36,826 bases of DNA from Mycobacterium sp. (lineage in GTDB: Bacteria; Actinomycetota; Actinomycetes; Mycobacteriales; Mycobacteriaceae). Each line of letters starts with the position of its first letter. Position 1 is the first letter of the stretch. The DNA is taken from assembly GCA_020438865.1 (NCBI GenBank), contig JAGQTU010000023.1, positions 13,788 through 50,613 on the forward strand, given 5' to 3'. This document shows positions 1 to 36,826 of the stretch, piece after piece. The position numbers and the translations under genes were made by a program. The notes beneath the pieces were generated by a model that saw nothing but the letters and a program-made list of their open reading frames with translations, was not told the DNA's origin and ran no database searches.

Positions 1-104
1 CCGCCTGATCGTCGCTCACGCGACCTCCGCCTGATCGTCGCTCACGCGACCTCCGCCTGATCGTCGCTCACGCGACCTCCGCCTGATCGTCGCTCACGCG
101 ACCT
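1..104. repeat. Four perfect tandem copies of a 26-bp unit
   Basis: Copies lie at 1-26, 27-52, 53-78 and 79-104 with no mismatch, and the array reaches the window edge, so the true copy number may be higher. The unit spans the stop codon of the RidA gene and the presumed GTG start of the next minus-strand gene. Read on the minus strand, each unit encodes VSDDQAEVA followed by TGA, and that TGA overlaps the GTG that opens the next unit (GTGA). Because 26 is one short of 27, every copy moves translation back by one frame. It could be a real tandem duplication or an assembly artefact. Confidence 0.95.
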
Positions 105-549
105 CGACGATGAGCTCGACCTCCACCGGAGCGTCCAGCGGCAGTTCGGATACCCCGACCGCCGACCGAGCATGCTGGCCGGCCGCCCCGAACACCTCGC
201 CGAGAAACTCCGAGGCGCCGTTGATCACTCCGGGCTGTCCGCTGAATCCGGGCGCGGAGGCCACGAAGCCGACCACCTTGACGACGCGGGTGACGTTGTC
301 GATGCCGACCAGCGCGTCGATGGCGGCCAGCGCGTTCAGCGCGCACGTGCGGGCGGCGACCCGGGCGTGCTCGGGGCTGACCTCGGCGCCGGTCTTGCCG
401 GTGTGGGTCAGCTTGCCGTCGACCAGCGGCAGCTGGCCCGCGGTGTAGACCAGGTTCCCGGTGCGGACCGCGGGCACGTAGGCGGCCAGCGGCTTGGTGA
501 CCGCGGGCAGCACGATGCCCAGCTCGGCGAGGCGCCGGGAAGTGCTCAC
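94..549 (-). CDS. RidA/YjgF family deaminase-like protein (Rv3678c orthologue)
   Basis: A 151-residue protein of the RidA/YjgF/UK114 family. These small trimeric cytosolic proteins hydrolyse reactive enamine/imine intermediates made by PLP enzymes, or have related roles. The family fold is supported by the YTAGQLPL strand near residue 35, the helix around residues 58-82, and the late AHARSAVGV-type segment whose Arg128 corresponds to the substrate-binding arginine of active members. The GTG start at 549 overlaps the TGA of the upstream DUF4177 gene, so the two are translationally coupled. The TGA stop at 94-96 overlaps the next GTG inside the 26-bp repeat. Gene order matches M. tuberculosis Rv3678c. 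The substrate is not deducible here. Confidence 0.93.
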   Translation of the reverse strand: MSTSRRLAELGIVLPAVTKPLAAYVPAVRTGNLVYTAGQLPLVDGKLTHTGKTGAEVSPEHARVAARTCALNALAAIDALVGIDNVTRVVKVVGFVASAPGFSGQPGVINGASEFLGEVFGAAGQHARSAVGVSELPLDAPVEVELIVEVA

Positions 550-707
550 TTCGGCCGCTTCAGGTAGGCGACGTGCTGTTCACCGGTCGGCCCCGGCAGC
601 ACGGCGACGAGTTCCCAGCCGTCGGCTCCCCACTGGTCGAGGATCTGCTTGGTGGCATGGGTCAGCAGCGGCACGGTGGCGTACTCCCATGTGGTGGGTT
701 GACTCAT
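546..707 (-). CDS. DUF4177-like small protein (Rv3678A-like)
   Basis: A 53-residue protein starting MSQPTTWEYATVPLL and ending LKRPK. The pattern WEYATVPL, then a short helix (QILDQWGADGWELVAVL) and a final strand (HVAYLKRP), is characteristic of small DUF4177-type proteins with a strand-helix-strand layout. Its function is unknown. The TGA stop overlaps the GTG start of the RidA gene, making a two-gene leader to the minus-strand operon that continues past the left edge. It is divergent from the ATPase pair, with only 65 bp between the two starts, so promoters for both operons must share that gap. A counterpart at the same place in M. tuberculosis (Rv3678A) is recalled, not checked. Confidence 0.85.
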   Translation of the reverse strand: MSQPTTWEYATVPLLTHATKQILDQWGADGWELVAVLPGPTGEQHVAYLKRPK

Positions 708-772
708 GACCGAAGCCTATCGCTGCGGCCCAATCGTCCAGGGCCTTGTCCTCCCTTGGCTAGCATGCATTG

Positions 773-1792
773 ATGGCGACCACATCGACCGACGCCAGCC
801 CCGTCGGCTGGCCCTCCCGCCTGACGAAGGCGCGGCTGCACTTCGTCAGCGGCAAGGGCGGCACCGGTAAGACGACCGTCGCGGCCGCCCTTGCGCTCAC
901 CCTGGCGGCCGGCGGCCGGCGGGTGCTGCTGGTGGAAGTCGAAGGGCGCCAAGGGATTGCGCAGTTGTTCGACGTGCCGCCGCTGCCCTACGAGGAGCTG
1001 AAGATCGCCACGGCCGACGGCGGCGGGCACGTCAACGCACTGGCCATCGACATCGAGGCCGCGTTCCTGGAATACCTCGACATGTTCTACAACCTCGGCA
1101 TCGCCGGGCGGGCCATGCGCCGGATCGGGGCCATCGAGTTCGCGACAACGATCGCACCGGGGCTGCGCGACGTGTTGCTGACCGGCAAGATCAAGGAGTC
1201 GGTGGTCCGGCTGGACCGCAACAAGCGGCCCGCCTACGACGCCATCGTGGTCGACTCTCCCCCGACCGGGCGTATCGCGCGGTTCCTCGACGTCACCAAG
1301 GCGGTATCGGATCTGGCCAAGGGCGGCCCGGTGCACTCGCAGGCCGAGGGTGTGGTGAAGCTGCTGCACTCCGATCAGACCGCCATCCATCTCGTCACGC
1401 TGCTGGAGGCGCTACCCATCCAGGAGACGATCGAGGCCATCGAGGAGCTCGAGTCGCTCGGCCTGCCGATCGGCAGCGTGATCGTCAACCGCAACATCCC
1501 GCCGTTTCTGGCGCCGGAGGATCTGGCCAAGGCCGCCGAGGGTGATATCGACGCCGACGCGGTGCGGGCCGGGCTCTCCCAGGCCGGTATCACCCTGAGC
1601 GACCCCGACTTCGCCGGCCTGCTCACCGAGACCATCGAGCATGCCAGCCGGATCCGGGCCCGCGCGGAGAGCGCTGAACAGCTCGACCAGCTGCACGTGC
1701 CGCGGCTGGAGCTGCCCACGATCGCCGACGGCGTGGATCTGGGCAGTCTGTACGAACTCGCGGAAACGCTTGCGCAGCAGGGGGTCAGGTGA
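773..1792 (+). CDS. bagA: Get3/ArsA-like ATPase, first subunit (Rv3679 orthologue)
   Basis: A 339-residue P-loop ATPase of the SIMIBI class (ArsA/Get3 branch). Residues 27-35 (GKGGTGKTT) form the deviant Walker A motif, and Lys28 is the signature lysine that reaches across a dimer interface. A switch-I-like VVDSPPTGR lies near residue 160. In M. tuberculosis the Rv3679/Rv3680 pair is described as Get3 homologues (BagA/BagB) that work together; that is recalled knowledge. ATG 773 is preferred over the TTG at 770. The TGA stop overlaps the ATG of the next gene (ATGA), so the two subunits are coupled. No CxxC zinc site or tail-anchor groove typical of eukaryotic Get3 was recognised, so the client is unknown. 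Confidence 0.93.
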
Positions 1793-2922
1793 TGAGTGGC
1801 GCACCACCAACACTGGACATGAAGTCCATCCTTCGCGACACCTCGACCCGGGTGGTGGTGTGCTGCGGGGCCGGCGGTGTCGGCAAGACCACCACCGCCG
1901 CGGCGATCGCGCTGCGCGCCGCAGAGTACGGCCGCACCGTGGTGGTGCTGACCATCGACCCGGCCAAACGGCTGGCCCAGGCGCTGGGCATCAAGGAGTT
2001 GGGCAACGAGCCCCAGCAGGTGCCGATCGGAAACGGGACCACCGGCCAGCTGCACGCAATGATGCTGGACATGCGGCGAACGTTCGACGAGATGGTGATC
2101 GAGCACTCGGGACCCGAACGCGCACAGGCGATTCTGGACAACCAGTTCTATCAGACGGTGGCCACCTCACTGGCGGGCACGCAGGAGTACATGGCCATGG
2201 AGAAGCTGGGCCAGCTGCTGGGCCAGGACCGCTGGGACCTCGTGGTGGTCGACACCCCGCCGTCGCGTAACGCGCTGGACTTCCTCGACGCCCCCAAACG
2301 GCTCGGCAGCTTCATGGACGGCAGGCTGTGGCGGCTGCTGCTGGCGCCCGGCCGCGGCATCGGCAAGTTGGTGACCGGTGTCGTCGGGCTGGCCATGAAG
2401 GCGATGTCGACGATCCTGGGTTCACAGATGCTCTCGGACGCCTCGGCGTTCGTGCAGTCGCTGGACTCCACCTTCGGCGGCTTCCGGGAGAAAGCCGACC
2501 GCACCTATGAATTACTCAAGCGGCGCGGCACCCAGTTCGTGGTGGTGTCGGCCGCCGAACCGGACGCCCTGCGCGAGGCGTCCTTCTTCGTCGACCGACT
2601 CTCCGGCGAGGGCATGCCGCTGGCCGGCCTGATTCTCAACCGCACGCACCCCACGCTGTGCACCCTGACCGTGGAACGCGCGGTCGATGGCGCCGAGGAA
2701 CTCGACGGGAGCGGCGACGCCGGGGCCGAACTGACGGCGGCGGTGCTGCGTATCCACGCCGACCGTGCCCAGACCGCCAAGCGTGAGGTTCGGCTGCTGT
2801 CGCGCTTCACCGGCGCAAATCCGCACGTACCGGTGGTGGGCGTGCCCTCGCTGCCGTTCGACGTGTCCGACCTCGACGCCCTGCAGGCGATCGCCGACCA
2901 GATCACCGGTGAGACCGGCTGA
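1792..2922 (+). CDS. bagB: Get3/ArsA-like ATPase, second subunit (Rv3680 orthologue)
   Basis: A 376-residue paralogue of the preceding ATPase. Its Walker A is GAGGVGKTT at residues 26-34: Ala27 replaces the signature lysine present in the first subunit, so the two ATP sites of a heterodimer would not be equivalent. [18 protein letters not shown] (near residues 148-165) is the conserved switch region of Get3/ArsA proteins. A hydrophobic, Met-rich central stretch around residues 180-215 could be the client-binding or lid region (inference). ATG 1792 overlaps the upstream TGA. The alternative GTG at 1789 adds one codon. It converges with whiB4, leaving a 42-bp intergenic space with no clear terminator. 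Confidence 0.93.
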
Positions 2923-2964
2923 CTCCATGCGGGGCCGGCCGCTCAGGGTCGTTGGCGGTCGGTT

Positions 2965-3318
2965 TTAGCTAACGCTGCGGTGTTTGCGCTGAGCGGCGAA
3001 GAACTCGCTCCAGGACACCACCTCGGGGTGCTGCTTGAGCAGCGCGCGGCGCTGGCGCTCGGTCATGCCGCCCCAGACGCCGAACTCGACCCGGTTGTCC
3101 AGGGCGTCGGCGCCGCATTCGGCGATGACGGGACAGTGCCGGCAGATCACCGCGGCCTTGCGCTGGGCGGCGCCGCGCACGAACAACTCGTCGGGATCGG
3201 TCGCACGGCATAAGGCCTTCGAGACCCACGCGATTCGGGCTTCGCCCTCTGCTCCGTGGATTGAACCGTGCAACGGTACTGCGGCTGTCCTGCGGGCAGC
3301 GGGCCGAATACCTGACAC
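2965..3318 (-). CDS. whiB4: WhiB4, iron-sulphur redox regulator
   Basis: A 117-residue WhiB-family protein. The four cluster ligands are Cys37, Cys59, Cys62 and Cys68 (C...CxxCxxxxxC), followed by the beta-turn signature GVWGG at residues 80-84 and a basic C-terminal helix (ERQRRALLKQ) that contacts DNA. The start is GTG 3318, because VSGIRPAARRT matches the M. tuberculosis WhiB4 N-terminus; longer readings upstream lack that similarity. WhiB4 is known as an oxygen- and redox-sensing 4Fe-4S protein that condenses DNA and affects antioxidant genes. It is divergent from ponA2, as in M. tuberculosis. Confidence 0.93.
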   Translation of the reverse strand: MSGIRPAARRTAAVPLHGSIHGAEGEARIAWVSKALCRATDPDELFVRGAAQRKAAVICRHCPVIAECGADALDNRVEFGVWGGMTERQRRALLKQHPEVVSWSEFFAAQRKHRSVS

Positions 3319-3604
3319 CGGCGGTCCCCTTCGTACGGGCCGCCCGAGGCGGCACATTCCCCGTGTAGATCGTGTTTGCGACCTACGCCACATTGCGCCT
3401 CGAGGTGTTACCTGAATCGCACTGTGTGTTTAAGTTAGGTGGTCAGGTATCGTTTGCGCAACACTTGGATCACAGCTTTTTTGGGACGACCGTCCCGACC
3501 GATCTTGAACTGCGCTTATCTGACGCCCCCGAAAATTCCCGGCCTCATCTTCGCCCGGGTCGGCTCCGTCCGCAAGGGCCGATTGACCTCAGTACTCTGT
3601 ATGC
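3319..3604. promoter_or_regulatory. whiB4-ponA2 divergent intergenic region
   Basis: This 286-bp gap separates two divergent starts and must hold both promoters. It contains an unusually AT-rich patch for this chromosome (around 3420-3490, including a run of seven T at about 3477-3483). No conserved protein fragment is visible in it. I could not assign a convincing -35/-10 pair. Confidence 0.5.
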
Positions 3605-6037
3605 ATGTCGGAACGCCCCCCGGCCGGCGCCACCTTCATCAAGTTGGCCTGGTGCTGCCTGTTGGCCAGCGTGATCATGGCGGCGCTGCTGTTCCCGGTG
3701 GTGGGTGGTCTCGGCCTGGTCTCCAACCGGGCCTCCGACGTGGTGGCCAATGGCTCGGCCCAGCTGGTCGAGGGTCAAGTCCCGGCCGTCACGACCATGG
3801 TGGACGCCAAGGGCAACACCATCGCCTGGCTGTACTCGCAGCGTCGTTTCGAAGTCCCCAGCGACAAGATCGCCGACACCATGAAGTTGGCGATCGTCTC
3901 GATCGAGGACAAGAGGTTTGCCGAGCACAACGGCGTCGACGTCCAGGGCACGCTGACCGGTCTGGCCGGTTTCATCAGGGGTGACGCCGACACCCGTGGT
4001 GGCTCGACCATCGAGCAGCAGTACGTGAAGAACTACCAGTTGCTCGTGCTCGCGCAGACCGACGCCGAGAAGCGGGCGGCGGTCGAGACCACCCCGGCGC
4101 GCAAGCTGCGCGAGATCCGGATGGCGTTGACCCTGGACAAGACCTTCACCAAGCCGGAGATCCTGACCCGCTACCTGAACCTGGTGTCCTTCGGTAACGG
4201 CGCATTCGGCATTCAGGACGCCGCGCAGACCTACTTCGGTATCGACGCATCGGCCCTGAACTGGCAGCAGTCGGCGCTGTTGGCCGGGCTGGTGCAGTCG
4301 ACCAGCACGCTGAACCCGTACACCAATCCCGACGGGGCGTTGGCGCGCCGAAACCTGGTGCTGGACACCATGATCGAGAACCTGCCCGATCGGGCGGACG
4401 AGTTACGGGCGGCCAAGCAGGAGCCGCTGGGCATCCTGCCGCAGCCCAACGAGTTGCCGCGCGGCTGCATCGCCGCCGGGGACCGGGCGTTCTTCTGCGA
4501 CTACGTGCAGGAGTATCTGGCCCGGGCCGGCCTCAGCAAGGACCAGATCGCCAAGGGTGGCTACCTCATCAAAACCACCCTGGACCCCGACGTGCAGAGT
4601 TCGGTGAAGTCGGCGGTCGACTCGCTGGCGCCGCCGGACATCAACGGCATCGCCAGCGTGATGAGCGTGATCCTGCCGGGCAAGACGGCCCATCCCGTGG
4701 TGGCCATGGTCAGCAACCGGACCTACGGGCTGGACACCGCGGCCGGGGAGACCATGCAACCGCAGCCGTTCTCGCTGGTCGGTGACGGGGCCGGCTCGAT
4801 CTTCAAGATCTTCACCACGGCGGCAGCCATGGACATGGGCCTCGGGATCGGCGCCAACCTCGACGCCCCGGTGCGTTTCGAGGCCAAGGGGCTGGGCAGC
4901 GGTGGTGCCAGGGGCTGTCCGAGCAACACCTGGTGTGTGCAGAACGCGGGCAACTACCGCGGCTCGATGAGCGTCACCGATGCGCTGGCGCAGTCACCGA
5001 ACACCGCCTTCGCCAAGCTCATCTCGCAGGTGGGGGTGCAGCGCACGGTGGACATGGCGGTGAAGCTGGGTCTGCGTTCCTACGCCGAGCCCGGTACCGC
5101 CCGGCCCTACGACCCGGAAACCAACGAGAGCCTGGCCGACTACATCAAGCGGTACAACCTGGGTTCGTTCACGCTGGGGCCGATCGAGGTCAACGCGCTG
5201 GAACTCTCCAACGTCGCGGCCACCCTGGCCTCCGGCGGCGTGTGGTGCCCGCCCAACCCGATCGACAAGCTCTACGACCGGCTCGGCAACGAGGTCGCCG
5301 TCACCACCGAGACCTGCGATCAGGTGGTGCCCGAGGGCCTCGCCAACACCCTGTCGAACGCGCTGAGCAAGGACGACACCAACGGCACCGCGGCCAACTC
5401 CGCCGGGTCGGTGGGCTGGGGCCTGCCGATGTCCGGCAAGACCGGCACCACCGAGGCGCACCGGTCCTCGGGGTTCCTCGGCTACACCAACCGCTATGCG
5501 GCGGCGAGCTATATCTACGACGACTCCCCCAACCCGACCGACCTGTGCTCGTGGCCGTTGCGCCAGTGCGGTGACGGCAACCTCTACGGCGGCAACGAGC
5601 CCGCCAAGACCTGGTTCAGCGCGATGAAGCCGATCGCCGAGAGCTTCGGCGACGTCACCATGCCGCCGACCGACCCGCGCTACGTCGACGGGGCCCCCGG
5701 CTCCCGGGTGCCCAGCGTGGCCGGGTTGAGCCAGGACAGCGCCCGCGACCGGATCAAGGAGTCCGGCTTCCAGGTGGCCGATCAGGCGAACCCGATCAAC
5801 AGCGCATCACCGTACGGAACCGTGGTGGGCACCTCGCCGGGCGGGCAGACCGTGCCGGGGTCGATCGTCACGATCCTGATCAGCAACGGCATTCCGCCCG
5901 CACCGCCACCGCCACCGCCGGGCGCCCCCCCGCCACCCCCGGACGGCGAGCCGCCGCCGGTGGGTTCGACGGTCGTCGAGATCCCGGGCTTGCCGCCGAT
6001 CACCGTCCCACTGCTGGCGCCTCCGCCGCCGCCGTAG
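3605..6037 (+). CDS. ponA2: PonA2, bifunctional class A penicillin-binding protein
   Basis: An 810-residue peptidoglycan synthase. A short cytoplasmic tail is followed by one membrane segment (about residues 13-37). The GT51 glycosyltransferase domain contains Glu101 in EDKRF and the GGSTIEQQ motif (about residues 132-145). The transpeptidase domain has SIFK with nucleophile Ser398, an SPN motif near residue 464 and KTGT starting at Lys612. A PASTA domain spans about residues 700-765, then a proline-rich tail. Domain order and length match mycobacterial PonA2, which supports growth under stress and in stationary phase. ATG 3605 gives the MSERPPAG N-terminus. It is probably an operon leader for the phosphoesterase 65 bp downstream. 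Confidence 0.95.
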   Translation: MSERPPAGATFIKLAWCCLLASVIMAALLFPVVGGLGLVSNRASDVVANGSAQLVEGQVPAVTTMVDAKGNTIAWLYSQRRFEVPSDKIADTMKLAIVSIEDKRFAEHNGVDVQGTLTGLAGFIRGDADTRGGSTIEQQYVKNYQLLVLAQTDAEKRAAVETTPARKLREIRMALTLDKTFTKPEILTRYLNLVSFGNGAFGIQDAAQTYFGIDASALNWQQSALLAGLVQSTSTLNPYTNPDGALARRNLVLDTMIENLPDRADELRAAKQEPLGILPQPNELPRGCIAAGDRAFFCDYVQEYLARAGLSKDQIAKGGYLIKTTLDPDVQSSVKSAVDSLAPPDINGIASVMSVILPGKTAHPVVAMVSNRTYGLDTAAGETMQPQPFSLVGDGAGSIFKIFTTAAAMDMGLGIGANLDAPVRFEAKGLGSGGARGCPSNTWCVQNAGNYRGSMSVTDALAQSPNTAFAKLISQVGVQRTVDMAVKLGLRSYAEPGTARPYDPETNESLADYIKRYNLGSFTLGPIEVNALELSNVAATLASGGVWCPPNPIDKLYDRLGNEVAVTTETCDQVVPEGLANTLSNALSKDDTNGTAANSAGSVGWGLPMSGKTGTTEAHRSSGFLGYTNRYAAASYIYDDSPNPTDLCSWPLRQCGDGNLYGGNEPAKTWFSAMKPIAESFGDVTMPPTDPRYVDGAPGSRVPSVAGLSQDSARDRIKESGFQVADQANPINSASPYGTVVGTSPGGQTVPGSIVTILISNGIPPAPPPPPPGAPPPPPDGEPPPVGSTVVEIPGLPPITVPLLAPPPPP

Positions 6038-6101
6038 CGGTCACGGTTCGGACACCACTGTCGCCCGGCTCCGGGCACGCGATGGCAGTACGCTGCCCTG
6101 T

Positions 6102-7061
6102 ATGGCCGCCGCGTCTCCCGCCTTGAAAACCTCGGCCCTCGCCGCCGTCGGCTCGGCCGCGCTCGCGGTCGGTTACGCCGCGGTGATCGAGCGCAACGCC
6201 TTCGTGGTGCGCGAGGTCACCATGCCCGTGCTGACCCCGGGCTCCACCCCGCTGCGCGTGCTGCACCTCAGCGACATCCACATGCGCCCCACCCAAAAGC
6301 ACAAGCAGGCCTGGCTGCGCGAACTGGCGCGCTGGGAACCCGATCTCGTGGTCAACACCGGTGACAACCTGTCGCACACCCGCGCCGTGCCCGCGGTGGT
6401 CCAGGCCCTGGGTGATCTGCTGTCGGTGCCGGGCGTGTTCGTCTTCGGCAGCAACGACTACTTCGCCCCGCGGCTGAAGAACCCGGCGAAGTACCTGACC
6501 GACCGCGACCATCGGGTGTTCGGCAAGCCGCTGCCCTGGCAGGACCTGCGCGCGGCCTTCACCGAGCGGGGCTGGCTCGATCTCACCCACACCCGGCGCG
6601 AGTTCGAGGTGGCCGGGCTGAGCGTCGCCGCGGCCGGCGTCGACGACCCACACCTGCAGCGGGATCGCTACGACACCATCGCCGGGCGGCCCAGCCCGAT
6701 CGCCAACCTGACCCTCGGGGTGACGCACGCGCCCTACACCCGGGTGCTGGACCGCTTCGCCGCCGACGGCTACCAGCTGGTGCTGGCCGGCCACACCCAC
6801 GGCGGCCAGCTCTGCCTGCCGTTCTACGGCGCGCTGGTCACCAACTGCGACCTGGACCGCTCCCGGGCCAAGGGGGTTTCGCGCTGGGGTGCGGACACCG
6901 CGCTGCACGTCTCGGCGGGCATCGGCACCTCGCCGTACGCTCCGCTGCGGTTCTGCTGCCGGCCGGAAGCCACGCTGCTGACGCTGGTCGCCTCGCCGAC
7001 CGGGGGCCGCGACGAGAACCGCAGCGTGGTGCGCTCGACTCCGACCGCGTCGGTCCGTTGA
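6102..7061 (+). CDS. Membrane-anchored metallophosphoesterase (Rv3683 orthologue)
   Basis: A 319-residue calcineurin-like metallophosphoesterase. The metal-binding blocks are all present in order: DIH in HLSDIHM (about residue 60), GDN (about 88), the SND equivalent of GNH (about 125), a lone His in GVTHAPY (about 208), and GHTHGGQ (about 230). A hydrophobic stretch at residues 10-28 probably anchors the enzyme in the membrane. The family (YkuE-like and relatives) includes enzymes acting on phosphorylated lipids or nucleotides; the substrate here is unknown. It follows ponA2 by 65 bp on the same strand, suggesting co-transcription and perhaps envelope work. Confidence 0.9.
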   Translation: MAAASPALKTSALAAVGSAALAVGYAAVIERNAFVVREVTMPVLTPGSTPLRVLHLSDIHMRPTQKHKQAWLRELARWEPDLVVNTGDNLSHTRAVPAVVQALGDLLSVPGVFVFGSNDYFAPRLKNPAKYLTDRDHRVFGKPLPWQDLRAAFTERGWLDLTHTRREFEVAGLSVAAAGVDDPHLQRDRYDTIAGRPSPIANLTLGVTHAPYTRVLDRFAADGYQLVLAGHTHGGQLCLPFYGALVTNCDLDRSRAKGVSRWGADTALHVSAGIGTSPYAPLRFCCRPEATLLTLVASPTGGRDENRSVVRSTPTASVR

Positions 7062-7119
7062 GGCTTGCGGACGCCGAAGTTCGCACCGCCGCGCACCCGA
7101 CACGATGTAATAGCAGGCG

Positions 7120-8250
7120 ATGACCACCGCCATGCTCGACAGCGCCCGCGACCGGCCCCGGGGCTGGGTCGACGACGCGGTCCGGCTGATCGAGGCCGAC
7201 GCCCGGCGCAGCGCCGACACTCATCTGCTGCGGTACCCGCTGCCGTCGGCGTGGTGCGACGGCGTCGACGTCGAGCTGTACCTGAAGGACGAGTCCACCC
7301 ACATCACCGGCAGCCTCAAGCATCGGCTGGCCCGGTCGCTGTTCCTCTACGGGCTGTGCAACGGCTGGATCGATCAGCACACCACGGTGGTGGAGGCCTC
7401 CTCGGGGTCGACGGCGGTGTCCGAGGCCTACTTCGCCGCCCTGCTCGGGTTGCCGTTCGTCGCCGTGATGCCGGCCTCGACCAGTCCAGCCAAGGTCGCG
7501 CTGATCGAATCACAAGGTGGCCGTTGCCATTTCGTCGAACGATCCAGTGAGGTCTACGCCGAGGCGCAGCGTATCGCCGACCAGACCGGCGGGCATTACC
7601 TCGATCAGTTCACCAACGCCGAGCGGGCCACCGACTGGCGGGGCAACAACAACATCGCCGAGTCGATCTACGCGCAGATGAGCGAGGAATCGCACCCGAT
7701 CCCGTCGTGGGTCGTGGTCGGGGCGGGCACCGGCGGCACCAGTGCCACCATCGGCCGCTACCTTCACTACCGGCGCCACCACACCAAGTTGTGCGTGGTC
7801 GACCCGGAGAACTCGGCGTTCTTTCCCGCCTACTGCGAGGGCCGGTCCGACGTCGTCACGGGGATGTCGTCGCGCATCGAGGGGATCGGCCGGCCGCGGG
7901 TGGAGCCGTCGTTTCTGCCGGGTGTGATCGACCGGATGATGTGTGTGCCGGATTCCGCCTCGATCGCCGCGGCGCACCACATCTCCCGTGTGCTGGGCCG
8001 ACGGGTGGGCCCCTCGACCGGAACCAACGTGTGGGGCGCGTTCGCGCTGCTCGCCGAGATGGTCGCCGCCGGGGTCGGCGGCTCGGTGGTGACGCTGATC
8101 TGCGACGCCGGCGATCGCTACGCCGACACGTACTACAACGACGACTGGCTACGCGCCCAGGGTCTGGACCCGAGTCACCACACCGACGCGCTGGTCGAGT
8201 TCGAGCGCTCCTGCGGCTGGCCGGCCTCGACGTCGTCCGGCGAGTCGTAG
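7120..8250 (+). CDS. PLP-dependent cysteine synthase-like lyase (Rv3684 orthologue)
   Basis: A 376-residue fold-type II PLP enzyme of the cysteine synthase/cystathionine beta-synthase family. Lys67 in ITGSLKHR is the expected Schiff-base lysine. SSGST around residue 92 and the glycine-rich phosphate loop [14 protein letters not shown] (about residues 203-216) complete the cofactor site. The length exceeds typical O-acetylserine sulfhydrylases because of extra segments between the PLP motifs. The reaction cannot be settled from sequence: it may be a cysteine desulfhydrase or lyase rather than a synthase. It follows the phosphoesterase by 58 bp. Its last 76 bp overlap, tail to tail, a small predicted membrane protein on the opposite strand. 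Confidence 0.9.
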
Positions 8251-8327
8251 TCGCCGGTCACCACCAGCCACAAGGCGGCGAGCAGGAAGAATCCCCCGTA
8301 CACCACGGCCCCCAAAGCAGTCATCAT
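8175..8327 (-). CDS. Small single-pass membrane protein (hypothetical)
   Basis: A 50-residue protein with one clear hydrophobic helix (about residues 5-24, [17 protein letters not shown]) and a short acidic tail ([11 protein letters not shown]). On the minus strand an AAGGTGGAG ribosome-binding site precedes two adjacent ATG codons at 8327 and 8324; spacing favours the second, but either is possible. The 3' end runs antisense to the last 76 bp of the PLP-lyase gene. No family was recognised. Amino-acid composition, the ribosome-binding site and the helix argue for a real gene. Confidence 0.55.
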
Positions 8328-8447
8328 CCGCTCCACCTTCCGGAACCGGCGAGTTCCCCGCCGCTTAGTGTGCACAACACCACCGACAGCCCAGATCCAT
8401 CCCGCCGGGCGTGTCGAGTTTCGACCGATTGCCCCGCGACAAGCCGG

Positions 8448-8478
8448 TTGGCTTCCAGGCCAGCGGCTGCGATAGGCT
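8448..8478 (+). promoter_or_regulatory. Possible tRNA-Pro promoter
   Basis: TTGGCT at 8448-8453 and TAGGCT at 8473-8478 lie 19 bp apart. They would place the transcript start about 8-10 nt before the mature tRNA. The match to the housekeeping consensus is moderate. Confidence 0.35.
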
Positions 8479-8488
8479 GTCGAACGCT

Positions 8489-9776
<1,288 letters not shown>

Positions 9777-9790
<14 letters not shown>

Positions 9791-10427
9791 CGTCCCCGTT
9801 CACGTCGCGAGGCTCGTCTACGCCGACGTCCTCGGAATTCGCGCCAACAAACAGGTTGTCGACGGCCGCATTCACGACCCGTTGGAGTACATCGCCGAGC
9901 CGTTCATCGACGTCCGCGACTTCGAAATCTGGCTTCTGCCAATGCAAGTCGGCCAGTAACTCTTTTAGTTCGAGGACGACGTGGTCATGAGCGTCTAGTT
10001 CCTCAGAACGACCACGGAGTCGGCGGAGTCGATCCATGGCTTCTGGCGCTAGCTCCAGAAGCTCTTGCATCGTTCGGGCGTAGTGGCCGAGCTCAGCGAA
10101 TGCGAATCGACCCGCCCGCATCCGCTTCTCGGCGAACCCTCGGACCGCGAGAACCGCGCTCAACCGGTCCGGACCTGAAGGCATCAGCAGCTGCTGAAGA
10201 TCGGTGTTCAGACAGTCGGCAATCGCGGCCGCCTCCCGCAGCTTGACTTCGCGATCACCGCGCTCGATTCGCGTAACGGCCGAGGGGTCGAGTCGAACAC
10301 CTTGGCCTTCCAAAGCCTCTGCGAGTTGCCTCTGACTCCAACCCCTTTGTCCGCGCGCTATGCGCATGTTCCGCCCAAACGTCTGGCTGAAGTCTTCGTC
10401 AGCGCCCGCAGGAGGATCATCATGCAC
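9777..10427 (-). CDS. XRE-family HTH regulator of the integrative element
   Basis: A 216-residue protein with an N-terminal Cro/CI-type helix-turn-helix (about residues 17-80; WSQRQLAEAL ... LDPSAVTRIERGDREVK). A mostly helical acidic C-terminal region (100-200) probably serves oligomerization or ligand sensing. The GTG start at 10427 lacks an obvious ribosome-binding site, so the transcript may be leaderless. It heads a two-gene minus-strand operon with the integrase and diverges from the excisionase. That is the usual layout for a repressor controlling excision. The target operator is presumably within 10428-10514. Confidence 0.88.
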
Positions 10428-10514
10428 AAATCACACTGTAATGCTTGACCCACACCAAGGAAAGTGCGATCGTTGGCGGTGTTGATTCAGCATTATGATG
10501 TGAAAGGAACATCA
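10428..10514. promoter_or_regulatory. Divergent control region between repressor and excisionase
   Basis: This 87-bp gap holds the back-to-back promoters of the XRE/integrase operon and the excisionase. It is AT-rich relative to its neighbours. A TTGACC at 10445-10450 and a TATGAT at 10494-10499 look like promoter elements but are not correctly spaced as one pair. AAAGGAAC just before ATG 10515 is the excisionase ribosome-binding site. Confidence 0.5.
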
Positions 10515-10712
10515 ATGAGCATCATGTCAGCCCGCCAAGTCTCGGATCTCACTGGTGTGCCAGTGGGCACTCTCCGGTACTGGCGCCATGCCGGGACGGG
10601 ACCAGCAAGTTTCACGTTGGGGCGTCGAGTTGTTTACCGACGCAGCGAAGTCGAGCGATGGATCGCCGAACAAGAGAGCGCAACCCGCCGTGGAGGTGAC
10701 GGCGCCGCCTGA
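10515..10712 (+). CDS. Excisionase / MerR-like HTH_17 DNA-binding protein
   Basis: A 65-residue winged-helix protein (MSARQVSDLTGVPVGTLRYWRHAGTGP ... LGRRVVYRRSEVERWI). This is the standard helix-turn-helix pattern of small actinobacterial excisionases. ATG 10515 is chosen because AAAGGAAC lies 5 nt upstream; longer readings to 10464 have no such signal. Position next to the integrase and divergent from the repressor supports a role as recombination directionality factor. It could also activate downstream replication genes. Confidence 0.85.
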   Translation: MSIMSARQVSDLTGVPVGTLRYWRHAGTGPASFTLGRRVVYRRSEVERWIAEQESATRRGGDGAA

Positions 10713-10724
10713 AGCAATGAAAAT

Positions 10725-10755
10725 GAGAGACCCTGGCTGAGCCCCAGGGCCTCTC
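10725..10755 (+). terminator. Hairpin, probable terminator after the excisionase
   Basis: GAGAG (10725-10729) and CCCTGG (10731-10736) pair with CCAGGG (10744-10749) and CTCTC (10751-10755), with a 7-nt loop and one A/C mismatch. No T-run follows, as is common in high-GC genomes. It may attenuate rather than end transcription into the primase gene. Confidence 0.55.
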
Positions 10756-10882
10756 GGAGAACTGCCACCCTTCGCAGAGGACGGTTCATGTCGAGTTTAA
10801 CTCCCGATCGCGGTCCCAAGGATCGAAAACTTGCCCACCACCGACAAGAGCAAGGCCCTGGTTTCTCGCACGGTGCTACACG

Positions 10883-13099
10883 ATGAACCCACTGCCTCAG
10901 CCAGCGGAAACGGCCTACCAGCGGATTCTCACAGCGCTCAATACCAGTGATCGCCAAGTCGTTGTCCGAGATGACCGTGCTATGGCACAGTGCCCGGCCC
11001 ACGATGACCGGAACCCGTCACTTGCCGTCACCGCGATAGAGGGTCAGGTGCTCATTTACTGCCATGCGGGCTGCGACACCGAATCGGTGGTCCGCGCGCT
11101 TGATATGACGCTTGCTGATCTATTCGACGCTCCCCGCGGTGCCACGTATGTCTATCCCGACGAACGCCGGGTGCATCGTGACCCTCAGAAGCGGTTTCGC
11201 CAGTCCGGTAATACACGTGGGCGCAGCCTATTTCGTGCTGACCTTATTGCGAACGCCGAGCTCGTCTACGTCGTCGAAGGCGAGAAGGACGTCTTGGCGG
11301 TCGAGGCGGCGGGAGGCACTGCCGTCTGCCCTGCGATGGGGGCGGGCAAATCAGCCAACTTTGACTGGAGTCCGTTGCGCGGCAAGAAAGTCGTGATTGT
11401 TGCCGATAGAGACGAAGTAGGACGCCGTCACGCGTCTGCGGTGGCGATACACCTCTATGCCATAGCATCCAGCGTCACCATCGTCGAACCGCGTTCAGGT
11501 AAGGACTTTGCTGACCACTATGCAGCTGGTTTCAGTCTTGCCGACCTCGAACCTGTCGTTCATGCACAAAGCGAACCGGAGCATATGACCCCAACACCCG
11601 CCTCGCAGGAAAAGAAGTCTGCTGCCGTAAGACTCGTCGAGCTGGCCAAGGAGCAATACCACCTAGGTTGCACCGACGACGGTGAGCCCTTCGGGGCGAG
11701 AAAGTCACAGCCGCATATTGCTATACCTCTTCGTGGTGGCCGAGCCGGCTTGCGCGCAGACCTTGCTGCTCAATACTTTTCGGATAATGGGACCGCGGCG
11801 GGCGGTCAAGCACTGATGGATGCCATTTCGATTCTCGACGGTCTAGCGGCGCGGGAACAGCCTGAACGCCTATACCTGCGGGTAGCAAGTGCAACAGATG
11901 CCGTTTACGTCGACACTGGGCGCCTCGATGGCCAGGTCTTTCGAATAAGCGATGGCAGGTGGTCGCTCCTTCCGTCGGCGCCAGTTCGATTCCTGCGAAC
12001 CAAGTTGACCGGTGAAATGACCCTTCCTGCCGGTGAGCCGAATCTCGACCTGCTATGGGAATTCATCAATGTGGCTGTCGAAGACCGCCCCATCCTCTTG
12101 GCCACGCTTATTGCAGCCCTCGTGAGCAGCGACACGCCACATCCGGTATTAGCCCTTTTCGCCGAGCAGGGCAGCGCGAAAAGCACTGTCACGAGAATAA
12201 TTGTCGATCTGATCGATCCCTCGCCTGTGCCTCTCCGACAGGCACCTCGCGACGCCGATTCGTGGGTTACGGCGGCTGCCGGCTCTTGGGTTGTTGCCCT
12301 CGACAACTTGTCTGGTATCCCACCCTGGCTGTCAGATTCGTTGTGCAGAGCGGTGACTGGAGACGGCAGCGTCAAACGTGCTTTGTACACGGACGGAGGA
12401 CTGTCAATCGTGAGTTTCCGCCGATGCCTCATTCTCAATGGGATCGATGTCGGCGCGTTGCGCCCAGATCTCGCGGAGCGACTCGCTGTGGTGGAACTCA
12501 AGAGGATCGATCTACGCTCCCGAAGAGCAGAATCAGAGATCTATCAAGACTGGGCGAGGGCTCGTCCGAGGATCATGGGCGCTCTGCTTAATCTCGCAGC
12601 GACAGTGCACAATGGCCGGCCCATCGCCAGCCTCGGCTTCACTCCAAGGATGGCCGACTTCGCTCGCCTGCTGGCTGTAGTGGATAGCGAAATGGGAACG
12701 AATGGACTTGCGCGCTATGTGGCTCGAGCGAACCAGCTGAGCGAAGATAGCCTCCAGGGCGATGTCTTCATCGAGTCGATGCGCAACAGTTGCACTGAAC
12801 CGCTATTAGGGAAGACGGGCGCCGAGCTCCTCGCGATTGTGCAGCCGACCAGCGACGGCGGTCGGCGTCCTATTGGATGGCCCAAGAATGGCCGCGACGT
12901 CACCACGGCACTGAAGCGGAACGCTGCTGCTCTGCGTACTTTGGGCTGGACAATCGAGGACGACGGCGCCCGTAACCATCGGAATGTGCTGCTGTGGTCG
13001 ATCCGTCCGCCCCAGGAAGACCAAACGCGGAATTGTTCCTCGCAATCCTCGCATCCCGTCACGGCGGGAAGATCGCTCACAAAGAACATGGCTTCCTGA
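10883..13099 (+). CDS. Primase-helicase of the integrative element
   Basis: A 738-residue replication protein. A CHC2-type zinc finger (Cys37, His40, Cys60, Cys64) is followed by a TOPRIM primase core with Glu132 in VEGEKD and the Asp175/Asp177 pair (VADRDE). The C-terminal half has an ATPase with P-loop EQGSAKST (428-435) and Walker B VVALDN (470-475). Together they suggest an enzyme that primes and unwinds, as in phage and plasmid primase-helicase fusions. It gives the element a replication step after excision. Base composition is clearly lower in GC than the flanking chromosome, a sign of foreign origin. The tail (last ~60 residues) is polar and unmatched to a known domain. Confidence 0.88.
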   Translation: MNPLPQPAETAYQRILTALNTSDRQVVVRDDRAMAQCPAHDDRNPSLAVTAIEGQVLIYCHAGCDTESVVRALDMTLADLFDAPRGATYVYPDERRVHRDPQKRFRQSGNTRGRSLFRADLIANAELVYVVEGEKDVLAVEAAGGTAVCPAMGAGKSANFDWSPLRGKKVVIVADRDEVGRRHASAVAIHLYAIASSVTIVEPRSGKDFADHYAAGFSLADLEPVVHAQSEPEHMTPTPASQEKKSAAVRLVELAKEQYHLGCTDDGEPFGARKSQPHIAIPLRGGRAGLRADLAAQYFSDNGTAAGGQALMDAISILDGLAAREQPERLYLRVASATDAVYVDTGRLDGQVFRISDGRWSLLPSAPVRFLRTKLTGEMTLPAGEPNLDLLWEFINVAVEDRPILLATLIAALVSSDTPHPVLALFAEQGSAKSTVTRIIVDLIDPSPVPLRQAPRDADSWVTAAAGSWVVALDNLSGIPPWLSDSLCRAVTGDGSVKRALYTDGGLSIVSFRRCLILNGIDVGALRPDLAERLAVVELKRIDLRSRRAESEIYQDWARARPRIMGALLNLAATVHNGRPIASLGFTPRMADFARLLAVVDSEMGTNGLARYVARANQLSEDSLQGDVFIESMRNSCTEPLLGKTGAELLAIVQPTSDGGRRPIGWPKNGRDVTTALKRNAAALRTLGWTIEDDGARNHRNVLLWSIRPPQEDQTRNCSSQSSHPVTAGRSLTKNMAS

Positions 13100-13506
13100 C
13101 CACGCCGAGAAAACATTGGTATCGGTCCGCTTCACCAGGTAGAAATTGTCACCAGGTCGATTCAGCGCAAGGCCGGTGCAGTCATCATGGCTCCGAAGGG
13201 CTTTTACCTCGGCCCAGTAAGCCGGCAGTGTCTCGATGGGTCTACACGTGGCTCCAAGGGGCCACAGATCACCGCTGGCTTGGGTGAGGTCTGGTGCGTG
13301 CGCGAGCAGTTACATTCGCATTTCGTGTACCTCAGCGACACCACACGGACGAGGGTCCTTACCTTGGGGGAAGCCGCTGGTCTACCTGTTGAACCGACCC
13401 ATCCCCATCCGCGTGGCGAGGTTAGGGTTCCAAGTATGAGGTGGAACCTTTCTCGGTGTTTGGTCCACAGTTTTTTGCGGAATTCGTCGACGCCTGAACA
13501 GATACC
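13100..13506. other. Non-coding stretch downstream of the primase
   Basis: No reading frame here has convincing protein character on either strand. The sequence contains AT-richer patches around 13440-13500. It may hold the element's replication origin (inference only from its place next to the primase); no iterated repeats were seen. Confidence 0.4.
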
Positions 13507-13542
13507 AAAAGGGCGCCCCCTGCTAGCGGGGGGGGCGCCCTT
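13507..13542 (-). terminator. Intrinsic terminator of the secreted-protein gene
   Basis: A perfect 12-bp stem, AAGGGCGCCCCC at 13509-13520 and its complement at 13531-13542, with a 10-nt loop. On the minus strand the stem is followed by TTTT. It lies 14 bp past the stop of the minus-strand gene at 13557 and is one of the strongest terminators in the window. Confidence 0.85.
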
Positions 13543-13556
13543 GAGGATAGAAATAA

Positions 13557-14093
13557 CTAGCGGGCGAGGACCATGATCCGCTTGGTGATCGCCGCGTTGG
13601 AAATGGTGAGCACTGGCGGTTTTGACGTGCCGCCCTTCGCTAGGGTGACCGTATAGACGCCGTTGCGCAGTGAGGTGTTCCCGGTACGCTGCCCGGCCGC
13701 GGCCATGCTGTTGAACAAGTTAGTCGCGTTCCCGTAGATCACACCGTTGGCGGGCCCGGCGATCGGGGCCGCCTGCCAGACGATCTGTTGTGGATCGCTG
13801 ACCGACGAGAAGTGTGGCGCTGAAGCGAGGATCTTGTTGAGCACATCCTGCGCGTTGTTCGGGCTGGGCGAGTTGACGACAAACTCGATCACCGCCGACG
13901 CGACCTCCTGAACGATGAACCAGCCCACGCCTCTTTTGATCCGCGTTGGCTTGCCCTCATCAGCCTCGGCAACTGCGAGTTGACCGCTGTCGACAAGGTA
14001 CGGGACCGCGCTGCCAAACATCATCACCACCGCTAGGAGCGCTGCCGCAAAAACCACTCCAAGCCCACGTCCTGCACTAGTTGCTATCTTCAC
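13557..14093 (-). CDS. Secreted or membrane-anchored hypothetical protein
   Basis: A 178-residue protein. Residues 8-32 are strongly hydrophobic after a short basic start (MKIATSAGRG), giving a signal peptide or anchor. The rest is a soluble domain rich in small residues with several predicted strands near the C-terminus (GVYTVTLAKGG, PPVLTISNAAIT). No family was recognised. AAGGAGAAG lies upstream of ATG 14093. It has its own strong terminator and an operator-like palindrome pair upstream, so it looks like a separately regulated single-gene unit within the island. Confidence 0.7.
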   Translation of the reverse strand: MKIATSAGRGLGVVFAAALLAVVMMFGSAVPYLVDSGQLAVAEADEGKPTRIKRGVGWFIVQEVASAVIEFVVNSPSPNNAQDVLNKILASAPHFSSVSDPQQIVWQAAPIAGPANGVIYGNATNLFNSMAAAGQRTGNTSLRNGVYTVTLAKGGTSKPPVLTISNAAITKRIMVLAR

Positions 14094-14131
14094 CTACTTC
14101 TCCTTACCTGGACTACATGACAGATGCCAGT

Positions 14132-14170
14132 ATCTACAGAATCTGTAGATTCTCGCAATAGCAAGAATCT
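14132..14170. promoter_or_regulatory. Pair of overlapping operator-like inverted repeats
   Basis: The first repeat is ATCTACAG (14132-14139), AAT, CTGTAGAT (14143-14150), a perfect 8-bp palindrome arm pair. The second is AGATTCTCGC (14147-14156) and GCAAGAATCT (14161-14170), 10-bp arms with one mismatch and loop AATA. The two share the bases 14147-14150. The AT-rich block lies between the divergent genes at 14093 and 14372, so a dimeric regulator bound here could control one or both. Confidence 0.7.
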
Positions 14171-14371
14171 CTGAATAAATACAGACTGCGCTGGTGCATA
14201 CATGGCTTAGAATCGCGACATCCGGGGAATCAGGTGCTAACTTGACCCAATGTCCGATCTAAGAGCGGGCGCAGAGAATACTGCGGCCGGGTTAGATCGC
14301 ACCTGACATGCCCCTTATAACTGGGCGGGCGATGCCCGAAGCGGACCACCGGTACGAGGAGAACGAGATCA

Positions 14372-14674
14372 ATGGCAGACGACGACGCTTCATCGTCCAC
14401 CGACGCCGCACCCTCTCCGGAGCCGCGGGACAAGAATCTGCAGGTGAAGGTCACGGCGACGTACCAGGCTGCTGTCCAGGTCTTGGCAACGGCAAAGGGT
14501 TTTAAGACAATCTCCGATTACATCGGCTCGTTGCTGGATGCGGAGATCGCCGCCGCCCAACTGGACGAGCTGGACAGCGCCATAGATCAGCGCAAGGCGC
14601 AGGAAGCAGACCTTGAGAAGGCCTCACTTCGAAAGGTTTTGTCCAAGGCAGGGTCACTTAAGGCGGTCGGGTAA
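14372..14674 (+). CDS. Small predicted DNA-binding protein (ribbon-helix-helix-like), hypothetical
   Basis: A 100-residue protein. A polar disordered N-terminus (residues 1-20) is followed by a strand-helix-helix pattern (NLQVKVTATYQAAVQVLATA ... TISDYIGSLLDAEI, residues 21-60) like plasmid ribbon-helix-helix proteins, then a charged coiled-coil-like tail. GAGGAGAACGAGATCA provides a good ribosome-binding site before ATG 14372. Its position opposite the 14132-14170 palindromes makes it a candidate for the protein that binds them (inference). A relaxosome or partition accessory protein is also possible. Confidence 0.6.
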   Translation: MADDDASSSTDAAPSPEPRDKNLQVKVTATYQAAVQVLATAKGFKTISDYIGSLLDAEIAAAQLDELDSAIDQRKAQEADLEKASLRKVLSKAGSLKAVG

Positions 14675-14744
14675 CACGGCCCGGCGCGGTGGTGTCATCG
14701 GTCGACCGACAGCCACTTTGATGGAGTCCGCTGGCATGAGGTGG

Positions 14745-16166
14745 TCAGCAACCTTCCCCGCGGGGCACATACAGCGGGTACGGCGTGACCACGCCATCTT
14801 GACTGGTTTTGGTCTTGTCTTCGGAGCGCACCATTACCTGCACGAATTTGGCGTTGTAGCCGCAGAAGTAGCCGTTGTTCGTCCTGTCGGGCCGCGCCAC
14901 GACCTGGAACTGGTAGAGGACGTCGCCGTCGTCGAGAGACGGCACCTCTACCGCCTTTCCGCCGATTCCGTTGACGGTGTTGAGCTCGGGCTGCGGAATG
15001 CTCTCCTTGAGCGGGGTCTTCATCAATGTCGCTCCGTTGATATCCATCGGCAGAGGAGCCTGGACCCAAAGTTTGAGGTTAGAGTCGGCATCGGCGTCCG
15101 CACGGGTCTTCGACAGCAGGACCTGAAATGTTGCAATCTGGTACTGCAGCGGCATAACGGCGGCGGTCGCCACAGGCAACCGGCCGTTGACGGTTTGGTC
15201 GGTGGCCCCCTGTTGGGAGCCCTGCTCCATAAAGAACAGTTGGACGCGAGTGTTCGGCAAGGTCAATGGCGAGTCCACGCCTTCGACAGGGGGCGGCAAC
15301 GAGGGGATCGGGTACGAGTCCACGTATGTGTCTTGCCAACCGAACAGCGCCCGTGGAATCGGCGCAACGGCTTCGGCCAGGCCGATGCACGCCATGACTG
15401 TCACCACCGCGACCAAGACGGCGACCCGCGGTCGCGTACCAGCCACATGCGCGCAGAACTTCGACCAGCCCAATGGCTCTGCTGGCGGGGGAACCGAATT
15501 GTTGGTCTTGGGTTCGACGAGGTCGGGGACCTCTGCGGCGACATCTGTGGGCGCCCCCGTCGTCTGGCGCTGACGCGCGAAGCGGTAAGGCTTCAGTGTG
15601 GGGTAGACGCCGGTGGGTTCGGCATAGCGCTCAAGCATCTGGACAAGGACCGGCAACGAGCTGTCCCACCACTCGTCGGCCGGCTGCCCGGCCTCCAGGT
15701 TGTCGACGCTGCGCTGCAGGAGCTTTCGAAGGCTGTCACCGGCGGCAAGGCTCTGGACTTGGCTCGGCCGAGGCGTCAACTGGCTCAGTCCAATGTCCTC
15801 CGCGAGTTTTCCGGCGGCAAGAACCAACAGCCCGTACTGGCTGAAAACTCCGTCTCTGACTGGAGTGGAATCGGGATGCTGCTTGAAGATGCGTCCGGTG
15901 TCCTCACCGGAACCAGTGACGCCGGCATTCTCGATCAAAGCGAGCGCGGCAGCGGCGGCCAGCGCTGTGTCCGACCTGCCGGGCGCGATACGGTCCGCCT
16001 CTACGACGGCGACCCTCATCGCCAACTTGAGCTGACCTCGCCGCACACCGCCCTGCACCCCCTGCGGGCCATCCACAGCGAACTCTTCAATGCACGACAG
16101 AGCCAGTTCCGTAAGCTTTTCAGTCTGGCCTTGATCTGCGTCCGCAACGCCCCCCACCTGCGACAT
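14745..16166 (-). CDS. Single-pass membrane protein with large outer domain (hypothetical)
   Basis: A protein of about 473 residues, read from ATG 16166; GTG 16196 is an alternative and the frame stays open upstream. An N-terminal cytoplasmic region of about 245 residues contains an Ala-rich helical segment. One membrane helix follows (PRVAVLVAVVTVMACIGLAEAV, near residues 247-268), then about 200 residues outside with proline-rich linker SYPIPSLPPP and a C-terminal YPLYVPRGEGC. The topology resembles TcpC/VirB8-type conjugation proteins, but no diagnostic motif supports that. It converges with the small DNA-binding gene and diverges from a small secreted protein. No ribosome-binding site decides the start. 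Confidence 0.65.
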   Translation of the reverse strand: MSQVGGVADADQGQTEKLTELALSCIEEFAVDGPQGVQGGVRRGQLKLAMRVAVVEADRIAPGRSDTALAAAAALALIENAGVTGSGEDTGRIFKQHPDSTPVRDGVFSQYGLLVLAAGKLAEDIGLSQLTPRPSQVQSLAAGDSLRKLLQRSVDNLEAGQPADEWWDSSLPVLVQMLERYAEPTGVYPTLKPYRFARQRQTTGAPTDVAAEVPDLVEPKTNNSVPPPAEPLGWSKFCAHVAGTRPRVAVLVAVVTVMACIGLAEAVAPIPRALFGWQDTYVDSYPIPSLPPPVEGVDSPLTLPNTRVQLFFMEQGSQQGATDQTVNGRLPVATAAVMPLQYQIATFQVLLSKTRADADADSNLKLWVQAPLPMDINGATLMKTPLKESIPQPELNTVNGIGGKAVEVPSLDDGDVLYQFQVVARPDRTNNGYFCGYNAKFVQVMVRSEDKTKTSQDGVVTPYPLYVPRGEGC

Positions 16167-16288
16167 CGTAGAGGCACAAGAGCCCGCAAGCCCCACTTGG
16201 GGCCCACTGCTGTAACGGGCACTCAGATCGGAGCGACCAACATCGTGGACGACAACGATTTCCCACCTACCAAACAGAGAGAAAAGTC

Positions 16289-16633
16289 GTGACCTCCAGC
16301 AACCGTCGGCGATTTGCCCGGCCCTTCGCACTGGCCTTGATCGCAGCTGGAGCTACCGTCGTTGTCGCGCCACCCGCCGCCGCTACACCCAACGCTGGAG
16401 ACACTGTCAACTTCAGCAGCGCCTGTGGCGACCAGTACCCTGCTGCAGACGGCTTCTCCATAGGTCAGGCCTACCTGGTGTCTCCTCAGGACGCCTATTC
16501 TTGGCGATGCAAGCAAGTCGCGGCCTCGGGCGGGGTCATCGCTGATCTACCGGTCAACCCCAACCTCTTCTGCGCTCCCCTCATCGCTAAGCCCTCCCCC
16601 GACGGGTCCGAGCATTGGATTTGCTCCGCGTAG
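16289..16633 (+). CDS. Small secreted Cys-containing protein (hypothetical)
   Basis: A 114-residue protein with a textbook signal peptide: basic NRRRFARP, a hydrophobic core at residues 11-26, and a likely signal peptidase I cleavage after an Ala-rich site near residue 32. The mature part has four cysteines (46, 74, 95, 112), probably two disulphides. AGAGAGAAAAG lies before the GTG start at 16289. Small exported proteins of this kind are common in mycobacteria; function unknown. It is divergent from the large membrane protein, with about 120 bp between the preferred starts. Confidence 0.7.
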   Translation: MTSSNRRRFARPFALALIAAGATVVVAPPAAATPNAGDTVNFSSACGDQYPAADGFSIGQAYLVSPQDAYSWRCKQVAASGGVIADLPVNPNLFCAPLIAKPSPDGSEHWICSA

Positions 16634-17054
16634 AGGGAGACTGCGGCCCAATGCCGCCGATCACGAGATCTTGGCGCAGTCGCTCTGCAGGTCGACACTT
16701 AAGAAAAACCTCATGGCTCGTAGCATCGCGCAGCGTCGGGACGCTGGTCGCCGACGGTAGGCCCGACTCGCCCATTTGGACCTTCTGTGCGTGGTAGTCG
16801 TTGTTCGTTGAGGGGCACGGCCGCCGTTAGTTAGGCCTGCGCGCTGACGAAGCGAATTCGGATCGGTTGATCCCATTCCCATTGGATGTCCGCGCATTCC
16901 GCTGCTCACACGTCCGGATCAAGAGAGAGCGATACCGTTCCGACCTACCAACGCTCCCCGACGTAGCTCGGAATCCTCTCCGGCGAACCCCTGCAGAATG
17001 ATGACGCCAAACGGATTACAAAGAGTATCAAAGCCCGGAGGATACCTTTCACCC
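16634..17054. other. Non-coding stretch
   Basis: About 420 bp with no supportable gene on either strand. The start GTG/ATG readings present give Arg- and Pro-rich products typical of chance frames. The last 20 bases include GGAGGATAC, the ribosome-binding site of the next small gene. Confidence 0.45.
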
Positions 17055-17216
17055 ATGACCGCGCAAGATCGTGGCAGCGCACGCCTGGCCAAACTGTTGG
17101 CTGACCCGCAACGCGCAGCTCGCGTAGCCGCCATCCGCGAGCAGATGAACCAGCCCGACGCAGATTCTGCCGGTCTCGATGACGATGACAACGACCGTCA
17201 GACAGCCGGTGATTGA
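17055..17216 (+). CDS. Small charged hypothetical protein
   Basis: A 53-residue protein beginning MTAQDRGSARLAKLLADP. One amphipathic helix (residues 8-31) is followed by an acidic tail (LDDDDNDRQTAGD). GGAGGATAC sits at good distance from ATG 17055. It ends 37 bp before the left end of the transposon. No family recognised; the size and charge would suit an antitoxin or accessory DNA-binding peptide, but nothing proves it. Confidence 0.5.
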   Translation: MTAQDRGSARLAKLLADPQRAARVAAIREQMNQPDADSAGLDDDDNDRQTAGD

Positions 17217-17253
17217 TCCCGCGAACGGTAGTCACGCGAAGGGCTCCGACAGT

Positions 17254-17356
17254 TGCGTAGCGCTGTTGACCGTCTCTCAGCATGACGACCACGGGGTAGT
17301 TATTCGTCATTGAGGTTGCTGATGTGAGGCGCCGGATTCTCGTGAGGTTGCTGGTG
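17254..17356 (+). repeat. Left transposon end with repeated transposase sites
   Basis: After the terminal TGCG, 21-bp repeats lie at 17270-17290 and 17304-17324. Both start YCGTC and share TSAG-TG in the middle. A shorter relative at 17340-17356 repeats TGAGGTTGCTG. They match the right-end repeats in inverted orientation. Confidence 0.7.
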
Positions 17357-17461
17357 TTGGTGTGCACCGTCAGGGTGAGGACGTACTGATGGGTCGCGCG
17401 GCACCCCGCTGAAGTCTTGGCGGGCTCGCAGGGTGCCGCGCTGTAGTGCACGGAGGCACTC

Positions 17462-18049
17462 ATGGTGACGGTAGAGGCTGATCTGGTTTCCGTCGAGTCC
17501 CGGCTGGCTGCCGGCGAGATCGGGTGCCCGTCCTGCGCCGACGGTGTGCTGGGCGGCTGGGGATTTGCCCGGCCCCGCCGCATCCGCGGCGTAGCTGGCG
17601 CGGTGCGTCCGCGACGGGGGCGTTGCCGGTCGTGTCTGGTGACGCATGTGCTGCTGCCGGTGATGATGTTTGCGCGTAGAGGGTATGGCGCACAGACGAT
17701 TTGGAATGCGTTGGTGCAGCGAGCCGACGGCTTTGGGCATCGCCGAATCGCGGAGAATCTGAGGGTGCCAGCGACCACGGTGCGCGGATGGCTGCGCCGG
17801 GTGGCCGGGCGTGTGGAGTCAGTGCGGGCGTGGTTCATCCAGGTCGCGATGCGCACCGGAATAGACGTGCCGGTCCCGCAGGGGTTCGGCTGCGGCTGGC
17901 GTGATCTGGTGGCCGCGATAATCACCGCCGCTGCGGCGATCGGTCAGCGGTTCGGCCCGGCGGGGGTGCTGGGCGTGGTGACGCCGCACTTGGTGATGGT
18001 GGCGGTCAGCGGCGGGCGGCTGTTGGCGCCGGACTGGTTACCGGCATGA
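17462..18049 (+). CDS. Transposon zinc-finger/HTH protein (DUF6431-like)
   Basis: A 195-residue protein. Cys22-x-x-Cys25 and Cys55-x-x-Cys58 form a likely zinc ribbon, followed by an Arg-rich region and a helix-turn-helix (FGHRRIAENLRVPATTVRGWLRRV, about residues 91-114, given here as a span). The C-terminal third is hydrophobic and Gly/Ala-rich. GGAGG lies 5 nt before ATG 17462. It is the first gene of the transposon operon and 123 bp from the transposase. I recall DUF6431-type proteins beside DDE/ExeA gene pairs in actinobacteria. The role could be target choice or transposition control (inference). Confidence 0.75.
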   Translation: MVTVEADLVSVESRLAAGEIGCPSCADGVLGGWGFARPRRIRGVAGAVRPRRGRCRSCLVTHVLLPVMMFARRGYGAQTIWNALVQRADGFGHRRIAENLRVPATTVRGWLRRVAGRVESVRAWFIQVAMRTGIDVPVPQGFGCGWRDLVAAIITAAAAIGQRFGPAGVLGVVTPHLVMVAVSGGRLLAPDWLPA

Positions 18050-18172
18050 CGTGGGGTGCACGCAACACCAGTTGCCCCTGACGCGACGCGCCGTGATCGG
18101 TGATCCTCGCCAAGGAACCTGCCCGGCAACGGTTTCGGGCAGGGCCGCCGAGCATGCGAGGAGGACACTGCG

Positions 18173-19666
18173 GTGTCATTGGAAGAGCACAAGCGTCGGG
18201 AGCGGGCCCACGCGATCGGGTTGTTCCGCTATCAGTTGATCTGCCCTGCACTGGAGGCGGGGTTGTCGACCAAGCAGCGCGGCAGACTGGTCCGCGAGAT
18301 CGCCGAGCGCCGCCATATCGACCCGTTCGGCACCCAGGTGCAGGTGGCGCGGGCGACCTTGGATCGCTGGATCCGCCGTTACCGGGCTGGCGGCTTCGAG
18401 GCACTGGTCCCTGAGCCGCGGCGGTTGGCCACCCGCACCGATGAGCAGGTGTTGGAGCTGGCCGCCTCGCTGAAACGCGAGAACCCGGCCCGCACCGCCG
18501 CCCAGGTGGCCCGGATCCTGCGCACCGCGACCGGGTGGGCACCCTCAGAGTCGACCCTGCTGCGCCACTTCCACCGCAGCGAACTGATGGGCCCGGCCAC
18601 CGGCGCGGCAGGTGAGGTGTTCGGGCGGTTCGAAGCCCCCGACCCGAATGAACTGTGGGTCGGCGATGCCCTGCACGGCCCGCGGGTCGGGGACCGCAAA
18701 ACCTACCTCTTCGCGTTCCTCGACGACCATTCTCGGTTGGTGGTCGGGCACCGCTTCGGGTTCGCCGAAGACACCGTGCGCCTGGCGGCGGCGTTGAAGC
18801 CGGCGTTGGCTGCTCGCGGAGTTCCCGCCTCGATCTATGTCGACAACGGGTCCGCGTTCGTCGATGCGTGGTTGCTGCGGGCGTGCGCGAAACTCGGGAT
18901 CCGGCTGGTGCATTCCGCGCCCGGTCGCCCGCAGGGCCGCGGCAAGATCGAACGGTTCTTCCGCACCGTGCGTGAACAGTTCCTCGTCGAGGTCACCGAC
19001 ACCAGCAGCGAGGACCTCGCCGCGGCCGGGGTGGATCACCGCGGGGCGTTGTTGGAGCTCAACCGGCTGTTCATGGCCTGGGTCGAGACCGAATACCATC
19101 GCCGCACCCACTCCGAGACCGAAGCGCCGCCGCTGGCTCGGTGGGAGGACGGCTGGGATCGGCTCGGCGGGCTGCCGGCGTTGCCGACTGCTGCGGATTT
19201 GACTGAGGCGTTCTTGTGGTCGGAGTTCCGCACGGTGACCAAAACCGCCACGGTCTCGCTGCATGCCAACACCTACCGGGTCGACCCGGCCCTGGCCGGG
19301 CGCCGGGTGGAGTTGGTGTTCTCCCCGTTCGATCTGGAAACGATCGAGGTCCGCTACCGGGATCAGAGTTTCGGCGCCGCGATCGCTCACACCATCACCC
19401 GCCATGCCCATCCGAAAGCCCGGCCCGAGACCGTTGACTCAGGACCTGCGCCGGCGGTGACGGGGATCGACTATCTGGCGTTGACTGCCGCTGCCCATCA
19501 TGAGCAGCTGCGCCAGGATGAACGTATCGGCTATCACGCCCTCTACGGCCCTCGCACTGACCGCACTATCGACGCCCCTGGCGACCATGCTCAGATTCCT
19601 GGCCAGCTCTCCATCACCGACCTCGACCCCAGCAACGCTGCTCATGAAGATGGGGTGTCGGCATGA
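18173..19666 (+). CDS. DDE transposase (rve integrase core, TniA/MuA-like)
   Basis: A 497-residue transposase. The N-terminal third holds helix-turn-helix DNA-binding domains (LDRWIRRYRAGGFEALVP, then a second HTH around residues 85-130). The catalytic RNase H-like core has Asp in WVGDALHG (about 162), Asp in YVDNGSAF (about 223) and Glu in RGKIERFF (about 260), the DDE triad. A Mu/TniA-type beta-barrel follows (VSLHANTYRVDPALAGRRVEL, about 364-384, span). GAGGAGGACAC precedes the GTG start at 18173. Its TGA overlaps the ATG of the ATPase gene, so the two are made together. It should cut and join the transposon ends described above. Confidence 0.92.
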   Translation: MSLEEHKRRERAHAIGLFRYQLICPALEAGLSTKQRGRLVREIAERRHIDPFGTQVQVARATLDRWIRRYRAGGFEALVPEPRRLATRTDEQVLELAASLKRENPARTAAQVARILRTATGWAPSESTLLRHFHRSELMGPATGAAGEVFGRFEAPDPNELWVGDALHGPRVGDRKTYLFAFLDDHSRLVVGHRFGFAEDTVRLAAALKPALAARGVPASIYVDNGSAFVDAWLLRACAKLGIRLVHSAPGRPQGRGKIERFFRTVREQFLVEVTDTSSEDLAAAGVDHRGALLELNRLFMAWVETEYHRRTHSETEAPPLARWEDGWDRLGGLPALPTAADLTEAFLWSEFRTVTKTATVSLHANTYRVDPALAGRRVELVFSPFDLETIEVRYRDQSFGAAIAHTITRHAHPKARPETVDSGPAPAVTGIDYLALTAAAHHEQLRQDERIGYHALYGPRTDRTIDAPGDHAQIPGQLSITDLDPSNAAHEDGVSA

Positions 19667-20478
19667 GTATTGAACGGCTGCAATCGCATTGGGGTTTCTC
19701 CCGGATGCCGTTCGGGCGGAATCTAGCTCCGTCGATGCTGCACCGCCACCCCGGCCACAGCGAAGCGATCGCCCGCATCGGCTGGTGTGTCAATCAGTGC
19801 GCGATCGGGGTCATCACCGGTGAAGTCGGCGCCGGCAAAACCGTGGCCATCCGCGCCGCCGCGACCGCCCTGGACCCCGCCCGGCACGTCATCATCTACC
19901 TTGCCAACCCCACCATCGGAGTCCGCGGCATGCTCACCCACATCGTGGCCGCCCTCGGACACACCCCGGTCTTTCACACCGCCCGCCTCGCACCCCAGGC
20001 CGCGGACGCCCTGGCCGCTGAACACGCCGAACGCGGCCGCAACCCCGTGCTCGTCGTCGATGAAGCCCATCTGCTCGACAACCATCAGCTCGAAGCGATC
20101 CGATTATTGACCAATCACGACATGGACTCCGGGTCACCGTTCGCCGTCGTGCTGGTCGGCCAACCCACCCTGCGGCACCGGCTACGCCTCGGTGTCCTTG
20201 CCGCGTTGGATCAGCGCATCGCCGTGCGCTACACCCTGCCCGGCATGAGTCCAGCTGACACCGCCGACTACATCAGCCATCACACCAAGATCGCCGGCCG
20301 CTCCGACACCCTGTTCGCCGAGGATGCCGTCACCCTGATTCACAACGCCTCACGCGGACACCCACGAGCGGTCAACAACCTCGCCTTGCACGCGCTGACT
20401 GCCGCGTTCGCTGCCGGTCATTCCATCGTCGGGGAGAAAGCTGCCCGCATCGCCATCAGCGAAACAGCCTCAGACTGA
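19663..20478 (+). CDS. Transposon AAA ATPase (TniB/TnsC/ExeA-like)
   Basis: A 271-residue AAA+ ATPase. Walker A is GEVGAGKT (about residues 44-51), Walker B is VLVVDEAH (about 128-135), sensor and arginine-finger regions follow, and HASRGHPRAVNNLALHAL-like C-terminal helices resemble ExeA/TnsC proteins. Such ATPases activate a partner DDE transposase and pick target DNA, often giving target immunity. ATG 19663 overlaps the transposase TGA (ATGA). Annotation pipelines often call these ExeA secretion proteins; the context makes a transposition role far more likely. Confidence 0.9.
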   Translation: MSIERLQSHWGFSRMPFGRNLAPSMLHRHPGHSEAIARIGWCVNQCAIGVITGEVGAGKTVAIRAAATALDPARHVIIYLANPTIGVRGMLTHIVAALGHTPVFHTARLAPQAADALAAEHAERGRNPVLVVDEAHLLDNHQLEAIRLLTNHDMDSGSPFAVVLVGQPTLRHRLRLGVLAALDQRIAVRYTLPGMSPADTADYISHHTKIAGRSDTLFAEDAVTLIHNASRGHPRAVNNLALHALTAAFAAGHSIVGEKAARIAISETASD

Positions 20479-20544
20479 ACCAGACTCCCACCACCGAGAC
20501 CACCACTGCATCACCGCGGCGACGATCCCGTCACCGAGACCACC

Positions 20545-20580
20545 ACAGCCCCGCTCAAAACACCGAGCGGGGCTGTTCTC
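20545..20580 (+). terminator. Terminator of the transposon operon
   Basis: ACAGCCCCGCTC (20545-20556) pairs perfectly with GAGCGGGGCTGT (20565-20576) around loop AAAACACC, then TCTC. It lies 67 bp past the ATPase stop and inside the right transposon end. Confidence 0.8.
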
Positions 20581-20590
20581 ATCGATCCGT

Positions 20591-20651
20591 CATCATCACC
20601 ACCGATGACGACAACATCGTCACGCTCAATGACGGGCAACAGCGTAGCGCA
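20591..20651 (-). repeat. Right transposon end with repeated transposase sites
   Basis: Reading inward on the minus strand from 20651: TGCG, then 21-bp repeats at 20635-20615 and 20611-20591. The outer one begins 16 bp from the terminal T, the same distance as at the left end. CCGTCATTGAGCG at this end aligns with TCGTCATTGAGG at the left. Confidence 0.7.
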
Positions 20652-20868
20652 GTCAAACCAGTCCGACCCACAAACCATGTCTGTCGACGATCTGCGCCGC
20701 GCCGCCGCCGCTGCCAACCAGGTCAACCATCCCGACTTTTAGACGCCGCGTGGCGGCGGCGCTAGCAGCGCTGATGCTCGAAATCGGCAGTGCCGCAATG
20801 ACTGCCGATATACGGCACGGCCTATTTTGTGTAGTCCCACGCCAGTGCCAGGTCTTAGACTTGTAGCC
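20652..20868. other. Flank between transposon and the Rv2082-like module
   Basis: About 217 bp. A short frame ending MSVDDLRRAAAAANQ...HPDF at 20742 runs across the transposon edge and may be the tail of a gene cut by the insertion, but it is too short to judge. GGCAGT and ACTGCC near 20790-20810 form a small inverted repeat. The promoter for the next operon is probably here. Confidence 0.35.
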
Positions 20869-21450
20869 ATGTACCCGAGCTCAGGGCCACCCGGAGCGGG
20901 GCCCCCGCAACTGACGCCTCCTCGCCGCCGAAGTGGCCGAGGACTGACGCTCGGGCTGGCGTTGGTGGCGGTGTTCATGTCCACCGCCGCTCTCGTGGTC
21001 GCTCTGATCGGATTGGTCCCCGAACCCGATCGAGTGAATCGGGTCGAGACAGCACCGCAAGCAACGACAGCTGCTGCCGATTCGGGTGACCAAGCACTGT
21101 GCAAAGCGATAGAACCGCTCATCAAAGAAGGCACTTCGGAGACGAATTCATTCGTAGCCTTGGGCAAGCCTGGTTCAGTCGAACGCGACGCCGGGATCCC
21201 GGAATTCGTTGAAATGACTCACGACTGGGCTTCTCGCGCACAGGAAGTGCTTGACGCGCATGCCGATTCACCGCGGTATTTGACTCGCACGTTGCAACGT
21301 CACATCGACGATATGAAGCTCTTCGTCGATGGACTGCGGCCTGGGCCCGCAGCGGACCCTGATCGAGCGGTTTGGACGGACGCCATTGCCTCCCTCAACG
21401 GGCCGTATGCAGTCTGTTCAGCGGTGGGGGTTGAGCTATGGCAGCGGTAG
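20869..21450 (+). CDS. Single-pass membrane protein heading the Rv2082-like operon
   Basis: A 193-residue protein: a proline-rich cytoplasmic start (MYPSSGPPGAGPP), a basic stop-transfer RRRSGRG, one membrane helix (about residues 25-48), and an outer domain with two cysteines (ALCKAI and YAVCSAV) that may form a disulphide. ATG 20869 is chosen over the upstream TTG reading, as it gives a natural N-terminus. Its stop overlaps the next gene by 13 bp. The layout resembles small membrane proteins beside Rv2082/Rv3899c homologues in mycobacteria (recalled, uncertain). It may tether or help export the large partner. Confidence 0.75.
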   Translation: MYPSSGPPGAGPPQLTPPRRRSGRGLTLGLALVAVFMSTAALVVALIGLVPEPDRVNRVETAPQATTAAADSGDQALCKAIEPLIKEGTSETNSFVALGKPGSVERDAGIPEFVEMTHDWASRAQEVLDAHADSPRYLTRTLQRHIDDMKLFVDGLRPGPAADPDRAVWTDAIASLNGPYAVCSAVGVELWQR

Positions 21451-23984
21451 GGACGGCTGCGGCAATGCCGTCTCGGCCGTATTCACCGCGCATTGTCGGA
21501 CCGGTCTGGCCTCAGACCTCACCGGAGCAATGGTTGGAGACCGCTGAGGCTCTCAATCAGAAGAGCATCGACCTGCTGACGAACGCTGCCACCATTCGAC
21601 GTGCCGCCGACGAGCTCGGCGCGTCTAACTTAGGACAGATGATCGAGGCGATGTGCGAGCGTTCCTACCGCACCGCCCAAACGATCATCAATCAATCCGA
21701 CATGTACGCCGACAGCTCGAAAGCGGTGAAAGAGACCGGTGAACTGATCTGGCACGCCTGCGGGCGACTCGACGAGATTGACCGTAAGGCCCACGACGAG
21801 ATCGACCGACTGAAGCGCCAGTTCGCGGCAGCAGCCTCCTCCCCATTAGGCGCTGGCGCCGCGGCGGCGGCACTCTACTCCGCGATCGACGCCGTCGTAA
21901 GCGAAGCAGAAGCCGAAGCTCTAGCAGCAGCTACGGATACGACCGCAGCGATCACTGAGCAGGCAGCAAGCATCGGCGGCGGCAATTCAGGCGGATTGAC
22001 GGGGAGCAGCGGAGACGCGGCACCAATGGACACAAAGGAACAAGGCGGCCCCGGTGGTGGCAGAGCTATGGCGGACGGTATGCCTTTCGAGCGTCTGCCC
22101 AGTACTCGACCCACCAACTACGGGGCGGATGACAATCAGTCCTTGAACTACGGGACCAATGAGGGAGAGACAGCAACATCAGATCGGTCGGGATTTGATG
22201 GCCCGGAATCCTCTGTGAGTGAGGGTGATCGGCATTCCGATGGGACAGCGAACAATCAGCCCGCGCCAGCTGCAGACGGCGACATTAATGAAGCGGGGAA
22301 CCTGCCCGGCAGTCCGATTACTCCCACTGCGAGTGAGGAGCGTCTGGGAATTGACGGTCCGCTCGCGGTGATGCCTCCCGCCGCGGTGACACCGGCTGGC
22401 GGTGGTGGGGTGTCGTCTGGGGGCAGCGGCGTTGGCGGCGGTCTGAAGATGCCGGGGGCGCGCGGCTTCTCGGGCGATAGCTCTGTCTCTTCTGTGAGTA
22501 ATGCTGGTGGCCTGAATTCTCCTGCGGAGCTGGAGTTGTCGCCGACTACTTCGACGGGTGGTGGCCTGTCAATGGCCGCGGCGAGTGCTGGGACGCCGAC
22601 GCCTAGTTCTGATTTTTCGCGGGGGTTTAACGCGGGCCTGGCGGGTGGTGGTTCAGTGTTGCCGCCGCCTGTGACCCCGCCGCCCGCGCAACCGGCGAAC
22701 TCTACGGCTGGTGCGTATGGGTCTGCGAGTGCTGGGGGTACGCCCTCAGTGCCGGCTGCTGGTGGTCCGGTGGCGCACAGCGTCCCGCCAGCGGCTGCGG
22801 GCACAGCGCCGTCAGCTGGAACGCTGGGGACACCGATGGTGGCGCCAATGCCAGCGCCCGGGGGTCCGTTGCCGCCGTTTAATTCCGATATCGCGCCGCG
22901 CCAGGTGTCTGCAGCCGCCGCGGCTGCGTCGGCCCCGCCTGGTGCACCGGCAGCCCCACCGTCGCCGGCTGCGGGTGGGCCGGGAACACCGCTGCCTCCT
23001 GGAGTGGTGGCGTCGGGAGGTGCCGCGGCGGCTACGGGTGCGGTGGCGGGAACGAAATCGGCTGCGCCTGATCCATTACTGGCCGACGCGTTGGCGTTGG
23101 TGGAGGAACTGATGAAGGCTTCTCGTCAGTACGGCACCATCGACTGGTGTGTGGGGGTGTTCAAGACACCTGCGAAAACGCTCACCGTGGTGACCTCCGG
23201 CGAGGGTGCGGGATTCATCCCGGCGGGGGTGCATCTGCCCAAAGGGGTGGAGTTGCTGTTCTCAGATTCTGGTTTAGACAACGCTTTTCGGCGTCGCTGG
23301 TTCGGCTGGATCAATCCGGCGCAGACCATGGTGGCCTACGCCCAATCGGTGACCGCGCTGAATCCCAACATTGAGCTGTGGGCGATCGCGGTATCGACGG
23401 GTTTCGGCGGATCAGCACAGCCAGCCCGGGCCGCCGGGGTGCCGCACTATGCCGACTGCCACATGCCCACCGATAGCCCCCTGGGTGGGGGCGTCGTGCA
23501 ACCGCCGTTGGATGAGACCCGGCTACACCGCTTAGAGGCCCTCAATCCGGCCGCCTACGCACAGCTGAACACCGCAACCCCGGTCGACGTGCGGGAATCA
23601 CTGACCATCACCAGACAGACTGCGCACGTCACGTTCACCCAAGCCAGTGAACTTCTGACACTGCCGATACCGCCGCTGCTGCGCGAAATCGCCACTCACC
23701 TCGACCGAGGCAGCGCCATCACCGAATCGCTGTGGGGCGAACTCGCTAGTGCCGTGCTACCAATGGCGATCACCGACAGCTCGGGGCAGCGCCCCGGCCG
23801 CCTCGGCACCGACACTGAGGCGTCGTCGTACGCGCGAGTGCACCACAATCTGGCGCGGCTCGCCGAGCTGCTGCTGTTATGGCGCCACGGCATCCCAGAT
23901 CACCGCGAGGTCGTGTATCTGGCCCATCACATCGCCGCCGAGCGCGAACTTTGGGCTGGCCACGAGAATGGCGGTGCTCGGTGA
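21438..23984 (+). CDS. Large Pro/Ala/Gly-rich protein of the Rv2082 / Rv3899c-Rv3900c family
   Basis: An 848-residue protein. Residues 1-165 are helical and resemble WXG100/PE-PPE-like secreted domains (SPEQWLETAEALNQKSIDLL). Residues 170-560 are low-complexity and rich in Gly, Pro, Ala and Ser. Residues 575-848 are a conserved globular domain (PLLADALALVEELMKASRQ, RRRWFGWINPAQTMVAYA). From memory it matches Rv2082, of which Rv3900c and Rv3899c look like split halves, including DUF5631/DUF5632 regions. It overlaps both neighbours in an operon. The low-complexity middle and helical head suit a type VII secretion substrate, though no YxxxD/E export tag was confirmed. Function unknown. Confidence 0.82.
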   Translation: MAAVGTAAAMPSRPYSPRIVGPVWPQTSPEQWLETAEALNQKSIDLLTNAATIRRAADELGASNLGQMIEAMCERSYRTAQTIINQSDMYADSSKAVKETGELIWHACGRLDEIDRKAHDEIDRLKRQFAAAASSPLGAGAAAAALYSAIDAVVSEAEAEALAAATDTTAAITEQAASIGGGNSGGLTGSSGDAAPMDTKEQGGPGGGRAMADGMPFERLPSTRPTNYGADDNQSLNYGTNEGETATSDRSGFDGPESSVSEGDRHSDGTANNQPAPAADGDINEAGNLPGSPITPTASEERLGIDGPLAVMPPAAVTPAGGGGVSSGGSGVGGGLKMPGARGFSGDSSVSSVSNAGGLNSPAELELSPTTSTGGGLSMAAASAGTPTPSSDFSRGFNAGLAGGGSVLPPPVTPPPAQPANSTAGAYGSASAGGTPSVPAAGGPVAHSVPPAAAGTAPSAGTLGTPMVAPMPAPGGPLPPFNSDIAPRQVSAAAAAASAPPGAPAAPPSPAAGGPGTPLPPGVVASGGAAAATGAVAGTKSAAPDPLLADALALVEELMKASRQYGTIDWCVGVFKTPAKTLTVVTSGEGAGFIPAGVHLPKGVELLFSDSGLDNAFRRRWFGWINPAQTMVAYAQSVTALNPNIELWAIAVSTGFGGSAQPARAAGVPHYADCHMPTDSPLGGGVVQPPLDETRLHRLEALNPAAYAQLNTATPVDVRESLTITRQTAHVTFTQASELLTLPIPPLLREIATHLDRGSAITESLWGELASAVLPMAITDSSGQRPGRLGTDTEASSYARVHHNLARLAELLLLWRHGIPDHREVVYLAHHIAAERELWAGHENGGAR

Positions 23985-24454
23985 GTGCAGACGGGTCAGT
24001 CAACCAGTGGAATCCGCTAGAGGTGGCCGCTGAGGCGACAATCGCTGCCGCCACAGCCGCGTTGGTGTGGGAAGGCCGAGACAGCTACGGGGTGCTGGAA
24101 CGGGTAGCCGGGGCCACAGCGAGAGGCATCGCAACAGCTCGGATTACCGCCGAAGTGATGGCTGACGTCACCACCTCAGTCCAGTTCACTGCGGCCACCG
24201 AAGATGCGCGCGGCGGTGCTGTAGCTGGGCTTCCGGGGTGGCTGGCGCCGCGGTGGGCGGCGTCCGTGCGTGCCGCGCTAGGCGAACTTGAAGCCGGGCG
24301 GCCCGGCGACATCATGATGAAAGCCCGGACATGGCCGGCACTGCGCAGCGTCGCGGTGTGGACCCAAGACGGACCGCTGCAGACATGGCAGACAGCTCTG
24401 ATCGTGGACGAAGCGCGGATTGCTCTGGCTCACCGCGTAGGCGTCTGGGCATAA
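23981..24454 (+). CDS. Rv2083/Rv3898c-like hypothetical protein
   Basis: A 157-residue protein. The GTG start at 23981 overlaps the TGA of the large upstream gene (GTGA), which fixes the start and shows translational coupling. The N-terminal half is Ala-rich and helical (EVAAEATIAAATAALVW); the C-terminal half has W/R-rich segments (WLAPRWAASVRAALGELEAG, ARTWPALRSVAVWTQ). Gene order copies the Rv2082-Rv2083 and Rv3900c-Rv3899c-Rv3898c sets as I recall them. No domain of known function. Its end lies 11 bp from the convergent relaxase gene. Confidence 0.75.
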   Translation: MSADGSVNQWNPLEVAAEATIAAATAALVWEGRDSYGVLERVAGATARGIATARITAEVMADVTTSVQFTAATEDARGGAVAGLPGWLAPRWAASVRAALGELEAGRPGDIMMKARTWPALRSVAVWTQDGPLQTWQTALIVDEARIALAHRVGVWA

Positions 24455-24465
24455 ACGGCTGAAGG

Positions 24466-27291
24466 TTAGAGTTCGAGGCCACCGACGTCGCGCCCGCGGG
24501 AGCGTGACCGTCCGGTGCTGCGCTCCACTCCGGCGCGGAAACGTTCGTAGGCCTGGTGGAGGCTCTGTTGGGCGCGGGTGTGTTCGCGCCAGGCGGCTCG
24601 CCAGGTGCCGCGGCGTTGCTCGTGGCGGTCGAGGACCTCGCCGACTATGTCAGGAAGGTGTTCGCGGGCGGTGTGTTCGGCTTCGGCATGCATCGTGCGG
24701 GGACGATCGTCGTTGGCCAGAATCATCTGAAGAGCTTGCGCGGCAGCGTGTTTGGTGCCGCGCCTCGCCACATGCATACCGATGTGGGGGCCGCTGTGTT
24801 CGTGGTCGGCTTCGCCGTCGAATCGGGTGTAGAGGTAGGCGTGGTTGGCCTCGCGGCCGCGGCTGAGCCCGACGTAGGCCTGGGTGCGGGAAGCGTTGTC
24901 GCCGAGCACGGTGTGGGCGGTGTCGACGGTGACGCCCTGGGCGGCATGCACGGTTACGGCGTATCCGAGGTGGACGTACTGGCGCAGGTAATCGCCGTCG
25001 AACAGAACGCGGGCTTTGTCCGTGAGCCGTTCAGCAGCGATCCGGTTGGTCTTTTCGTCGACGCCGGCCACCCGCCACCGGTTGCCATTGCGCACCTGAT
25101 CCACCGCCTGGCCCTCACGGTGGTGGGGGCCGGGGTGCACGGTGAGGGTGGCGTCGTTGTCGCGGCTGACGATGATGTCGCCGACCCGCACCGTCTGGTC
25201 GCGAGCCACCTGCGCAGCGGGCCCCTCGGTGGTGAGGGTGTCGTGGAGGCGCTGGTTGAGGGCATCAGCGATGTCCCGGGTATCGCAGACCAGCAGGGTC
25301 TTCTTTCCGGCGGCGCGGTCATCGAGGTAGGCCCTCATCGCGTCGGCGGCCATGCTGACCTGATCGCCGGTGTGCAGACGGTCGTGACTGCGGTACCAGC
25401 CGACCGCTCGGCGTAACCGGTTGCCGCGCCCGTTGCGGATCGCTAGCGAGGCGTCGCGCTCGGCCGGATCGCGCATGCGCCACACCTGCGACAGACGCTG
25501 GGTCCAGGGCAGCTCGGTGCACAGTTGGTCGAACATGCCGCCGCGGGCCTTGACCGGGGCAAGCTGGTAGGGGTCACCGACGAGCACAGCCTTCACCCTG
25601 GCGGCGGTGGTGGTCTCCAGCAGCTGCCGCAGCTTGGGGGTGGCCACCATGGACGCTTCATCGACGACGACCACGGTGCGGTGATCGAGTTGCAGGGCGC
25701 CGGTGTCGAGCTGGTGCAGCGCTTTGTCGAGGGTCATCCCGTGGTCGCCGGCGCCGTCAGCCAGCGCTTGATCGACCGCCGTCCCGGTCGGAGCAAGGAC
25801 CAGCACCTCTTTGTGGACTCGGTGGGCGGCGGCGCGCAGGGCTTGCAGGGAGTGGGTTTTCCCGGCACCCGCGGGTGCAGACAATGGATTGACCAACCAC
25901 GGCGACATGCCGATCGCGGTCACCGCGCGCGCCTGATCCGGTGACAGCGCGGTCAGGTCGCTCGAGCGCACACCGAGGCGCGCACGCGCATCGGTGGCAC
26001 CGGCGGCCTCCAGGACGCGCATCTCCTCTTTGAGGATCGCGGTGAGGGTGTATTTCTCGTGTCCTTCGCGCTCATGTGCGGCGCGCGGTGCGCTCACCCG
26101 CAGACCAACGCGCGCGGCGAGGTCCTCGATGCGCGCCCGCACATCCCGCCCCTCACCAGGGGATTCGTCGTAAGGCATGACCGCACCGATCAGCTCAACG
26201 ACATCGGCGCGGGTGAACGCGGCCTTATCGATGCGCGCTAGCGCGGTAGCAATGCGCGCCCGCGGGAGGATGTGCGCTTGTGCGCGCCGATGGGCGCGCG
26301 CGGCGAAGTGCGCATCGCGGTCCAAGTCCAGACCGCGCGCATCAGCGCGCCACGTCGCTTTGAGTTCTTCCCAGGCGAGCTGCTCGGGCTTGGAGGGCCG
26401 CGTCGCTTTCTGCGCAGTTGCCAACTGCGCCGCGGTGGGTTCACCGTCGACGACGACAAGGTTGTCTTTGGCCCATTCCCGCAGTCGGGTCGACCGCTGC
26501 GACCACGCCTTGATGCTGGCCGGAGTGACGCCAGCGATCTCGGCCATGCCGGAATGCTCATCCACCGGCGCCCATTCGAAGCCGCGCTCGGCGTGCAGCA
26601 CGTGACGCAGGGTGGCTTGATAGATGATCCCGGCGGCCTTGGCTTCGTGATACAGCGACTTGGAGTCGATCGACACCAACCGGCCATCAGCACGGGCCTG
26701 GCGATTCGGCAGGATGACGTGGGTGTGCAGGTGCGGGTCCCCGCACCGGCTCGTCTCATGCTGATAGGCGATCGCCACCAGCCCGGGCAGCCGCTGCAAA
26801 TCCTTCATCCCCGTCACCCGGTTATGCACGCGGGTGTACCCGGCGTGCTCATGCAGGTAAGTCATCGCCGCTTCGACCGCTGTGACGTGGGCGTTCTGCA
26901 TCACCTTCTCTGACACGTCGTCGGTCAGCGACCGCAGCAGCGACACACTCTTGGGCGCGGCGAACGTCAAGTCGAAACCGTGCACCCCGCCGGTCCCGAA
27001 CGCCCGCCCCGCCTCCCCACTCGGCGTGACTCCGTCATCGAGCCAGCGCGCCGCAACCTCGGTGTCAGCAAACCCGCCGTCGAGGGCGGCCCCGTCCAAG
27101 CCGGTGGCCTCACCGACGACGTTCTTGTCCCCGACCACGACCCAGGTCGGGACGCGGGTGTCACCTTCGGAGTAGTACTCACCCAGACCGCCGCCGGCGG
27201 CTTGGCGGTCCATCGAGGCCTGGCGGGCCTGATTCGCGGTGTCGTTGTAGTAGCCGATGCTCCAGCGCGACAACCGCGAGATCGTCAGCAC
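24466..27291 (-). CDS. MobF/TrwC-type relaxase with TraI-like helicase domain
   Basis: A 941-residue conjugative relaxase, close in length to TrwC of R388 (966). The start is GTG 27291, giving VLTISRLSRWSIGYYNDTA, the conserved N-terminus with catalytic tyrosine candidates Tyr14 and Tyr15. The metal site is His187-x-His189-x-His191 (DPHLHTHVILPN). The helicase half has Walker A APAGAGKT (475-479 for GAGKT), VVVVDEAS as Walker B, and YAVTVHAAQGVTVD as motif V/VI. It should nick oriT, stay linked to the strand and unwind it for transfer. It converges with the Rv2083-like gene. No T4SS ATPase or coupling protein is near, so it likely relies on another element. Confidence 0.93.
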   Translation of the reverse strand: MLTISRLSRWSIGYYNDTANQARQASMDRQAAGGGLGEYYSEGDTRVPTWVVVGDKNVVGEATGLDGAALDGGFADTEVAARWLDDGVTPSGEAGRAFGTGGVHGFDLTFAAPKSVSLLRSLTDDVSEKVMQNAHVTAVEAAMTYLHEHAGYTRVHNRVTGMKDLQRLPGLVAIAYQHETSRCGDPHLHTHVILPNRQARADGRLVSIDSKSLYHEAKAAGIIYQATLRHVLHAERGFEWAPVDEHSGMAEIAGVTPASIKAWSQRSTRLREWAKDNLVVVDGEPTAAQLATAQKATRPSKPEQLAWEELKATWRADARGLDLDRDAHFAARAHRRAQAHILPRARIATALARIDKAAFTRADVVELIGAVMPYDESPGEGRDVRARIEDLAARVGLRVSAPRAAHEREGHEKYTLTAILKEEMRVLEAAGATDARARLGVRSSDLTALSPDQARAVTAIGMSPWLVNPLSAPAGAGKTHSLQALRAAAHRVHKEVLVLAPTGTAVDQALADGAGDHGMTLDKALHQLDTGALQLDHRTVVVVDEASMVATPKLRQLLETTTAARVKAVLVGDPYQLAPVKARGGMFDQLCTELPWTQRLSQVWRMRDPAERDASLAIRNGRGNRLRRAVGWYRSHDRLHTGDQVSMAADAMRAYLDDRAAGKKTLLVCDTRDIADALNQRLHDTLTTEGPAAQVARDQTVRVGDIIVSRDNDATLTVHPGPHHREGQAVDQVRNGNRWRVAGVDEKTNRIAAERLTDKARVLFDGDYLRQYVHLGYAVTVHAAQGVTVDTAHTVLGDNASRTQAYVGLSRGREANHAYLYTRFDGEADHEHSGPHIGMHVARRGTKHAAAQALQMILANDDRPRTMHAEAEHTAREHLPDIVGEVLDRHEQRRGTWRAAWREHTRAQQSLHQAYERFRAGVERSTGRSRSRGRDVGGLEL

Positions 27292-27329
27292 GGTCGCACC
27301 GCCATTAGGCCACCTCACCAAGCCGGACA

Positions 27330-27373
27330 GGCCGCCGCCAGGCGGCCGGGGTTCGGGCGCGCCAGCGCCCGAA
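27330..27373. other. Tandem hairpins upstream of the relaxase, candidate oriT
   Basis: Two perfect stem-loops lie side by side: GGCCGCC (27330-27336)/GGCGGCC (27341-27347), and TTCGGGCGC (27352-27360)/GCGCCCGAA (27365-27373). Both have the same loop GCCA. They start 39 bp upstream of the relaxase start, where MobF oriT sites with hairpins are often found. They could also act in the mRNA leader. Confidence 0.5.
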
Positions 27374-27875
27374 GCCGAGTATTGCATACCTTGTGCCAAT
27401 GTGCCGGTCTGTATTTGATTGGGAGCCAATGGGTTTGATGGTCAGCTTGGAAGCGATGGTAGTGGGCTATGGGCCATGAAGGGTTCGGATTCGGTAGGAG
27501 TGTTTGTAGTTGGCGTTGAGGAGTATTAATTGGGTTGCGGGACCTGGAGGCCTGTTGTTGAGGGAGGTGACGAACCGGGAGCCGACATATTGCGGGCAGC
27601 TAGGACGAGCTGTCTCAGCGTCGCCGGCACGACCGCGTCGACGCACAAATTATGGGGTGGTGGAGCATGGCTACGGTTGACCCTGCTGCGCCGTCAATAC
27701 GGGCGGTGCCAACCATCGTCGTAGTCAGACGCGAGCTAGTCTCTGACGGAGTGCCGCGGGAAGCTGAACGCTAGCTAACACGTCAAAGGACAAGCTGCCG
27801 CATTTTGCGAACCATGGCGGCGACACGCATGCATCATTCAACACTTGGATCGCGTTCCGATCTATCGTCGCGGTC
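27374..27875. other. Relaxase upstream region without genes
   Basis: About 500 bp with no supported gene on either strand. The part 27404-27540 is markedly AT-rich for this genome (for example GTATTTGATT, GAGTATTAATTGG), as often seen beside a transfer origin. The rest is ordinary composition. Confidence 0.45.
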
Positions 27876-28124
27876 GTGAATATTCCGCCGCTAATCCATG
27901 AGCTGTGCGACCAATGCGCGGCCGCGCTTGCAAATGGCCATCCAGGCCAGACGTTCAGCGTCACCTACGCGGGGAAACAGATTGCCCACCTCCAGGTCAC
28001 CGGCCAGCGTCAACCCCGCAATGTGCCGCCTCCGCGCCACCCGGTGTCGCCAGAGTCAAGGTCGTCTAGCCGGGAACAATTTGACGGCATAGCTAAGCTC
28101 CGTGAGCGCCGAAACAGCGTATAA
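27876..28124 (+). CDS. Possible Phd/VapB-like antitoxin fragment
   Basis: An 82-residue reading starting GTG 27876. The segment AALANGHPGQTFSVTYAGKQIAHLQ has the helix then strand-turn-strand pattern of Phd/YefM-type antitoxins (compare the usual VTVTRHGKPVARL pattern). The tail is Pro/Arg-rich and unlike a family member. No ribosome-binding site and no toxin partner are visible. It may be a decayed antitoxin or a chance frame. Confidence 0.3.
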   Translation: MNIPPLIHELCDQCAAALANGHPGQTFSVTYAGKQIAHLQVTGQRQPRNVPPPRHPVSPESRSSSREQFDGIAKLRERRNSV

Positions 28125-28289
28125 ATCGAAATCGCCGCTCAATCGCGCTGGGTTTAGCGGAGGCGCTGATGGGCCCCATTTCGCTTTGAGCTAATTGCGG
28201 AGGCAGGCCAAGTGAAATTGCTGCACCGAGCGTCTGCTTGCTCACGGTAGCCTCGGATGAGCCATCGCAGCCGCCACGAGGGAGGGGTC

Positions 28290-28562
28290 GTGCCGAATAC
28301 CGTTCGCGTGGTTCCGGAGGATCTGCATCTGTCCGCTGCGACCGTGGACATGCATGCAGACACTGTCCGGGTGAAGCACGCAAGCGCTGATGGCCGGATC
28401 GAGGGCGCGCAGCGTGGACTCCCGGCGAGCTCGGCGGCGGTGTTGATCAGCACCGTCGCGAAATGGCAGGCCGATAGCACTCCAGATCAGCGCACGTCCG
28501 GATCCAACCCAGCCACCATCGCTGATCGCCTCCTCGCCCTGTTTCCCCGAGAGTCGGCGTGA
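28290..28562 (+). CDS. Truncated EspC-like ESX secretion substrate
   Basis: A 90-residue reading with GAGGGAGGGG just before GTG 28290. Residues 1-65 (TVRVVPEDLHLSAATVDMHA ... GAQRGLPASSAAVLISTVAKWQ) carry the pattern of the EspC/WXG100-related family: an LRVxPEDL start, a helix, a turn at the Gly-Leu-Pro-Ala-Ser-Ser position, and a second helix ending in a W. After residue 66 (QADST) the sequence no longer fits, and the expected second-helix remainder and Y-x-x-x-D/E export tag are missing. A frameshift or small deletion probably cut the gene. No ESX machinery lies nearby. Confidence 0.5.
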   Translation: MPNTVRVVPEDLHLSAATVDMHADTVRVKHASADGRIEGAQRGLPASSAAVLISTVAKWQADSTPDQRTSGSNPATIADRLLALFPRESA

Positions 28563-29086
28563 CAGCGCAAGTCGCAAGGTTCCGGTGATTCGCCAATCCG
28601 CTTGACCGACACGGCCTTCGTGATCGATGACCGGTTACTTAAGCCATCCTCGCTATTGCTCCGCCGTTAGCCGAGTACGCAGCGCGCCTCGCGAGGGTTG
28701 CGAGGGAGATACCGGGCGGTCGTCTTGACCCTCGATATTCCCGTCGACGTGGCAGATGCTGATTCTCACTGCGGGTTTGGGGGTCGTTTGATCAGGCAGA
28801 TTCCAGTGAACGTCGTGGCGATATTGCTGACTGTGAATCGGGAGTCATTGGCTGTCCACGTCACGGACACCTCGTTTCTTTTCAGCTGCGCTTCCTATGC
28901 CCGCCGCGGCGCAAGAAGCTTCTACTTCGCGCCTATGTCTGCAACCTACGAAGTGGCGGTCGGATCAAGTCCACCACCACAGCCACCTTCGCGTTGCGAT
29001 ACCTCGGGCGTTGATCTTGATCTGAGGTTAAGTCAATGGAATTAGCACCTATCGTTGAAGAAAGGGCAGCACTTCACGTAGTCAGA
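28563..29086. other. Gene-poor stretch
   Basis: About 520 bp. A plus-strand frame at 28698-29045 exists but has no ribosome-binding site and no recognisable fold. Composition is lower in GC than the flanks. It is probably debris of earlier island cargo. Confidence 0.4.
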
Positions 29087-29767
29087 TCACGATCCGAGGG
29101 CGAAGAGGCGCCGTTCGATCACGTCGGGTTCTGTGGCGAATTCGTAGGCCCAGTCCTTGGCCAGGTCCAAGTAGCGACTGTAGTGCTCGCCTAACGCTTC
29201 CCACGGGTGGCCGGTGACCTTGATCAGTCCGGCAATGACGTTGTCGTCCATGATCAAAGGCTGCGAGAGATAAGGTTTCGCGTCGTATCCAGCGAAATAC
29301 ATCAACTTGGTGAAGTACGACGGGCCGAGCCCTCTGACCCACAGTCGCTGGTGTCTACTCAACGCTTTGTACGCACTGATCGGCCCCTCACCGCGTGTAA
29401 TTTCGATTGCCTGGGTCAGGCGCCCCGCAACATTGGCATCCGCGAACGGCTTCGCCGCACGTGTCGTCGACTGCCCTGGTGGCGCACCCCAGAATGTGAT
29501 CGCTGCGTGCAACTGCGTGGCCGACCACGGATCGTCGAGTTCGGTTATCACGCGCCGCGCAATCGCGAATACGACGGCGCGGTCGATACGAATCCGACCG
29601 TCGTCATTTGCCGGAAGACGATCGAGTTCCGGCGGCCACATCCGTTCATCGGGTAGCACTCCCCGGCAGTACTCCGGGTTACGCAGAAATCCTTGGGCAA
29701 GAACGTAGTCGTCTCGCGACGGCGCTGCCTGGCCGTCAAACAGATCGGGGACCTGGCCGATCGTCAT
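29087..29767 (-). CDS. OGG-fold (8-oxoguanine glycosylase-like) HhH protein
   Basis: A 226-residue protein. The start is ATG 29767, with GGAGGTGCA directly upstream. Residues 143-162 (WVRGLGPSYFTKLMYFAGYD as a span) form a helix-hairpin-helix like that of HhH-GPD glycosylases, and LIMDDNV at 171-177 supplies the late catalytic-type Asp (174/175). Lys154 sits inside the hairpin helix rather than at the classical OGG1 lysine position, so glycosylase/lyase activity is uncertain. It resembles the family annotated as OGG-fold protein in actinobacteria. It follows a 62-residue gene by 38 bp and forms an operon with it. It may recognise modified DNA, for repair or for defence. Confidence 0.72.
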   Translation of the reverse strand: MTIGQVPDLFDGQAAPSRDDYVLAQGFLRNPEYCRGVLPDERMWPPELDRLPANDDGRIRIDRAVVFAIARRVITELDDPWSATQLHAAITFWGAPPGQSTTRAAKPFADANVAGRLTQAIEITRGEGPISAYKALSRHQRLWVRGLGPSYFTKLMYFAGYDAKPYLSQPLIMDDNVIAGLIKVTGHPWEALGEHYSRYLDLAKDWAYEFATEPDVIERRLFALGS

Positions 29768-29805
29768 TGCACCTCCGCTCAGATAGTGACTCCGGTGCGT
29801 CGATT

Positions 29806-29994
29806 TCACATGAGGAGGCGTCCTTCGGAGTTGTACCGAGCAGCAACTCCTCCGTACGCGTATACAACGAGCTGATTATCATCGACGACTTCGAACGAGT
29901 CGAAGGGAGTCGAGTAGTTGACGAGCGTAACTGGGCCGTAAGGATGCTCCTGGATTCGGAAGCAGCGCATTCCGCTGTCGTACTCCACCTGCAT
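29806..29994 (-). CDS. Small beta-rich protein in operon with the OGG-fold gene
   Basis: A 62-residue protein beginning MQVEYDSGMRCFRIQ and ending ARYNSEGRLLM. The even residue mix and alternating hydrophobic pattern (VTLVNY, FEVVDDNQLVVYAYGG) suggest a small beta sheet. GGAAGGGG lies upstream of ATG 29994. Family unknown. The gene comes first of the two intact genes on this transcript and could be an inhibitor, partner or sensor of the OGG-fold protein. Confidence 0.55.
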   Translation of the reverse strand: MQVEYDSGMRCFRIQEHPYGPVTLVNYSTPFDSFEVVDDNQLVVYAYGGVAARYNSEGRLLM

Positions 29995-30215
29995 GATCGG
30001 CCCCTTCCGCTACTGAACGACCGAACCCTAGCAATGGTCTCGGACATGGTCAGCGACCGTCGACAGAACAGCGCGATCCAACGGTTTGTATCTAGCTCGT
30101 CGGCCGAGCGCCGGTCGTGGGCCTCGACCACCGCGTCGTAAAGCCGATTGTGCACCGGCAGCCACGTCGTTCGGAGACCGGTGATCGGCTGATGGTTCTG
30201 ACTCAACCCTGTCAC
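29995..30215 (-). pseudogene. Probable frameshifted first gene of the OGG-fold operon
   Basis: From GTG 30215 the first ~73 codons look like real protein (TTWLPVHNRLYDAVVEAHDR, then DELDTNRWIALFCRRS) with GC-rich third positions. The frame then runs on over the start of the 62-residue gene and turns into Ser/Arg-rich nonsense, with no stop until 29736. A small indel near 29995-30005 that removed the stop, or that once joined the two genes, would explain this. Family unknown. Confidence 0.4.
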
Positions 30216-30663
30216 GATCCAGTATCGCCCTGCTGCGGCTAATCGTGGTGTAGCCAGGCATCGCGGACACGTGCGTCGGTCGGACGGTGGTTACGCCTGA
30301 CGTTGATGGCGTAGCCAGCTGGTTGCGCGCTGAGCACCCCACGCATTGGCATCGTCGTCGCGGAACTCGTGGGCGCTCATTGCCTCGTCGTCCGCCAGGC
30401 CGCCACACGGGCAATGCACCTCCAACGTTGTCGCATCACATCAAGTCCCTGTTCAACGCCCAAAATCCACACACCTCTTGCACTCTGGGCCGGAAGATCG
30501 CCAATCAACTTAAAGTTGACGCACGCGGGTGGCGCTTGGGGCGAGAGCCGCCAAGCCGCCATTGAACCATTTCCCGTTTGTGCTGATGAGCGATTTCGGC
30601 CCAGATCGTGGTAACTTGCCGTTGACATTGACAACTGTGAGTTGACCGTCTGGAGGCCTTCAG
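30216..30663. other. Gene-free stretch before the recombinase trio
   Basis: About 450 bp without a supported gene. Near its end, GTTGACATTGACAAC (30621-30635) is a small imperfect inverted repeat, and GTTGAC recurs at 30641-30646. GGAGG at 30652-30656 is the ribosome-binding site of the recombinase gene. The repeats may be its operator or a recombinase-binding site. Confidence 0.4.
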
Positions 30664-31786
30664 TTGAGCGTTCCAGGTTCGGCGCACCTCGTTCTCGCCG
30701 CGGGCGTGGTCCATCTTGATGAACCGTCCGCGGTCTTTGAAGCGATGCTGTCGGGGTGGCGACGCCAGCAGAAGTCCCGGCTGCTTGCCGAGGCCACGAT
30801 CGAATCGCGATTGGCGTTCGTGCGACGGTTCGCTGCGTTCGCCGAGACGCATCCGTGGGATTGGACGGCCGGCGATGTCGAGGACTTCACGGCGGCTCTG
30901 ATGTCGGGAAACAACCGCAAGGCGCCCTCGACAATTCGCGGCTACCACATGACGCTGCGGTTGTTTTGTGACTACCTACTCGATGGCCGTTATGGCTGGA
31001 TCTCGCAGTGCGAGCAGCGGTTCGAAAGGATCCCGTCGCAGGTCTGCCATGACTTCAACACCGCGGCGCATCTGGTCGAATACGAGGGCAAGCCCGCCCG
31101 CCGGCCGTTCACCTACGACGAGGTGGAAACGTTGTTCGCGTTCCTTGCCGATCGAGTGGACATCATTGCGCGTTCGGGTCGCAAAGGCGCGTTGGCGGCG
31201 TTGCGCGACGCGCAGATGATCAAGACGGCCTACGCCTTCGGGTTACGCCGTCGAGAGCTGTGCTACCTCGACGTGGCCGACCTGCGTCCCAACCCGCGGA
31301 TGCCGGCGTGGGGAACGTTCGGCGCCGTCCACGTCCGGTATGCCAAGTCCAGCCGCGGCAGCGCCCCTCGGCGTCGCACGGTGCTGGCCGTTCCCGAGTT
31401 CGACTGGGTGATCGACGGACTGCGCCAATGGGTCGATCAAGCCCGGCCGCTTCTGAGTCCCGGCAGCCGTCAAGAGTTGTGGCTGACTGAGCGTCGGCAG
31501 CGGGTGGCGACCAAGCAAATGGACAAGCGATTCGCCTACTTGCGGGCGCAGGCCGGTCTGCCTCAAGACCTCACCCTGCACTGCCTGCGGCCACTCCTAT
31601 GTGACCCACCTGATCGAGTTCGGTTACCCGGAACGGTTCGTTACCGAGCAGGTCGGACATTCTTACGCCTCGACCACCGCGATTTACACCTCGGTGTCCA
31701 ACGACTTCAAGACCAAAACGTTGCAGGCGGCGCTGCGCCGCGTCTACGGATCCGCGACGACTGAAGGGAGCCAGGATGAGCACTAG
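30664..31786 (+). pseudogene. Tyrosine recombinase with one-base frameshift
   Basis: Start TTG 30664 follows GGAGG. The first frame codes residues 1-309 with a core-binding domain (RRQQKSRLLAEATIESRLAF) and catalytic Arg195 (AFGLRRREL). At 31591-31592 the sequence reads CGG-C-CAC where CGG-CAC is expected. Beyond it the next frame gives HSYVTHLIEFGYPERFVTEQ, then VGHSYASTTAIYTS, the missing His, GH and tyrosine motifs, ending at 31786. Without the extra C the protein would be 373 residues with the full R-HxxRH-H-Y set. Either it is a true inactivation, a sequencing error or, less likely, programmed frameshifting. It overlaps the XRE gene. Confidence 0.8.
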
Positions 31787-32108
31787 AACCGTCCTCCGGT
31801 GGAACCTGCGCCGCCTGATGGCCGAGAACGGCATGTTCGCCACCACCGACCTCGTCGCACCGCTGCACGAACGTGGCGTGGAGATCTCCCGACAGATGGT
31901 TCACCGGATCGCTACCAAGCCTCCACAGCGCATCAATCTCGACCTGCTGGCGGCGCTGTGCGACATCCTGGCGTGCACCCCCAACGATCTGTTCGAGCTC
32001 GCCCAAGAACAGATCCGCGAGGCACCCGCAGTCAACGACAGCGGGTCCGGGATCGGCGACCTGCGACCGATCCGCGCCAGGATCCGCCGCCCCGGCGACA
32101 ACGAGTGA
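31776..32108 (+). CDS. XRE-type HTH protein in the recombinase trio
   Basis: A 110-residue protein. Residues 8-68 form an XRE/HTH_26-like DNA-binding domain (LRRLMAENGMFATTDLVAPL, then GVEISRQMVHRIATKPPQRINLDLLAALCDIL). The tail is Arg/Pro-rich. ATG 31776 lies inside the last codons of the recombinase, and its TGA overlaps the GTG of the next gene, so all three are coupled. Size and place resemble the small TnpC-type accessory gene of Tn554-like transposons. A role in DNA binding at the recombination site or in self-control is likely. Confidence 0.78.
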   Translation: MSTRTVLRWNLRRLMAENGMFATTDLVAPLHERGVEISRQMVHRIATKPPQRINLDLLAALCDILACTPNDLFELAQEQIREAPAVNDSGSGIGDLRPIRARIRRPGDNE

Positions 32109-33547
32109 ATCGACGAGCCTGCTGGGAGTGCGCAAGCACCAACTACCTGACCCGGCTGACGCATGGGTGTCGCATTTGTGTCGGCTGCCGTCGCAGGCGG
32201 CACTACCACCCCGAAACCTGTCCGGGCTGCCATGTCGTGCGGCCGCTGGCATGGCGACGCGGCGAGACGGTGGTGTGCGCGTCATGTGCCGGTGTCGAGT
32301 CGATCTTCGGGTGCCGCGAATGCGGGCGCGAAGACCATCCCTACGGGCACAATCGGTGCGCGCGATGCTTCCTGCGTGAACGCCTCAGCGACTTGCTCGC
32401 CGACCCGACGACCGGCCAGATTCACCGCCAATTGCGGCCGGTCTTCGACGAGCTGGTGAACTCCGAACGCCCACAAACAGGGCTGTGGTGGCTGCGCAAG
32501 AAACCTGGCATCGGCCCCCAACTTCTCGGGCAGATGGCTTGCGGCGCGGTCGACATCAGCCACGACACCTTCCGCACCCTGCCCTCGGATCGTGCCCACG
32601 ACTACCTTCGCAGTCTTCTCGTCGCGGTCGGTGTCCTGGAACCGTTCGACATCCGCATCGAACGGATGCTGCCCTGGATCGAAGACATCGTCGCCGAACT
32701 GCCCGCCGAGGACGCCGCCTTGATTCGCCGATTCGCGCACTGGCAGGTGCTGCGAGGAATGCGCAAGGCCGCCCGTGAAGACCGGTTGACCAAGTCGATG
32801 GCCGATGCGTGTCGACGGCGCATCCGCGTCGCGATCGAGTTCGTGGGCTTCCTCGCCCGCCATGACGCCAGTGCGGCGACCGCGACCCAGGATCTGTTGG
32901 AGCGCTACCAAGAACACGTCGGCAGGATGCTGAACCATGAGTACGCCTTCATCGTCTGGCTACGCCAATCCCGCACCAACACCAAACTCCGAGTCCCCGA
33001 CGTCCCGCAGTCACCGCCCTCAGTAACCGTCTCCGATACGCAGCGGTGGGCGGCCGTAGAGCGTCTGCTGCACGACACGACCGTGCGCCGTTATACACGA
33101 ATTGCGGGCCTGCTCACATTGCTGTTCGCACAGCCGCTTTCACGCATCGTCGCCATGCGCACCAGTCAGGTCGCGATCACCGACGACCGGGCCGTGCACG
33201 TCACCTTCAGCAAGATTCCAGTCCAGATGCCGCCGCTCCTCGACGACCTCATCCGTGAGCACCTCGAGCACCGCGGCAAAAGCCTCTACGCCTCACGCGG
33301 AACCGGCTGGCTGTTCCGCGGCGGCAACCCTGCAGCGCACCTCGCCACCGAGAACATCCGCTCCCAGCTCGTCGCCATCGGGATCAAGCCCTACGAGAAC
33401 CGCAAAGCGACCCTCTTCCACCTCTCCGGCGACATGCCCGCACCAGTCCTGGCCGAACTGCTCGGGCTCACCGACAAGAACGCCGCCGACTGGGCCAGAC
33501 TTGCTGCCCGCGACTGGACCGCCTACATCGCCGAAAGAGCCCGCTGA
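32105..33547 (+). CDS. Cys-rich zinc-ribbon protein with degenerate recombinase-like C-terminus
   Basis: A 480-residue protein starting GTG 32105 (GTGA overlap with the XRE stop). Residues 1-90 hold 13 cysteines in CxxC pairs (6/9, 22/25/28, 39/42, 58/61, 70/73, 85/88), suggesting two or three zinc ribbons. A helical middle (100-300) resembles a core-binding domain. Residues 315-480 follow the tyrosine recombinase plan (LLTLLFAQPLSRIVAMR ... HLSGDMPAPVLAELLGLT ... DWTAYIAERAR), but the HxxR and LGH motifs are altered to FHLS and LLGLT, so catalysis through the usual set is doubtful. It probably assists the first recombinase, like TnpB of Tn554. Confidence 0.75.
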   Translation: MNRRACWECASTNYLTRLTHGCRICVGCRRRRHYHPETCPGCHVVRPLAWRRGETVVCASCAGVESIFGCRECGREDHPYGHNRCARCFLRERLSDLLADPTTGQIHRQLRPVFDELVNSERPQTGLWWLRKKPGIGPQLLGQMACGAVDISHDTFRTLPSDRAHDYLRSLLVAVGVLEPFDIRIERMLPWIEDIVAELPAEDAALIRRFAHWQVLRGMRKAAREDRLTKSMADACRRRIRVAIEFVGFLARHDASAATATQDLLERYQEHVGRMLNHEYAFIVWLRQSRTNTKLRVPDVPQSPPSVTVSDTQRWAAVERLLHDTTVRRYTRIAGLLTLLFAQPLSRIVAMRTSQVAITDDRAVHVTFSKIPVQMPPLLDDLIREHLEHRGKSLYASRGTGWLFRGGNPAAHLATENIRSQLVAIGIKPYENRKATLFHLSGDMPAPVLAELLGLTDKNAADWARLAARDWTAYIAERAR

Positions 33548-33616
33548 CCGTATCGCTGTGCCTCAGATGGATTTCGCGGCGGCGGTTCCAGCGCTTGAGT
33601 TCTCGCGAGTGATTGT

Positions 33617-34495
33617 TCACTGCGTGGCGTCGACGCTGTCGAGCCTGCACTTCTCCACCCAAGTCGCCAGAAGGCTTAAAGCGGCGAGCCTCTCGGCGGC
33701 CTCCTGCGCCGATAGCTGCGTCCGGTCGTGGGTGGTTGGGTTTCGGATCGCAGCATGGACGCCCGTCGAGAAACTCAACAAGCCGCGGTTCATCGATATG
33801 ACGGTCTGGTCTTGATTACCTCCGAGCCAGCGCAATCGCGGAGCACCAGCCTTGGGTGGACTCTGCGAGAAGGCCTGCGTGAAAACGTCCTTGTCGTCGA
33901 GGTCAGTCCTTCCGGTGAGCTGGCGGACGTGGTCGATGACAGCGCCCACGGCGGATGACACCGCTTCGCGGTACAACTCGATGCGCCATTGGCCTCGAGC
34001 CGCGCCCCAGACCAAAGGGTGCATATCCTCGATGCTGATGTCGCCGGTGACATCGACACGGTCGACCATCGATTCAAGGATGCCGATGGTGTGTTCGGAC
34101 GCGGCGAGGATGTCGTCCGGCTGTACGAGCGAGTGCGGCTGGGTGACAGTTATCCACATCTCGAACGGGTTAACCGGACCGCCGAATCCCGGGCGGGATA
34201 TCCGCACACCGGTGATGTCGGGAAGATGCGCAATACGGCCAGCTGTCCGTGAGCAGCGGCCCTTCGCCGCCACCCATTCGTCGTCTGACACATCAGATCT
34301 CGGTGTCACGGCGGGCAGACTGGCGTAGCCGGCAAGTACCTCGTCAGGCAGGTCGGGACCAGCCATCGCCCGAAGCCCAGCGGTGAACTGACACAGCTCG
34401 AGCAGGGCGCTGAACGCCCGCTCAAAGTCGCGCACCTGTTCCGCTGCTCGCCGCAGGAACCGTGGATTCAACTTCAGATCGTCATTGTCACCCAT
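33617..34495 (-). CDS. HEPN-domain protein, TIGR02391 (Ymh)-like
   Basis: A 292-residue protein. The C-terminal third has the pattern of the TIGR02391/Ymh family: GLLSFSTGVHAAIRNPTTHD, then a helix AAERLAALSLLATWVEK. Arg251 and His256 form the R-x4-H motif of HEPN ribonucleases. A middle region (about 105-165) contains a beta-type segment and WGAARGQW. HEPN proteins are common toxins in abortive infection and toxin-antitoxin systems. ATG 34495 lies 9 bp after the stop of the DUF1508 gene upstream, so the two form an operon. The gene converges with the recombinase trio. Confidence 0.75.
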   Translation of the reverse strand: MGDNDDLKLNPRFLRRAAEQVRDFERAFSALLELCQFTAGLRAMAGPDLPDEVLAGYASLPAVTPRSDVSDDEWVAAKGRCSRTAGRIAHLPDITGVRISRPGFGGPVNPFEMWITVTQPHSLVQPDDILAASEHTIGILESMVDRVDVTGDISIEDMHPLVWGAARGQWRIELYREAVSSAVGAVIDHVRQLTGRTDLDDKDVFTQAFSQSPPKAGAPRLRWLGGNQDQTVISMNRGLLSFSTGVHAAIRNPTTHDRTQLSAQEAAERLAALSLLATWVEKCRLDSVDATQ

Positions 34496-34504
34496 GTACG
34501 CAGC

Positions 34505-34828
34505 TCAGGGCCCAGTCGCATACGGCGCGTTCGCCCGCACGTTCTCGGCGGCGCGCTCCGCGTTGTAAGAGCTGGCGAACGACTCACCTGAGGCGGCAAC
34601 TTTGTCACTCGACCGCCATGCGCGCCACCGCCAGCTTCCGCCGACGTCCTGGAATGTCTCATACCGTGCTGCGGACCCGCCGGACTTGAAGGCATTTGCC
34701 GCTCTGGTGGCGTTGGCTTGCGATTCGAAGCCTTCGCCTGCCCAGGCGACCATCTCATGGTTGTCGCCGTACAAGGCCCACGTGGGATAGCGGTTGGCGT
34801 CACCAGTGACCGTGACCTTGAAGTACAT
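34505..34828 (-). CDS. DUF1508 (YegP-like) small protein
   Basis: A 107-residue protein with two copies of the DUF1508 repeat. The first has YFKVTVTGDANRYPTWALYG, then MVAWAGEGFESQANATRAANAF; the second has YETFQDVGGSWRWRAWRSSD, then VAASGESFASSYNAERAAENV. Each repeat is a strand-turn-strand with SGE/AGE and an Ala-rich helix. AGGAGGATCCG directly precedes ATG 34828. DUF1508 proteins are small and widespread with unclear function. It is the first gene of an operon with the HEPN protein and may be its antidote or trigger (inference). Confidence 0.8.
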   Translation of the reverse strand: MYFKVTVTGDANRYPTWALYGDNHEMVAWAGEGFESQANATRAANAFKSGGSAARYETFQDVGGSWRWRAWRSSDKVAASGESFASSYNAERAAENVRANAPYATGP

Positions 34829-35330
34829 CGGATCCTCCTGCCTGTTGACCACAGGTACGCAGTCAGCTCGCAACAGTCTTATCAAGAGACACCGACAGCC
34901 AGCGCTTGCGACGCAGCGAACAAACTCGCCCTCGAACAGACCTCTGATTTGGGCATTCACCCCACTCGGAATTCGACCCCTCTGCCAATAAGCACGATCA
35001 CTTAACGACGGACGATATCCGGATAAAGATCCGCGGCGCAGACACCCCGCGTCCCAAGGATTGCGAGACCGCGGATGCGAGGGGTTGCCCGCGAGACACC
35101 TCACGGACGTAGGGGGAAGAGTTCTCAACGCGGGAAACGGCGGTCCGAACACTGAGGTGGTGCACTCACTTTGCCGGCACGAATCGTCACGCGGATGCCC
35201 ATGGAATCTGCGCGCACGGCCTCGCCGATGATGGCGACGAACGGTCCTTCGATGCCATCGCCGACGCGATTTGCGAGAAGGCGAAAAGGGCCCGAAGACC
35301 AGCCGGCTGGACGCTGTGATTTCGTTGTGC
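34829..35330. other. Non-coding stretch, possible gene remnant
   Basis: About 500 bp. A plus-strand frame ending near 35321 (reading DDGDERSFDAIADAICEKAK) looks like the tail of a lost gene but has no start. CGGAT-AAAG-ATCCG near 35020-35035 is a small hairpin. No complete gene is supported. Confidence 0.35.
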
Positions 35331-36023
35331 CTAGCGAGCTAAGCGCGCGGGGCGGCCCGTCTTCTTGGTGGCGATCTTCGACTCTTTGGCGTCGCTATCG
35401 GTCTTGCGGTGGGCGGCGAGGAAGTCATCGACGATGTTCGCGCAGTCATTGTGAGTGATGGTGCGAAGCCCGGTCATTCGGGCGAAGGCGAGTGGTCCGA
35501 CGAGTTGGCAGAGCGCCAGTTCCCGGTCGAAGTCGTCGAGTTCGGCTTGTGCTCTCGGGCTGGTGAGTATGGCGTCAAATGGTTGACGGTACTGGTCAAC
35601 GACTCGGGCCCGTAGCGCCCCGGATGTGTGGCGCTCATCCGCTTCGTTAGTGGAGCCGGTGGGCCCCAATGAGAGCCACGCGAGTGTCGTGACATGCAGC
35701 GGTGCGTCGTTGAAGAGTGCGGCTTGGCGGCTGAGCAATTCGATCAGCTGCTCACGGAGGGGTCCGCTGGTCGGTGCCGGAGTGGTCACTTGCGGAAGTA
35801 GGCGTTCGAACGTGGCTGCCAGTAAATGCGACGAACTGTGGAAGTGGCGGTACAGCGTGGTTCGGGCCACTTTGGATGCTTTGGTGACGGCATCGATAGT
35901 GACCGCTTCCACCCCACCGGTGCTCAGTAGCGTTGCCGCAGCATCCAGCAGCCGGGTGCGTGACCGGATGCGCCGCGGGTCCACGTCATCGTCAGGGACT
36001 GGCGCTGACTGACTGTTGCTCAC
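35331..36023 (-). CDS. TetR-family transcriptional regulator
   Basis: A 230-residue protein. The N-terminal TetR DNA-binding domain is clear (RSRTRLLDAAATLLSTGG, then VTIDAVTKASKVARTTLYRH, about residues 20-68). A variable C-terminal ligand domain follows, and a Lys-rich tail (KESKIATKKTGRP). Start GTG 36023. It is divergent from a thioesterase gene with a 100-bp gap, so it most likely represses that gene and itself, with a fatty acyl, sterol or aromatic ligand. Confidence 0.88.
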   Translation of the reverse strand: MSNSQSAPVPDDDVDPRRIRSRTRLLDAAATLLSTGGVEAVTIDAVTKASKVARTTLYRHFHSSSHLLAATFERLLPQVTTPAPTSGPLREQLIELLSRQAALFNDAPLHVTTLAWLSLGPTGSTNEADERHTSGALRARVVDQYRQPFDAILTSPRAQAELDDFDRELALCQLVGPLAFARMTGLRTITHNDCANIVDDFLAAHRKTDSDAKESKIATKKTGRPARLAR

Positions 36024-36123
36024 TCATTCACCTCGGGCGGTCGATTTTCACGCGATGTTGTCCTGGCAGTCTAGCAGTGTGGTACTAACGGTAGCGCAGC
36101 GAAACCGATCGTATTGGGGGGTG
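36024..36123. promoter_or_regulatory. TetR-thioesterase divergent promoter region
   Basis: A 100-bp gap with a weak candidate promoter for the thioesterase: TTGTCC at 36058-36063 and TACTAA at 36083-36088, 19 bp apart. The region is expected to hold the TetR operator, but no good palindrome was found by eye. Confidence 0.35.
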
Positions 36124-36639
36124 ATGGTGCCCAAAAGCGTGTTGCCGCCGGAGCGGCTGCCCTCGCACACCACGACCTGCATGGGTTGCGGCCCGGACAA
36201 CCCTCACGGACTGCGGCTAGTGGTGCATCGCAGCGGCGACGCGGTGTACACCGATGTGAGGTTCGACGAGCGGCATATCGGGGCCCCGGGCCTGGCTCAC
36301 GGCGGGGCAGTGGCCGCCGCATGTGATGACGTCCTGGGCTTCACGTTGTGGATCGCCGGCACCCCGGCGGTGACCCGCACCCTGACGGTCGAATATTTGC
36401 GGCCGGTGCCGCTGCATCAGACCCACCGGATTACTGCCCACATCGTCTCTCGTGAAGGGCGGGCGCTGCATGTCACGGCGACAGGCACGGGTGAGGGTGG
36501 GATCGCCCGCTTCACCGCCAGTGCAGTGTTCATTGTCGTCAGCCCTGAGCACTTCGCCGCACACGGCGATGTCAGCGCTTTCGGCGATCTTCTGGAGCAG
36601 TTCTCGCGCCGCGGCGGTCTGGACCCGGGGCCGTCATGA
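36124..36639 (+). CDS. PaaI-type hotdog thioesterase
   Basis: A 171-residue hotdog-fold protein. MGCGPDNPHGLRL (about residues 20-32) and IGAPGLAHGGAVAAACDDVLG (about 52-72, span) are the classic pattern of PaaI/4HBT-type thioesterases, with the HGG turn and an acidic residue in the long helix. It should hydrolyse an acyl-CoA or similar thioester. ATG 36124 (or GTG 36121) is preferred to the in-frame 36016 start, which would lie over the TetR gene. Its TGA overlaps the ATG of the next regulator gene. It may clear acyl-CoA during lipid or sterol breakdown (inference from the KstR-like neighbour). Confidence 0.85.
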   Translation: MVPKSVLPPERLPSHTTTCMGCGPDNPHGLRLVVHRSGDAVYTDVRFDERHIGAPGLAHGGAVAAACDDVLGFTLWIAGTPAVTRTLTVEYLRPVPLHQTHRITAHIVSREGRALHVTATGTGEGGIARFTASAVFIVVSPEHFAAHGDVSAFGDLLEQFSRRGGLDPGPS

Positions 36640-36826
36640 CTTTCCCTCAGGCGCGCAGCCGCGGGAAAACCCTGCCTTCGGAAGCGAACTCGGTCGCTGC
36701 AGAGAAGCGGGCCGCTAACGCGTCGCGTTCACGCGCCTCCGCACGGCGCCGGGAAACGATTCTGGATGCAGCTTTGGCCGTGGCCGCGGCCGGTGGTTAC
36801 GAGGCGGTTCAGATGCGGACGGTTGC
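36636..36826 (+). CDS. KstR-like TetR regulator (5' part only)
   Basis: A gene cut by the window edge; 63 codons are visible. ATG 36636 overlaps the thioesterase TGA (ATGA). The segment RRRETILDAALAVAAAGGYE, then AVQMRTV, matches the start of the KstR DNA-binding domain (RRKRILDATMAIASKGGYEAVQMRAVA in M. tuberculosis, recalled). KstR represses cholesterol-catabolism genes. This copy has a longer Arg/Ala-rich N-terminus and sits in a different neighbourhood, so it is more likely a paralogue than KstR itself. Confidence 0.75.
   Translation, partial: MTFPQARSRGKTLPSEANSVAAEKRAANASRSRASARRRETILDAALAVAAAGGYEAVQMRTV

What the first reader, a model, noticed from the sequence alone, without database searches (positions are those of the whole stretch)
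30664..33547. Recombinase trio with a 13-cysteine partner, Tn554-like in layout
A tyrosine recombinase, a small XRE protein and a large zinc-ribbon protein overlap stop to start. The third has the outline of a recombinase domain but altered catalytic motifs. The set parallels TnpA, TnpC and TnpB of Tn554 in size, but the zinc-ribbon head is different. It could be an unrecognised family of actinobacterial integrating elements that use one active and one structural recombinase.
Basis: partly seen in the sequence, partly recalled or inferred. Interest (0 to 1): 0.7.

Follow-up and report, generated by a model that had tools for sequence, protein, structure and literature searches.

The report
Three-gene jumping element targeting conjugation origins
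This is the left part of a mobile DNA element of actinobacteria, run by a recombinase, a small DNA-binding protein and a zinc-ribbon protein built on a dead recombinase, and its close relatives insert precisely into what looks like the DNA-transfer origin of other mobile elements.

Summary
In detail: a tyrosine recombinase (ORF1, frame-broken in this copy), a small XRE protein (ORF2) and a 480-aa protein (ORF3) overlap in one operon. ORF3 has six CxxC pairs and a predicted tyrosine-recombinase fold without the catalytic Tyr. The trio is a transposon module: 62 of 69 ORF3 frames in chosen loci (34 of 40 distinct) have both partners. Near-identical copies sit at different places within genomes, and one 3.3-kb element holds just the trio. 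The window's clade is site-specific: 20 of 21 mycobacterial loci compared carry CACACCTCTTGCA to the left. A longer form of that motif occurs in 75 of 297 same-genus genomes (reversed control 0). Of 75 empty copies examined, 56 lie 105-142 bp before a MobF-type relaxase's HKLxAG motif. So the target is very probably a MOBF oriT/nic region. Trio-free sites place the inner right end at 34990; the whole unit, about 17.2 kb in a relative, runs past the window end. Other clades insert at the catalytic-Tyr codon of recombinase genes or in nrdH. It resembles Tn554, SE and IME_oriT elements but meets the definition of none. Recombination chemistry, ORF3's role and oriT function are inferred, not shown.

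The parts
30468..30492 (+). left target arm (host side): CACACACCTCTTGCACT motif plus variable spacer of the host oriT-like site
   Evidence: L092 (G094) has the same arm, a left flank alike by eye, and no trio
30493..30519 (+). element left end, with palindrome TCAACTT-A-AAGTTGA at 30505-30519; the junction is uncertain by about 5 bp because flank and element share letters
30664..31590 (+). ORF1 piece a: tyrosine recombinase, core-binding domain and first part of catalytic domain
31601..31786 (+). ORF1 piece b: catalytic-Tyr end in another frame (intact copies exist in relatives)
31776..32108 (+). ORF2: XRE/HTH_26 protein, 110 aa
32105..33547 (+). ORF3: six CxxC zinc-ribbon head plus predicted tyrosine-recombinase fold lacking the catalytic Tyr, 480 aa
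33617..34495 (-). cargo: Hypoth_Ymh (a TIGR02391-family gene is annotated at the same place in the M. chubuense plasmid)
34505..34828 (-). cargo: DUF1508 (a YegP-family gene is annotated at the same place in the M. chubuense plasmid)
34972..34990 (+). right end of the inner, trio-bearing element (TTCGACCCCTCTGCCAATA)
34991..35014 (+). right half of an oriT-like site (AGCACGATCACTTAACGACGGACG); follows the motif arm directly in 8 genomes at this place without the trio
34991..36826 (+). first 1.84 kb of about 12.6 kb of further cargo (TetR, thioesterase-like and more in relatives); the unit's right end lies beyond the window
24466..27429 (-). TrwC-type (MOBF) relaxase of the host island, not part of the element

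Best explanation
The trio is the transposition module of a large, apparently undescribed family of site-specific tyrosine-recombinase transposons of actinobacteria. ORF1 is the only catalytic recombinase. ORF3 is a dead recombinase with a zinc-ribbon head that most likely sits on the core sites beside ORF1 and reads the target or the ends. ORF2 (XRE) most likely regulates the operon or shapes the DNA complex. The window clade inserts, without a long target duplication and in one orientation, between the left arm CACACCTCTTGCAYT plus spacer and the right half of what is very probably the oriT/nic region of MOBF conjugative plasmids and islands. Cargo grows when an element's left end is used with a second right end further away. 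In the window the host is an island with an integrase beside tRNA-Pro and a TrwC relaxase. Shown by sequence comparison: trio linkage, mobility, exact junctions, target motif close to relaxase genes. Predicted: fold of ORF3. Inferred: roles of the proteins, the chemistry, that the target is oriT, and the composite history.
For: Multi-copy elements with defined ends: G229 5.7 kb, G151 about 4.4 kb, G202 4.1 kb, G275 (M. chubuense pMYCCH.01) 3.3 kb whose only clear genes are the trio. Trio kept in 62 of 69 ORF3 frames, 34 of 40 distinct. ORF1 relatives keep R196, K229, H307, R310, H333 and Y342 in 8 of 8. Predicted fold of ORF3. Left motif in 20 of 21 mycobacterial loci and in one orientation; 20 distinct junction strings. 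Motif in 75 of 297 genomes, reversed control 0. Of 83 sites examined, 75 empty; 56 of these have the relaxase motif HKLxAGxGY 105-142 bp from the motif start, and in G102, G125 and G195 that protein is a Pfam TrwC hit. At the window's own right flank, 8 genomes have the motif arm joined directly to base 34991. G071 and G125 carry the element between motif and relaxase. In G102 a 17.2-kb unit lies between motif arm and right half-site ahead of the relaxase. Nocardia sp. NBC_01327 (ORF3 44% identical) has the motif left of the trio and an annotated mobF 88 bp after it. Inner and outer right ends look alike.
Confidence: 0.7

Rival explanations
1. The trio is simply a divergent Tn554 transposon, ORF3 being TnpB and ORF2 standing in for TnpC.
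For: One ordinary and one large recombinase-fold protein plus a small protein in one operon; site-specific insertion and variable bases beside a conserved arm, as described for Tn554 and SEs.
Against: ORF2 shows no PF19776 hit at E <= 1. ORF3 lacks the catalytic Tyr. Gene order differs. Tn554-like sets (YR + 736-750 aa protein + DUF6262) occur in the same genus as separate elements, and the ORF3 profile does not hit their large protein in the 4 loci examined. Of three plasmids listed as carrying Famint36/41, one gives a 51-residue match (E 5.5e-4) and two give none.
Confidence: 0.12
2. The target is not oriT but a regulatory or promoter site in front of the relaxase gene that the element's recombinase happens to like.
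For: 19 of 75 empty sites lack a nearby relaxase motif; nic was not mapped.
Against: Motif strongly conserved beside unrelated flanks; its complement TGCAAGAGGTGTGTGG resembles the F nic region TGCGTGGGGTGTGGTG and the nic GTGGGGTGT|GG listed with type F12; 17 of the 19 sites without a nearby relaxase share one of two other right halves (by eye).
Confidence: 0.2
3. ORF3 is mainly a DNA-binding transcription regulator of the operon and ORF1 alone transposes the element.
For: ORF3 lacks the catalytic Tyr and carries zinc ribbons; a Kocuria relative is annotated as Fis family regulator.
Against: ORF3 is co-inherited with ORF1 and ORF2 in 62 of 69 frames, also in a 3.3-kb element with no other clear gene; a two-domain recombinase fold is a large scaffold for a regulator; a recombinase-like protein without the catalytic motif is essential in SEs (tfp).
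Confidence: 0.2

Closest known systems
Tn554 and actinobacterial Tn554-like elements (Van Houdt 2012, PMC3414803: passages and section 10 read)
   Same: short tyrosine recombinase plus a large recombinase-type protein plus a small protein; site-specific; several copies per genome
   Different: small protein is XRE, not TnpC/DUF6262; large protein has a zinc-ribbon head and no catalytic Tyr; gene order short-small-large; ORF3 profile absent from 2 of 3 Famint36/41 plasmids tested and only a 51-residue match in the third
Strand-biased circularizing integrative elements, SE (PMC10214605: abstract, outline and Background part 1 read)
   Same: operon with a protein that has a recombinase core-binding domain but lacks the catalytic motif; variable bases beside a conserved arm; target-specific
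   Different: SE have two catalytic recombinases plus tfp plus srap and were reported from Gammaproteobacteria; here one catalytic recombinase and an XRE protein
IME_oriT of streptococci (PMC7563843: abstract and passages read)
   Same: insertion into oriT of conjugative elements, near-identical elements in different hosts
   Different: those encode their own MobT-related relaxase and target MobT oriTs; the 3.3-kb trio element shows no relaxase gene and the target here is linked to MobF-type relaxases
RIT (recombinase in trio) and GInt elements (seen only in passages of PMC3414803 and PMC10214605)
   Same: neighbouring genes, overlapping in RIT, with recombinase-type products
   Different: RIT have three tyrosine recombinases; here only one is catalytic and the middle gene is XRE

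Membership tests
Tn554 family | two recombinases with RHRY motif (TnpA, TnpB) | tested here: not met
   ORF3 has Trp at the Tyr position and no box II His (mapped by eye)
Tn554 family | TnpC (DUF6262, PF19776; this link is recalled, and fits the sets seen) | tested here: not met
   ORF2 hits HTH_26 and not PF19776 at E <= 1
Tn554 family | gene order tnpA-tnpB-tnpC (recalled; short-long-DUF6262 seen) | tested here: not met
   short-small-large here
Tn554 family | site-specific insertion without long target duplication | tested here: met
   empty and occupied sites compared
SE | intA-tfp-intB-srap operon | tested here: not met
   one catalytic recombinase, XRE in the middle
SE | 6-base footprint beside a conserved arm and no empty donor site | tested here: inconclusive
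   variable bases beside the arm seen; exact spacer length and donor-site behaviour not determined
IME_oriT | integration inside oriT | tested here: inconclusive
   56 of 75 empty sites lie 105-142 bp before a relaxase motif; nicking not tested
IME_oriT | own MobT-type relaxase | tested here: not met
   the 3.3-kb element shows only the trio as clear genes (ORFs read by eye)
RIT | three consecutive tyrosine recombinases | tested here: not met
   ORF2 is XRE/HTH_26
tyrosine recombinase fold (ORF3) | core-binding plus catalytic-domain fold | tested here: met
   (predicted model only)

The most novel reading that the evidence does not exclude
A superfamily of actinobacterial transposons in which a zinc-ribbon-armed dead recombinase (ORF3) is a swappable target selector. 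With short heads it steers the active recombinase into the nic region of MOBF conjugative elements; with longer zinc arrays into the catalytic-Tyr codon of rival recombinase genes, or into nrdH. The element thereby parasitises exactly the loci that define other mobile elements, and builds composite cargo islands inside oriT.
Probability: 0.3. Interest if true: 0.82.

Novelty: new variant of a known kind. Interest (0 to 1): 0.63.

Why it matters
It explains a widespread protein, mostly annotated as hypothetical (homologues in 232 of 72,556 plasmid records; in 96 of 297 same-genus genomes), as part of a transposon. It gives a testable sequence mark for what is probably the MOBF transfer origin of mycobacterial plasmids and islands. 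It offers a natural system in which an inactive recombinase relative may set target choice. Insertion next to oriT also bears on how cargo joins conjugative elements in actinobacteria.

Tried and rejected
Rejected: a fixed chromosomal locus. Simple Tn554 membership. Relaxase-mediated exchange as the cause of the changing left flanks: the spacer changes with the flank, so the break lies at the element edge, and a 17.2-kb unit whose left and right flanks both change explains it. A direct repeat of the tRNA-Pro region elsewhere in the window was looked for and none of 14 bases or more was found. The first scan of viral contigs gave no relative. phmmer of ORF3 against solved structures gave none. 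hhalign of ORF3 against ORF1 gave nothing. The reading of the target as THLLHSG of recombinase box II was dropped: by eye the upstream frames do not continue as a recombinase, although other clades do hit recombinase genes. Dropped rows: for the site survey I took 83 of the 96 sites listed; of the other 13, 11 were already known as occupied and 2 lie at contig ends and were not examined. Sites and ORF3 frames were not de-duplicated, except. The pattern misses arms ending CCGG, so its counts are lower bounds.

Full report
What is there. The window is mycobacterial chromosome with an island beside tRNA-Pro (tRNA 8494-8568, integrase 8489-9790, TrwC relaxase 24466-27429; chromosomal gene names recalled). 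The trio lies at 30664-33547. ORF1 is a tyrosine recombinase split over two frames. ORF2 is an HTH_26/XRE protein. ORF3 is 480 aa with six CxxC pairs and no family hit over a cut-off. The ORF1 break was seen only here: in 19 of 19 relative loci, from 12 distinct genomes (11 nearly identical, one about 91% in ORF3), the N-part and the Tyr block share one frame. I searched the two pieces apart and mended nothing.

It is a mobile module. ORF3 homologues occur in 232 of 72,556 plasmid records and in 96 of 297 same-genus genomes. A scan of genome contigs gave 30 loci, including Kineosporia, Kocuria, Leucobacter, Nesterenkonia and Nocardia, and ORF3 at 100% identity in several named mycobacteria. 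In the loci I chose, 62 of 69 ORF3 frames have both partners upstream, or 34 of 40 distinct ones. Near-identical elements with different flanks are found in single genomes: G229 (5.7 kb at 3 places, a fourth copy in a longer duplicated stretch), G151 (about 4.4 kb, 3 places), G202 (4.1 kb, 2), G275 = M. chubuense pMYCCH.01 (3.3 kb, 2, trio the only clear genes). G277 and G157 also have repeated copies, but within longer repeats (10 and 14.6 kb), so their ends were not defined.

The window clade has a specific target. In 20 of 21 mycobacterial loci the core CACACCTCTTGCA lies left of the trio, always in one orientation; L065 lacks it, and in L059 it lies about 2.7 kb further off. Junctions read [CACACCTCTTGCAYT][about 8 variable bases][G..., in most GAAG(A/G)TCGC] beside different flanks; 20 distinct 45-base strings were collected. 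The pattern CACACACCTCTTGCAYTNDGG occurs in 75 of 297 genomes, the reversed control in none. I examined 83 of the 96 sites listed: 8 occupied, 75 empty. Of the empty ones, 56 have a relaxase N-terminal motif HKLxAGxGY beginning 105-142 bp from the start of the DNA motif; 19 have none within 450 bp. By eye, 17 of these 19 share one of two other right halves: nine like CGACGGACGAAAT, eight like TTTCGTCCGTACGAAAT. In G102, G125 and G195 the HKLxAG protein is a Pfam TrwC hit; for the rest the motif alone was seen. The complement TGCAAGAGGTGTGTGG resembles the F nic region (oligonucleotide in PMC5422253, one passage; nic GTGGGGTGT|GG in PMC7755788, one passage). I therefore read the site as the MOBF oriT/nic region; this is inference. 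Of 8 loci outside mycobacteria scanned for the motif, 2 (both Nocardia) have it, L146 with a one-base variant; Kineosporia, Kocuria, Leucobacter and Rhodococcus loci and one Nocardia locus do not, so the target is that of a clade, not of the family.

Junctions are exact. The stretch from window 34991 occurs in 8 genomes directly behind CACACACCTCTTGCACTCCGGGGCC, that is, without the trio, while 8 genomes (the window's own included) match through the element end. The 8 trio-free genomes still carry the cargo on the right, so they may be earlier or later states. G071 carries the 4.5-kb element alone between the arm and a relaxase start (start read by eye). G125 carries about 4.2 kb between motif and relaxase. 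In Nocardia sp. NBC_01327 (ORF3 44% identical) the trio follows the same core motif and annotated mobF starts 88 bp after ORF3. In the M. gallinarum and M. chubuense plasmids about 11.6-11.8 kb lies between motif and annotated mobF: the trio plus cargo.

The window shows only part of a larger unit. In 9 of 10 named near-identical loci the element and everything up to the window end (6.4 kb) are shared at 97.7-99.9%. Of these 9, the left match stops at the junction in 4 (L120, L123, L126, L128), about 200-240 bp further left in 3 (L121, L122, L127), and goes on through the stretch compared in 2 (L124, L125). In G102 the shared unit is about 17.2 kb and ends just before the right half-site ahead of the relaxase. 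In the other members the sequence after the end changes and again looks like an oriT right half. The outer right end (TACGACCCCTGCGCCAGTA) resembles the inner one (TTCGACCCCTCTGCCAATA). I infer a composite unit: the trio element, a fossil right half-site, 12.6 kb of cargo and a second right end. The cargo alone sits at such sites in L258 and L259. Cargo was read from ORFs: TetR regulators, a thioesterase-like protein, an LLM oxidoreductase-like protein, a P450-like protein, a hydrolase-like protein, a 1040-aa transporter-like protein (names by eye except the TetR).

Other clades choose other sites. Four of the five distinct insertions examined of the G229 and G202 elements lie at the catalytic-Tyr codon of other tyrosine-recombinase genes, the element supplying a new C-terminus; one of these four target frames (L043) is only 74 aa long, and the fifth site (L035) is not a recombinase gene. 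G151 elements lie in the 3' part of three nrdH genes (gene identities by eye). The target of the 3.3-kb chubuense element was not identified.

Relation to known systems. See Membership tests. Paper searches for Tn554-type trios, for oriT insertion, for MobF oriTs and for inactive partners showed Tn554-like, SE, GInt/RIT and IME_oriT work but, in the listings seen, no description of this trio. The library holds open-licence papers only. Papers seen beyond listings: PMC10214605 (abstract, outline, Background part 1), PMC3414803 (passages, section 10), PMC7563843 (abstract and passages), PMC5422253 and PMC7755788 (one passage each), PMC8138268 (three passages; of six terms only Tn554 and Actinobacteria occurred).

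Verdict. Mechanism roles remain to be tested.

Noticed in passing
L033/L036, L034, L043, L044 (G229, G202): Trio elements inserted at the catalytic-Tyr codon of other tyrosine-recombinase genes, replacing the C-terminus with ..NYQKLHQTGASPLVAC or ..KARELHQMGAFAQVAS.
   Followed up: partly
L040, L041, L042 (G151): Trio elements in the 3' part of three different nrdH genes, with a common ending ..NGAILSSDATLVG.
   Followed up: partly
L108, L109: Tn554-like sets (YR, 736-750 aa protein, DUF6262) lie directly beside XRE-ORF3 pairs whose ORF1 is missing; they may have landed in the trio.
   Followed up: no
19 empty sites such as L069, L078, L092, L190: A second class of the motif site without a nearby relaxase motif, with right half like CGACGGACGAAAT or TTTCGTCCGTACGAAAT; perhaps transfer origins of mobilizable islands.
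   Followed up: no
L002 (M. gallinarum pJCM6399): Cargo between trio and mobF includes annotated alkylmercury lyase, arsM and ArsR/MerR-type regulators.
   Followed up: no
window 18173-20478: Mu/Tn7-like transposase (rve, Mu-transpos_C by Pfam) followed by an ATPase-like ORF inside the host island.
   Followed up: no
L065 and L139 (the same contig by length): An ORF3 of about 71% identity without ORF1 or ORF2 upstream by profile search; looks like a remnant.
   Followed up: no
window 36826: The contig ends at the window end, so the right end of the unit is not available.
   Followed up: yes
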